A DNA stretch of 45,373 nt from a virus, in the IMG/VR virus record IMGVR_UViG_3300017598_000369, positions 1-45,373 of that record; one strand, written 5' to 3'. Of the stretch, positions 1 to 45,373 are shown one piece after another. Under the pieces are notes generated by a model. The model was given only the letters and a program-made list of their open reading frames with translations. It was not told the DNA's origin and searched no databases. Numbering within the stretch: the stretch's first letter is position 1; each line of letters opens with the position of its first letter. The translations under genes and the position numbers were made by a program.

Positions 1-121
1 ATCTGAAAAAGTTTCAACTGAAGTTCCACCGGTTACGGTATAACCCATAATGGTTAGATTGGCAACTGTTAACGTGTCAGTCTCTTTAGCTACTCCCGCT
101 TCTGTGTCAGTAGATGCACCA
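1..121. repeat. Terminal direct repeat (left copy), circular closure
   Basis: Bases 1-121 are identical to 45253-45373. This is the overlap left when a circular or circularly permuted genome is assembled as a linear contig, so the unit genome is 45,252 bp. An exact 121-bp overlap may simply equal an assembler k-mer length, so it need not be a physical terminal repeat. The minus-strand gene at 1-774 reads through the junction in frame and stops at 45252-45250, which supports true closure. Confidence 0.93.
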
Positions 122-774
122 AAAGTCACGCCTGTTGTATCGGTGTCAACAAAACCAAAAGCAAGTGTTGCGTCATTTGCAGCCGGTGTAATCGCTGTTA
201 AAATAGCTGAAGCATCTGCACCACTTACAGTAAAGAAGGATGCAACGTCTGCATCTGCTGCCAAGGCTGTTCTAAGAGCTAAGCCAACATCATTTACGCC
301 ATCACTTGCACCAACTGCTACAACAACCGCTTTAGGGCTGTTAGTCATTCCGGCCGCTGTGATTGTCATTGTAATATTGCCCGCTCCAGTGCTTTCACCC
401 GCTGTGCAAGTTATTGTCTCAATTTGTGCTGTACCACCGAGCCATGCAGCAGCGTCTCCAGATACTACCACTGTTGCCTTACCGTCCACAAGAGAAAGTG
501 TGGTAGAATCAATTGTGGCTGTCCCTGCGCTTGATGTGTCTGCAATGCTTAATTTGGCCGCAAAATCACCATTAAAATAAGAATGAACCTCTCCTGCTGC
601 ATTTTGAAGTTCCACAGCTACATTTCTTGTAAATGCTGCTGCTGTAGGTGCCGTTGATACTGTAGCAGGTAAGATAGATAAAACCATATCCCCCGCCATA
701 GCTTCAGCCATAAGCCTGAACTCTATATTATGTTTACCTAGCGAAAATGAATTTTCACTTCTAAGTCTTGCCAT
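1..774 (-). CDS. Head decoration-like beta-rich protein (3' end across the circular junction)
   Basis: Starts at the ATG complementary to 774 (N-terminus MARLRSENSF) with a GAGGT ribosome site 8-9 bases upstream. It stays open to base 1 and, on the closed circle, stops at 45252-45250, giving 258 residues. The composition is Ala/Thr/Val/Gly-rich and strand-forming. Residues ~150-235 have the pattern of small bacterial Ig/decoration domains found in phage head and sheath proteins (an Ala-rich VAxALxAALAADxxV helix followed by strands). It lies directly downstream of the major capsid gene, so a capsid-surface or decoration role is inferred. No enzyme motif is visible. A hairpin terminator at 792-816 separates it from the capsid gene. 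Confidence 0.75.
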   Translation of the reverse strand, partial: MARLRSENSFSLGKHNIEFRLMAEAMAGDMVLSILPATVSTAPTAAAFTRNVAVELQNAAGEVHSYFNGDFAAKLSIADTSSAGTATIDSTTLSLVDGKATVVVSGDAAAWLGGTAQIETITCTAGESTGAGNITMTITAAGMTNSPKAVVVAVGASDGVNDVGLALRTALAADADVASFFTVSGADASAILTAITPAANDATLAFGFVDTDTTGVTFGASTDTEAGVAKETDTLTVANLTIMGYTVTGGTSVETFSD

Positions 775-791
775 TTTTCTATACCTCATAT

Positions 792-816
792 AAAAAAGGG
801 TAGGCAAAACCCACCC
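792..816 (-). terminator. Intrinsic terminator after the capsid gene
   Basis: Read on the minus strand: GGGTGGG, loop TTTTG, CCTACCC, then six T. The stem is 7 bp with one G-U wobble. On the plus strand the same position would be an A-C mismatch, which argues for leftward transcription. It sits 17 bases past the capsid stop and before the decoration-like gene, so it could reduce read-through into the tail operon. Confidence 0.8.
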
Positions 817-832
817 TCATAATTAATAATTA

Positions 833-1825
833 TTAGTTAGTTACCATTCTGATAATTCCGGTGTTTTTCTTTTCGAAAACTCTATCCCATCTAGCAGCCG
901 CTTCGAGCTCTGCATCGCTAGGAGAATTTCCTGAAATAGATCCTTCAATGTACTGGAATCCTGCAGGGTGGAAAGAAAAGATACGTCTAGAAGCAAGAAC
1001 ATCGTCAGCCTGAAGAATGTCTCTATCAACTTCTGTGATAAGGTCTCCATAAGATTCACCAAAAAGAATAGAACCTGGTTTAAATAGATAAGTTACATAT
1101 TTGTAGCCGCTTGTACCACCTGCGATAACTGGCATATTGTCATTGACAATAATGGATTTTCCAAAGTAAGTACCAAAACCAATATTCTGAGTGTTAGTTG
1201 GTGTATAGTCAATTAGATTCAACTGTTGTAATCTAGCGTAAACTACAGAGTGCATTCCAAGAGCTGAAACTTTAGAAGCAGAATCCCCAAGTAAAGAAGC
1301 GGCTGCAATAATAGCTTCACCACTCATCTTGTTTGAGTCACCTGCATTAACACCATCTTCATCAGCAATGTCATAAATTAAATCAGAAGCATCAGCAGAG
1401 GCATTATTGGCAAAAACACCTTTCAACTGTGCTAAAAGAACATTTTCCATGTCGTGTGCCCAATAGTCAGCAATTTGACTACCAATAGCGGCCATAGGGT
1501 CTGCACCTGCATTAATTTTAACTAGATCATTGGAGCTCCAAGCATCGCCCCTTTCAAGACGTCTAGCAATTTGTTTTTCAGCTGTAATGTTGTTTACACT
1601 CAGTGGAACACTTTCAGAAAGAACATTGGAAGAAGTTTTCCCAACTATACTTTGAAAGAAAGGCATGTTAAACTGTTGTCCTCCACCCGCTACAAGTGCG
1701 TTAATTTCTGGAGACTGTCTAACTATCCCGGATCTAATAAAAGCCATTTTAAGACTTGTTTGTTCAATCATATAGCGATTAAAAATCTCCGGTATGATTA
1801 CATCGGATAATGCTGTTTTAGCCAT
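833..1825 (-). CDS. Major capsid protein
   Basis: 330 residues, the usual size for HK97-fold coat proteins. The N-terminus (MAKTALSDVIIPEIFNRY), the GGGQQFNMPFF stretch near 50, RGDAWSSNDL near 95 and DPMAAIGSQIADYWAHDME near 110 match the coat family often annotated as Gp13-like major capsid protein. It forms the icosahedral shell. AGAGGAAA precedes the ATG. The scaffold gene is immediately upstream, 23 bases away, and a strong terminator follows. This scaffold-coat order is standard. The family assignment comes from recalled motifs, not from a search. Confidence 0.9.
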   Translation of the reverse strand: MAKTALSDVIIPEIFNRYMIEQTSLKMAFIRSGIVRQSPEINALVAGGGQQFNMPFFQSIVGKTSSNVLSESVPLSVNNITAEKQIARRLERGDAWSSNDLVKINAGADPMAAIGSQIADYWAHDMENVLLAQLKGVFANNASADASDLIYDIADEDGVNAGDSNKMSGEAIIAAASLLGDSASKVSALGMHSVVYARLQQLNLIDYTPTNTQNIGFGTYFGKSIIVNDNMPVIAGGTSGYKYVTYLFKPGSILFGESYGDLITEVDRDILQADDVLASRRIFSFHPAGFQYIEGSISGNSPSDAELEAAARWDRVFEKKNTGIIRMVTN

Positions 1826-1848
1826 TTGTTTTTCCTCTTAAAAAATTA

Positions 1849-2487
1849 TTATATTGTTTTTCCTGCTTGTCTTGCTAAATTTCTTGCTTTTTCTGGATCT
1901 TCTCTGAAAATCCTTCCTTGTTCTGTTAGGTTTAATGTTTTTGGATCAAAAGGATTGTTTATGTTATTACCATTGTCGTTATCTGCTCCACCTGGAACAT
2001 GAGTATTGGCTTTTAATCTTGCAATAACCGCTTCATCAATCATCTTATCAACATTTTCGTTGAGTATATTTACTCTCTTAATTGTTTCTTCTTCATCAGT
2101 TGTTATCTTTAAAAGTCCCTCAAGATCTTTATGTTTAAGCTGTTTTAAAGCTTTTTCCTTAACTAATAACATAGCTTTTTCATTGTCTGATTTAAGTATC
2201 TTAGCCTCAAGTTCGATAACACGCTGTTCAAAAGGATTTTTAGGTGGGTCTAGTTCCAATTTTATTTTTTCTCTTTCTGAATCTATTCTCTTCTCGAATT
2301 CTTTTTCCATTCCTTTAAGTTTAAATGCTTCCACCACCTTTGATCCGTGAGAATCTAAAAGCGGTTGAATAGATTTCAATCCATCCTCGCTAACTAAAAA
2401 GTTTGAAAATTCACCTTTTAATACACTTTTTACTTCTTCATTTTCTTTGTTAGATGCTAGAAAATCTTTGAATTGTGCTAAATCCAT
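1849..2487 (-). CDS. Capsid scaffolding protein (DUF4355-like)
   Basis: 212 residues, highly charged and helical. A coiled-coil core rich in Glu/Lys spans about residues 60-135. The C-terminal tail begins after a Gly/Asn-rich linker (GGADNDNGNN) and ends in NLTEQGRIFREDPEKARNLA, a pattern typical of DUF4355 scaffolds, whose C-terminus contacts the coat protein. Scaffolds of this class assemble the procapsid and are then lost. The ATG has GAGG upstream. Its own promoter lies at 2560-2588. It directly precedes the major capsid gene. Confidence 0.85.
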   Translation of the reverse strand: MDLAQFKDFLASNKENEEVKSVLKGEFSNFLVSEDGLKSIQPLLDSHGSKVVEAFKLKGMEKEFEKRIDSEREKIKLELDPPKNPFEQRVIELEAKILKSDNEKAMLLVKEKALKQLKHKDLEGLLKITTDEEETIKRVNILNENVDKMIDEAVIARLKANTHVPGGADNDNGNNINNPFDPKTLNLTEQGRIFREDPEKARNLARQAGKTI

Positions 2488-2559
2488 TTTTTACCTCAAT
2501 TATTGTTGATATAATCCCAATAAGTGCAGAATGCCCCTATAAGTGTTGTAATCTCTTAT

Positions 2560-2588
2560 ATAATAATAAAAAAGTGTAGAAATGTCAA
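2560..2588 (-). promoter_or_regulatory. Sigma-70-type promoter for scaffold/capsid genes
   Basis: Minus strand: -35 TTGACA (2588-2583), 17-bp spacer, -10 TATTAT (2565-2560). Expected start near 2553, about 65 bases before the scaffold ATG. It is back-to-back with the plus-strand promoter at 2596-2624; the two -35 boxes are 7 bp apart. Confidence 0.8.
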
Positions 2589-2595
2589 AATTCAC

Positions 2596-2624
2596 TTGAC
2601 AAATGTTAGTGTTTATGCTATTAT
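2596..2624 (+). promoter_or_regulatory. Sigma-70-type promoter for the inverted cassette
   Basis: TTGACA (2596-2601), 17-bp spacer, TATTAT (2619-2624) preceded by TGC, which is close to an extended -10. It drives the rightward genes starting at 2653. It mirrors the leftward promoter at 2560-2588, so one bound factor could affect both. Confidence 0.85.
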
Positions 2625-2652
2625 TATTTATTTGAACCAGAAGGAGGTTTTT

Positions 2653-2802
2653 ATGAATTACGACGATTTAAAAAAAGACTTGGAAATTATTAAGGGCGCT
2701 GTGAAAAACTTAGAGGATAGGATGGAGGATGTTAAACCGGAAAAAGAGAAATATTCCAAAGAAGATATTTTACATGTATTATTTAATATACTAAGGGGGT
2801 AA
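2653..2802 (+). CDS. Small charged protein, first gene of the inverted cassette
   Basis: 49 residues (MNYDDLKKDLEIIKGAVKN), predicted helical, with heptad-like Leu/Ile spacing over residues 5-25 and a Lys/Glu-rich middle. The start was chosen because AAGGAGG lies at 2641-2647 and the promoter at 2596-2624 would put the transcript start around 2631, so the in-frame reading upstream to 2524 cannot all be translated. One base separates it from the next gene. No family recognised. Confidence 0.75.
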   Translation: MNYDDLKKDLEIIKGAVKNLEDRMEDVKPEKEKYSKEDILHVLFNILRG

Positions 2803-2803
2803 A

Positions 2804-2989
2804 ATGGAAAGACCAGGTTTATGGATTTACTTCAAAAGTGAAGAAGCAAAAGAGTTTTACATGGAGTTGCTTAAGAAAGAGTTCGGCACTTCAAGTGGTG
2901 GATTAAATACCATGCTACATGAACGCTATGGTAGTTGGTTTAATCCTGGATTTACAAGAATTTTAATGGAGGGTAAGGAGGATGAGTAA
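2804..2989 (+). CDS. Hypothetical small protein
   Basis: 61 residues (MERPGLWIYFKSEEAKEFYM). AAGGGGG precedes the ATG. The N-terminal half looks like a strand followed by an amphipathic helix, and the rest is Gly/Ser/Phe-rich. It overlaps the next gene by 8 bases, which suggests translational coupling. No known family recognised; the cassette context suggests an accessory (moron) function. Confidence 0.75.
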   Translation: MERPGLWIYFKSEEAKEFYMELLKKEFGTSSGGLNTMLHERYGSWFNPGFTRILMEGKEDE

Positions 2990-3278
2990 ATGTAAGCCAG
3001 AGCTACCAATGCCAACCGAAGCTGATATACAGCGATTAGTTATGAGATATTTTATAATATTTTTCACTGCAGGAAATGAGAACCAAGTCATCCAAGACAG
3101 TGTGAATGTGGAGTGTAAAGGTTTTCCAAATTGTGCTGAAATAATCAGAGGCATTTGTGAAATACATAGTGCTGAATGGTGCAGTATTACAGGTATAAAG
3201 GAATTAACACAGCAAGATTATAGCGACTGGGACGCTGAAGAGTTTGAGGAGGGAAGCGATGGAAAAAATAGATCATAA
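2982..3278 (+). CDS. Hypothetical protein, Cys-containing
   Basis: 98 residues, beginning MSKCKPELPMP. It shares the MSKCK start with the protein at 3618, perhaps from a common leader segment. Cys residues lie near 4, 45, 50, 59 and 67, and the C-terminus is acidic (DWDAEEFEEGSDG). The start overlaps the end of the preceding gene and the nearest GGAGG abuts the ATG, so translation is probably coupled. Function unknown. Confidence 0.7.
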   Translation: MSKCKPELPMPTEADIQRLVMRYFIIFFTAGNENQVIQDSVNVECKGFPNCAEIIRGICEIHSAEWCSITGIKELTQQDYSDWDAEEFEEGSDGKNRS

Positions 3279-3621
3279 AGCAAATGCGATTATGTTTTTA
3301 ATGCAGAAAATAGAAGGTGAACTCTTAAATAATGTAGTTTTGGGTGATCAATTTGGTGTCAATCATACACATGTGTTCAGTATAAAAACCCTGAATATGT
3401 TTAATCAAATAATAGAGATTCACAATACAGGCCTTTCAGATGGTGCAACGCTGTATCATTCAGATATTTCTTGTTTCACAGAATTTAAATCAACGGAAGC
3501 AACTATCAAAAGATCATACTATGAACCAACATATAGATATTCAATTTACTACACCTATGATGATAGATATGACCACAACATAACACTATATTATAACTAT
3601 ACTGTTAAGGAGGAATTGTGA
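3259..3621 (+). CDS. Hypothetical protein, Tyr-rich C-terminus
   Basis: 120 residues from ATG 3259 (MEKIDHKANAIMFLMQK), preceded by GAGGAGGGA. A TTG five codons upstream is open but has no better ribosome site. The C-terminal third is unusually rich in Tyr (YEPTYRYSIYYTYDDRYD). It overlaps the preceding gene by 20 bases and the next by 4. No recognised domain. Confidence 0.75.
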   Translation: MEKIDHKANAIMFLMQKIEGELLNNVVLGDQFGVNHTHVFSIKTLNMFNQIIEIHNTGLSDGATLYHSDISCFTEFKSTEATIKRSYYEPTYRYSIYYTYDDRYDHNITLYYNYTVKEEL

Positions 3622-3938
3622 GTAAATGTAAATTATTACCACATCCCTATGAGTGTCAAGGCAAGGATTGTTTCTTTGCAGATGTGGTTGAAATACCTTT
3701 AGAAAGTGCGCAACTAAAAGGTGAGTTCTCCATTCCAGAATCTTTATATCTGGAAAATAACCAACCTAGAATAGCGCGCCACATAGCCTATATTCTAGGT
3801 GTAAAAAGTGTGGAGATAATTAATATTAAAAAGATAGGGTATGTGTTTTACGATATCCAAAGAAGTGTGCTGTTAGATGTGGATTATAAAATAATAATCA
3901 AAACCAGTAAGATAATTTGCAACATGGAGAACAATTAG
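3618..3938 (+). CDS. Hypothetical protein, GTG start
   Basis: 106 residues from GTG 3618, with AAGGAGG five bases upstream. The start MSKCKLLPHPYECQGKDCFF carries Cys 4, 13 and 18. The rest looks alpha/beta with hydrophobic strands. The GTGA overlap with the previous stop indicates coupling. Function unknown. Confidence 0.75.
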   Translation: MSKCKLLPHPYECQGKDCFFADVVEIPLESAQLKGEFSIPESLYLENNQPRIARHIAYILGVKSVEIINIKKIGYVFYDIQRSVLLDVDYKIIIKTSKIICNMENN

Positions 3939-4184
3939 ATGGAAAGATTGCAGGCAAGTATAGATTTTATTTTAAATGATTTACGGCAACTATTAAAAGC
4001 TGTGCAAAAGTTTGACTCAACAGCAATTAGTATTATTGATCACAATAACTATTCTACTGAATACTACAACATTTGTGGACTCAGAATCTTAACATTTAGG
4101 AATTTAAATTATTGTCCATCAGAAAAGCCTATGTTATATCAAAATAAATGGGAATTACATCAACTTAATTTAGGTATATTATAA
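3939..4184 (+). CDS. Hypothetical protein
   Basis: 81 residues (MERLQASIDFILNDLRQLLK). An N-terminal amphipathic helix is followed by a mixed region. It starts right after the previous stop with only a weak GGAGAAC upstream, so expression may depend on coupling. Its TAA overlaps the next ATG (TAATG). Function unknown. Confidence 0.7.
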   Translation: MERLQASIDFILNDLRQLLKAVQKFDSTAISIIDHNNYSTEYYNICGLRILTFRNLNYCPSEKPMLYQNKWELHQLNLGIL

Positions 4185-4519
4185 TGGAACAATGGAAGGA
4201 TATTGAAAATTATAAAGGTCTTTATCAAGTTTCAAACTGGGGAAGAGTAAAAAGTTTACCAAGAACTATATTTCATGTAAATGGTGGTAGCCATAAAAAG
4301 ATAGGTGGTATTTTAAAGTTCAAATTAACCAAAAGAGGCTATTTATGGGTGAATCTAGTAAAAAATGGAAAGTCAAGAAAAAACGACCTTCACAAATTAG
4401 TGTCACAGGCGTTTCTCGACAACCCTAATAACTTAGCATTCATAGAGCATAAAGACGGTATATGGACAAATAACGAAGCGACAAACCTGAAGTGGGTAAA
4501 TCGCAAGGAAAGGAGGTAA
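4184..4519 (+). CDS. NUMOD4/HNH homing endonuclease
   Basis: 111 residues. NUMOD4 signature at residues 1-30 (EQWKDIENYKGLYQVSNWGR, then VKSLPR). An HNH_3-type core follows: His70 (DLHKLV), a beta-hairpin, FIEHKDG with His89, and TNNEATNLKWVN with Asn96/97 and Asn101. These free-standing phage nucleases cut target DNA near their own gene and promote its spread. Its presence in the inverted cassette could explain how the cassette entered the head operon. No intron boundary was detected. Confidence 0.88.
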   Translation: MEQWKDIENYKGLYQVSNWGRVKSLPRTIFHVNGGSHKKIGGILKFKLTKRGYLWVNLVKNGKSRKNDLHKLVSQAFLDNPNNLAFIEHKDGIWTNNEATNLKWVNRKERR

Positions 4520-4521
4520 AA

Positions 4522-5097
4522 ATGTGTGAAGATTACGAAAATAATAGCAAGTATATTAATCTAGGTAGTGATATTATACCCATCGCTGATATTAACAGGA
4601 TATCGATGGATAATGAAAGAATTGTGCGCTTTGAATGCAATGATGATTCTTTTTACACCATACTTCCCAAAATAGGTATAGATGCAGATATTATTTTAGC
4701 ATTTGTTAACGACATTATGAATAATATGTATGATGATTTTGTGATGTCTAGTGTGTATGATCTGCTGTGTAGGAAGCTGTTTATATATCTGACTCATATA
4801 ATGTGTGAAGAATTTGGCTCACCTGCAGCGTCTAACAACCTTGTGTATATAGACTCAAACCTATCATCTTTAATCGTAGATTGTAGCACTATTTCTTGTA
4901 GGATAGAATTTAGCAAACAAGATGGATATCGTTATCTTGCTGTCCCAATGCATGACGTTTACACATTTTGGGCCAAACATCGCGAGGAAGAAAGGATTAA
5001 ATTTAATGACAATGATCATTATGAAAAGTTTATTAAAATGTATAACGACTGGATTTTATTGAAAGAGATTGTAGAAAACTTTGAGATTTATGATTAG
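4522..5097 (+). CDS. Hypothetical protein, last gene of the inverted cassette
   Basis: 191 residues from ATG 4522 (MCEDYENNSKYINLGSD), chosen for AAAGGAGG a few bases upstream; a longer reading from 4492 lacks a good ribosome site and overlaps the endonuclease. It appears mixed alpha/beta with a helical C-terminus. Its last 4 bases overlap the 3' end of the oppositely oriented minor head gene, leaving no room for a terminator. Family not recognised. Confidence 0.75.
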   Translation: MCEDYENNSKYINLGSDIIPIADINRISMDNERIVRFECNDDSFYTILPKIGIDADIILAFVNDIMNNMYDDFVMSSVYDLLCRKLFIYLTHIMCEEFGSPAASNNLVYIDSNLSSLIVDCSTISCRIEFSKQDGYRYLAVPMHDVYTFWAKHREEERIKFNDNDHYEKFIKMYNDWILLKEIVENFEIYD

Positions 5098-6131
5098 ATA
5101 ATAGATGTAGTCTTATTGTTGAATTCTTTCCATTCTTCAAAACTATCAAACTTTCTAGGCACACTTTTTATAGTAATTTTTTCACTACCAATTAATGGTA
5201 CAGTCACACAATTACAGCTAGGGTATTCTATAGGCGGTGTAAACCTAGTCTCTCTGGGTGTTCCAATAGTAAAAACCTGACCATTAATATCTGGCCTGGT
5301 GAAATGATACCTGTCGGACGGTGTTGATACTACTTCCATCTTTTCAAATCCTGCATCTTTACACGCTCTAATATTGGCCGTTTCACTTGCATGTGTGGTC
5401 TCTGATTTAAGTAACCTAAATGCTTGACGTTTACTAACACCCATTCTGTCAGCTAGGTCGCCCGCCATTTGTCCAAGTGGTTGACCTTGTAGAAACCCAC
5501 GGGTGGTTACTTCTCTGAGTGAGTTGGCAAGCTTTTCTTTATTGGCCCAAATACGACTAGAGAAATCTTTACCACTCCAAGGTTCATTAAGTATTATATC
5601 AACCCTACGTTTTCCAATCTCACCAAGGAATTGATAATTATAGTTTAACCCACGTATTAGATCAAATTGTGCAAGAGTATATCCATCTTTTAAAACATCC
5701 TCAAGAAAATCAGTGTAGTTTATATCTTGTTTTTGGAATACTTTATGAATGCTATATTCTTGATCTAAATCAAGATTGTTTTTCCTAGCCTGTTTCTTAT
5801 TGTTGATATATTTACCCAATCGAATCTTGAAACCATCATCTTTAGTGTCTATAATTTTATCCTTTATCTTTTCCGCTTTTCTTTGGAATGATCTTCTTTC
5901 TTGTCTACTCATTAATTGGAATGCGTCATTCTGTGTCACCACAATAGTGTTACCGTTAACAGTTCCATACTTACCATAAAACGCATCTAATTTATTTTTC
6001 ATCTCTTTCAGCTCGTTACTGTAAGCATTTGATATATCTCTAAAATCTTTCTTGGCAGCTCTTTCAAATATTGAATCTCTACGCTTTGCACGCTTAACCC
6101 AATACTCTTGTGGTTTAATATCTTCAGCCAT
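5094..6131 (-). CDS. Minor head protein, Mu F / SPP1 gp7 family
   Basis: 345 residues. The C-terminal domain carries the family pattern: GQPLGQMAGDLADRMG near 215, a helix with LLKSETTHASETANI, then DRYHFTRPDINGQVFTIGTP and a closing PPIEYPSCNCVTVP strand pair. Such proteins bind the portal and are packaged into the head, possibly for DNA delivery. It lies after the portal gene as expected. The N-terminal ~100 residues are strongly basic and helical. AGAAAGAG is the likely ribosome site. The 3' end overlaps the convergent cassette gene by 4 bases. Confidence 0.88.
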   Translation of the reverse strand: MAEDIKPQEYWVKRAKRRDSIFERAAKKDFRDISNAYSNELKEMKNKLDAFYGKYGTVNGNTIVVTQNDAFQLMSRQERRSFQRKAEKIKDKIIDTKDDGFKIRLGKYINNKKQARKNNLDLDQEYSIHKVFQKQDINYTDFLEDVLKDGYTLAQFDLIRGLNYNYQFLGEIGKRRVDIILNEPWSGKDFSSRIWANKEKLANSLREVTTRGFLQGQPLGQMAGDLADRMGVSKRQAFRLLKSETTHASETANIRACKDAGFEKMEVVSTPSDRYHFTRPDINGQVFTIGTPRETRFTPPIEYPSCNCVTVPLIGSEKITIKSVPRKFDSFEEWKEFNNKTTSII

Positions 6132-6168
6132 TAATTTTCTCTTTCTGAAATTATTAAAAATGATTTAT

Positions 6169-6199
6169 CTAGGGTAGAGACATGAACCTCATACCCTAG
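6169..6199 (-). other. Intergenic hairpin between portal and minor head genes
   Basis: Perfect 8-bp inverted repeat CTAGGGTA / TACCCTAG with a 15-base loop that can add a GAG/CTC pairing. No T-tract follows on either strand, so it is not a normal intrinsic terminator. It may be a processing, stabilising or binding element. The 87-base gap contains no credible small gene. Confidence 0.5.
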
Positions 6200-6218
6200 A
6201 ACATACTCATAAAATCTA

Positions 6219-7643
6219 TTAGTCTTCTGTATTTGGTTCTTTTCTGTTTTCAAAGTCTTCCTCATCAGTAACTTCCTCTTCAAGCTCTTTATTCTTCTGC
6301 TCTATTTCTGCATCTGGATCATCAATAAAACTAGCTTGTGTAAATATTGTCTTTTTGCTGAATCCTGCAGCTCCAAGCTTAACAAGTTTTTCAGCCTCTT
6401 CAACATCATTCAGAGGAGTATCAAGAGTGAAGTTAATAGATACTTTTTTCCAGTCGAAATCATTAATACTTAAAGTATTCCAGTATGCACCAAGTGCCTT
6501 AAGAAGTCCCTGCAGAGTTTGATCAAGGTGCATAATTAACGCCTTTGCCTTATTTTCAAGTGGCTTTATACGTGTCTTAATAGCAAGATTGGTAGCCTTA
6601 CCATAAACTTCAGGATCTGCATAATTAAGATGACCTGTAAATCTTTCAATATTTTTTTCCAATTGCTTAAGGATAAATTCAGTATCTTCATACTTAATGT
6701 CCTTTGTTAAATACTCAGCCTTGGATCCTTCTTCAAGATACAGTGTTCTTAACTCTTTTATTCTTCTTGCTGCCATCTCATCATCATCATTATCATTTTC
6801 GCCCTTTATTAGAGTACCGTAAAGAGCCAGTATAGCATGTCTGAAACCTGTCATCTCATTACTGAAATCTGATAACATACGGTTATAAGAATCAATTAAA
6901 GATATAACCTTATAAAAGGATGGTTTACGCTCTTCATTGTTTTTCAGTTCCAGGAAAGGAACACCTGGAACAGGATCAATCTTTTCACTTTTAACTTTCA
7001 ACTGGTTTTGTGAAATACCTGTTAGAAAATATATCTTCTCACCATCGTAAAACTCACCCTTATATATAGTTTCAGTCTCAGTTGTGCTTCCAGTCGTGAC
7101 AACTGCATCAGTGTTTCTAATAACATCTTCGGACCAGTAAGTTAAAGCACCTGTGATAGTTTCCTTTAAATCGTCCCATTCCAATATATAGGTGTCTGGC
7201 ATAACTACGCGAGTTTTCAACATTGGTTTCTCTTCGTCATCTTCACCGTTGTAAATTAACAAACCGCTTGATCCAACCGCACCCGCTCTGATGGTTAAAT
7301 TTCTCAACTTAAGTAGGAAACCATCTTCCTTTATCCAATCGTTAATTAGTTTTTGGTTGCGTTCTCTGCTTTCCTGATTATCCGGTTCTACGTACTCAAA
7401 CATAACCGGATTAGCTAGAGCATAGTTGACTCTATTATCCACTATTTCAGAATCATAAGCGTTAATTAATCTCTGATCCTCATCGATGTTAGTTTCATCA
7501 GAATCAAGGTATTTGGGCTTTTTAGCCAAAGTTATTGGTAGGGTCTCAGTTGTGTATCTATCGTACCATACACCCGTATCATACTCTACCCCTGCGTTGT
7601 TGTTGATTAATTTCTCAACTCTTTTTTCTATGTCTACCGACAT
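6219..7643 (-). CDS. Portal protein (SPP1 gp6-like)
   Basis: 474 residues, typical length for dodecameric portals of the SPP1 Gp6 class. Visible family features: DNRVNYALANPV near 70, the RAGAVGSSGLLIYN segment near 125, and a helical stem/clip region with Asn/Asp-rich ENDNDDDE near 285. The C-terminus is acidic and probably flexible. The portal is the DNA entry vertex that docks terminase and then the tail. TAGGAGG precedes the ATG and overlaps the stop of the small gene upstream. Confidence 0.88.
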   Translation of the reverse strand: MSVDIEKRVEKLINNNAGVEYDTGVWYDRYTTETLPITLAKKPKYLDSDETNIDEDQRLINAYDSEIVDNRVNYALANPVMFEYVEPDNQESRERNQKLINDWIKEDGFLLKLRNLTIRAGAVGSSGLLIYNGEDDEEKPMLKTRVVMPDTYILEWDDLKETITGALTYWSEDVIRNTDAVVTTGSTTETETIYKGEFYDGEKIYFLTGISQNQLKVKSEKIDPVPGVPFLELKNNEERKPSFYKVISLIDSYNRMLSDFSNEMTGFRHAILALYGTLIKGENDNDDDEMAARRIKELRTLYLEEGSKAEYLTKDIKYEDTEFILKQLEKNIERFTGHLNYADPEVYGKATNLAIKTRIKPLENKAKALIMHLDQTLQGLLKALGAYWNTLSINDFDWKKVSINFTLDTPLNDVEEAEKLVKLGAAGFSKKTIFTQASFIDDPDAEIEQKNKELEEEVTDEEDFENRKEPNTED

Positions 7644-7651
7644 GCTACCTC

Positions 7652-7819
7652 CTATATGTTATATAACTCATTTATTACTTCTTCTGCGTTTTCTAAGTGA
7701 TAATTGGTCCTACTCCCTTTTGTCGGGAAAAATGCCAATTCAAGATATTCTACAGCACACCTCAGTAACTTGAGATTGCGTTGTAGTTGTTCCATTCTGA
7801 TTAAATAGTTTAAATCCAT
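7652..7819 (-). CDS. Small helical protein upstream of portal
   Basis: 55 residues from ATG 7819 (MDLNYLIRMEQLQRNLKLLR), preceded by AGGAGGAGAG. Predicted almost entirely helical. Its stop lies inside the portal gene's ribosome site, so the two are probably co-translated. The promoter at 7871-7899 is not upstream of it in its transcription direction alone: it lies just 5' and would start transcription near 7864, directly feeding this gene and the portal. No family recognised. Confidence 0.75.
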   Translation of the reverse strand: MDLNYLIRMEQLQRNLKLLRCAVEYLELAFFPTKGSRTNYHLENAEEVINELYNI

Positions 7820-7870
7820 GCTCTCCTCCTAATAAAATTAATACACTAGCATACTATACTAATATCACAC

Positions 7871-7899
7871 ATTATAATCTAATTGCGTTAAAATGTCAA
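7871..7899 (-). promoter_or_regulatory. Consensus promoter for the portal/head operon
   Basis: Minus strand TTGACA (7899-7894), 17-bp spacer, TATAAT (7876-7871): a perfect sigma-70 consensus. Predicted start near 7864, about 45 bases before the small gene ahead of the portal. Confidence 0.9.
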
Positions 7900-7903
7900 G
7901 GAT

Positions 7904-8089
7904 TTATTTGTCTAACTTACCTTTTTTATTATAGGTAGTTTGAATTCTGGACGGTAACTTAACCATTAAAGATGTTATACTTTTTTTTCTGCACTTGCTA
8001 CAAAACAGATAGATACCATCATTGATACCCACCTCATAATCCTCTACTACGTGTCCGCATTGCCTACACACTAGGTCAAAATATGGCAT
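7904..8089 (-). CDS. Zinc-ribbon small protein
   Basis: 61 residues with CRQC (Cys 8/11) and CSKC (Cys 30/33) knuckles, an arrangement like FmdB or rubredoxin-type zinc ribbons, and a basic C-terminus. AGAGGGGGA precedes the ATG, which overlaps the end of the upstream gene by 14 bases. Such proteins may bind nucleic acid or host transcription components, but that is not shown here. Confidence 0.78.
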   Translation of the reverse strand: MPYFDLVCRQCGHVVEDYEVGINDGIYLFCSKCRKKSITSLMVKLPSRIQTTYNKKGKLDK

Positions 8090-8348
8090 TTAATCCCCCT
8101 CTAAACAATTTTTCAAGTTCTGACACCAGTCTCTTATGGAATGTTTCTTCCCCATCGTCGCCCGATACTAAATAATCAATTCTCTGTGCTAGAATTTGCG
8201 AAGCTTTTAGGCACTCGACAGCATTTTTAAAAATATCTAAAGTATCCTCAGAATAACCATATTCATCATTTTCTAATGCTAGTTGCTCTATCTCATCTGC
8301 AATATGCCCGATTACATATTGCTTGTAGTCAAAATGTCCACCGCTCAT
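8076..8348 (-). CDS. MSGGHFDYKQ-family protein, copy A
   Basis: 90 residues, beginning MSGGHFDYKQYVIGHIADEI. This N-terminus recurs in hypothetical proteins of many phages. AAGGAGG is upstream. It is the intact member of a tandem pair with the gene at 8522-8782 (about 80% identical over the first 60 residues). Residues 60-85 continue SGDDGEETFHKRLVSELEKL. Mostly helical and acidic; function unknown. Confidence 0.82.
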   Translation of the reverse strand: MSGGHFDYKQYVIGHIADEIEQLALENDEYGYSEDTLDIFKNAVECLKASQILAQRIDYLVSGDDGEETFHKRLVSELEKLFRGGLNAIF

Positions 8349-8359
8349 CTTAATCCTCC

Positions 8360-8521
8360 TTAAAATATACCATTGTCAAAAATACCTGCACCGTACAACA
8401 ATAACCAACTAACCATGCTACTTATTAAATGTTTTATAAATTCACGTTTATTGTCATATGTAGCACTAGTAATAATTCCAAGTGCAGAAATACACAATAA
8501 TATAATTAAACAAATATTCAT
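8360..8521 (-). CDS. Small membrane protein between the tandem pair
   Basis: 53 residues from ATG 8521, which directly follows the stop of the upstream gene; GAGGAGG lies five bases upstream. Two hydrophobic stretches (residues 2-19 and about 33-49) flank a charged loop (YDNKREFIKH), so a two-pass inner-membrane hairpin is likely. Holin-like topology is possible but unproven. Confidence 0.7.
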   Translation of the reverse strand: MNICLIILLCISALGIITSATYDNKREFIKHLISSMVSWLLLYGAGIFDNGIF

Positions 8522-8782
8522 TTAATCCTCCTCATTTAAACAATTTTTCAAGTTCTGAAGCCAGTCTTTTATGGAATGTTTCCTCACCGTCATCACCCGA
8601 TACTCTAAATAGTCATTTCTTTGGGCTAGAATTTGCGAAGCTTTTAGGCACTCGACAGCATTTTTAAAAGTGCCTAAAGTATCCTCAGAATAACCATATT
8701 CATTCTCTAATATTAACTGCTCTATCTCATCCGCAATATGACCGATTTCATACTGTTTATAATCGAAATGTCCACCACTCAT
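8522..8782 (-). CDS. MSGGHFDYKQ-family protein, copy B with frameshifted C-terminus
   Basis: 86 residues from ATG 8782 with AAGGAGG upstream. It is nearly identical to copy A to about residue 56, then a 2-base insertion (CT, within 8603-8606) shifts the frame and gives an unrelated tail ending LNEED. If the two bases are removed, the original reading SGDDGEETFHKRLASELEKL returns and would stop at 8534-8532. It is therefore a duplicated gene with an altered or degraded C-terminus. Confidence 0.8.
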   Translation of the reverse strand: MSGGHFDYKQYEIGHIADEIEQLILENEYGYSEDTLGTFKNAVECLKASQILAQRNDYLEYRVMTVRKHSIKDWLQNLKNCLNEED

Positions 8783-8783
8783 T

Positions 8784-8951
8784 TTAAACCTCCTTAGTCG
8801 TATATGTTTTCGTAACTTCAACCCGTACCTCAAACACTTCCGTACAATGTATACACCGCTTCACAACCGTTATGTCGTCAGTAGTGCGTATGTGGTTGCC
8901 TGGCTTATTGCAGTAGGGGCAACGTGGTCTGTTCTGCTTAATTAAACTCAT
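8784..8951 (-). CDS. Small zinc-ribbon protein
   Basis: 55 residues from ATG 8951, with GGAGG upstream. CPYC (Cys 11/14) and CIHC (Cys 33/36) form a four-Cys zinc ribbon, followed by a beta-rich basic tail. It sits one base before the frameshifted tandem gene. Possibly a nucleic-acid-binding regulator. Confidence 0.75.
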   Translation of the reverse strand: MSLIKQNRPRCPYCNKPGNHIRTTDDITVVKRCIHCTEVFEVRVEVTKTYTTKEV

Positions 8952-8961
8952 TTAAACCTCC

Positions 8962-9213
8962 TTAAAACCATTTTTTTATAACTTTACCAGTAAATATCCA
9001 GTAAAAAACACAATATAGAAAATATATTGGTGCAAAAAGATAAAATACTATATTTGCAATTAAAATAATAAATGGCATACATATACGCTCAATAATGGAT
9101 GTCCAAGATGTGTATAAATCGTCAATATCAAAGCCGGATTTTATTAGCCCCATAGATACAGATAATAAACAATAAGCTCCTATTAAAAATTCAATTACTG
9201 ATGGTTCAATCAT
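8962..9213 (-). CDS. Three-segment membrane protein
   Basis: 83 residues. Hydrophobic segments lie at about 8-24, 44-60 and 60-75, and the C-terminus is basic (GKVIKKWF). GAGGAGG precedes the ATG. The size and topology fit a class I holin, but its distance from the lysozyme genes (17.4 kb) makes that uncertain. No family recognised. Confidence 0.72.
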   Translation of the reverse strand: MIEPSVIEFLIGAYCLLSVSMGLIKSGFDIDDLYTSWTSIIERICMPFIILIANIVFYLFAPIYFLYCVFYWIFTGKVIKKWF

Positions 9214-9214
9214 C

Positions 9215-9355
9215 TTAATCCTCCTCTAACATTTGATCTTCATATAAATCATCCAGTATCTTTTCTAATCTATCCCGCACCTCTGGACAATCCGTTCTGT
9301 TTATTTCCAGTTTTATGAATGCAATCTGAGCGTTAATGTCTTTCAATTTCTTCAT
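9215..9355 (-). CDS. Small helical protein
   Basis: 46 residues from ATG 9355 (MKKLKDINAQIAFIKLE), favoured because GGAGG lies five bases upstream; an adjacent ATG at 9358 is possible and a longer reading from 9418 lies inside the upstream gene. Coiled-coil-like, with an acidic C-terminus. It overlaps the 3' end of the upstream gene by 23 bases. Function unknown. Confidence 0.65.
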   Translation of the reverse strand: MKKLKDINAQIAFIKLEINRTDCPEVRDRLEKILDDLYEDQMLEED

Positions 9356-10166
9356 CATCCCCTCCAATATTATTAAAGAATTCAGTAATAACTCTATTGT
9401 TGATTTCCCTTTGCTCATCCTCTACTTCAAAATCATCTAACATATAAGCTCTTTCCAACAACATATCTGGAACATCATCACAATACAAATCTTCATCTGC
9501 AATCATCTTATTTACATAGTCAGCATTGGTAGCAATAGCACTTAAAGCCAAACTTTCTATTAATGGTAGATAAACAGACCTGCTTTGTGTTCTAAGTAGT
9601 TTACAGGCTTCTTCAGGCTCCAACACATCAAATGCGTCCTTTAGTGTAAATATAGTCTTATGGCACTTTAAGCCAAGGCCGACTCTGACCTTTCTAAAGA
9701 GGCTATCACACACAGTATCCTTCAAATCTAATAACCTTAAATCGCCTGTGGTCCTGCCTTTTTCCTTATCTGGTATCAACTCTTCTTCAACCACAGCGGA
9801 CCCTTTCTTTTCACACATTTTAAAGAAGTCTTTTTCTTCTTTTGTGAATCCATAATAGAAACCTTTTTTTCTGGTGTATATCTTTAATGTAGAATCGTCA
9901 ACAGGCTCTTTATCAACCTTTTTACGACCAACTTTTTTATATTGATCTTTATCATATTCAGAGTTATTATCAAGAACTCCTTTCTTAATCTCTTCAAGCA
10001 TGAACTGGTTAATATACTTAACACAGTCAATGCAAAGAAACAAAGTATTAGACTTGCTCTTTGCTTCAATCCTGATAGCCTTGTCCTTCTTCATGACGAT
10101 CTTCTTATTACACCCACGACATACACCGTGACGTGAGTTTGGTGCTATCAAACTAATGTTATCCAT
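9333..10166 (-). CDS. Hypothetical protein with N-terminal zinc finger
   Basis: 277 residues from ATG 10166, which overlaps the previous TGA (TGATG) with GAGGGG six bases upstream. CRGC near residue 16 and CIDC near 45 make a four-Cys zinc site. The middle is Lys-rich (KKVGRKKVDK) and the C-terminal half is helical, ending acidic. It could be a DNA-binding regulatory protein. No family was recognised. Confidence 0.75.
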   Translation of the reverse strand: MDNISLIAPNSRHGVCRGCNKKIVMKKDKAIRIEAKSKSNTLFLCIDCVKYINQFMLEEIKKGVLDNNSEYDKDQYKKVGRKKVDKEPVDDSTLKIYTRKKGFYYGFTKEEKDFFKMCEKKGSAVVEEELIPDKEKGRTTGDLRLLDLKDTVCDSLFRKVRVGLGLKCHKTIFTLKDAFDVLEPEEACKLLRTQSRSVYLPLIESLALSAIATNADYVNKMIADEDLYCDDVPDMLLERAYMLDDFEVEDEQREINNRVITEFFNNIGGDDEEIERH

Positions 10167-10423
10167 CACTTACCCCTCAATTCACATAACTGATATTCGT
10201 AATGAATAGTTTCATCTACTTTTAATGGGTAATCTGACTTGTAGAACTTTCTTGAATCAAGAGTTTTTGAAATTACTTTATACTTTTTTTGTATAGGCTT
10301 TATGTCCCATTTTGATGGGTCAAAAACGTTTGTAGTCAACCAGATAATATCACCGTTATTGATAATAATATCTCCCTCAAAACCTGCTATAGCTATTTCA
10401 TTTTCATAAAAAGTAGTACTCAT
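10166..10423 (-). CDS. Hypothetical beta-rich protein
   Basis: 85 residues (MSTTFYENEIAIAGFEGD), with several predicted strands. TGAGGGGT precedes the ATG. It overlaps the upstream gene by 4 bases (ATGA) and the next gene by 1, so all three look like one translationally coupled unit. Function unknown. Confidence 0.75.
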   Translation of the reverse strand: MSTTFYENEIAIAGFEGDIIINNGDIIWLTTNVFDPSKWDIKPIQKKYKVISKTLDSRKFYKSDYPLKVDETIHYEYQLCELRGK

Positions 10424-10578
10424 AATTTACCCCTCAATTCACCACCTAATGTGGCTATAAGATAAATGAAGCCAAACAAGAGAAGTATAAACGCGTTCTC
10501 TTTGTTTGGTTGATTAGACGTCTCCACAGCGATACCACCGCAGAGTAACAGAAAAATAAAAAAATAATACTTAATCAT
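10420..10578 (-). CDS. Small two-pass membrane protein
   Basis: 52 residues from ATG 10578 with AGGAGAG upstream. Hydrophobic segments at residues 4-17 and about 30-44 are separated by a polar loop (ETSNQPNKEN). First gene after the promoter at 10614-10641. The first segment could also act as a signal peptide. Holin- or pinholin-like size, but no family match recognised. Confidence 0.7.
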   Translation of the reverse strand: MIKYYFFIFLLLCGGIAVETSNQPNKENAFILLLFGFIYLIATLGGELRGKL

Positions 10579-10613
10579 TAGTCTCTCCTAAATAAAATGA
10601 ACTCCTAATTCAT

Positions 10614-10641
10614 ATTGTAGTTATTTTTTAATGATTGTCAA
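10614..10641 (-). promoter_or_regulatory. Promoter, TACAAT class
   Basis: Minus strand TTGACA (10641-10636), 16-bp spacer ending in AAC, TACAAT (10619-10614) followed by ATGA. Predicted start near 10607. Its -35 overlaps the stop of the zinc-ribbon gene upstream. Belongs to the family described at 12795, 22513, 22566 and 25548. Confidence 0.82.
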
Positions 10642-10778
10642 GTGGAAATTAAAGTTTTTTCCATTTTTCGCCTAGCGCATAGGTGGCAGTAGGGTCTCTT
10701 ATTAATTTGATACTCTAATATTTTGGGTAGAGTGTACCCGCAATAGCTGCATTGGTATAAATACTCAGGCTTTTTCAT
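10638..10778 (-). CDS. Small zinc-ribbon protein
   Basis: 46 residues from ATG 10778. CSYC (Cys 10/13) and CHLC (Cys 31/34) give a compact four-Cys ribbon, with a basic tail after it. GGGAGGG lies about 11 bases upstream, slightly long spacing. It starts four bases past the metallophosphoesterase stop and its own stop lies in the next -35 box. Confidence 0.72.
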   Translation of the reverse strand: MKKPEYLYQCSYCGYTLPKILEYQINKRPYCHLCARRKMEKTLIST

Positions 10779-10781
10779 ATT

Positions 10782-11540
10782 TTATTTATCCCTCCCGTAA
10801 AAATTCATATTCATTGGCACAAAATACATTTCCCTATCACTATACACTACCCCACAGCCTAACGTAGGTTTTGCCCTAAACGGTTTACCATAAGCAAAAG
10901 CATAAGCAGCAGCATCTATTCCACAACCAACATTCATTGCTACTAGTAGATTACGTGGGCCGGCTTGGTAAAATACACCTGCTCCGGAATGCACATGTCC
11001 TTGCACAAAGCTACAACTCCACTTGCTCGCACTATTTGCAGCTCCATATTTTCCATTACTACCTGTGCCGTGCTGAAATAACACGTTATTATAAAACAAC
11101 TCTGGGACAAATTGCCACCCCTTAGGCATATTATACATCTCCTCATCAGTCCTTAGTCTCATACTTGGCATAGCAATTTTTTTCAGTAATCTCTCTGGAA
11201 TAGCATCATGGTTGCCCTGTGTAATTGTGACAACTGGAAATGCTTCGTACCAAGGTTTAATCTTACTTAAAGTCATACTGAACTCTTCAATCGGACTCAT
11301 AGCGCATGTTTCTGATTCATGGAATGATAAAGCGTGGTTGTCAATTATATCGCCAATGGACACAATCTTTTCACACTTATGATGAATAGCAGTATCAATA
11401 AGAAATTTTAAATAATTTGGATGCTCAAAAGGAAAGTGGATATCACCGATAACCAACGTTCTCAACCTACCATTGTCTTTCTTTTTTTTAAGCCAAAGAC
11501 ATTTACTTTTCTTAACTCCTAACTTTTCAAATATATCCAT
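10782..11540 (-). CDS. Calcineurin-like metallophosphoesterase
   Basis: 252 residues. The family's metal-binding motifs are all present: GDIH (Asp33, His35), GDIIDNH (Asp64), GNHD (Asn110, His111), His157 and GHVH (His182, His184). Members hydrolyse phosphomono- or diesters with two metal ions; in phages they are proposed to act on nucleic-acid ends, cyclic nucleotides or as protein phosphatases. AGGAGAGGTG precedes the ATG. It has its own promoter at 11582-11609. Confidence 0.88.
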   Translation of the reverse strand: MDIFEKLGVKKSKCLWLKKKKDNGRLRTLVIGDIHFPFEHPNYLKFLIDTAIHHKCEKIVSIGDIIDNHALSFHESETCAMSPIEEFSMTLSKIKPWYEAFPVVTITQGNHDAIPERLLKKIAMPSMRLRTDEEMYNMPKGWQFVPELFYNNVLFQHGTGSNGKYGAANSASKWSCSFVQGHVHSGAGVFYQAGPRNLLVAMNVGCGIDAAAYAFAYGKPFRAKPTLGCGVVYSDREMYFVPMNMNFYGRDK

Positions 11541-11581
11541 TCAGCACCTCTCCTGATAGTTATTAAAAGATTCAGCCTAAT

Positions 11582-11609
11582 ATTATACTCAAATATTAGA
11601 CTTTGTCAA
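11582..11609 (-). promoter_or_regulatory. Consensus promoter for the metallophosphoesterase
   Basis: Minus strand TTGACA (11609-11604), 16-bp spacer, TATAAT (11587-11582). Predicted start near 11575, about 35 bases before the ATG at 11540. The -35 overlaps the 3' end of the preceding gene. Confidence 0.88.
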
Positions 11610-12039
11610 GACCTTTGTTTAATCTCTCTAAATACTCCCTTAATATCTCACCGTTCTTTTCCCATTGTTTAAAGTAAGCATTATCATAAGCTTCATCATA
11701 ATTAGCAGCAGTTACACCATCAGCCGCAAAAGCATCTTCAGAGGCATCATTAGCAATATCATTAGCAATATCATAAGCGGAAATATAAGCTGAAATATGA
11801 ACGGAATTATAAGCGAAAGTATAACAGCAACTCTTAACGATTTCTTCAAACACAGGACACCAATCTTCATATCTCTGTGTCCTCAACGCCCAGAAGGCAT
11901 CTTCAGCCCCGTTAATCTCTAGTATCTGAAGTATGGTAACCTCAGTATCTAAATCAGATGTTCCCAGACCTTGACACAGCTTCTTCCAACCACTGCTGCA
12001 TGGCTCAAATGACCTGATTTCCCTCAATGTAGTTTTCAT
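11596..12039 (-). CDS. Hypothetical phage protein with internal short repeats
   Basis: 147 residues. The N-terminus MKTTLREIRSFEPCSSGWKK belongs to a pattern (xLxEIRxxxPCxxGWxKLL) seen in many phage hypotheticals. Residues ~80-120 are built of short Ala/Tyr/Asp/Asn repeats (ISAYISAYDIANDIANDASE). The start overlaps the previous gene by 4 bases. Function unknown. Confidence 0.78.
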   Translation of the reverse strand: MKTTLREIRSFEPCSSGWKKLCQGLGTSDLDTEVTILQILEINGAEDAFWALRTQRYEDWCPVFEEIVKSCCYTFAYNSVHISAYISAYDIANDIANDASEDAFAADGVTAANYDEAYDNAYFKQWEKNGEILREYLERLNKGLDKV

Positions 12040-12398
12040 GAATTATCCTCCTCTGGCTCTTTCTCTGTTATAGCCTTTAAATCCTCATCATCACCGTAAA
12101 AATCACGGAAAAATTCATAGGCCCATCTTACCCTCTGCATCTCCTCATCGTTAAGAGTAAACGTTTTACCCTTGTATCTATCCTCAATTTTGCATGAAAC
12201 ATCAATTTCCTCTATAAACTCAGCAGGCCATGTGATATCACAATTCACATATAGAAAATCTTGTAGAACATCTACTTCGATAATTCTACCGGCATAGTTT
12301 AGCATTTTTGAACTGAACCAATAACGAAGACGTGAATTATCATCAGAAGACCTCATAATCTGCATAATATCCTCTCTACTCTTAACTTTAACTTTCAT
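12036..12398 (-). CDS. Hypothetical acidic protein
   Basis: 120 residues from ATG 12398 (MKVKVKSREDIMQIMRSSDD), chosen for GGAGGAG five bases upstream. N-terminal part is basic/mixed, the C-terminal 40 residues are acidic and helical. It overlaps the upstream gene by 11 bases. No family recognised. Confidence 0.75.
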   Translation of the reverse strand: MKVKVKSREDIMQIMRSSDDNSRLRYWFSSKMLNYAGRIIEVDVLQDFLYVNCDITWPAEFIEEIDVSCKIEDRYKGKTFTLNDEEMQRVRWAYEFFRDFYGDDEDLKAITEKEPEEDNS

Positions 12399-12570
12399 CT
12401 TTCTCCTCCTCATATGGTAAATTATCCCACAAAGCCCGTAACGACTCTATAACTACCGTTGTTAATCCTAATTTATGTTTTTCATCATCTGATATACATC
12501 CAAGTATTTTTTTAAGACCTATAGCCTCATCTTCATTCAACTCTATATTAATATATGTTTTATACTTCAT
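12388..12570 (-). CDS. Hypothetical small protein
   Basis: 60 residues from ATG 12570 (MKYKTYINIELNEDEAIGLK), with AGGAGGGAG upstream; an in-frame ATG at 12597 has no such site. A strand followed by helices resembles a small ribbon-helix-helix-like layout (INIELNEDEAIGLKKIL), so a DNA-binding role is possible but not established. Confidence 0.7.
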   Translation of the reverse strand: MKYKTYINIELNEDEAIGLKKILGCISDDEKHKLGLTTVVIESLRALWDNLPYEEEKDES

Positions 12571-12580
12571 AGCTCCCTCC

Positions 12581-12760
12581 TTATGAATTGAAAACAATAT
12601 AGTCTTTGTCTAATGCTTTTAGAATAGTGCGACCTGTCCTGCAGTTAACCACTCTATATTTTCCTTCTGCACATTCCGTAATTCGATATAAGTTATCATT
12701 TTTATCAGATGTACTAACAGCTAGTGTCCCATGTATTATTATAAATTTTGTCTTAATCAT
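12581..12760 (-). CDS. Hypothetical small beta-rich protein
   Basis: 59 residues from ATG 12760 (MIKTKFIIIHGTLAVSTSDK), with AGGAGGGAG upstream. Alternating hydrophobic strands suggest a small beta fold. It is the first gene after the promoter at 12795-12822. Function unknown. Confidence 0.75.
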   Translation of the reverse strand: MIKTKFIIIHGTLAVSTSDKNDNLYRITECAEGKYRVVNCRTGRTILKALDKDYIVFNS

Positions 12761-12794
12761 AGCTCCCTCCTAAATAAATAAACCTACCCCTATA

Positions 12795-12822
12795 ATTGTA
12801 CTTGTATTTTTAGAATTGTCAA
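12795..12822 (-). promoter_or_regulatory. Promoter, AAGTACAATTATA class
   Basis: Minus strand TTGACA (12822-12817), 16-bp spacer ending in AAG, TACAAT (12800-12795) followed by TATAGGGGTAGG. Predicted start near 12788. The segment from the -10 to about +10 closely matches the leftward promoter at 22513-22540. Confidence 0.85.
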
Positions 12823-12835
12823 GGAATATTTTTAA

Positions 12836-14068
12836 TTAAAATGGACGCTTGCCAGGTCTCGCAATTTTCCTACCTCTGAAGTGGGTATAAAGTGCATATC
12901 TTACAGCATCCATGCAGTCATCATTCTCTTTTTTTGGTTGTTCTTTCTTGTTCTTATCGTCCCAAACATAGCTGTAAACTTCCTGCATGAATCTAAACGC
13001 AGCTTTCCTTAATACAAAAAACTTACCGTCCTTCATATACTGCTGCACTAATTCAATGCCCTCTATTACGTCTTTTTTTGCTTTTTTAGCTCTAAATTTA
13101 CGGACATATTCCGGTCTTGCTGTATCTGCATATTTGTTTCCTGAAATATTTTTATATTCTCTTTCATACATCTTCCTTTTATTATCCCACCAATCAATTT
13201 CCTTTTCTCTTTCTGCTGTTTCATCTATCAAATACACATTTCCGTCGTGGTCAACTCCAATAATAATAATAACTCCATAATGATCATAACCCCAGTCTAC
13301 ACCCATTATGTGATATTTCATTTCTGGCACGGTATCAACAATCATAGACTCTCTAAAGCTGCTATATATAACACCATCAGCAGCCGTCCATTTACCCCAG
13401 ATAGCACGGTCCTTCTTATACCCATCAGGCATTCTAGCCATTCTGCCCTCAATATATTTATCAGCTATAAACCCACCGTTCTTTTCTGCATTATCGAATA
13501 TCTCAAAATGCCAAGACTTCACCTGAATACTTCCATCTTCAAAAGTTTCACCGTCTTTTTCAACCCATTCTTTCTTGACATGATGTTGTGGATGATCTGG
13601 ATTAGTATCAGCAAAGATTCTAGCACCGTCTCCAGAGCATCTATTCAGACACTCATCGATAGTATTCTCATGCTGTAATGTTAGCTCATTTGCAAACCAA
13701 CCGTGTGCTGTCATACCACGAATAGGCTTGAATGATCCGGTATTATCTGCCCCAAAACAACACATAGTATTCCCAAATAATTGAAACCTATTATTTTTAT
13801 CTAAATCACATTTTATACCAAAAAATTCATGGATATCATCGAGCACATTTTGCCTCAAAGTTCCTGTGGTATATCCTGTCATAATAAATTTATAGCCCTT
13901 ATTCTTGAACTTGCGAACATGGTTAAGCCATAAAAATAACATGATAAACGTTTTGCCTGACCTAACAGCACCTTCCAGTATGGTTGTGTGCGGATTGTAC
14001 ATCCTGTCATATTCCCACACCTGGCACTGTTTTTTGTTGAATTTATTGGATAACTTCTTTATACTCAT
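12836..14068 (-). CDS. Terminase large subunit
   Basis: 410 residues. N-terminal ATPase: Walker A GAVRSGKT at 33-40, Walker B region HGWFANE near 125, coupling segment ADTNP near 155. C-terminal RNase-H-like nuclease: MGVDWGYD near 255, YADTARPE near 318 and DDCMDAVRYA near 387 supply the metal-binding acids. It pumps DNA into the prohead through the portal and cuts it. PBSX/Terminase_3-like, which would fit headful packaging, but that is inferred. Ribosome site is weak. Eleven to twelve small genes separate it from the portal, an unusual distance. Confidence 0.95.
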   Translation of the reverse strand: MSIKKLSNKFNKKQCQVWEYDRMYNPHTTILEGAVRSGKTFIMLFLWLNHVRKFKNKGYKFIMTGYTTGTLRQNVLDDIHEFFGIKCDLDKNNRFQLFGNTMCCFGADNTGSFKPIRGMTAHGWFANELTLQHENTIDECLNRCSGDGARIFADTNPDHPQHHVKKEWVEKDGETFEDGSIQVKSWHFEIFDNAEKNGGFIADKYIEGRMARMPDGYKKDRAIWGKWTAADGVIYSSFRESMIVDTVPEMKYHIMGVDWGYDHYGVIIIIGVDHDGNVYLIDETAEREKEIDWWDNKRKMYEREYKNISGNKYADTARPEYVRKFRAKKAKKDVIEGIELVQQYMKDGKFFVLRKAAFRFMQEVYSYVWDDKNKKEQPKKENDDCMDAVRYALYTHFRGRKIARPGKRPF

Positions 14069-14093
14069 ATTGCGCTTTTAAGCCTCAATTCTC

Positions 14094-14264
14094 TCATTTA
14101 ACCTCGTTTTGTGGTTTATAGTACTCATAATAAAAATCACAAGTACCATCCTCGTTTGGTTCAAATAGTGCCTGTGGTTGATTTAATTCATTCCAGGTAA
14201 AAACATACCTCTTACATCTATGTTTCATTTCACACCGCTCATTTGCGCACTTACAATAGCTCAC
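14094..14264 (-). CDS. Cys-rich small protein, GTG start
   Basis: 56 residues from GTG 14264 with GGAGG seven bases upstream; the GTG overlaps the previous TGA (GTGA). Cys at 4, 6, 11, 17 and 42 follow a CxC...C...C pattern common in small phage proteins. Located 25 bases before the terminase start. Confidence 0.68.
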   Translation of the reverse strand: MSYCKCANERCEMKHRCKRYVFTWNELNQPQALFEPNEDGTCDFYYEYYKPQNEVK

Positions 14265-14518
14265 TTACACACCTCCTGATACCCTGCATCCACTAAAGCC
14301 TCTAAAGTACTATTATAAAATATTGTTTTTTCTTCTATAATACGATTAAGTCTAGGCATGTTAGGTATAGAATTAATATCCGGATTATTAGCAACAGCAA
14401 GACAATAATACGATAATACATAGCCACAAATATATGTATCTATCTCAAATGTAGGCTCAAAATGTAATCCTATTTGAATCTTTACGTCAATATTTTTATG
14501 GAATACCCTTGCCCTCAC
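14261..14518 (-). CDS. Hypothetical protein, GTG start
   Basis: 85 residues from GTG 14518, overlapping the preceding stop as GTGA, with GAGGAAA upstream. Central hydrophobic stretch (ICGYVLSYYCLAVA) could be buried core or a single membrane segment. Ends EVCK, like the upstream gene (EEMCK), and both ends lead into near-identical GTGTAAGTGA junctions. Function unknown. Confidence 0.7.
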   Translation of the reverse strand: MRARVFHKNIDVKIQIGLHFEPTFEIDTYICGYVLSYYCLAVANNPDINSIPNMPRLNRIIEEKTIFYNSTLEALVDAGYQEVCK

Positions 14519-14928
14519 TTACACATTTCCTCTATATCAGAGAATATACTATACAACAACGCCATCTCACTTGGCTGTTCATCTCTGCTGTGACGGTTAA
14601 TAAAAGCACGTAGAACAGATAGTTTATACCTGTCAAGCTTTTTCTTCTTTTTCTCTTTTAGGTGATCGGATAGTGTTTTGACTTCATGTTGGATTTTGTT
14701 TTTATTCTTAATTACCATGCTGCTCTCCTTCAATAAATTATAAAGTAAAACTATACTTTTCTCGTCTAAACTATTCAACTTTTCCTTATCCCACTTGAAA
14801 ACCCCTTGTCGACTGCAAAAGTTGCCATTATCGCTAACTAGCTTGCTTTCAGTGAATAAATATCCTGGGCAGTTACTACAGACAGCATCAATCAACACCT
14901 CTTTTCTCGTAGTGCAAACCCTAATCAT
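14515..14928 (-). CDS. Hypothetical protein with N-terminal Cys cluster
   Basis: 137 residues from ATG 14928 (MIRVCTTRKEVLIDAVCSNC), chosen for GGAGGGAG upstream. CSNC plus a later Cys (FCSRQG) suggest a zinc site. The middle is very Lys-rich (KEKKKKKLDRYK) and helical. It overlaps the preceding gene by 8 bases. No family recognised. Confidence 0.72.
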   Translation of the reverse strand: MIRVCTTRKEVLIDAVCSNCPGYLFTESKLVSDNGNFCSRQGVFKWDKEKLNSLDEKSIVLLYNLLKESSMVIKNKNKIQHEVKTLSDHLKEKKKKKLDRYKLSVLRAFINRHSRDEQPSEMALLYSIFSDIEEMCK

Positions 14929-15151
14929 TATCTCCCTCCAAAACAGTCTTTTTATACGGTGTGTTATTTCGTTGATATTCATTAATCTCAATTTTTATAA
15001 GCTTTTTAGCCTCATTTATATCTCTAATTTTATTACCCGTAAACGAATAACCTGATGTTATACATACCCAGAAGAAAAACAAAAACCTTTTTTGTATTCT
15101 ATAATAAGTGTCATATTTGTTACTGTATTTTACGATTCTATATTTTCTCAT
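14921..15151 (-). CDS. Hypothetical basic protein with hydrophobic segment
   Basis: 76 residues (MRKYRIVKYSNKYDTYYRIQ). A hydrophobic stretch FLFFFWVCITSGYSF lies at 23-37, between basic and charged regions. AGGAGGGAG precedes the ATG, the same ribosome site used by the 33-codon gene upstream. Function unknown. Confidence 0.73.
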   Translation of the reverse strand: MRKYRIVKYSNKYDTYYRIQKRFLFFFWVCITSGYSFTGNKIRDINEAKKLIKIEINEYQRNNTPYKKTVLEGDND

Positions 15152-15163
15152 GATCTCCCTCCT

Positions 15164-15265
15164 TTAACCAAAATAAATAATACCTTTAAACCACAAACTA
15201 CCAAGTGCTGTAGTAACGCCTATTAGCATTCCAATATAAACACCAATAAAAAAATCTCCATTCAT
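15164..15265 (-). CDS. 33-residue membrane peptide
   Basis: From ATG 15265 with AGGAGGGAG upstream: a short peptide with one transmembrane stretch (FFIGVYIGMLIGVTTALGS). It is the first gene after the promoter at 15300-15327 and its stop lies inside the next ribosome site, so it looks like a genuine operon member. Confidence 0.65.
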   Translation of the reverse strand: MNGDFFIGVYIGMLIGVTTALGSLWFKGIIYFG

Positions 15266-15299
15266 GATCTCCCTCCTTTTAGATACTAATACTTCTCAC

Positions 15300-15327
15300 A
15301 TTATACTTAACAATCGTGAAATGTCAA
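15300..15327 (-). promoter_or_regulatory. Consensus promoter
   Basis: Minus strand TTGACA (15327-15322), 16-bp spacer, TATAAT (15305-15300). Predicted start near 15293. It serves the 33-residue peptide and following genes toward terminase. Confidence 0.88.
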
Positions 15328-15335
15328 CACTTATT

Positions 15336-15701
15336 TTAGTCATCTTCTCCCATCGCTTTCAACAGCTCTTCAGCTCTACTTTCCGGAGTATCTATATTAT
15401 GCACAACCTGCCTATCCACAAGCCCATGGTTCGCTTTTAATAGGAATATAGCCATGGATGCCACCCAGTCACCAGAAAGACCTTTTTTCATTAAATAACT
15501 CTTCTGTAAGCCCTTAATTCTTTTACATGTCTCGGAAAACGCATCATGAATTTTCTTCCATTCATGCGCTGTGTCTGGATTAATATCTAAGTAAACAGAT
15601 AGATCTTCAATAGTTGCTAACTGCTCTTTCTTCCTGCAATTCTCTATATATTTATCCGCTTTTTCTTGAAGTTTTTTGTCGTATTTTGTAGGTCTTGCCA
15701 C
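15336..15701 (-). CDS. Terminase small subunit
   Basis: 121 residues from GTG 15701 (MARPTKYDKKLQEKADKYIE), with GGGGGC upstream. The N-terminal helix-turn-helix (TIEDLSVYLDINPDTAHEWK, about 34-53) is the DNA-recognition part. The C-terminal SGDWVASMAIFLLKANHGL (about 83-101) is typical of small terminases of Gram-negative phages. It recognises the packaging site and regulates the large subunit. Separated from the large subunit by about 1.3 kb of small genes. Confidence 0.85.
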   Translation of the reverse strand: MARPTKYDKKLQEKADKYIENCRKKEQLATIEDLSVYLDINPDTAHEWKKIHDAFSETCKRIKGLQKSYLMKKGLSGDWVASMAIFLLKANHGLVDRQVVHNIDTPESRAEELLKAMGEDD

Positions 15702-15747
15702 GATAGCCCCCGTATCAGTCAGTTAGCCCAAATCAGTTACTTAAATC

Positions 15748-15776
15748 ATTATACAGGAAAATAGGCTATTTGTCAA
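15748..15776 (-). promoter_or_regulatory. Consensus promoter for terminase small subunit
   Basis: Minus strand TTGACA (15776-15771), 17-bp spacer, TATAAT (15753-15748). Predicted start near 15741, 40 bases before the GTG. It begins almost immediately after the small-RNA terminator U-tract. Confidence 0.9.
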
Positions 15777-15778
15777 GT

Positions 15779-15821
15779 AAAAAAAATAGGGTGCACAGTG
15801 GAGAGATACTGCACACCCTAT
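15779..15821 (-). terminator. Strong intrinsic terminator of the small RNA
   Basis: Minus strand stem ATAGGGTG-TG-CAGT / ACTG-TG-CACCCTAT with an 8-base loop, then eight T. The two TG/TG positions pair as G-U wobbles in RNA; on the plus strand they would be A-C mismatches, so the element is built for leftward RNA. It also ends transcription from the glucosaminidase gene. Confidence 0.9.
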
Positions 15822-15848
15822 AAAGGAGAGAAGGAGTTTGTGAAAACT
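15779..15848 (-). ncRNA. Candidate ~70-nt small RNA with anti-Shine-Dalgarno segments
   Basis: A perfect promoter at 15855-15883 should start transcription near 15848. The transcript meets a 14-bp hairpin with two G-U wobbles followed by eight U, ending near 15779. No reading frame fits. The unpaired 5' part contains ACTCCTTCTCTCCTTTA and the hairpin loop contains ATCTCTCC, both complementary to GGAGAG/AAGGAG ribosome sites used in this genome. A short leaderless transcript with own promoter and terminator is the simplest reading; its regulatory role is inferred. Confidence 0.65.
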
Positions 15849-15854
15849 AGACAT

Positions 15855-15883
15855 ATTATACATTAATGATATTCATTTGTCAA
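15855..15883 (-). promoter_or_regulatory. Consensus promoter of the candidate small RNA
   Basis: Minus strand TTGACA (15883-15878), 17-bp spacer, TATAAT (15860-15855). It overlaps the stop region of the glucosaminidase gene and has only a 70-base unit downstream before a strong terminator. Confidence 0.9.
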
Positions 15884-16328
15884 GTATTATTTTGAAAACC
15901 TTTCTTTTCTTCAGTGCAATGATTATTTTTTTAACCTTTTTTACATACTCTGGGTCTACTGCATAACCATATTTCACCAAACCAAAAAGAAACCCCTCCT
16001 CACTCCTAGAATATCCCTTCCTTTTAAAATAACCTAGCATCTCTATATTCGCCTCTTCTAGCGTGTTATACTGCTTCATACACTCTATAGGCTTAGACTT
16101 CTTCTTACACTCCTTCCAAGGTATTTTTCTGGAATAGTGGTTGTTATAGTCATTATGGTACTTGCTAGTGTACCAAGCAGATTCTAACACAGTCATAGCA
16201 GTTATTATCTTTGCAGCCTCAGAATATTCAGAATTTAAATAAAAATTGTAAATCTCCTGGGCTTTGGCTTTATAATCTGCGCTCAAAGATGTTGAAAAAA
16301 ATATAATGAATATTAATAATCTATACAT
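15873..16328 (-). CDS. Secreted glucosaminidase-like peptidoglycan hydrolase
   Basis: 151 residues from ATG 16328, with GAGAGGAT upstream. Signal peptide MYRLLIFIIFFSTSLSA with likely cleavage after LSA. The mature part follows the FlgJ/glucosaminidase pattern: AKIITAMTVLESAWYTSKY near 42 with the catalytic Glu, then YNNHYSRKIPW and ECMKQYNTLEEANIEMLGYF. This family cleaves the glycan strand. Short for the family, so it is close to a minimal domain. It may act in lysis or be host-derived. Follows the Cys-rich 50-codon gene. Confidence 0.8.
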   Translation of the reverse strand: MYRLLIFIIFFSTSLSADYKAKAQEIYNFYLNSEYSEAAKIITAMTVLESAWYTSKYHNDYNNHYSRKIPWKECKKKSKPIECMKQYNTLEEANIEMLGYFKRKGYSRSEEGFLFGLVKYGYAVDPEYVKKVKKIIIALKKRKVFKIILDK

Positions 16329-16347
16329 ATAATATCCTCTCAATTAT

Positions 16348-16500
16348 CTACCCTAAAAACCTGTCAATTATCAACTCCCAGTAACATTCCCGCTCCGGTT
16401 CGACTAAACACACCGCATTTTGCAATTCAATATCACTAAACTTTTCAGCTCGACTCAACCGACATGGATGTTCACAGCTACTACATATATATTCGTACAT
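16348..16500 (-). CDS. Cys-rich small protein
   Basis: 50 residues from ATG 16500 with AGGGGGTAG upstream. Cys at 6, 9, 13, 31 and 39 (YICSSCEHPCRLSR) suggest a small metal-binding fold. Position between two unknown/hydrolase genes gives no function. Confidence 0.68.
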   Translation of the reverse strand: MYEYICSSCEHPCRLSRAEKFSDIELQNAVCLVEPERECYWELIIDRFLG

Positions 16501-16508
16501 ACTACCCC

Positions 16509-16943
16509 CTAAAAAAGTATTGGTCTATTGTTGTGTTTAAATCTTTTTATATTGTTGTCACTGCAATTTCTAATAGATTCACATTCTTCAAAATTATAAA
16601 TACAACCCAATGGGACATAAAACCTTCCAAGCAAAATTTCACCATTTGAATCATAAAGACCATACTTTCCACCTCTCCATTTGATAACACTACCATCGAA
16701 CTTCATGTCATGCTCACGCCATAGCTCATAGTTATTCAGACGACAGTCTAAATCTATCATGTAACACCTGCCGGTTTTTGTTATAGAGCTAAGAATATAC
16801 TCCTTTTCTCCTTCAGTAAAATAAATAATTAAGGATTCGTCATAATCAACTCTTAATTTTAACACATAATCCTCATCTCTTTTAAGTCTCTCAATCTCCT
16901 CGCCCATCTCTTCATATTTCTTTCTTAATTCATCTAAATTCAT
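16509..16943 (-). CDS. Hypothetical protein behind twin palindromes
   Basis: 144 residues. N-terminal coiled coil (MNLDELRKKYEEMGEEIERL) followed by a beta-rich region with WREHDMKFDG and WRGGKYGLYDSNGEILLGRF, resembling a small WG-type or SH3-like fold. AGGAGGG sits five bases upstream and directly next to one of two 18-bp palindromes, so expression is probably controlled there. Function unknown. Confidence 0.75.
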   Translation of the reverse strand: MNLDELRKKYEEMGEEIERLKRDEDYVLKLRVDYDESLIIYFTEGEKEYILSSITKTGRCYMIDLDCRLNNYELWREHDMKFDGSVIKWRGGKYGLYDSNGEILLGRFYVPLGCIYNFEECESIRNCSDNNIKRFKHNNRPILF

Positions 16944-16953
16944 AAAACCCTCC

Positions 16954-16971
16954 TATACCTCATCGGGTATA
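16954..16971. promoter_or_regulatory. Operator-like palindrome, copy 1
   Basis: TATACC-TCATCG-GGTATA: 6-bp inverted arms around six bases. Adjacent to the AGGAGGG ribosome site of the 16509-16943 gene. As RNA on the minus strand it folds as UAUACC-CGAUGA-GGUAUA, which could influence ribosome access. Confidence 0.6.
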
Positions 16972-16994
16972 ATATCAATAAAATTACTTACTTT

Positions 16995-17012
16995 TATACC
17001 TTATCGGGTATA
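16995..17012. promoter_or_regulatory. Operator-like palindrome, copy 2
   Basis: TATACC-TTATCG-GGTATA, differing from copy 1 at a single base in the loop. Centres are 41 bp apart, near four helical turns, which suits cooperative dimer binding. It begins right after the stop of the zinc-ribbon gene. Confidence 0.6.
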
Positions 17013-17180
17013 CTATTTAAATATATCACCAAAAAAATCATAAAAATTATTTACTCGCCTAATATTACCATTCATATCTATCTCATATTCTGCGCTGCAA
17101 TTCTCGCACAAATACGAGTATCTATCCAAACCTACTGGTTTTTCATATGCCAGTTTACCACCACAATTACTACACTTCAT
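17013..17180 (-). CDS. Small zinc-ribbon protein
   Basis: 55 residues from ATG 17180 with GGAGGG upstream. CSNC (Cys 3/6) and CENC (Cys 25/28) define the ribbon; the C-terminus is aromatic and hydrophobic (NNFYDFFGDIFK). Its proximity to the twin palindromes makes it a candidate binder of them, but this is speculation. Confidence 0.73.
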   Translation of the reverse strand: MKCSNCGGKLAYEKPVGLDRYSYLCENCSAEYEIDMNGNIRRVNNFYDFFGDIFK

Positions 17181-17189
17181 TTCACCCTC

Positions 17190-17372
17190 CTAAATACTAT
17201 ATCGTTCACACGCATCGCCTATACCATTTCTATTGTCGTCCTGCTGTGCCTCATTTGGAACACTAGGACAGTTATCAACCTGGTTAGCAATACCGTCATT
17301 ATCCGCATCTCTTATCGGATTATAGATATTACATCCTAAAGCGAAAAATGTCAAGAAAAAAATTATTTTCAT
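17190..17372 (-). CDS. Lipoprotein with thrombospondin type 3 repeat
   Basis: 60 residues. Signal [14 protein letters not shown] ends in a slightly non-standard lipobox (ALGC). The mature part is one TSP3 calcium-binding unit: [19 protein letters not shown] then [17 protein letters not shown]3 repeats are usual in large outer-membrane proteins such as OmpA/OprF-type, rarely alone. The ATG overlaps the lysozyme stop (ATGA) with GGAGG upstream, so it is co-translated with a lysis enzyme. Outer-membrane spanin subunit, calcium-dependent envelope factor, or superinfection lipoprotein are possible. Confidence 0.8.
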
Positions 17373-17911
17373 TTCATCACCTCCTTGTAAAACGCTTTAC
17401 TGCAATCTCTAATTCTCCTCAACCAACCGGATAGAAATTTCCTATTATTATCTATAGTTGCTATCTCTCTATAGAATATAATTCTACTAGAATAGAATTT
17501 TATGTACATCATTTCTGGATCTCTTTTCAAACCTGCTAGTGTTATAGGCCCAATGATCCCGTCTTGATCCACACTGGCTATTTTCTGTAACATCCTAACA
17601 GCCTTACTTACTCCCGCATTTACAGCAAAATCAAATACATGTAGCGCCAATAATGGGTGTATATTAATTAATTCTTTACCTGCAATTCTGGTGTAATAAT
17701 TACCAAAATAAAACAGCTCAACTATCTCTTCTAGATCTTCATAAATCTCACCCTTAACAGTGTTTCTGGAGTCCAAATACTTCCAACCTATCCAATGTGG
17801 ATGGTGTCTCCTAGATATACCTCGGTATGTCTCACCGCCTCTATCATCAGGGTCATTCACATATCCGCCCTCATTTTTGAGGATTATTTTTAAAAACGTT
17901 AAATAATTCAT
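17369..17911 (-). CDS. Endolysin, GH108 muramidase with PG_binding_3
   Basis: 180 residues. Catalytic Glu14 in [20 protein letters not shown], the defining GH108 motif. The C-terminal region from about residue 90 ([29 protein letters not shown]) matches the PG_binding_3 domain. It hydrolyses the beta-1,4 glycosidic bond in peptidoglycan. No signal peptide is visible, so release would require a holin. It overlaps the coiled-coil gene upstream and the TSP3 lipoprotein downstream by 4 bases each. Confidence 0.93.
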
Positions 17912-18201
17912 ATTATCCTCATTATTCTCTTTATTTTATCAGAAATACTATCTCCATCAACACTGTAATCTACCGGGATATCATTAATAATTTCCTTTAA
18001 AGATTCTATTTCTTTTTTTAATTTCTCTTTCATTCCGTTATCCCTTTTTTTAGCCTCAAGATTTGTGACTTTAAAACTCTGCAATAATCTTAAAGCTTTT
18101 TTGCACTCATAAACCTCCTTCTGAAGCTCCACTATTTCTATCTCAAGGTTTAAATTTTTATCTCTTAATTCATCCAAATCATCAAAAAATTTCTCATTCA
18201 T
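17908..18201 (-). CDS. Coiled-coil protein upstream of endolysin
   Basis: 97 residues from ATG 18201 with AGAGG seven bases upstream (a GTG at 18207 lacks spacing). Almost continuous coiled coil over residues 5-75 (LDELRDKNLNLEIEIVELQK). No transmembrane segment, so it is not a typical spanin. It is translationally coupled to the endolysin. Function unknown. Confidence 0.73.
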   Translation of the reverse strand: MNEKFFDDLDELRDKNLNLEIEIVELQKEVYECKKALRLLQSFKVTNLEAKKRDNGMKEKLKKEIESLKEIINDIPVDYSVDGDSISDKIKRIMRII

Positions 18202-18203
18202 GA

Positions 18204-18431
18204 TCACACCTCTCCATTTCCAAATTCGTCAATTCTAAACCTGATCTTCCAAGGAGTTATAGCAATCTCCTCTTCCACAGACTGAGATTTATAATACTCC
18301 AACTCTAACAGGTCACACAGACAGCAGAACCCGTTCTCCTCGTCCAATTCAGTCCATGCTCTACAATTAACTGTACGGCACTTTTTGTTATACTTAGGAC
18401 AATCAAGTTGTCCTGCTTCAAGTTTATTCAT
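18204..18431 (-). CDS. Cys-rich hypothetical protein
   Basis: 75 residues (MNKLEAGQLDCPKYNKKCRT). Seven Cys between 11 and 39, ending FCCLCDLL, suggest one or two zinc sites. AGGAGGG is upstream. Predicted transcript start from the promoter at 18449-18476 is about 10 bases before the ATG region. Confidence 0.73.
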   Translation of the reverse strand: MNKLEAGQLDCPKYNKKCRTVNCRAWTELDEENGFCCLCDLLELEYYKSQSVEEEIAITPWKIRFRIDEFGNGEV

Positions 18432-18448
18432 AATACCCTCCTAATCAT

Positions 18449-18476
18449 ATCTTACTCACCAACTAATCTTTGTCAA
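18449..18476 (-). promoter_or_regulatory. Probable promoter, TAAGAT -10
   Basis: Minus strand TTGACA (18476-18471), 16-bp spacer, TAAGAT (18454-18449). Predicted start near 18442. Overlaps the end of the preceding gene; feeds the lysis-associated cluster. Confidence 0.7.
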
Positions 18477-18618
18477 GAACTTTTTTATAATAATTTTTAG
18501 AGTTGTCTCTAAACCTGATTTTACTTGGTGTTTTAAACCACTCCCTATCCTCAGTCTCTAATTTATTAGCCCATAAAAAGTTGGCTAAATCGGTTATTTT
18601 ATCCCAATTAATCAGCAT
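18463..18618 (-). CDS. Hypothetical small protein
   Basis: 51 residues from ATG 18618 (MLINWDKITDLANFLWANKL), overlapping the pentapeptide gene by 11 bases. GGGAG lies about 11 bases upstream, so the start is less certain than most. Helical N-terminus, basic C-terminus. Function unknown. Confidence 0.6.
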   Translation of the reverse strand: MLINWDKITDLANFLWANKLETEDREWFKTPSKIRFRDNSKNYYKKVLDKD

Positions 18619-18979
18619 TATTAATATCTCCCGTAGTTCCAAACGCCGCCCTAGTGAAATCGCACCCAATTACGATAGAGTCTCTAGTAGTAGCGTCAAT
18701 TAGAATAGAGTTGCTGAAATTAGCATATACCAACCTGCAATTTTTCATGGTTGCGCCTACCATGATTGCCATTCTAAAATCTGTATATTCCAGATTACAA
18801 CAATCTAAATTAGCATTAATTAAGATGGTCCTTGATAAATCCATTTCTGATAAATCTGAACCAGATAAATCAGCGTCAGATAAATCTATATATCCATCTC
18901 TGAAGAATAATTCTCTGTAGCGGTTCCATAGCCGCCTATCTCCCCTTCTCAATACGTTAATTAATTTCTGTTTATTCAT
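18608..18979 (-). CDS. Pentapeptide-repeat protein
   Basis: 123 residues. Repeats of A(D/N)Lxx type run from about residue 30 to 115: DLSDADLSGSDLSEMDLSRT, INANLDCCNLEYTDF, ANFSNSILIDATT, IVIGCDFTRAAFG. They form a right-handed quadrilateral beta-helix; some members mimic DNA and inhibit gyrase, others are structural. AGGAGAG precedes the ATG, which overlaps the YopX gene by 8 bases. Confidence 0.88.
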   Translation of the reverse strand: MNKQKLINVLRRGDRRLWNRYRELFFRDGYIDLSDADLSGSDLSEMDLSRTILINANLDCCNLEYTDFRMAIMVGATMKNCRLVYANFSNSILIDATTRDSIVIGCDFTRAAFGTTGDINNAD

Positions 18980-19334
18980 CTAACTCTCCTAATAATTCTG
19001 GGTTTTCGTGAATATTATCAAATACTTTAATTTCATTTCCGTTAAAATTGTCGAAATCAACAATTAACGAATTAGACGACATTATAAATCTTGCTGTATC
19101 ACAATCATATAGCACCTCAAAAAAACCATCTTCTTTAATTATTTCTACAATATCACCCTCGTAAATCTCAACACCGTTTTTATCTTTCAATCCGGTGTAT
19201 TGATCTACTGTTTCTCTAATAACAGGATATACATTACCCTTTGTGGTTGATATTTCTGAATAAAGATCTATAAAAGAACCGAAAATCATTTTACCATTTG
19301 AAATCTTTTTACCCCTAAACTTAATCTCTCTCAT
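18972..19334 (-). CDS. YopX-family protein
   Basis: 120 residues. N-terminus MREIKFRGKKISNGKMIFGS and the middle DQYTGLKDKNGVEIYEGDIV are diagnostic for the YopX family (first seen in phage SPbeta), widespread in phages and of unknown function. GGAGGG precedes the ATG. A promoter inside the helicase gene (19370-19398) could transcribe it separately. Confidence 0.92.
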   Translation of the reverse strand: MREIKFRGKKISNGKMIFGSFIDLYSEISTTKGNVYPVIRETVDQYTGLKDKNGVEIYEGDIVEIIKEDGFFEVLYDCDTARFIMSSNSLIVDFDNFNGNEIKVFDNIHENPELLGELDE

Positions 19335-20356
19335 CTCATCCCTCCATTATTTGAACCATTAACTAACATAGTATAACCCTCAAAACTATTTTTGTCAAGC
19401 TCTTTTATTTGTGCCTTCCAACCAAAAAACGCAAAATAGATAAAACCATGGCTAGACCCTTGTTTATTCTTGCATAAATGAACTTCAATAACTGGATTAT
19501 AAACTGGATTATTTATATCTCCTGTCTGATATACCACCTCAGTTTTACCCTGTTTTGCTTGGTATTCGTTATGAATCATCATAATAACGTCAGAATCATA
19601 TACTATGTCTACTGCATCTTTCACGTCATCTATTCCAGGTCTACCATAATCACTGGTTTTTTTAAATTCTACCGTCATAATAATTGGAATTCTTAATTCA
19701 ACAGATAATTTTTTAATACCCTCAGACATTTTAATATACTTTCCTTTTTCCTGGAAACAATCACTCCTGATTTTATGGAAATTATCAATAAATACAACCA
19801 GTTCTTCACCTTCGCTTAATTCACTTTTTGAGATGGTTATCTCTTCAATAATTTTACTGTAATCAACCATGTCTGAAGCGTCAATTATTTGAATCCTGTC
19901 TGCTTTATTGGATAGGTTTTCAACACCTGATAGTAATTTACCCTCATAATCATTATAGCTCTCTGGTTTATTCGCCTTAACTCTTTTAGGAAATGCAACA
20001 TCATTAATACTTGCTCCAGATTGATTTGAAATTAAGCGGTTAATTATTTTTGGTGCGCTATCATCAATGGAAAAATATAAAACCTTAGCTTTAGGATTAT
20101 TGATTAATGTTCCAATTATCAGGTTAATAAAAAACATAGTTTTACCGTGGTGAGACCTACCACCAACCAGAACCACGCCTGGTTGTAATCCGTCAATTCT
20201 CTCATCTAGCTCTGGGAACCCTGTTTGCATTCCAATTAACCTACCGTCTCTTTTGCTCGCTACGGTTAAAAACTCCTCTACCCTAGCCCTAGTACTCGGA
20301 AAACGTTTTTCGTTCATCACGGCAGCGAGAGTGTCTAATTTTACATCTTTAGTCAC
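19331..20356 (-). CDS. DnaB-type replicative helicase (RecA-like domain)
   Basis: 341 residues from GTG 20356, with GGGAGG seven bases upstream; a longer reading overlaps the loader gene. Walker A GGRSHHGKT at about 65-73, Walker B VVFIDNFH near 189, and the DnaB-like signature GFPELDERIDGLQPG just before. The usual DnaB N-terminal domain is reduced. It unwinds the replication fork. It follows the candidate loader and initiator genes, an O-P-helicase order as in lambdoid-type modules. It overlaps the loader by 8 bases. Confidence 0.88.
   Translation of the reverse strand: MTKDVKLDTLAAVMNEKRFPSTRARVEEFLTVASKRDGRLIGMQTGFPELDERIDGLQPGVVLVGGRSHHGKTMFFINLIIGTLINNPKAKVLYFSIDDSAPKIINRLISNQSGASINDVAFPKRVKANKPESYNDYEGKLLSGVENLSNKADRIQIIDASDMVDYSKIIEEITISKSELSEGEELVVFIDNFHKIRSDCFQEKGKYIKMSEGIKKLSVELRIPIIMTVEFKKTSDYGRPGIDDVKDAVDIVYDSDVIMMIHNEYQAKQGKTEVVYQTGDINNPVYNPVIEVHLCKNKQGSSHGFIYFAFFGWKAQIKELDKNSFEGYTMLVNGSNNGGMR
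19370..19398 (-). promoter_or_regulatory. Possible internal promoter for YopX
   Basis: Minus strand TTGACA (19398-19393), 17-bp spacer, TATACT (19375-19370), inside the 3' end of the helicase gene. Predicted start near 19363, before the YopX ATG at 19334. Confidence 0.6.
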
Positions 20357-20657
20357 AGTCAAACCTCCCTGATTCAAATTGTTTGTTCTGAATTGCAAAT
20401 CTACGCTCTTTTTCCACAGTTTTTACATATTGCAGGATTTTTGCTAAATTTGGTGTGCGCTCCTCGCTATCCATACATAGCTCTATTGCCTCAATTATAA
20501 CATTGTCGTTATATACACCAAGTTTGCTATCCCATAGTTTTAAAACCATATCCTTGCCCGCTTCGTTTTCCATATAGCTTGCAGGGAAAGGCATATAACC
20601 AAACGCTATATGGATCATGGAAAATACTTTTCTGTAAAATTCTCTCGGCTTATTCAT
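20349..20657 (-). CDS. Helicase loader candidate
   Basis: 102 residues from ATG 20657 with AGGAGGAGG upstream. Helical pattern FYRKVFSMIHIAFG...KDMVLKLWDSKLGVY...IIEAIELCMD...TPNLAKILQYVK resembles the N-terminal helical domain of phage lambda P / G39P-type loaders (aromatic-W-Leu positions and a closing PNLAKI). Between initiator and helicase genes, as expected for a loader. No ATPase motif, also like those families. Assignment is by pattern and context. Confidence 0.6.
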   Translation of the reverse strand: MNKPREFYRKVFSMIHIAFGYMPFPASYMENEAGKDMVLKLWDSKLGVYNDNVIIEAIELCMDSEERTPNLAKILQYVKTVEKERRFAIQNKQFESGRFDCD

Positions 20658-20982
20658 ACCTCCTCCTGCCAATATGTGACTGGTAAACACTACCTCTCTT
20701 CCCATCTTTGCGCTCTGTTCCATCTTTTTTTAATATTGGCCCAAAATAGAGCATTTCCGGAACAAATTCACAAAAATCAAATGTTGCTGACATGCTTTCT
20801 ATTCTTATAGTCACTATATTATCTGCAACAACATCACCTATTCTATGTGGGTTATTACTTACTGCGTATTTGCAGATAATTTCATGTCTAGCATTATCAA
20901 AAATAGTTGCTATTTCATTTCTAGCTTTTTTTAATTTAGTTTCTATCTCATTCATTTTTTCTTTAAATTCTTCTCTATTCAT
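20650..20982 (-). CDS. Hypothetical protein in replication operon
   Basis: 110 residues. N-terminal coiled coil (EEFKEKMNEIETKLKKARNE), then a mixed beta region and a basic end (GRRRYE). AGGAGGG precedes the ATG. Flanked by initiator and loader genes, so a replication accessory role is plausible. It overlaps the loader gene by 8 bases. Confidence 0.72.
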   Translation of the reverse strand: MNREEFKEKMNEIETKLKKARNEIATIFDNARHEIICKYAVSNNPHRIGDVVADNIVTIRIESMSATFDFCEFVPEMLYFGPILKKDGTERKDGKRGSVYQSHIGRRRYE

Positions 20983-20991
20983 AGTACCCTC

Positions 20992-21678
20992 CTAAAAATC
21001 AAGTAATGTTTTCTGACCACCACTTTTTATTTCCTCTTTCTTGAACCAGTTTAATGCAACTGCATAATGGTTTTTGTATTTCTTTCCTTTCTGCTCGATA
21101 TAAATATCAATCCTTTCAACCATCGAATCAGCTCTTTCTTTTCCAAATCTGTCAACCAGTTTTTTATATTCCTCATCAGTCATCTTCACATGGTTAAATT
21201 CACCATATGATTTTTTTCTTTTTTTTGTAATAATATTTATATTATTATTTTCTTTATTATTATTCTTATTATTCTTATTACTTTGTTTTATTGTGTTCAC
21301 TTGTTGTTCACTTGTTGTTCGCTTGTTGTTCACTTGTTGTTCATTCTGCTGTTCACTTGTCTGGTACTTACTGTAGTTAAGTATTGTAATTATTGAATAT
21401 TTAGAGAATGTTTGTTGTTCAATTAGCTGTTCACTTTTGAACGTTTTTAACAATCTATATATTTTATTGGCGTCTATCCCTGTTTCCTCGGCTAGTTTTT
21501 TGCGACCTGTGATTAACTGTCCTTTTTCAAGTTTTTTCCTTCTTCCATTTAGCATAAATTCACTATCTGTATAATTTGCTGAATATAAAAGATGAACCCA
21601 TAAATGGACCGCTTCAGAATCCTTGTAAAAAAATGACTTTAATAATTTACGATGTAAAGTGATAAATCCTTGTTCCAT
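20992..21678 (-). CDS. Replication initiator / replisome organiser
   Basis: 228 residues. N-terminal winged-helix domain (about 1-105) of the phage replisome organiser type: MEQGFITLHRKLLKSFFYKD, HLWVHLLYSANY, GQLITGRKKLAEETG. The central 106-150 stretch is low-complexity (Gln/Asn/Lys-rich). The C-terminal 155-220 (MTDEEYKKLVDRFGKERADS) resembles a DnaD-like tail. It should bind the origin and recruit loader and helicase. The central coding DNA carries an 11-bp repeat array and AT tract, as in lambda O. Leader hairpin and promoter lie upstream. Confidence 0.82.
   Translation of the reverse strand: MEQGFITLHRKLLKSFFYKDSEAVHLWVHLLYSANYTDSEFMLNGRRKKLEKGQLITGRKKLAEETGIDANKIYRLLKTFKSEQLIEQQTFSKYSIITILNYSKYQTSEQQNEQQVNNKRTTSEQQVNTIKQSNKNNKNNNKENNNINIITKKRKKSYGEFNHVKMTDEEYKKLVDRFGKERADSMVERIDIYIEQKGKKYKNHYAVALNWFKKEEIKSGGQKTLLDF
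21213..21292. other. AT-rich tract, candidate DNA-unwinding element
   Basis: About 80 bases with almost no G or C, made of T- and A-runs, immediately beside the iteron array inside the initiator gene. The coded protein there is a Lys/Asn linker, which tolerates such bias. Juxtaposition with iterons is the layout of lambda-type origins. Confidence 0.55.
21294..21437. repeat. Iteron-like array, candidate replication origin
   Basis: Eight copies of TGTTCACTTG or close variants start at 21294, 21305, 21316, 21327, 21338, 21350, 21416 and 21428. Spacing is 11-12 bp, about one helical turn, and not a multiple of three. So it is not a simple codon repeat and suggests selection on DNA. The AT-rich tract adjoins the first copy. 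Together they resemble an origin nested in its initiator gene. Confidence 0.65.
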
Positions 21679-21683
21679 ACCAT

Positions 21684-21733
21684 CCTCCCACGGACAAAAT
21701 TAATAGTAACTCTGCCCGTCCTTGCAAGGGAGA
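21684..21733 (-). promoter_or_regulatory. Leader hairpin that can mask the initiator ribosome site
   Basis: In the minus-strand leader, TCTCCC (21733-21728) pairs with GGGAGG (21689-21684), the ribosome site of the initiator gene, and GGAC (21721-21718 region) pairs with GTCC (21695-21692). The stem has unequal internal loops. This could limit translation initiation. Confidence 0.45.
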
Positions 21734-21746
21734 ACAGATTTACCAT

Positions 21747-21774
21747 ATTATACCATAAAATTATTATTTGTCAA
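21747..21774 (-). promoter_or_regulatory. Consensus promoter for the replication operon
   Basis: Minus strand TTGACA (21774-21769), 16-bp spacer, TATAAT (21752-21747). Predicted start near 21740, giving a leader of about 60 bases before the initiator ATG. Its -35 overlaps the 3' end of the upstream gene. Confidence 0.88.
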
Positions 21775-21958
21775 ACATTTTCTTAGTCATTTCTTTTTCG
21801 TCTGCTAGTTGCTCTAGTTTTAATTTTATATTTTCTATAAGAGCAATTTGACCACTGCTTAAAAATTCATAACAACAGTTGTCCAATATATCGTATAGAC
21901 TGCCTGTTTCTCTCTCACTTAATGCAATTATTGTTTGTATTTTTTCCACTATTTTCAT
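21764..21958 (-). CDS. Hypothetical helical protein
   Basis: 64 residues from ATG 21958 (MKIVEKIQTIIALSERETGS), with GGAGG five bases upstream. Mostly helical and acidic. It follows the 93-residue gene with a one-base gap. Function unknown. Confidence 0.72.
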   Translation of the reverse strand: MKIVEKIQTIIALSERETGSLYDILDNCCYEFLSSGQIALIENIKLKLEQLADEKEMTKKMFDK

Positions 21959-21959
21959 C

Positions 21960-22241
21960 TCATCCTCCAAACACTTTTTTAATCATCTCACCATGTTTCT
22001 TCTCCAGAAACTCTTTGGCCTCTTCAGGTGTCATTATCTCGCACCTAGAAAGTGGCTTTACGGTTGCCTCTGTGATGCTATTCAGAAAAATATGAACCTC
22101 CTGCTCCTCATCCTTGTTTTTGATCACAATGTGACCCGTTATAAATCTAGGCAGTATATTACTACCATTTTCAACCTCTCTGGTTAGAAATATTTTGTCA
22201 TCAATTTCTAAACCTTTTTCAATTTCGTAACTTTTTTTCAT
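21960..22241 (-). CDS. Hypothetical protein
   Basis: 93 residues (MKKSYEIEKGLEIDDKIFLT). Beta-rich first half, helical second half (TPEEAKEFLEKKHGEMIKKV). TAGGAG precedes the ATG, which overlaps the stop of the 27-residue peptide gene. No family recognised. Confidence 0.74.
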   Translation of the reverse strand: MKKSYEIEKGLEIDDKIFLTREVENGSNILPRFITGHIVIKNKDEEQEVHIFLNSITEATVKPLSRCEIMTPEEAKEFLEKKHGEMIKKVFGG

Positions 22242-22321
22242 GTCAAAACTCCTAAAATTAAAAATACTAAAACTCCAATTATTATAGCTGTACCTATAAC
22301 TATTTCAAAAAAAACTCTCAT
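22238..22321 (-). CDS. 27-residue membrane peptide
   Basis: From ATG 22321, preceded by AGGAGGG. One continuous hydrophobic helix (FEIVIGTAIIIGVLVFLILG). Its TGA overlaps the next ATG (ATGA). Too short for search, but ribosome site and coupling support it. Confidence 0.62.
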   Translation of the reverse strand: MRVFFEIVIGTAIIIGVLVFLILGVLT

Positions 22322-22330
22322 TATTCCCTC

Positions 22331-22471
22331 CTATATTATTAATTTGCAGTTTTCAACGGGGTAACTTCTGCCGAAACTGTTTAAATCATGCACCCTATTT
22401 CCATCATGGGATATTTCACCTTTAAAAGTGTGTCCCTCAAATATCCCTTTTATTACTTTAAATTCATACAT
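22331..22471 (-). CDS. Small beta-rich protein, first leftward gene
   Basis: 46 residues from ATG 22471 with GAGGGG upstream (MYEFKVIKGIFEGHTFKGEI). Short strands and conserved-looking GHTFKGE turn. It is the first gene of the leftward unit from the divergent promoter region, so an early regulatory or host-directed role is possible. Confidence 0.7.
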   Translation of the reverse strand: MYEFKVIKGIFEGHTFKGEISHDGNRVHDLNSFGRSYPVENCKLII

Positions 22472-22512
22472 ATTAAAACCCCTCGAATAAAAATAAACAA
22501 CCTACTCTTATA

Positions 22513-22540
22513 ATTGTACTTCTATTTTCACTTCTGTCAA
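22513..22540 (-). promoter_or_regulatory. Leftward early promoter, AAGTACAATTATA class
   Basis: Minus strand TTGACA (22540-22535), 16-bp spacer ending AAG, TACAAT (22518-22513) followed by TATAAGAGTAGG. Predicted start near 22506. It faces away from the plus promoter at 22566; the -35 boxes are 25 bp apart. Confidence 0.83.
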
Positions 22541-22565
22541 ATGTTTTTTTTATTTTTATTTCCAC

Positions 22566-22593
22566 TTGACAATTTTAAATTTATAAGTACAAT
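22566..22593 (+). promoter_or_regulatory. Rightward early promoter, AAGTACAATTATA class
   Basis: TTGACA (22566-22571), 16-bp spacer ending AAG, TACAAT (22588-22593) followed by TATATTAT. Predicted start near 22600. Drives the DNA-metabolism operon beginning at 22624. Confidence 0.85.
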
Positions 22594-22623
22594 TATATTA
22601 TCATTATTAATGGAGGGAGTGAT

Positions 22624-23277
22624 ATGATTAATTTATATAACTGTGATTGTATGGAGTTTATGAAGGATGTGCCGGATGATTATTATGAGTTGGCTATAGT
22701 TGACCCGCCTTATGGGATAGGTGCAGATATAAACCAGAAAAAAAGGTCATCAAAAAAATGGAGTGGAAAAAGTGGGGGGCAGTGGAAAGCGTATAAAGAA
22801 ACAAATTGGGATAATAATACACCAGACATGGGATATTTTACAGAACTAAAGAGAGTATCAAAAAATCAAATCATATGGGGCGGTAATTATTTTAATATAA
22901 ACGAAAATGGTGTTATTATTTGGGATAAAGGCAAGAATGGAACGTTGCCACATGGTGAATTAGCCAAAACAAATATTAAAACTTTCAAAATCTTTTACAT
23001 TTCCAGAGCAGACGCTTATATCAATAATTGTGACAATAAAATTCACCCAACGCAAAAACCAGTTGAATTATACAAATGGCTACTAAAAAACTACGCCAAG
23101 GAAGGTGACAAAATCATTGACACGCACGGTGGTTCTATGTCCATCGCTATCGCCTGCCACGATATGAAATTCGACCTTGACTTATGCGAACTCGACAAAG
23201 ATTATTTTGAAGCAGGTAAGAAACGACTTGAGAAGCACCAGACGCAATTGAATTTATTTGATCTTATAGGAGAGTGA
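22624..23277 (+). CDS. DNA methyltransferase (N6-adenine or N4-cytosine, class beta order)
   Basis: 217 residues. Catalytic motif IV DPPYGIG at 26-32 lies near the N-terminus and the SAM-binding region (HPTQKPVELYKWLL, then IIDTHGGSMSIAIA near 175) near the C-terminus, the class beta arrangement. NLYNCDCMEFMK at the start is typical. It should methylate an exocyclic amino group in a specific DNA site, probably protecting phage DNA from host restriction. AGGGAG precedes the ATG. No cognate endonuclease is nearby. Confidence 0.9.
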   Translation: MINLYNCDCMEFMKDVPDDYYELAIVDPPYGIGADINQKKRSSKKWSGKSGGQWKAYKETNWDNNTPDMGYFTELKRVSKNQIIWGGNYFNINENGVIIWDKGKNGTLPHGELAKTNIKTFKIFYISRADAYINNCDNKIHPTQKPVELYKWLLKNYAKEGDKIIDTHGGSMSIAIACHDMKFDLDLCELDKDYFEAGKKRLEKHQTQLNLFDLIGE

Positions 23278-23278
23278 T

Positions 23279-23416
23279 ATGGCACATCTATTATCACATT
23301 CACTTAGATTTAAAGAAGTTGAACGACTTTATATATTCATGTTAATGAATGAGCAAATTTTATTGCCCAGAATAAATAACATAACTATAACATTTAAATT
23401 AAGAGAGGAAAAATGA
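23279..23416 (+). CDS. Small basic protein between methyltransferase and primase-like gene
   Basis: 45 residues from ATG 23279 with GGAGAG upstream (MAHLLSHSLRFKEVERLYIF). Basic and helical. It overlaps the next gene by 4 bases (ATGA). Function unknown. Confidence 0.65.
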   Translation: MAHLLSHSLRFKEVERLYIFMLMNEQILLPRINNITITFKLREEK

Positions 23417-24303
23417 TAACAGTATCTTTTGGAGAGAGTATAAGAAAACCTGACCAGATATTTCAATATGGGTCACTGGAAGATCTTCTTAAATGGCAAG
23501 CACTAAGCGAAAAGCAGGAAAGTAAAATAGAGGATCTGCAAAATGAGACTGATCCAGACAAGCGAAAATTAATTAAAAACCAACTACCTTATATAGTAGG
23601 TTCTGTGTTCCAACCTGAAGTCAGAAAAGCCGGAAACCTAAAAAAGAGCAATTTGATGATTTTTGATGTGGATAAAATTGTTAATGTGGAAGAGCTGTTT
23701 GGTACACTCAAATCTGAGCCGTTTGTTTGTTTTATTTTCAGGTCACCGTCAGGTAACGGCATTAAATTCGGGGTAAAATTAAAAAACAATATAACTGATC
23801 CTGAGTTATTCAGCAATGTGTATAAATATGCAAGCAAAAAGTTATCCAATTTCTATAATATCGAATTAGATAAAACGAGCGATTGTAGCCGTGCGTGTTA
23901 TCTGGGACATGATCCAGATTATTTCTACAATCCCAATAGCGTTGGATTTCCCCTTAGATACGATGTTGAGAAACCGATTGAGCAATTTCTAGCAGAGTTT
24001 GAAAATGATCCAGATATTGAAATACAGATAATTAAAGAAATATGCCAAACCATGTCAGTTGGTAATTACAACGACTGGGTGACGTGTGCGGCTGCCCTAG
24101 CCACTTTAGGTGGTATAGGTGAAAATATGTTTATTACGCTAAGTACTGGGAAGGGCTATAAGGATTCTGTTTCCGCTCTGAGAAGGAAATTTAAAAGTTT
24201 TAGCGCAAGTGGTGGTGTGCAAATAGGCTCATTTTTCCACATAGCGCAACAAAATGAAGTGGATATAAAGGAGATTAGAAGGAGATATTATGGAAAGCGT
24301 TAA
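23413..24303 (+). CDS. VirE-N / PriCT-2 primase-like protein
   Basis: 296 residues. N-terminal part (about 60-165) matches the VirE N-terminal/BT4734 pattern: NLMIFDVDKI, FIFRSPSGNGIKFGVKL, then CSRACYLGHDPD. The C-terminal part (about 205-285) matches PriCT-2: YNDWVTCAAALATLGG and KSFSASGGVQIGSFFHIAQQ. These are found with archaeo-eukaryotic-type primases in mobile elements. It may prime or assist replication; a primase active site is not certain. It overlaps the C5 methyltransferase by 14 bases. Confidence 0.82.
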   Translation: MITVSFGESIRKPDQIFQYGSLEDLLKWQALSEKQESKIEDLQNETDPDKRKLIKNQLPYIVGSVFQPEVRKAGNLKKSNLMIFDVDKIVNVEELFGTLKSEPFVCFIFRSPSGNGIKFGVKLKNNITDPELFSNVYKYASKKLSNFYNIELDKTSDCSRACYLGHDPDYFYNPNSVGFPLRYDVEKPIEQFLAEFENDPDIEIQIIKEICQTMSVGNYNDWVTCAAALATLGGIGENMFITLSTGKGYKDSVSALRRKFKSFSASGGVQIGSFFHIAQQNEVDIKEIRRRYYGKR

Positions 24304-25102
24304 TGTACTAAGTTTATTTGATGGTATGAGTTGTGGTAAAATAGCTTTGGATCGTGCAAATATTTCGGTGGGAGAATATTTTGCAAGCGAAATTGATAAA
24401 TATGCAATAAAAGTTTCAAATGCTAATTACCCAGATATTACTCATGTCGGTGATGTTGTGAAGTTGTCAGAAATGCTTGCTGTATTTCCAGAAACATTGG
24501 GTAAAATTGATTTATTAATCGGGGGTAGTCCATGCCAAGGATTTTCTTTTGCAGGTAAACAACTTAACTTTGATGATCCAAGGAGTAAACTTTTCTTTGA
24601 GTTTGTGAAGATTAAAAATTTACTTAAGCCTAAATATTTTTTACTAGAAAATGTTAAAATGAAAAAAGAAAGTCAAGACGTTATATCAGAAATAATGGGT
24701 GTTGAGCCTATAGAGATTAATAGTTCTTTAGTTTCTGCACAAAATAGAAAACGCCTATATTGGACTAATATCCCAGGGGTCGTACAGCCAGAGGATAAGG
24801 GTATCTTAATAAAGGATATGTTAGAATATGGTGTTGTTGACAGAGATAAATCATTTTGTCTGGATGCTAATTATTTTAAGGGCGGCAATTTAAAGCAATA
24901 TTTTGAGAAACACAGGAGACAATTAGTTTTTAATGAGGATGGAGATTATAGGAAACTCACGCCCTTGGAATGTGAACGGCTTCAAACAGTACCGGACAAC
25001 TACACAGCCCACGTCAGTAATACACAACGATACAAAATGTTAGGAAATGGATGGACAGTTGATGTAATAGCACATATATTTAAAAACATGGAGATATTAT
25101 GA
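24290..25102 (+). CDS. DNA (cytosine-5) methyltransferase
   Basis: 270 residues with all main motifs: I (LSLFDGMSCGKIAL), IV (GGSPCQGFSFAG, catalytic Cys82), VI (LLENVK, 119-123), VIII (QNRKRLYW, 151-158), IX (RKLTPLECERLQTVP) and X (LGNGWTVDVIAHIF). It is the short, DNMT3-like phage subtype with a small target-recognition segment. It should methylate cytosine C5 at a specific site as restriction protection. GAAGGAG precedes the ATG. Overlaps RusA by 4 bases. Confidence 0.95.
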   Translation: MESVNVLSLFDGMSCGKIALDRANISVGEYFASEIDKYAIKVSNANYPDITHVGDVVKLSEMLAVFPETLGKIDLLIGGSPCQGFSFAGKQLNFDDPRSKLFFEFVKIKNLLKPKYFLLENVKMKKESQDVISEIMGVEPIEINSSLVSAQNRKRLYWTNIPGVVQPEDKGILIKDMLEYGVVDRDKSFCLDANYFKGGNLKQYFEKHRRQLVFNEDGDYRKLTPLECERLQTVPDNYTAHVSNTQRYKMLGNGWTVDVIAHIFKNMEIL

Positions 25103-25491
25103 AAAGCGTTAAATTGATTTTACCCACAGCGATTACTATGGGTGTTAGAAGAGTGAGAAAATATCATTTAAATTTTAACAACTATCATATCTGGCATTTT
25201 CAAGTCAGAAACAAACTTAAAAAGATGTTTGAGGCTCATATGCTCCCCCAGGTGAACAATTTACCAAACATTAACAGTATAGTCAGAATTGAATATAAAA
25301 TCTATCACAGAACAAATAGAAAATTTGATGTAAATAACAAATTAGTAGTTCTTGATAAATTCCTACAAGACGTTTTAGTAAATAACAATGTCATAGAAGA
25401 TGATAATTATAACTTTATTCAGCACACAGAGTTCCTTTATGGTGGTAAAAAAGAGGAAGATTACGCCACTGCAGAAATTTTTTACACATAA
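25099..25491 (+). CDS. RusA-like Holliday-junction resolvase
   Basis: 130 residues. The RusA core is visible: RKFDVNNKLVVLDKFLQDVL (Asp77, Asp86, Asp91) followed by NNVIEDDNYNF (Asp101/102), which bind the metal. It cuts four-way junctions formed in recombination-linked replication and helps resolve packaging substrates. Coupled to the methyltransferase gene by a 4-base overlap. Confidence 0.9.
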   Translation: MKSVKLILPTAITMGVRRVRKYHLNFNNYHIWHFQVRNKLKKMFEAHMLPQVNNLPNINSIVRIEYKIYHRTNRKFDVNNKLVVLDKFLQDVLVNNNVIEDDNYNFIQHTEFLYGGKKEEDYATAEIFYT

Positions 25492-25547
25492 ATCTATTAA
25501 TAAAATCAGCCACTTGAAACTTTTTTATATTTTTTTTAATAAATAGC

Positions 25548-25575
25548 TTTACAAGTGCCAATTTCTAAGTACAAT
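25548..25575 (+). promoter_or_regulatory. Promoter, AAGTACAAT class
   Basis: TTTACA (25548-25553), 16-bp spacer ending AAG, TACAAT (25570-25575) followed by ATGATTATG. Predicted start near 25582. Lies in the only sizeable gap (25492-25614) of this operon and feeds the recombination genes. Confidence 0.7.
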
Positions 25576-25614
25576 ATGATTATGTGGTTGTGATAATTTA
25601 CACTGGAGGGAATC

Positions 25615-25857
25615 ATGATTAAGATCACTAAGCAACAATACAGAACATTCTTTAAACTTTGCAAAGAGATAGAGGATGTTGTTGAGGGCACTATTGATTT
25701 AGTACCACACAGAGACGGCAAGTGGGTCGTATTGGCCCAAGTAGAAAGAGAAGATAAAAGTAGATGCCTTAAAAGGTTTTCTGTAAGCATTAATTTTGCT
25801 TCAGGGGCTCTTAGGCAAATTAGTGAGTATTGTGGGGAGGTTAGCGATGAGTGTTAG
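25615..25857 (+). CDS. Hypothetical protein
   Basis: 80 residues (MIKITKQQYRTFFKLCKEIE), with CTGGAGGG upstream. Alpha then beta (GKWVVLAQVEREDKSRCLKR). Cys near 16, 60, 73 and 80. No family recognised; neighbours suggest an early function. Confidence 0.75.
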   Translation: MIKITKQQYRTFFKLCKEIEDVVEGTIDLVPHRDGKWVVLAQVEREDKSRCLKRFSVSINFASGALRQISEYCGEVSDEC

Positions 25858-25915
25858 TAATATAATAAAGGGTGTAATGATAGGAAGTTTTATTTTAGCA
25901 ATGATAATAATTTAA
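25847..25915 (+). CDS. 22-residue membrane peptide
   Basis: From ATG 25847 with GGGGAGG upstream; overlaps the preceding gene by 11 bases. One hydrophobic helix (NIIKGVMIGSFILAMIII). Very short; support is the ribosome site and tight spacing to neighbours. Confidence 0.5.
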   Translation: MSVSNIIKGVMIGSFILAMIII

Positions 25916-25925
25916 GGAGAGTATT

Positions 25926-26069
25926 ATGAATAGTGCATACGTAAAAATATGTGATGAGATAAATAAACTCATCGAAGAAAGAAATAAGTTTTTCATACTG
26001 TTTGATATAGGTAGCATGGTACTAATGATGATAATCGGGTTTATTATCGGCGTAGTGGTGATGTTATGA
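25926..26069 (+). CDS. 47-residue membrane protein
   Basis: From ATG 25926 with AAGGAGAG upstream. Charged N-terminal helix (KICDEINKLIEERNKF) then a C-terminal transmembrane segment (MVLMMIIGFIIGVVVML). Overlaps the next gene by 4 bases. Its AAGGAGAG ribosome site is an exact complement of CTCTCCTT in the candidate small RNA. Confidence 0.68.
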   Translation: MNSAYVKICDEINKLIEERNKFFILFDIGSMVLMMIIGFIIGVVVML

Positions 26070-26215
26070 TAGCATTCGAATGTAAGAGCTGTGGGGGTAG
26101 GTGTATTATTTTTACTAAAGATACAGATGAGTTTCCTGCTGTAATGGATGACGGTGTGTGCCCGATGACAGGGGATAAGGTTGAATGGAAGAGAATTGGA
26201 GGTAATAATGAGTGA
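26066..26215 (+). CDS. Small zinc-ribbon protein
   Basis: 49 residues from ATG 26066. CKSC (Cys 6/9), Cys 13 and Cys 32 could bind zinc; the end (DKVEWKRIGG) is basic-aromatic. Coupled to both neighbours by overlaps. Function unknown. Confidence 0.7.
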   Translation: MIAFECKSCGGRCIIFTKDTDEFPAVMDDGVCPMTGDKVEWKRIGGNNE

Positions 26216-26930
26216 AAATTTAGCAAAACTAGCAAGGAAGATAACGGTTATATCTACCGAGCTTGGAAAAATTGAACAGGATGGATATAATGACCACTCA
26301 CGCTATAAATTTATAAGTCATGAACAAATAACAGTCAATTTAAGGAATCTATTATTGAAACATGAGTTAGCTATATTACCACAAGTGGAAAACTTCGAGG
26401 AGACAGTATCCATTAATCAGAGAGGCAAACAAACAATTAGAACTGCTGTAACACTTAAGTTCACTATTGTAGACACAGAAACAGGTCATTGTGTTGAGCA
26501 ATTTTTTACCGGTGCTGATCAAGATACAGGTGGAAAAAGTATGAGTCAAGCCATTACAGAGGCGGTCAAAAGATTTGAGTTAAAAACATTTCATATATCC
26601 AGTAAAGATGATATTGATCCTGATAGTAAAACTGAAGAAGTAACACCTGAACCACCGAAGAAGAAAAAGCCTCAAAGTAAAAAAGATAAAGAAAAGGCTG
26701 AAAAAATAATGGCTGATTCCAAGGAAATCGCACAGATTAGAAAAGAGGTTACTAAACTAACTAAGGACGCTACAGAAGATCAAATTAATAAAATGAAGGA
26801 AATCGCTAATGGGGTAGATAGAGACCATTTGAGCGTAGAACAGTGGAGGAAAATTAGACAGGTTTTCACACTGGCTGAGGAAATGGACCATATTACTGAT
26901 GTCAGTGAAATGGTTGATGGAGGGAAATAA
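26208..26930 (+). CDS. ERF-family single-strand annealing protein
   Basis: 240 residues from ATG 26208 with TTGGAGG upstream. ERF domain (about 5-145): GYNDHSRYKFISHEQITVNL, then the family hallmark TGADQDTGGKSMSQAITEAV followed by KRFELKTFHIS. It anneals complementary single strands in phage recombination. The C-terminal part is Lys-rich (PPKKKKPQSKKDKEK), a likely flexible DNA-contacting linker, with a helical tail. Partners Gp157 and SSB-like follow. Confidence 0.92.
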   Translation: MSENLAKLARKITVISTELGKIEQDGYNDHSRYKFISHEQITVNLRNLLLKHELAILPQVENFEETVSINQRGKQTIRTAVTLKFTIVDTETGHCVEQFFTGADQDTGGKSMSQAITEAVKRFELKTFHISSKDDIDPDSKTEEVTPEPPKKKKPQSKKDKEKAEKIMADSKEIAQIRKEVTKLTKDATEDQINKMKEIANGVDRDHLSVEQWRKIRQVFTLAEEMDHITDVSEMVDGGK

Positions 26931-27439
26931 TGAGTAATTTATATGAAATTTCCACACATGTTAGAGAATTAGAGAAGCTTGCAGGACGTGAATTAACAAC
27001 CGAACAGCAAGAGCAATTTGATATGATTAAGACTACTCTTCTAGGGCAGTTAAGTGAGAAAGCAAGTAGTATAGTACATGTGATAAATAAGAATGATAAT
27101 GATGTAAATGGGATAAAGGAGGAGATTAAACGTTTAAAGGATTTACAGAATTCTTTAGAGAAGAAAAGCCAAAGTTTGAAGGATTTTTTGGTGTTCGGTC
27201 TGGAAAATTCAGGTCTTAACGAGATTGACACCCCAACAATGAAGATTAAACTTGGTAAGTTACCAGATTTACTAACTATAACTGATATCGATGATGTCAA
27301 GGAGGAATTTATGAGAGAACCGCCGAAAAGGGAACTAAAACCAAATAAAAAGGCGCTCCTTGATGAGTATAAAAAAACTGGCGTTGTTCCTGCGGGGTGC
27401 AAAATTGAGACCGACAGGAAAAAGATTAACGTTAAGTGA
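26930..27439 (+). CDS. Gp157-family protein
   Basis: 169 residues. Matches the siphovirus Gp157 family: MSNLYEISTHVRELEKLA start, long coiled coil (to about 95) and a C-terminal KLGKLPDLLTITDIDDVKEE with PPKRELKPNKKALLDEYKKT and GVVPAGCKI. This family is linked to phage resistance/recombination loci but its mechanism is unsettled. It begins at the ERF stop (TAATG). Confidence 0.88.
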   Translation: MSNLYEISTHVRELEKLAGRELTTEQQEQFDMIKTTLLGQLSEKASSIVHVINKNDNDVNGIKEEIKRLKDLQNSLEKKSQSLKDFLVFGLENSGLNEIDTPTMKIKLGKLPDLLTITDIDDVKEEFMREPPKRELKPNKKALLDEYKKTGVVPAGCKIETDRKKINVK

Positions 27440-27449
27440 GGAAATTATC

Positions 27450-27611
27450 ATGGGTGTATTTGTAGAAATTTTACAGAATCAAAACAGTATCTTTGCAGCA
27501 ATGCTAGGATTATTATTTATTAATACGGCTCTTAATATCGTAAAAATGGGTGCAAAGTCAGTTCTGTTTTTGATCGATAAAAGAGTTAAAAAGGACAAAA
27601 AGGAGAAATGA
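27450..27611 (+). CDS. Small membrane protein
   Basis: 53 residues from ATG 27450 (MGVFVEILQNQNSIFAAMLG), with GTGAGG upstream. One transmembrane segment (about 14-32) and a strongly basic C-terminus (DKRVKKDKKEK), so N-out/C-in topology is likely. Overlaps the next gene by 4 bases. Function unknown. Confidence 0.7.
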   Translation: MGVFVEILQNQNSIFAAMLGLLFINTALNIVKMGAKSVLFLIDKRVKKDKKEK

Positions 27612-27955
27612 TGCAAGAAAAAAGCAGGATTAAAGGAAAATTACATTCACTACCTAAACCAGTACTAAAAAAAGATGGTACACCAATTGGAACTAAACAC
27701 GAATTTAGGATTATTAAAGATGAGAATTCACAATATCCAAAAATTATTGCATTCCAGTTGATCGGGAAAGGTATTGAATTTTTTCCGAAAATTGAAGTTG
27801 GAACACCTGTTGAGATTGAATATGATCTATCTGGTCGAGAATGGGAAGAAAGATGTTTTATTGAAGCTCTTGCTTGGAGAGTATCTGTTGATGAACTCCA
27901 ACAAACTGTAGAGAAGGATAAGGATGAAGATGAAGATGAAGAATTACCTTTCTGA
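27608..27955 (+). CDS. SSB-like DUF3127 protein with acidic tail
   Basis: 115 residues. OB-fold-like body (IKGKLHSLPKPV, HEFRIIKDENSQYPKIIAFQ) matching DUF3127. The C-terminus DEDEDEELPF mimics the acidic tip of bacterial SSB (ending DDxPF), used to recruit repair and replication proteins. Likely binds single-stranded DNA alongside ERF. Its last 12 bases overlap the convergent phospholipase-like gene. Confidence 0.85.
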   Translation: MMQEKSRIKGKLHSLPKPVLKKDGTPIGTKHEFRIIKDENSQYPKIIAFQLIGKGIEFFPKIEVGTPVEIEYDLSGREWEERCFIEALAWRVSVDELQQTVEKDKDEDEDEELPF

Positions 27956-28363
27956 TATTTCTTTTTCGATTGCTGCGGGTATCTCATACCTGTATAGCGG
28001 TCGTTCTCTTTTTTCAAAAGCTTTCTTACCGAACCAACTAACAGCCTTTACATAAGTCCAGGCCGCACCACAATAAAACCACCTAAGCCATTTAGTTTGT
28101 TTATATATGGATTCCTTCATCAATTGGTAAAATAGCTTGTCTGAATACTTCTTGTGTGGTTTATATTTGCCACCACAAAAATATGCAAAATCATGAATAC
28201 AACACGCTCTATTGAATACCAATTCTGGAATTATTTTTGCCAAAATTTTATTATCGGTCGGTCCGCATCCATTAACCACCTTTTCTCTTAATTCTTTAGG
28301 TGTATTCTCCAATTTATAAAACATATCTGTAACAAATTCGTCATATTCAGTTCTTTTTTTCAT
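27944..28363 (-). CDS. Phospholipase A2-like protein
   Basis: 139 residues. NGCGPTDNK at 31-39 and ACCIHDFAYFCGG at 53-65 reproduce the PLA2 catalytic motif CCxxHDxxY with His57-Asp58 and a calcium-loop-like GCGP. No signal peptide is visible. It is last in the late operon, directly after a spanin-like protein. It may hydrolyse host phospholipids during lysis or entry. The assignment is from motif only. Overlaps the convergent SSB-like gene by 12 bases. Confidence 0.78.
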   Translation of the reverse strand: MKKRTEYDEFVTDMFYKLENTPKELREKVVNGCGPTDNKILAKIIPELVFNRACCIHDFAYFCGGKYKPHKKYSDKLFYQLMKESIYKQTKWLRWFYCGAAWTYVKAVSWFGKKAFEKRERPLYRYEIPAAIEKEISER

Positions 28364-28364
28364 C

Positions 28365-28688
28365 TTACTTACCTGCTAATCGTTTTTTTTTAAAGTCGTA
28401 TTTACTGTAGATATGTTTCGATATCTCTTTTACATTATCCTCAATTCTAAACAAACTAGCTTTGGTTTCTTTTTGAAAATCTTGCTGTATCTCATCGATT
28501 TTTTTCAACTTTTCGCTAGTTTGTACCTTATACTCTTCAAGCTTTTCCTTTAGATGTTCCACTTCTTTCTGCTGTAAAATCCATGCTGTGGTGGCTGAAG
28601 CGGTTATGCCAACTATAAAGAATATTACACCAAGAAGTAATTTTGCACGATTGATAAATTTTACAAGATCCATTTCATTTTTTGACAT
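28365..28688 (-). CDS. Membrane-anchored coiled-coil protein (inner spanin-like)
   Basis: 107 residues from ATG 28688 with AGGAG upstream. One N-terminal transmembrane segment (about 15-38, LLLGVIFFIVGITASATTAW) then a long coiled coil (KEVEHLKEKLEEYKVQTSEK to about 90) and basic end. This is the layout of inner-membrane spanins. Located between tail fibre and phospholipase-like genes. A tail-membrane role is an alternative. Confidence 0.65.
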   Translation of the reverse strand: MSKNEMDLVKFINRAKLLLGVIFFIVGITASATTAWILQQKEVEHLKEKLEEYKVQTSEKLKKIDEIQQDFQKETKASLFRIEDNVKEISKHIYSKYDFKKKRLAGK

Positions 28689-28697
28689 AACCACTCC

Positions 28698-29810
28698 TTA
28701 TATTGCTTCTCTAATTGTTGTATATCCAACACCTGCATATGTCACGTATAAACTACCTATAACAACAGACCCGGTACTATCCTTAAGACCAACCCAGTCA
28801 GAATCAGGAGCGGTTTCACCAGAAGTTGAGTAAAAATATATTCTACTCCCCACAACATTTACCACTTTTATTTCAGCTTGCTGTATTGTTGATCCAGAAT
28901 TCCATACTTCCAATGTTTTACCTGGCTGTATATCAATCATAGAAGCAGTTGTTCCCAATGGCACAAGATAATCAACTAATGTTATATGGTTGTATTTTCC
29001 GATGAACTCGCCGCCTTTAGCACCCATTCCGATATTAGCTAATAGAGCTACATCACTAGGAGCTTCATATATAACCTTGCCACCTTGAGACCCAACAAAA
29101 ACACTACCTGCATTTGTTATTGTGGTAGATCCAACTACATTGATATTTGTGAATGTTGCCACAGCTGTATATCCTGTTACTGTTGCCGTAAAAGTACAGC
29201 CGCTCAAATAACAGCTACCCACGTTTTTTGCCTGTAATGCTGAACTTTCCGCTACTCCGCTTGTATTTGTAAATGTGCATCCTGTTATAGATACCGAATT
29301 TACAGAGTCTAATCTGTTAGCATCACTGCCGCCTGGATCGCTATTGAATTCAACACCTGTAGCTGTGAATTTATCACAATTTTCAACCAGTAATGAAAAT
29401 CCACCAAGTCCGGGTCTAGTTAGAACAGGAGACCCAGTGCCAGTAATAACAATTTCACCGTTGTAAAAATCACTAAAAAATAAAGAATTAGATAGTGCGT
29501 AAGAACCAGTTGCTATATTTACAGTTAATGTGTGACCGTTTAAATTTTTAGGAAGAGCGGCTATTTCTGCTATTGCAATAGCCAAATCAGGATCACCCGC
29601 AAAAGTTACGTTAATAGTATGATCTGATTCGAGATAATCCAGTGCATCGATGTAATTTATCCACTGACTAACTCTGTTCCAGAACCAGTTGAAAGCCGCA
29701 CTTGGAGCAGCTTCTTCAAATAACCATCCGTAAGTTGCTTTACTGCCTGGATCGGCTATGTTGGTTGTGTTGTCGGGAACCCATGAAATTTTTTGTGTTG
29801 GTTTTGCCAT
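28698..29810 (-). CDS. Tail fibre / tailspike with beta-helix
   Basis: 370 residues. N-terminal attachment region (1-65: ISWVPDNTTNIADPGS, FNWFWNRVSQWINYIDALD) is shared by many phage fibres. From about 110 to 265 a right-handed beta-helix is predicted by repeated turns (FTATGVEFNSD, SVSITGCTFTNTSG, SCYLSGCTFTATVT). C-terminal domain (270-370) is beta-rich and may bind receptor. It lies after the baseplate genes. No glycosidase residues identified. Confidence 0.82.
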   Translation of the reverse strand: MAKPTQKISWVPDNTTNIADPGSKATYGWLFEEAAPSAAFNWFWNRVSQWINYIDALDYLESDHTINVTFAGDPDLAIAIAEIAALPKNLNGHTLTVNIATGSYALSNSLFFSDFYNGEIVITGTGSPVLTRPGLGGFSLLVENCDKFTATGVEFNSDPGGSDANRLDSVNSVSITGCTFTNTSGVAESSALQAKNVGSCYLSGCTFTATVTGYTAVATFTNINVVGSTTITNAGSVFVGSQGGKVIYEAPSDVALLANIGMGAKGGEFIGKYNHITLVDYLVPLGTTASMIDIQPGKTLEVWNSGSTIQQAEIKVVNVVGSRIYFYSTSGETAPDSDWVGLKDSTGSVVIGSLYVTYAGVGYTTIREAI

Positions 29811-29826
29811 TTTTTAATTCTCCTGT

Positions 29827-32061
29827 TTATGTATTTAATTTCTTATTAAAAACGCCTGTATCAAAATGATCTGCTGAAGCTGTAGAATCAAATTTAAATA
29901 TTCCATCACCTTTTACGGTATAAGGTAAAATCCAAACTAATTTCACACCCGCTTGAAGTGCCTGATTCATTAGATCATATATAAAATCCTGTATTTGTTG
30001 TGTTGCCTGAACGCCAGTGGTTAATAACTCAACCTGTGCGGGGTATTGCTCGTTTACTTGAATTGTCTCACCAGGGTTAAAATTATTCCACAGAGAAACT
30101 ATATCATTTAATGTTCCACGACTGTTATTTATACCCACTCTACCCTTTAAAAATACTCTGTAAGTATCATCGTCAAAACCCGATCTTGGCTGTCCGATTA
30201 TAGCACCTATACGATCCAAATTGACACCCGTCATTACATCAATGTCTAAGGTTGAATATAGCTCGTACATATCATCCTCAACTTGCTGTAATGGATCTAC
30301 AAAAGCCTCGCAAATATCTTCCACGTTAGACCCTTGTCTATACTGCCTAATTAGTCTACCCTTTGCTGTATCTACGTGATTATTAATATAACTCACTCGA
30401 AAATCGCCTGCCAAAGATGTTACACTAAGAGGTATTACTATTGTTGGATTATATGATAAAGTTGCATTGCCTGAAACAGTCCCAATCTCACTTGTGCAAG
30501 ATCTGAACTGGATATCCTCGTAGGCACTCGCTAGAATGTCAAAAGTTGGTATAGAACCCACCCAAGTAGAATCACTTAATTTCTTGCACTCAAAACCAGT
30601 GGGTGCAGTTATGGAAGATACTGTTTTTGTTACACTATCCACATTTTCCACTTTTAGAGTGTAGATTGAAGAGCAAGTATTTTTTGGAACTTCACCAAAA
30701 TTTTTACTCGGATTAACATCGCAATAAATATCTTCAGTGTTTGATCCAACAAAAGAAACTTGTGAAGGTAATGAAAAGGTTATTGAATTATCATATTTAA
30801 ATTTATATGTTTTTTGATATTCTGGTGGTGTAGCGACAATATAATGCCAAGGTGTTAAGTTTGTCCTGCTTACGGGCATTAAATAAAGTCGCTCCTGATC
30901 TGGACTCAAAACAATCCCTGCATAATTTCCGGCACTTATAGTTACCCCTTTAGGGTATGTAGTCGCCGTGTTTGTATCTACCGACACGTAATGCCAATTT
31001 GTTTGAGTGGTCTGCAAATAAGGGGACATGTAGACCCTTTTTGTAGTAGAATCATAATAGGCTGCATTATAAGCAGACAAAACAAGACCTGTTCCCCCAT
31101 GCGTGTAAGCACTAACAACATCACTTGACCCGGTAACATAATGCCAATCTGTTTCTGGTGCCTGCTTACTAGGAACAAAATAGGTCCTATTATTATCTGA
31201 ATCATAAGCCGCGCCCCAATAAGGAGTAGCAACAACAGTAGCCCCGTGCGTATATGGCACAACTGCACCCGTAAGAGTGTTTATATAATGCCACTGTGTT
31301 TGCGCGCCTTGCCCATACGGTGGTAAATATATTTTATGATTAACAGAGTCAAAAGCCGCATTTCCTGCGTAGCTATTAGTCGAAGTAACGCCCGTTCCGT
31401 GTGCATACGCAACAACATTACCCGTGTTGCAGTCTATGTAATGCCAATTTGTTTGATTTCCCATTTTCGTTGGTACAAAATATATCCTGTCTTGGTCGCT
31501 TTCATAACAGGCTCCAAGATATCCTGTAACGACTACAGTTGCCCCGTGAACATAGCCGTGAACCGTGCCGTCTGTGCAATCTATATAATGCCAAGTACCC
31601 GACCCGCCTTGACCATCAGGTATTAAATAAATTCTGTCTTTTATGGGATCATGAATTGCACCGCCATATGCGTTAGCTCCCACACCACTGGCCCCGTGAG
31701 TGTAGCCGTGAACCGTGCCATCTGTGCAATCTATATAATGCCATGTCGATTGAGGCCCTTGGGCATACGGCGCAAGATAAATCCTGTTAAGGGTGGCGCA
31801 ATATGCACCGCCTTGGTATGCGTTAGTTGATAGCCCTAAACTTTGTGTGTATTCTCCAACTAAAACCTCATCAGCAGGATCTAGATTAAAACTATCATTA
31901 CCAATATTCCAATTAATACCATCATCATCCGACCAACTGACCCCACTTATTGCATCTGTTAGCGTCACATTTTCCGTAATGGCACCCGTGTTTTCTACGA
32001 TCACATTTTGCTGTAAACCGTTTTTTAAATCTATTGTACTTTTATTTACTGATATGCTCAT
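29827..32061 (-). CDS. DUF2612 baseplate protein with fused seven-repeat beta-propeller
   Basis: 744 residues, far longer than usual DUF2612 proteins (about 200). Residues 554-744 are the DUF2612/wedge-like domain (YINNHVDTAKGRLIRQYRQG, NLDRIGAIIGQPRSGFDDD). Residues ~66-410 hold seven ~50-residue repeats, each with (R/K)xY(L/F)xP and WHY(I/V); WHY begins at 107, 157, 206, 257, 306, 356 and 405. This predicts a seven-bladed beta-propeller, flanked by Ig-like segments (1-60 and 415-550). A receptor- or glycan-binding add-on to the baseplate is inferred. Confidence 0.85.
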   Translation of the reverse strand: MSISVNKSTIDLKNGLQQNVIVENTGAITENVTLTDAISGVSWSDDDGINWNIGNDSFNLDPADEVLVGEYTQSLGLSTNAYQGGAYCATLNRIYLAPYAQGPQSTWHYIDCTDGTVHGYTHGASGVGANAYGGAIHDPIKDRIYLIPDGQGGSGTWHYIDCTDGTVHGYVHGATVVVTGYLGACYESDQDRIYFVPTKMGNQTNWHYIDCNTGNVVAYAHGTGVTSTNSYAGNAAFDSVNHKIYLPPYGQGAQTQWHYINTLTGAVVPYTHGATVVATPYWGAAYDSDNNRTYFVPSKQAPETDWHYVTGSSDVVSAYTHGGTGLVLSAYNAAYYDSTTKRVYMSPYLQTTQTNWHYVSVDTNTATTYPKGVTISAGNYAGIVLSPDQERLYLMPVSRTNLTPWHYIVATPPEYQKTYKFKYDNSITFSLPSQVSFVGSNTEDIYCDVNPSKNFGEVPKNTCSSIYTLKVENVDSVTKTVSSITAPTGFECKKLSDSTWVGSIPTFDILASAYEDIQFRSCTSEIGTVSGNATLSYNPTIVIPLSVTSLAGDFRVSYINNHVDTAKGRLIRQYRQGSNVEDICEAFVDPLQQVEDDMYELYSTLDIDVMTGVNLDRIGAIIGQPRSGFDDDTYRVFLKGRVGINNSRGTLNDIVSLWNNFNPGETIQVNEQYPAQVELLTTGVQATQQIQDFIYDLMNQALQAGVKLVWILPYTVKGDGIFKFDSTASADHFDTGVFNKKLNT

Positions 32062-32068
32062 TTTTCAC

Positions 32069-33268
32069 CTATGTTGATGTTACAGTAATATTACTAGTGT
32101 CCCATGTGGCTATTTGAACATAGCCATTTGACCCGTCATCTATCACAATATTACTAGTTCCTGTTGCGGGAGATGTTCCGATTTCAACCAATATAGTATC
32201 AATACCTGCCACATTGGTTACTATATTCGCCTGTAATGATGCAATATTTACGTCATCACCTACATCAAGAGTTGCACCATATTCAATAACAGCATCTTCA
32301 ACTTGATCATCACCATCTATTGGATAATTAGCAAGTTCAGTTATGGTTACATCTACATAGATTGCTATTTCATCAACTCTACTAAATTTCACATCCTTAC
32401 TATCACCGTTTACGTCTGTTGCGCTTTCTGTTACAGTTCCATATGTTTCAATACCTGCACCTTTTGCATCTAAAATGGCTTGTGCGACTGTAGAATCAAG
32501 GCTTGTAGCTCCACCAGTTTGGTACACATATGTTTCAAAACTTTTTCCAGGTCGGCCCGCTGCATCTGTGGCTATATCCTCATTCTCAACTACAGTAACA
32601 TTTTCTACAATAGTTGTAGCACCATCGATATTGGTTGCAAGAATACCTTCTTTAATTCCGTTAGCTGTTCCGGAATCGGTTGAACTTTTTCTATTATTTA
32701 GTCTTATCCTATAGGCTGAATCTGTTTCAATGGCTCTGCCCGTAACACCATCAGCCGCATTAGTTACGCTGTTTAATCCCGCAACTGGAGTATCTACAGT
32801 TGTCAGTGTTCCTGAATTAATTACTTTAACACCTGTTTCCGTGGCTGTGCAGGCAACATCTATACTACCACCGCCGGGTATTGTAACCTCAACATCAGTT
32901 TCAACTATTATGCCAGGCTCATTTGTCACACTAAACAGAGTGCCTACAGGTATAATTGTTGCTGAAGTGCCTGTAATCGTTGCTGTTACGGTTGTTGCTG
33001 AAGGTTGTAGCCTAGAAACTCCAAGTAAATTTCCAATTATATCAAGACTATCTCCTTGCGCTGTGTCGATATTCTGTGAAGAATATAAATTTTGTGCAAG
33101 TTCATTTAAACCTGCTGTTACTTCTGCAAATACTGCAACAAGTTGTTGTTCAGGCTCAGTTAATACAGTTGTGTTTAACGTTGGAAATATCGCCAATAAA
33201 TCAGCATTCATATTATCAATTATCTCTTGTAAACTCAGTGTGGTAAATCCACTGCTAGTTAATCCCAT
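32069..33268 (-). CDS. Baseplate J-like wedge protein
   Basis: 399 residues. Baseplate_J features: LQEIIDNMNADLLAIFP near 12, AQGDSLDIIGNLLGVSR near 68, and TDSAYRIRLNNRKSSTDSGT near 182, then YVYQTGGATSL. It forms the wedge linking hub to fibres in contractile baseplates. GGAGGT precedes the ATG. Adjacent to gp25-like and DUF2612 genes as in other myophages. Confidence 0.93.
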   Translation of the reverse strand: MGLTSSGFTTLSLQEIIDNMNADLLAIFPTLNTTVLTEPEQQLVAVFAEVTAGLNELAQNLYSSQNIDTAQGDSLDIIGNLLGVSRLQPSATTVTATITGTSATIIPVGTLFSVTNEPGIIVETDVEVTIPGGGSIDVACTATETGVKVINSGTLTTVDTPVAGLNSVTNAADGVTGRAIETDSAYRIRLNNRKSSTDSGTANGIKEGILATNIDGATTIVENVTVVENEDIATDAAGRPGKSFETYVYQTGGATSLDSTVAQAILDAKGAGIETYGTVTESATDVNGDSKDVKFSRVDEIAIYVDVTITELANYPIDGDDQVEDAVIEYGATLDVGDDVNIASLQANIVTNVAGIDTILVEIGTSPATGTSNIVIDDGSNGYVQIATWDTSNITVTST

Positions 33269-33625
33269 CTATATAACCTCCTGATTTAATGTTACAATTC
33301 CGTATTCAGTCATAATTGCACCAGTCACGTAAAGAACTCTTTCAACTGTATCTTGTACCAAATCGAATGATTTAAGTGATACAACGCCCTTGGTACTTAG
33401 TATAGTTCTTTTAAATTCAGATTTAATTATGTTTGCATCTGGACCTTTAACTAAAATTCTTTCTTTATATTTTATACCTTCCGACCTAGCTAAAAACCAT
33501 TCACCATACCATAATTTTAATTTATGTAAGAGTAATAGTCTTATCTCTTCCTGCTCTTCTTTGAAAGTGAAATGTCCATTTGTTAAAACAAAATTATTAT
33601 TGTCATCTAAATTAAATACACTCAT
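33269..33625 (-). CDS. gp25-like sheath initiator
   Basis: 118 residues. Pattern EEQEEIRLLLLHKLKLWYGEWFLARSEGI with a conserved EW/LARSEG segment and closing GPDANIIKSEF and VTGAIMTEYGIVTL matches the GPW/gp25 lysozyme-like wedge family used to start sheath polymerisation. It overlaps the next upstream gene by 4 bases. Confidence 0.82.
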   Translation of the reverse strand: MSVFNLDDNNNFVLTNGHFTFKEEQEEIRLLLLHKLKLWYGEWFLARSEGIKYKERILVKGPDANIIKSEFKRTILSTKGVVSLKSFDLVQDTVERVLYVTGAIMTEYGIVTLNQEVI

Positions 33626-33837
33626 AAAATTTTACCTGTTCCCGTTACTGGTCCGCTCGGTGATGTTAAAGGGACTGGTAACCCTACAGGAGATACTATT
33701 CCATTTGCCTGTATATCGGTATATATAGCTGTCATTATTACCTGCCATATTGCATTGACATCTTGTTTTTGCTCGTCTGTTAATCCTGCTATAGCTGTTG
33801 CTACTGCATCCCCTGCTGTTATTCCGTTTAAAGCCAT
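33622..33837 (-). CDS. Small baseplate-region protein
   Basis: 71 residues (MALNGITAGDAVATAIAGLT). Helical first half and a Pro/Gly-rich tail (SPVGLPVPLTSPSGPVTGTG). It sits between spike and sheath-initiator genes, where small spike-tip or chaperone proteins occur. Role unassigned. Confidence 0.73.
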   Translation of the reverse strand: MALNGITAGDAVATAIAGLTDEQKQDVNAIWQVIMTAIYTDIQANGIVSPVGLPVPLTSPSGPVTGTGKIL

Positions 33838-33845
33838 TTTTGCCC

Positions 33846-34508
33846 CTATATTATTTTAAATTCATTAATTTTATCTCTAATATCCAAAACAGTACCATCT
33901 AAAACAGTAGAAAGTTGCTGTGGCCCTAAAGACGTTGCCACTGTTGCCGTTTGCAATGCGTCCAATGTTTGAACTAATAAGTCAATCAAATCCTCTGCAT
34001 TGGAGATACTTATTTTTCCACTTGGATCCAACTTGATTTCTATATTATTGTTTTTTATTTCTAAATTATTTAAGTCAGCACTTATAGCACTTTTAAACGG
34101 TTTTAAATCTGGTGTGAATGAAGCATCGGTTAAATCATGTATTCTGAAGCTTTCCGGTTCTACTGCCTCACCTTCGCCATACAACCATCTAGCCATATCA
34201 CGGTCAAAAAAAGTTAAAGTTCCAGTATCACCTTCTTTAACTGGAAGTGTGATAAAAGAATTGCCCCCATTTGAAACAGGAAAACAAACGGGGACATCGA
34301 CAATCTCGGGCAAAGAAATTGCCTCCATATTTGGAGCCGGGACGGTTTTGAATAATGGCTGAACTTTTGCCCTAATTCCATCATATTCCACTATTCGACC
34401 AGGCATAGTGCACCTTGTTTCTAGGAGTGCTTGCCTAATTTCCGCACGTATTAAATCAGTTAAAGTTTTTGATTGTATTTCTGCTGTAGTTGGTTGTTTA
34501 ATTGTCAT
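33846..34508 (-). CDS. Gp138-like membrane-puncturing spike
   Basis: 220 residues from ATG 34508 with GGGGGTT upstream. N-terminal domain has TRCTMPGRIVEYDGIRAKVQ, then FPVSNGGNSFITLPVKEGDT, the OB-fold pattern of Gp138_N. The C-terminal region is beta-rich (NLEIKNNNIEIKLDPSGKIS), as in spike needles. It pierces the outer membrane at contraction. Overlaps the hub gene by 4 bases. Confidence 0.88.
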   Translation of the reverse strand: MTIKQPTTAEIQSKTLTDLIRAEIRQALLETRCTMPGRIVEYDGIRAKVQPLFKTVPAPNMEAISLPEIVDVPVCFPVSNGGNSFITLPVKEGDTGTLTFFDRDMARWLYGEGEAVEPESFRIHDLTDASFTPDLKPFKSAISADLNNLEIKNNNIEIKLDPSGKISISNAEDLIDLLVQTLDALQTATVATSLGPQQLSTVLDGTVLDIRDKINEFKII

Positions 34509-35341
34509 ATACAAACCCCCTTTACACACCAGTTTTCACCGTGTGAATCACCATTAAAATTGGATTTTATTATCTTATAAACTCCGTTAAAATCTCTACT
34601 CTGTATTTCCACAAACTGACCAGGATTAAATTTCCCAGGTTGAATTAATGCTGTAAATTCAAGGCCATCTTTAGTCTTAGATGGTGAGCTAATTAACCCC
34701 GTAGAGGGTGTTAGTATTGTAGGTGCTGTAGTTGCAGTCTCCTTACCTATTTCTACTAGTTTTAAAACATCGTCTTGAATGGTAAATGTTTTATTATAGG
34801 GTTTTAAAAGTGTCTCTAAGGTTGAGGAAAGTAAACCTGATGCAGTTAAACCACTGTCAACTTTTTTATTCTCTGATCTTATTCCTTCTAATTTCTTTTT
34901 TATATCACCTGCTATTTTTACACCCGCTCTTTTTGCCTCTTTTATAATATCATCTATTATATTTGCAACTTTAAAACCTGGGCTATACATTTTATTTAAA
35001 TTAGTTTTGGTTAGCACGTCTTGACCATCGCCACACTCTAAAACAGTAATAATATCAGTATCTTGATACTCTCTTGCATAGCTTATTATTTTGCCACTAA
35101 ATATAATATCTGGTTCTATTTCTAGATATCCACATTTTAGGATTGCTTTAGCTTCTTCAGAATCCCAATCAATATTTAAATCACTATCTTCATTTAGATT
35201 ATATATTTCAATCCTAGATTTATCAGGTGTTTTTCCTAATGTCTTTTCTATAGAGAAAGTAACACGTAGATTTTCATAAATAACACTATCTAGATCTGTT
35301 AATACATTTACACTGTACTGTCTACCGTATAAATAAGTCAT
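34505..35341 (-). CDS. Baseplate hub protein
   Basis: 278 residues. N-terminal LRVTFSIEKTLGKTPDKSRI and EIYNLNEDS, later GKFNPGQFVEIQSRDFNGVY resemble gpD/gp27-like hub proteins of contractile phages. It forms the trimeric core holding the spike, whose gene is next. Coupled to the plug gene (TAATG). Confidence 0.8.
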   Translation of the reverse strand: MTYLYGRQYSVNVLTDLDSVIYENLRVTFSIEKTLGKTPDKSRIEIYNLNEDSDLNIDWDSEEAKAILKCGYLEIEPDIIFSGKIISYAREYQDTDIITVLECGDGQDVLTKTNLNKMYSPGFKVANIIDDIIKEAKRAGVKIAGDIKKKLEGIRSENKKVDSGLTASGLLSSTLETLLKPYNKTFTIQDDVLKLVEIGKETATTAPTILTPSTGLISSPSKTKDGLEFTALIQPGKFNPGQFVEIQSRDFNGVYKIIKSNFNGDSHGENWCVKGVCI

Positions 35342-35652
35342 TAATTATCCTCATACATTATAAACACATCTTCGCCCAGACTGGTTAATGTAGCGTCCAC
35401 ATTTTCACTCAGAAAATTAATTGTAAACATTACACCGTCAGGAAGATTAGATAAGTCTTTATTATTAAATATATTATAGCCTAAAACCAAAGCTCTTGAT
35501 CCTAAGAGAATATTCTCAAATTCATCATAAATCTCTATATACCAAGTAGCCGCCCTAGTGCTATAATCAATTCTAATATTTAATACTATATCATCTATAG
35601 TTGTTGTGAATTCATAATGTGTATCATTACTGTTTATGGGTAATTTCTGCAT
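35341..35652 (-). CDS. Baseplate plug protein (Pam3 gp18-like)
   Basis: 103 residues. Pattern DTHYEFTTTIDDIVLNIRID, TWYIEIYDEFENILLGSRAL and LGEDVFIMYEDN matches the small baseplate plug family described in cyanophage Pam3. It likely seals the tube-hub lumen. Placement between Dit-like and hub genes fits. Confidence 0.82.
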   Translation of the reverse strand: MQKLPINSNDTHYEFTTTIDDIVLNIRIDYSTRAATWYIEIYDEFENILLGSRALVLGYNIFNNKDLSNLPDGVMFTINFLSENVDATLTSLGEDVFIMYEDN

Positions 35653-35653
35653 A

Positions 35654-36265
35654 TTATAACCCCGCTGCTGACTTTAGTATTGAACTCAACCAAGAGTCAC
35701 CCTTTGCAGTTTCCGCTGCTGTAGCCTCCACAGGTTGCTGTTTACCTCTATCTTTTTTAGTGCTTGCTGTTGATTTATCTTCTTCGTTTGTATCATCCAC
35801 CACACCTTCTTTTGCTGTCGCAAACCTAACCTCTTCAAATTCAAGATCAAAGAATAAACCACCTGATTCATCAATAGATTTTCTATTACTGAAACTTTTC
35901 ATAATGTAAGTATCATAATATTCAACAGATGTTTGAATATAACATATTTTACTATTCTCATAAATATCAGTTAAAAAATCGAATGCATTTTGACTAGGTT
36001 TTTCATTAATTGAATTGAGTATTTTATTACTACCAAGGGTGCCTGGCGTGTCAGTAATTACACAAGATAGGCTGATCATTTTTGGATCTTTTCTGACATT
36101 GTCGGTTATATCTAAACCTTCTTCAACCTCATGTTTGGTAATTTCTGTGGTGTAATCATGATTTTCAGATATTATAGCATCAATTTCAAGTGTGTCAAAA
36201 TCATCTGTTTCTATAGTCACTTGCTGTGGCTTGGTAATTGGATCAAATATACTTCTTAATGCCAT
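35654..36265 (-). CDS. Dit-like baseplate protein
   Basis: 203 residues. LEIDAIISENHDYTTEITKH, NVRKDPKMISLSCVITDTPG and YDTYIMKSFSNRKSIDESGG are typical of the Dit-like N-terminal domain of myophage baseplates. The last 55 residues are charged and low-complexity (DTNEEDKSTASTKKDRGK). It would join tube end to hub. Coupled to the tape measure gene (TAATG). Confidence 0.82.
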   Translation of the reverse strand: MALRSIFDPITKPQQVTIETDDFDTLEIDAIISENHDYTTEITKHEVEEGLDITDNVRKDPKMISLSCVITDTPGTLGSNKILNSINEKPSQNAFDFLTDIYENSKICYIQTSVEYYDTYIMKSFSNRKSIDESGGLFFDLEFEEVRFATAKEGVVDDTNEEDKSTASTKKDRGKQQPVEATAAETAKGDSWLSSILKSAAGL

Positions 36266-37806
36266 TATTTTACTCTCTGTGGTGTGTTGTTATTTGCACT
36301 CTTTATAGCTTCTTCAACTCCATTTCTGGTTGCTGCTCCAATTTGTCCCGGTGTTGCATTGCTACCATTTACATTAACTGTAATGGGTGCTGTTATATTT
36401 TCGTATCCTGCCGGAGCAGTTGCACCAAAACCGGGTTTATATTGAGCGGTCCTTTCCCCGAAATCCTTTAAAGTAAAAATACCTTTTACATCTTCCCACA
36501 TTTCACCAAAAACACCTTTTTTTGGCTTCATACCTAATCCCCTTGACATAGGATCTTTACTTTTATCTTCACCGAAGAATATATTTTTAAAATCAATATA
36601 AGCTTTTTTCACACTTTCTATTGCATCCCTGAATTTCTCCCACAATTCAAGCTCTTTAAGTAGAAACTTTAAACCACTATCGTCCTCGGGTCTAGACATA
36701 GCCGTCCATACATCCTCTATAATCAATATTAATGCTGCTGCTAGAGCGCCTATTAATAATAATGGAGCTATCATTTTCAGCCAAGCAATCAAACCTTTAT
36801 TACCAGTAATAGCAACCGTAGTTCCTAAAATAGTAACAGTATTGGTAGCAAGAATAAGTGCCGCCCCCAACATGGCTATAGCCTTTCCTAATGCGGCTAA
36901 ACCTAGCAATGCCCCTGCAAAAGCAAAAGCCTTTCTAAATTTATATAAAAATGAACCAATTGTTTTTAGTGATCCAATTATACCTCTTAATGCTCTTGAA
37001 ATACGTTTTGCTATAACTGCTCTATTTTCTTTAAGAAATTCAAATAATTCACTTATAACTGGTGCAAGATCTTTGTTTATTTCCTTTCCTATATCTCTTG
37101 ACAATAGAGACCACATAACACCAATATTAGATACCACGCCACCCATTGTTTTTGACATTTTTTCCATTAGGTTATTAAATTGACCACCTGGTCCCGCCAT
37201 ACTTTCGAATGCTTTCCGTACGTCCTTAAATCCTACTTTACCTTTTGATATCATATCACCAATTTGTTCTAGAGGTACACCTATATTTTTAGCTAACATT
37301 TCTCTAATTGGAACACCTGCAATTGCAAAGTCTCTTAATTCACGACCAGTTAATTTACCTTGTGCTTTTACCTGTCCAAAGTTTAAAGCGATCCGTTCAA
37401 GTGGTACATTTAAACCCGCTGCAACATCACCAAGGCTCCTAATAGTTGTAAAGAGGTTATCACCCTCAATACCCATAGCTTTTAATAACTTTACATTCTT
37501 TTCGACTTCCGGAAAACTAAATGGTGTCTCAAGTGAGAATTCTTCCATTTGTTTCATAATTTCATTAGCTTTTTCAAGGCTACCTGTCATAGTCTCAAAT
37601 GCAACTTGGCTTTTTTCTGCCTCAGCTCCTGCCTTAGCAAAATGGATAGTCGCACCCGTAATAGCCGCTCCAGTTGCCACAAGAGCTATACCAACGCCTT
37701 TAGCTATAGCTTTTGTATTCCCTAAGGTTCTATTTAATTCAACTAGTCGTTTGGCGTCGGTATTAACACCAACTTTAACCAGTAAATTTCTTATCGTTTT
37801 AGCCAT
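36265..37806 (-). CDS. Tape measure protein
   Basis: 513 residues. N-terminal tape-measure domain with helix MAKTIRNLLVKVGVNTDAKR, then SQVAFETMTGSLEKANEIMK, ETPFSFPEVEKNVKLLKAMG and GRELRDFAIAGVPIREMLAK. Several hydrophobic segments lie about 285-380 (FAGALLGLAALGKAIAMLG and LLLIGALAAALILI). At about 0.15 nm per residue it predicts a tail near 75-80 nm. ATG overlaps the stop of the -1 chaperone frame. Confidence 0.93.
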   Translation of the reverse strand: MAKTIRNLLVKVGVNTDAKRLVELNRTLGNTKAIAKGVGIALVATGAAITGATIHFAKAGAEAEKSQVAFETMTGSLEKANEIMKQMEEFSLETPFSFPEVEKNVKLLKAMGIEGDNLFTTIRSLGDVAAGLNVPLERIALNFGQVKAQGKLTGRELRDFAIAGVPIREMLAKNIGVPLEQIGDMISKGKVGFKDVRKAFESMAGPGGQFNNLMEKMSKTMGGVVSNIGVMWSLLSRDIGKEINKDLAPVISELFEFLKENRAVIAKRISRALRGIIGSLKTIGSFLYKFRKAFAFAGALLGLAALGKAIAMLGAALILATNTVTILGTTVAITGNKGLIAWLKMIAPLLLIGALAAALILIIEDVWTAMSRPEDDSGLKFLLKELELWEKFRDAIESVKKAYIDFKNIFFGEDKSKDPMSRGLGMKPKKGVFGEMWEDVKGIFTLKDFGERTAQYKPGFGATAPAGYENITAPITVNVNGSNATPGQIGAATRNGVEEAIKSANNNTPQRVK

Positions 37807-38371
37807 TATTTATCCCTTGCTACATGGTTATAATCAGCTTCGTAATCCATACATTCATGCAATTCCAAAAACACTTCCCAAGGCATTGTAATTGCTTCTG
37901 TGTATGTACATTTGCCACTCAAAATAGGCCCCCAAAAAAACCAATCAATATCATCATCGCCTAACTTATTTACAATTGAATCAGATTCTTTGAATCGTCT
38001 TTGTCGGTATTCTCGGCCCCTTGTGGCTTTCCCAAATAAATTTCGATCCCCTCTTTAAAGATATTCATTTCCAATTCATCATCATGTTCGAAACAATTGC
38101 CAAAAGCGTTAAAAGCTGTTAATGCATTACCATCACCTTTTATGGTTGTAAGAGAAAATATAAGGTCTCTTACTTCGTCGTAAAAATCATGGTTCATCAT
38201 TACTGCTACATCTTTTATTTCTTGTACTTGCTTTTCGTCATCTGATAGATTTGATTCTACACTAGAAATGGAAGCTGACATTGCTGCCAACCTCCGTCTT
38301 AAGAGTGACCTCTTTCTATTGTCTATTCTTGAAAATGTTACTTCGTAATTTCCTATTTGTTTTACCTGCAT
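37806..38371 (-). CDS. Tail assembly chaperone, -1 frameshift product
   Basis: Start at 38371 in frame 0 to codon 115 (Lys, 38029-38027), then a -1 slip on GGGAAAG (38033-38027) and on in the -1 frame to TAA at 37808-37806. The extension is 73 residues with real-protein character (GDDDIDWFFWGPILSGKCTY, TMPWEVFLELHECMDYEADY), for a 188-residue product. The slippery G GGA AAG is the lambda G/GT heptamer in the same phase. Position directly before the tape measure is diagnostic. Confidence 0.88.
37970..38371 (-). CDS. Tail assembly chaperone, frame-0 product
   Basis: 133 residues (MQVKQIGNYEVTFSRIDNRK), ending DDSKNLIQL. Helical body with VRDLIFSLTTIKGDGNALTA. This is the short, abundant form; the longer form arises by frameshifting at 38033-38027. 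Such pairs bind the tape measure and guide tube assembly. It follows the tube gene. Confidence 0.85.
   Translation of the reverse strand: MQVKQIGNYEVTFSRIDNRKRSLLRRRLAAMSASISSVESNLSDDEKQVQEIKDVAVMMNHDFYDEVRDLIFSLTTIKGDGNALTAFNAFGNCFEHDDELEMNIFKEGIEIYLGKPQGAENTDKDDSKNLIQL
38027..38033 (-). other. Programmed -1 frameshift slippery site
   Basis: Minus-strand GGGAAAG, phased G GGA AAG, preceded by TTT so that T TTG GGA is also slippery. No strong downstream stem is obvious. Both neighbouring frames are coding across the overlap. Confidence 0.85.
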
Positions 38372-38398
38372 AATCTTTGCCCTCGATTATTGTTATTA

Positions 38399-38797
38399 TT
38401 AATTTCCGCCTTCTACCATAACTTGATATTTTCCAACTAGAGTCCACACCCTATCACTTACAGCATCCTTTGCAAAAGTCATTGTCGGTCTTTTCTCAAA
38501 AGTCATTTCTGCTGCTACAAAAGAACTGTTACCAGAAAGATCAAGCACACCAACCGGAATTGGTGCATCTAATACATATAGCGCATTGAGTGTACCGTTA
38601 TCGACTGCTGTTTGATCCATTGTAATTGTTACTCTAACATGATCATAATCAGCCCTTTTTGTGCTAACAAAACCACCGTCCGCATCGCCTGACGCAACGT
38701 TTTTATCATTTAGTGGCTCAATAGATATTTCATTTTTACCCTCGAGGTTAAACCCACCAACATTGAGTATCACTTCACCTGGTGCATATTGTCTCAT
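38399..38797 (-). CDS. Tail tube protein (DUF3277-like)
   Basis: 132 residues. ILNVGGFNLEGKNEISIEPL, VRVTITMDQTAVDNGTLNAL and AEMTFEKRPTMTFAKDAV match DUF3277 tube proteins found after DUF3383 sheaths. It polymerises as hexameric rings inside the sheath. Follows the sheath gene by 10 bases. Confidence 0.88.
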   Translation of the reverse strand: MRQYAPGEVILNVGGFNLEGKNEISIEPLNDKNVASGDADGGFVSTKRADYDHVRVTITMDQTAVDNGTLNALYVLDAPIPVGVLDLSGNSSFVAAEMTFEKRPTMTFAKDAVSDRVWTLVGKYQVMVEGGN

Positions 38798-38807
38798 AAT
38801 TTACCCC

Positions 38808-40214
38808 CTATACAGCTAACTTATAGCTAATTGAAATTTTTGAAATTGCTCCCGCTGCTGTTCCATCGCCTTGGATACCATCAAACCAACGAGCTGCTTT
38901 TTTAGTTGCATCATAGCCATCCAAATCAGGCATTGTAACAACAACTGTTCCGGGTACTATAGCGTTAACTTGCACACCGTAAATATCCATAATTGATTCT
39001 ATTTTTGTTTTAATTGCGAAACTACCTCTAGCGTCAAAAGATATTTTCTTTTGTGATTTAAGTAGCTGATAAACGCCCTCAGTTGTTCTAGCACTTAGAA
39101 AGTCAGAGAGTGCAGCAAAATCAATAAATTGGCCTGAAGATGTTAAACCGCCCTGATCTCCAGATTGACCCGCAAAAGTACCAGGCACAACAACGTCGTC
39201 ACCATCGTTGAGAAATAGATTAAGATTATAGCTGATTAAATTGGAAATATTAGTATCAGAAAGAGTGTCACCCGTAATTCCATTTAATGGATAATAACAA
39301 GTATTAATGCTATAGAGATTATCAGGAAGTGTAGCCCCTACCCAAGCGCAATTGGCATAAGTTCCTGCCAACTCATTATAACATAAAATTTGATTTTCAT
39401 AACCAAGTGCGTCAAGTCCTTCGGCCACATTATCTGCAGTCTTGGATTTAACTTCTGAATCTCTTGTTAGATAGTAAAAAAGTTTCTTTTCTGCGCTTGT
39501 TAAAGCTGCAAGTTCAAGAATATCCGCTTTTGTTTCTGTACCAGGTAGACAAACATAAAAATCATTGTCGGCTGCTTTTACTGCTGCATATGCTTCACTC
39601 CAAGTTTCAACTGCGCTTCCGTATGCGTCTTGTGTGGCTGTTCCAGTTGTTACACTAGTGAGTGCAGAAACATCAACCGCACTGCATTGAAAGTCAATTG
39701 CTGCATCAGCTCCATCAAATTCAATATCAAATCCAAGTTTATCTGCTGCTTGAGTACCGTTTAAGGTGACTGCAACACTTGCAATATTAGCCATAGCTTC
39801 AAGAGCTGTCTCAATGTCCACTGCTGCATCATCATAGTCAATCGCTCCTGATGTAACCGCTGCAGCACCATCTTTGCTAATATCAAGTGTAAAGGTTCCT
39901 GCTGTTGCGTTAGCATCAAAAGTAATAGAAATAACAGCGTTATTATCACTTAATTTTCTTCCTACTTTAACAGTAGGTACACTCTTACCATCTTTACTAA
40001 CTTGATCAAAAATCGCCTTCCCCATCAAGTATTCTCGGTCTGTTGAAATGTATCCTGCGGACAGTATTGAAGCCGCTGAAGTAAAAGTGTCAACCCTATT
40101 TTCACTTCTAATACTTTCACTCAAAATTAGTGGCACACCAAAACCCTGCTGACTAACAACAGCGTCTCCAATTGTTATGGAAACTGGCACCACATCGTCA
40201 ATTCTAAAGCCCAT
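38808..40214 (-). CDS. Tail sheath protein (DUF3383-like) with inserted domain
   Basis: 468 residues. Sheath parts: VSITIGDAVVSQQGFGVPLI near 11, SAGYISTDREYLMGKAIFDQ near 52, and C-terminal QVNAIVPGTVVVTMPDLDGY, ATKKAARWFDGIQGDGTAAG. Residues ~94-197 are an extra beta domain (TAGTFTLDISKDGAAAVTSG, VDIETALEAMANIASVAVTL). It drives contraction. AGGAGG precedes the ATG. The insertion may decorate the sheath exterior. Confidence 0.92.
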   Translation of the reverse strand: MGFRIDDVVPVSITIGDAVVSQQGFGVPLILSESIRSENRVDTFTSAASILSAGYISTDREYLMGKAIFDQVSKDGKSVPTVKVGRKLSDNNAVISITFDANATAGTFTLDISKDGAAAVTSGAIDYDDAAVDIETALEAMANIASVAVTLNGTQAADKLGFDIEFDGADAAIDFQCSAVDVSALTSVTTGTATQDAYGSAVETWSEAYAAVKAADNDFYVCLPGTETKADILELAALTSAEKKLFYYLTRDSEVKSKTADNVAEGLDALGYENQILCYNELAGTYANCAWVGATLPDNLYSINTCYYPLNGITGDTLSDTNISNLISYNLNLFLNDGDDVVVPGTFAGQSGDQGGLTSSGQFIDFAALSDFLSARTTEGVYQLLKSQKKISFDARGSFAIKTKIESIMDIYGVQVNAIVPGTVVVTMPDLDGYDATKKAARWFDGIQGDGTAAGAISKISISYKLAV

Positions 40215-40227
40215 TTAAGCCTCCTAT

Positions 40228-40716
40228 TTAATCGTTTGTGTCAAAATCTTTATCCAAAATCGCACCGCTTGCACGGTCTATATATCCAATATTACTGGTT
40301 ATATCTTTCGCATAACCTAGAGTAATATCTAATGCGTATCTTTGCTCCCACTTACCATCTATATGTATAGACAGTGGTATAGGATCACTAATTGCTCTCA
40401 AGTACAAACCAGACTCTTTTAATAGGTCTATTTGTACTTGATTATAGAACCCGTCTGAAACAGAATCTATAATGTCGCCTGCTGTACTGCCATAGGAACT
40501 GATAGAAACAGTCATAAGCTTTTTTAAGTGCTTAGTAAAGTTGTCATCTCCATCACTTGTTCTTGATGGGTAGCCCTCAGTAATTCCAAAACTAATTACA
40601 TTAAACGCAACATATGGTAGAGAAGGACTTAATATATCTTGCTCAGCCAATACAACCGTTTGACCAGTTATATTAATCAAGAATGTTCCGATTGCGTCTT
40701 CGTAAGTACTAAGCAT
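40228..40716 (-). CDS. Neck/tail terminator protein (LIC_12616-like)
   Basis: 162 residues. LPYVAFNVISFGITEGYPSR, TVSISSYGSTAGDIIDSVSD and LPLSIHIDGKWEQRYALDIT-like segments (here PLSIHIDGKWEQRYALDITL) resemble the neck terminator family. It caps the tube at the head end. Overlaps its neighbour by 8 bases; precedes the sheath gene. Confidence 0.78.
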   Translation of the reverse strand: MLSTYEDAIGTFLINITGQTVVLAEQDILSPSLPYVAFNVISFGITEGYPSRTSDGDDNFTKHLKKLMTVSISSYGSTAGDIIDSVSDGFYNQVQIDLLKESGLYLRAISDPIPLSIHIDGKWEQRYALDITLGYAKDITSNIGYIDRASGAILDKDFDTND

Positions 40717-41032
40717 CTATTTTCTCCACTAAGCATTTATAGTGTTTTAAAAAGTCTTCTCGTGTGCGGTCGTATGTCACACTAACTTCAAACTGTTCAC
40801 CATCTATAATTAGGATATCCTGTAACTGCATCGGTGTAGTAGTGTATATTTTTTTCCACTCTTTATCACGCCTGTTTTCAGGTAAATTCTGAATCTCAAA
40901 ACCATTTAATGGATGGATACCTGCTTTTATATTTACGTCTGCAGCGTAGGTTTTACCACCGCGAACGCCAACATAAGCAATGCCTGTATATTCTTTCCTT
41001 GCTATGGTCTCATTCATGAAAAACAGCGTCAT
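40709..41032 (-). CDS. Head-tail connector/stopper-like protein
   Basis: 107 residues. Beta-rich (TGIAYVGVRGGKTYAADVNI, MQLQDILIIDGEQFEVSVTY). In this position between the terminator and the gp10-like protein, a head-closure or stopper protein is expected. Start overlaps the previous stop (ATGA); an internal ATG at codon 6 is possible. Assigned by position. Confidence 0.65.
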   Translation of the reverse strand: MTLFFMNETIARKEYTGIAYVGVRGGKTYAADVNIKAGIHPLNGFEIQNLPENRRDKEWKKIYTTTPMQLQDILIIDGEQFEVSVTYDRTREDFLKHYKCLVEKIDA

Positions 41033-41505
41033 TTAATAACCTTCTTTTTGAAATCAATAAATCTAGCCATCTGACCAGTGTCGGTTAAAGGTGGTTTACC
41101 TGCTCCCTTTTTCGCTATTGTACTAGGAGCATTAGGTGTGGCCCAATTAGCCGCATCTTTTATTTTCTTCTGGATCATAGATCTGATTATTAATCCTATT
41201 CTGGCTAACATTTTGCTGATTGTTTGCTTACCATCAATGGCTTTATTTTCCTCTTTTGCAATTGCATTAATTATTTTATCTTTATTTTCATCTATTGTTG
41301 ATCTCATAAAAGACCTTTCCGGCGTGGTTAAAGTTCCAAATTCATTTTCAATTGCTATTTCTGCCAAATCCATCATATCACCATCTTCACTAATATGCAT
41401 CTTTTCACCGTGAAAATATCCTATTTCAACTTCACCGGATTTTCCAAGTGCTTTTGCTAAATCTTTAAACCCATGATCTATATCTATAATGGTTGTATTA
41501 GCCAT
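41029..41505 (-). CDS. Tail completion / HK97 gp10-like protein
   Basis: 158 residues. ENEFGTLTTPERSFMRSTID near 74 is the IP.R-FMR motif of gp10/virion-morphogenesis proteins; the end GAGKPPLTDTGQMARFIDF is also typical. It helps join tail to head. The ATG overlaps the upstream stop, and starts MANTT like the upstream gene. Confidence 0.82.
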   Translation of the reverse strand: MANTTIIDIDHGFKDLAKALGKSGEVEIGYFHGEKMHISEDGDMMDLAEIAIENEFGTLTTPERSFMRSTIDENKDKIINAIAKEENKAIDGKQTISKMLARIGLIIRSMIQKKIKDAANWATPNAPSTIAKKGAGKPPLTDTGQMARFIDFKKKVIK

Positions 41506-41867
41506 TAATTAAACCTCACGTAACGATATCTTCTATTCAACCTTATGAACTCAAGACCGTACTTTGTGCTACCTAGAGCCATATCTGAGCTATCAGGATT
41601 AGTCTTGTTTGCATATTCACGCTCAACATCACCAACACGCTCTCTTTCTACTGCTCCACCTGTTGATCCTGAAGAAGTAGACTCATCTAGCATGGTTACG
41701 AAATGCGCTACATAGTACCTCTGCAAAATCTCTTGATAGGCACTTGCACAATAATTTTCATCAATTACCAATGCAGCATCAGCCAACATTAATGTGAAAA
41801 GATCGTTGCTTGCTGTACTTAATTCAGGTGCAATTAATAGTACGTCAGCTTTGGTTGTATTAGCCAT
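41505..41867 (-). CDS. Head-tail adaptor (DUF4054-like)
   Basis: 120 residues. Helical: FTLMLADAALVIDENYCASA, LQRYYVAHFVTMLDESTSSG, then VGDVEREYANKTNPDSSDMA and LGSTKYGLEFIRLNRRYRYV. This is the DUF4054 adaptor pattern. It binds the portal ring. Overlaps the upstream gene by 8 bases. Confidence 0.82.
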   Translation of the reverse strand: MANTTKADVLLIAPELSTASNDLFTLMLADAALVIDENYCASAYQEILQRYYVAHFVTMLDESTSSGSTGGAVERERVGDVEREYANKTNPDSSDMALGSTKYGLEFIRLNRRYRYVRFN

Positions 41868-42267
41868 TATTTATATCCTTATCATTTTTCTTTTTAATCT
41901 TAATATCTTTTTTTAGCATCATTTTGTTGATCCCAAATTCATTAATATAAGCGTCAACTTCATCGCTTGTCACAATTCTGCGCCCGTAAGAGTCACGGCT
42001 TCTATTATCTTTATCACCAGTTTTTATATATTTCTTTCCTTTATCATCCACATAAACATCTGAATAATCTTCAAAAGCTATATCTTTAATAGCATCATCT
42101 GAAATTCTAAAACCCTTTGATTTGTCAACTTTTTCTTTTAATTTTTTATCTGTTGATTCAAACAATATACTATCATCATCCTCAAGAAGATAACTAAACT
42201 TCTTACCTTCGCCATGCAATCTTTTAATGTCTGAAGCTTCAAAATTTTCCATCAATATTCTTGCCAT
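41860..42267 (-). CDS. Hypothetical head/neck protein
   Basis: 135 residues (MARILMENFEASDIKRLHGE). Highly charged, with a Lys-rich C-terminus (KKDIKIKKKNDKDINNG). Between head-spike and adaptor genes; a virion role is likely from position only. Not recognised. Confidence 0.72.
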   Translation of the reverse strand: MARILMENFEASDIKRLHGEGKKFSYLLEDDDSILFESTDKKLKEKVDKSKGFRISDDAIKDIAFEDYSDVYVDDKGKKYIKTGDKDNRSRDSYGRRIVTSDEVDAYINEFGINKMMLKKDIKIKKKNDKDINNG

Positions 42268-42279
42268 TATTTCCCTCTA

Positions 42280-42927
42280 TTATGTTTTAGATAATTCTTG
42301 CTCACTGCCCAACGAATCTTTTTGGTAGTGTATATCAACTTCAAGCAAATATACATCCTCTGTAAAATTATTAGCAACACTTACGTCTCTTGTTAAACTA
42401 CATAAAATCATAGTACTAACGTCATCGATTGTACTGCCGCTTATTGTTCCTAAAGGTACATAACCATGTAAATTTGCTAATTCATTTTGCATATCTGCTG
42501 TAATAGTTAGTGTTGACTCTGCTGGAAAAGCGTCGCTTAAATTAGCTATACAATATGTCATATCAAACTTTATATTTTCAACTCCAGAACCGGAACCGGC
42601 AACAGGTAATGTCATGTGCATGTGTGGCCTTAAATCACTACCTAATTTGTAATCGTGGGGGAGCTGTACAACAAAAGTGATTCCTTGGTCAACATTGTCT
42701 TGAAATTTCAATACAACAGTACTTTTAAAAATTTGATCTTTTGCTTCCTTCCCAGGGATTTTCTTTGAAGCTGATGGAGGAAATCTTAGATCGTCCCATG
42801 TTGCAGTATCACCGTTTTGCCTAACACCCTGCGTTTTATTTAATTCTACATTGTTTGTAGAATCACCACTTTTTATACCATCAGGAGTATTTAATGGGTT
42901 TTGTAGTGCATCGCCTATAATAGTCAT
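42280..42927 (-). CDS. Structural beta-sandwich protein with PHMH motif
   Basis: 215 residues. The motif LRPHMHMTLPVAGSG near 97 and surrounding strands (GITFVVQLPHDYKLG, ENIKFDMTYCIANL) are common in phage virion proteins of unknown role. N-terminus DDLRFPPSASKKIPGKEAKD is also typical. Probably a jelly-roll on head or neck. AGGAGA upstream. Confidence 0.75.
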   Translation of the reverse strand: MTIIGDALQNPLNTPDGIKSGDSTNNVELNKTQGVRQNGDTATWDDLRFPPSASKKIPGKEAKDQIFKSTVVLKFQDNVDQGITFVVQLPHDYKLGSDLRPHMHMTLPVAGSGSGVENIKFDMTYCIANLSDAFPAESTLTITADMQNELANLHGYVPLGTISGSTIDDVSTMILCSLTRDVSVANNFTEDVYLLEVDIHYQKDSLGSEQELSKT

Positions 42928-42937
42928 TTATATTCTC

Positions 42938-43450
42938 CTAGTCGAAAAATTCTGAAATAGTTGTAGTATAACTATAGAATGTTATTTTATCGCCGTCATC
43001 ATTTGCTGTCGCCATTAATTGAATTTCATCGTCAGTTGCCAGTTCAACAACAGTCGTTCCACTTAAATTATATTGTTGACCTAGATTTTTTAAAAAAGTA
43101 CTCATAACTGAAGAACTTACCAAAACCCCATTTTTAAAAATTGAACAATGTACAGTTGCATTCTTGGAGTCGCAAGATAATGACGCGTGCCAGTCGATTT
43201 CAAAATATTGAGTTAAAGAGTCTGAATATTTAATACCTGGAGTATATGTAGTAGCTACACCAAAACACTCTATTGGTGCGTTGGTAAACGTCCCTAAAAC
43301 AGGATAATAAGTCCCTGCTGTGGTTATAGTTGTATCAGCCTGAGCAGAAAGAGCAGCGAAAATACCACATTTCTTCCCAGTTATATTACCTGTTGCGTTG
43401 ATATTATTCACGTTTGCGCTATCTGCTATTGTATTTTTAAAAGTTGACAT
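42938..43450 (-). CDS. TNF/C1q-like structural protein
   Basis: 170 residues. N-terminal ANVNNINATGNITG may be a short trimeric stalk. The rest (TITTAGTYYPVLGTF, YFEIDWHASLSCDSKNATVH, DDEIQLMATANDDGDKITFY) fits a TNF/C1q-like jelly roll, a common trimeric head-fibre tip. It belongs to the presumed head-spike cluster. Confidence 0.72.
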   Translation of the reverse strand: MSTFKNTIADSANVNNINATGNITGKKCGIFAALSAQADTTITTAGTYYPVLGTFTNAPIECFGVATTYTPGIKYSDSLTQYFEIDWHASLSCDSKNATVHCSIFKNGVLVSSSVMSTFLKNLGQQYNLSGTTVVELATDDEIQLMATANDDGDKITFYSYTTTISEFFD

Positions 43451-44778
43451 TACTCACTGCTCCATACTGGATAATTATTTAAATCATATACGTAATCGCC
43501 ATTAACATCTGTAATTAGATTGTCACCGTTATTCACATATCTATGTATACCCACCGCTTGTAATCCTTCAGGTGGTGTCGTAAACAATAGCATATTTTTA
43601 TACTGATATTCTGTAGAAACGTCAATAAACAGATAATTACCTCTCTCAGCAATCATGTCATCATAACTCTGTGCTATACCGTAACTAGTTGTTACATCAT
43701 GCAGTATATGCTCAGTATCAGCCGCTTGAACCAATGCGTCTACGTTCCACGCTTGATCACCCGTATCGAACGTTGTAGCACCTAGAATCCACTTAGTCTC
43801 TACACCGTTGTTGTAAGTACCTGCAGGGTGTGAAGATTGTTTGGTATAGCTTACAATTGAAGCAACTACAGGAACGCCCGCCACGTATGGAACATATATT
43901 TCTAATAGTCCTGTTGCGTCGTCTGTGTAGCGGTCCGCACCGTATATTTCGTTATAATTAAAATCATCTTGAGTGTTATATAATCCTAAGCCTGTTCCAC
44001 TGGCAGATACGACTAAGTGTTCTCCACCTATTACATCATAAGCATATTTAACACTACCCTCTGCAAGTGTATATCGACTCTCTTGCTTAATTGAGTCGTC
44101 GGATGGATCTGTCATTTTAATATAAGTATTATATATATCGCATTTGCTAGGCACTTGAATACTACCTGCGTCAGTCGCTCCGATTGCTAAAGATGTTGTA
44201 TTATTTACCAGATCGTTTGTAGAGTGTGTGGATACATCAATACTGCTCCCAACTTGAACATCATCTAAGAATATATCAAGATTTCCTGATCGATCTAGTA
44301 TTACATATATTTCGTGGAAAAGACCATCTGCAAAACTAGCTTCAGGAATTGTTGGTGTTATGATGGCTGATTCTCCCATGGGCTGGAACGCAAAAACAAT
44401 ACCATTTAAATCCTGATCTGACAGTAGTCCCCACTTACCGTCATTTGTCCCTGCTCCGATGACCATTTTTCCTGTAATAACACGATATGAGTTGGCAGTC
44501 CATCCAACCGGGAATCTAACATTGACTCTTAATTCAAGATCGTATGTTTTTAGGTCAAATTTACTTGTGTCGTCTATTGTATACCAGTCGCTCGAATTTG
44601 GATTATAGCAATAACTATTAACTAATCTAGCCGGTTCAAGTGTAGCTGTGTTTTTATCCAAACTAGTCAATTCGTCCGTACTAAATCCCAGATTGCTGAA
44701 TGTCCACGATAAGGCAGACTTTAAAAGCCTACCTATCGCACTAGACGACCGTCTATATATAGTGTTTAAATAAAACAT
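43450..44778 (-). CDS. LamG-like head spike or fibre protein
   Basis: 442 residues. Residues ~70-230 form a concanavalin/LamG-like fold: DLELRVNVRFPVGWTANSYR, GLFHEIYVILDRSGNLDIFL, NNTTSLAIGATDAG. This domain binds sugars or proteins. C-terminal half is unassigned. Four bases after the spike-base gene, which suggests it mounts on that base on the capsid. Confidence 0.75.
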   Translation of the reverse strand: MFYLNTIYRRSSSAIGRLLKSALSWTFSNLGFSTDELTSLDKNTATLEPARLVNSYCYNPNSSDWYTIDDTSKFDLKTYDLELRVNVRFPVGWTANSYRVITGKMVIGAGTNDGKWGLLSDQDLNGIVFAFQPMGESAIITPTIPEASFADGLFHEIYVILDRSGNLDIFLDDVQVGSSIDVSTHSTNDLVNNTTSLAIGATDAGSIQVPSKCDIYNTYIKMTDPSDDSIKQESRYTLAEGSVKYAYDVIGGEHLVVSASGTGLGLYNTQDDFNYNEIYGADRYTDDATGLLEIYVPYVAGVPVVASIVSYTKQSSHPAGTYNNGVETKWILGATTFDTGDQAWNVDALVQAADTEHILHDVTTSYGIAQSYDDMIAERGNYLFIDVSTEYQYKNMLLFTTPPEGLQAVGIHRYVNNGDNLITDVNGDYVYDLNNYPVWSSE

Positions 44779-44781
44779 TAA

Positions 44782-45048
44782 TTATTCCTTATGTGCAAGC
44801 ATATTACTTGCTGAAGTTCCAGTCTTATAAACCTTAGTTACCAATACAGGTAGAAATTGACCATCTGCGAAATTCTTATATGTAACTGTTGTTCCAGATA
44901 GTGTATCAACTTTTACATCACCACCAGTTCCAATATAAAGAACTGAAGGAGTGGAAAGAGTGTCATCTGCTGCGGAAATATCAACCGCTCTAGCATGTCT
45001 CAGTAGTGCAAATCTCAAAGATTGATCGGCTTTGTTTCCAACGCTCAT
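44782..45048 (-). CDS. Head spike base protein (Rcc01079-like)
   Basis: 88 residues. VLYIGTGGDVKVDTLSGTTV, then TYKNFADGQFLPVLVTKVYK and TGTSASNMLA match the small spike-base family known from the Rhodobacter gene transfer agent (Rcc01079). It likely sits on capsid vertices and holds the fibre coded next. ATG overlaps the upstream stop. Confidence 0.8.
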   Translation of the reverse strand: MSVGNKADQSLRFALLRHARAVDISAADDTLSTPSVLYIGTGGDVKVDTLSGTTVTYKNFADGQFLPVLVTKVYKTGTSASNMLAHKE

Positions 45049-45239
45049 TTGTCACCTCTTTTTTTTCTTTTCTTTTTCTTCACTATTACAGGCTCTTCCA
45101 CTACTGCAGGTTCCACTTTTTTTTCAGCTTCAGCTTTCTTTTCATCTTCAAGTTTCTTTTCATCTTCAAGTTTCTTCTTCTCTTCAGCTTCCTTTTGAGC
45201 TTGGATTCTTCTAGATTTATTAAATGCCATTAATCCCAT
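45045..45239 (-). CDS. Low-complexity charged protein
   Basis: 64 residues from ATG 45239 with GGGGTG five bases upstream; ATG 45230 (MAFNKSRRIQAQKEAEE) is an alternative. Residues 15-42 repeat Glu/Lys/Asp units (KKLEDEKKLEDEKKAEAEKK); the end is basic (VKKKKRKKRGDK). Located between decoration-like and spike-base genes, perhaps a flexible virion linker. Function unknown. Confidence 0.72.
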   Translation of the reverse strand: MGLMAFNKSRRIQAQKEAEEKKKLEDEKKLEDEKKAEAEKKVEPAVVEEPVIVKKKKRKKRGDK

Positions 45240-45249
45240 AATTCACCCC

Positions 45250-45373
45250 TTAATCTGAAAAAGTTTCAACTGAAGTTCCACCGGTTACGGTATAACCCAT
45301 AATGGTTAGATTGGCAACTGTTAACGTGTCAGTCTCTTTAGCTACTCCCGCTTCTGTGTCAGTAGATGCACCA
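45250..45373 (-). CDS. Repeated C-terminal end of the junction-spanning head gene
   Basis: Same frame as 1-774. It supplies the stop TAA (45252-45250) of the decoration-like gene and repeats its last 40 codons because of the 121-base overlap. Not a separate gene. Confidence 0.88.
   Translation of the reverse strand, partial: GASTDTEAGVAKETDTLTVANLTIMGYTVTGGTSVETFSD
45253..45373. repeat. Terminal direct repeat (right copy)
   Basis: Exact copy of 1-121. See the left copy. Confidence 0.93.

Follow-up and report, generated by a model that had tools for sequence, protein, structure and literature searches.

The DNA analysed here (the window) is the whole stretch of 45,373 nucleotides of the IMG/VR virus record IMGVR_UViG_3300017598_000369. 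Its predicted small RNA unit is located on the minus strand, with a glucosaminidase-domain lysis-type gene on one side and terS, the gene of the terminase small subunit (15336–15701, minus strand), on the other, in agreement with a sequence-only reading that had placed it between lysis and packaging genes. The consensus sigma-70 promoter recognized by the same reading (15855–15883) consists of TTGACA at 15883–15878 and TATAAT at 15860–15855 with a 17-nt spacer between them, and 6 nt separate TATAAT from the predicted start A15848. The window has three copies of the exact 29-base promoter pattern, where shuffles predict 0.06. With the start taken from the promoter and the end from the terminator, the predicted RNA covers positions 15779–15848 and is about 70 nt long.

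The only close relative found, IMG/VR 3300017598_000612 (L002, 45,754 bases), includes the same unit. In both phages terS has a consensus promoter of its own, located in the window right after the small RNA terminator (15748–15776, minus strand) and beginning 2 nt past the U tract; in the relative it lies at L002 5930–5958. As terS is thus provided for, the only evident purpose of the first promoter is to make a short RNA. The roughly 70 bases had also been described as lacking a reading frame, and no ORF of at least 60 aa was found inside the unit among the window ORFs. A peptide-coding reading was rejected because the comparison with the relative revealed a 1-nt indel and no shared start codon.

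Some further features of the surroundings were recorded. The glucosaminidase-domain ORF overlaps the small RNA promoter at its −35 hexamer in the window (15873–15883; stop at 15873) and has an earlier stop in the relative. Beside the endolysin gene, an ORF at 17190–17372 is predicted to encode a lipoprotein of 60 aa with a thrombospondin type 3 repeat, which may belong to the lysis cassette. The relative has a tRNA-Tyr gene with encoded CCA (L002 5762–5846) that separates the terminator of the small RNA from the terS promoter; this tRNA matched Campylobacter phage tRNAs only in part. No tRNA was found in the window. The ends of the window are identical over 121 bp (1–121 and 45253–45373), and the relative also has 121-bp ends, with different break points. 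These repeats are consistent with complete circular assemblies and lie in both records elsewhere than the small RNA unit.

Structure and conservation of the predicted small RNA

The window RNA was predicted to fold with −21.5 kcal/mol (z = −6.8), and none of the 200 shuffles folded as well; for the RNA of the relative z was −6.6. The predicted fold starts with a short 5' hairpin, AGUUU-UCAC-AAACU (15835–15848, minus strand), which has the same stem in the relative with the loop UCAC changed to UUCAU. The conserved CU-rich linker ACUCCUUCUCUCCUUUA (15821–15837, minus strand; ACTCCTTCTCTCCTTTA as DNA at 15837–15821) is predicted to be mostly unpaired, includes two anti-Shine-Dalgarno words and is the proposed main pairing region. 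The terminator hairpin (15821–15786, minus strand), evident from both the sequence and the predicted fold, has 14 pairs and an 8-nt loop ATCTCTCC (AUCUCUCC as RNA; 15800–15807, minus strand), and it ends in the U tract (15779–15786, minus strand). The motif UCUCUCC is present twice, in the linker and in the terminator loop.

The 14-bp hairpin of the sequence-only reading was thus recovered, as were its CU-rich 5' part and loop. Its eight U were only partly so: the U tract is present, but the stem is followed by seven further T, the eighth being the last paired base. Also the G-U wobbles behave as described, since the two G-U pairs of the stem exist in the minus-strand RNA only and would read as A-C mismatches on the opposite strand. 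The possibility of a plus-strand RNA of the CsrA type, with GGA loops, was rejected: U tract and promoter both belong to the minus strand, and a plus-strand stem would carry these two mismatches.

The RNA body (AAACUCC...UUUUUUU; L002 5688–5758) was identical between the two phages in 59 of the 60 columns, the exception being one single-base indel. The fourfold-degenerate codon positions of the common genes were 49% identical, the proteins flanking the unit 69%, and the aligned DNA on average 73% (61-column windows). A run of 57 identical positions would have a probability of about 2e-18 at the rate of the fourfold sites, a value that serves as a yardstick only, since intergenic DNA differs from codon third positions. 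Several coding stretches were conserved about as well as the RNA body, which is itself non-coding, and local exchange between the phages is a possible source of the identity within the unit. The promoter hexamers were largely kept in the relative (11 of 12 positions) while the spacer had drifted and is 16 nt there; the start region and the U tract were kept as well, and the spacing of promoter, start and terminator is the appropriate one in both phages.

Conservation of the hairpin and of both CU-rich segments, the absence of which in relatives would have counted against the sequence-only reading, was almost perfect in this one diverged relative. The comparison covers the window and a single close relative, so that compensatory changes in the terminator stem cannot be counted. 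The unit has two properties of the general class of trans-acting phage small RNAs: its own promoter and intrinsic terminator with no conserved ORF, and conservation exceeding that of its surroundings (59/60 columns vs 49% of fourfold sites). Judged from these comparisons, the unit is very probably the gene of a small RNA, conserved under selection. It would be a compact, strongly selected RNA of an uncultivated phage, detected without transcriptome data.

Searches for further homologues of the unit recovered only the known relative. INPHARED gave no sequence match to the small RNA. Three DNA-pattern scans of viral contigs, a 16-mer scan and a scan of genome contigs yielded the relative and otherwise nothing but unrelated or CT-repeat matches. 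TerS and TerL scans, both single and aligned, added only distant TerS/TerL relatives, and no such small RNA unit was present in their fetched flanks. No single host emerged from the protein matches: TerL, major capsid and portal proteins matched phages of many hosts with less than 60% identity, and the methylase reached approximately 69%.

Predicted pairing with ribosome sites

The best reading of the unit, and on balance a probable one, is a trans-acting small RNA that would pair with ribosome sites and block translation. According to this proposal, a stand-alone phage gene would give rise to a trans-acting RNA of about 70 nt, the linker of which would pair with Shine-Dalgarno sequences of the AAGGAG/GGAGAG type, aided by the loop and the 5' arm, and in this way ribosome binding would be blocked. 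Host mRNAs are possible additional targets. The pairing with ribosome sites proposed by the sequence-only reading fits the anatomy of the RNA and is backed by a best predicted target on which the two phages agree, but it is a prediction only.

The target scan included approximately 95 candidate starts per genome in both phages. When only the linker was allowed to pair, start 24290 ranked first in the window (−24.1 kcal/mol) and start 12087 second in the relative. With the 5' half of the RNA, the same starts were at the top of the two scans (−27.9 and −27.2, respectively). They represent the same junction, following a primase-like ORF, and the own RNA of each phage gave the stronger duplex with its own junction site. 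The best predicted phage target (24264–24299, plus strand) includes a double Shine-Dalgarno, the AUG (24290) and the first codons of the C5 methylase gene. The pairing would then take place at the gene start right after the primase-like ORF of the plus-strand replication operon in both genomes, with two Shine-Dalgarno words, the AUG and early codons available. The gene at the junction differs between the phages, being a C5 methylase in the window and a RusA-like gene, the orthologue of window 25099, in the relative. The C5 DNA methylase gene of the window (24290–25102) is situated between the primase-like and RusA-like genes and is absent at the junction of the relative.

Among 250 shuffles of the 5' half, the top starts were concordant in seven and none of these was as strong, a result that is partly post hoc because the 5'-half scoring was picked, out of several scorings tried, after cofolding had suggested longer pairing. 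When the costs of unfolding were included, the junction ranked second in the window and fifth in the relative, and 5/500 and 79/500 shuffles, respectively, did as well. The shared core alone was equalled by 25/400 shuffles, and the observed energy was reached by 471/3000 flank shuffles in the window and 62/3000 in the relative. Over all starts the mean linker energy was −11.6, and −10.5 with shuffles; a CU-rich RNA of any kind pairs with Shine-Dalgarno sequences to some degree. Furthermore, the protein-coding role of the target site may explain its conservation. The modelled pairing at the 24290/12087 junction is suggestive only.

Two other sites were considered. The GGAGAGA ribosome site (10582–10588, minus strand) of a 52-aa ORF (10578–10420) is a predicted candidate target, and the orthologue in the relative shares GGAGAGA. 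The example given by the sequence-only reading, AAGGAGAG (25914–25921, plus strand), is indeed present upstream of the start at 25926, but it is a weak candidate, with a linker duplex of −11.9 vs −24.1 kcal/mol at 24290 and a 7-nt match in the relative. Any single target is at this stage a modelled hypothesis. If the junction is the true target, a unit of the lysis-packaging region would be linked to RNA control of the replication operon.

Alternative explanations

The two chief alternatives are an RNA that acts by binding a protein and a packaging site in the DNA next to terS. A real RNA could work through a protein such as ribosomal protein S1, Hfq or some other pyrimidine-binding factor, or else through a second RNA. 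Pyrimidine-rich single strands suit binding proteins of the S1 or Hfq kind, and such strands are present here. The terminator stem is unchanged as well, and the letter-for-letter conservation of the entire body goes beyond what pairing of linker and loop alone would need. However, the linker closely matches the complement of Shine-Dalgarno words, and the two phages agree on the best predicted target beyond the shuffles; action via a protein or another RNA appears rather unlikely.

Still less probable is a site acting as DNA just upstream of terS, for example a pac or cos site for the terminase. Packaging sites are often in or near terS, the unit is beside terS in both phages, and it includes a conserved imperfect palindrome and the repeated 7-mer GGAGAGA. 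The correctly distanced promoter and the U tract on the same strand nevertheless point to an RNA, the stem mismatches pair only as G-U in the minus-strand RNA, and the tRNA insertion splits the unit from terS in the relative.

Equally doubtful is a role in cis only, as no more than a terminator or a leader (attenuator) that separates the lysis genes from the tRNA and terS downstream of them. A terminator would be expected between the lysis and tRNA/terS modules. The tRNA-Tyr of the relative, starting 3 nt past the U tract, has no promoter of its own and no room for one, so that read-through of the terminator is needed there. Against this, a consensus promoter serves terS itself in both phages, and a plain terminator would not keep its linker and loop letter-for-letter. 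It is similarly improbable that the RNA serves as a general regulator of the anti-Shine-Dalgarno type, by which the phage would imitate the 16S rRNA tail and shift translation in the infected cell between classes of ribosome-binding sites.

Comparison with known small RNAs

A trans-acting small RNA pairing with ribosome sites, the favoured reading, has counterparts in both phages and bacteria. The c4 RNA of P1/P7, sar of P22, DicF, VpdS and PreS are likewise short phage RNAs regulating phage or host mRNAs, and c4 blocks a ribosome-binding region (PMC12197685). The phage small RNAs covered by this recent review come largely from enterobacterial phages, and its table, unlike the present case, describes none as a dual CU-motif anti-Shine-Dalgarno RNA (PMC12197685). 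Stretches of the streptococcal csRNAs are the complement of ribosome sites and of AUG start codons (PMC4507080), and the 5' arm of the RNA of the relative is similarly complementary to a Shine-Dalgarno plus AUG. The csRNAs differ in being 87–151 nt long, chromosomal, multicopy and under CiaR, whereas the unit described here is a single phage copy with a consensus promoter.

Rfam searches gave no match at gathering, and the permissive matches to LhrC and ncr982 were at chance level. With the Listeria LhrC model (RF00616), the RNA of the relative scored 16.3 bits (E 2.5) and the window RNA had no match up to E 10; Rfam membership is unsupported, as the best scores are far below the gathering cut-off of 110 bits. 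In LhrC, redundant CU-rich motifs in loop A, the linker and the terminator loop bind the lapB mRNA over its Shine-Dalgarno region (PMC4132741). The RNA described here shares with LhrC the hairpin, the single-stranded linker, the terminator and the redundant CU-rich motifs, UCUCUCC being present in both linker and terminator loop. In LhrC, however, the motifs are CUCCC and also in loop A, while the 5' loops of the two phages (UCAC and UUCAU) have no CU-rich motif, and the Rfam model is approximately 111 nt long against about 70 nt here. The likeness is a resemblance of layout and not proof of descent, and a similar architecture is found in bacterial RNAs that act by blocking ribosome sites.
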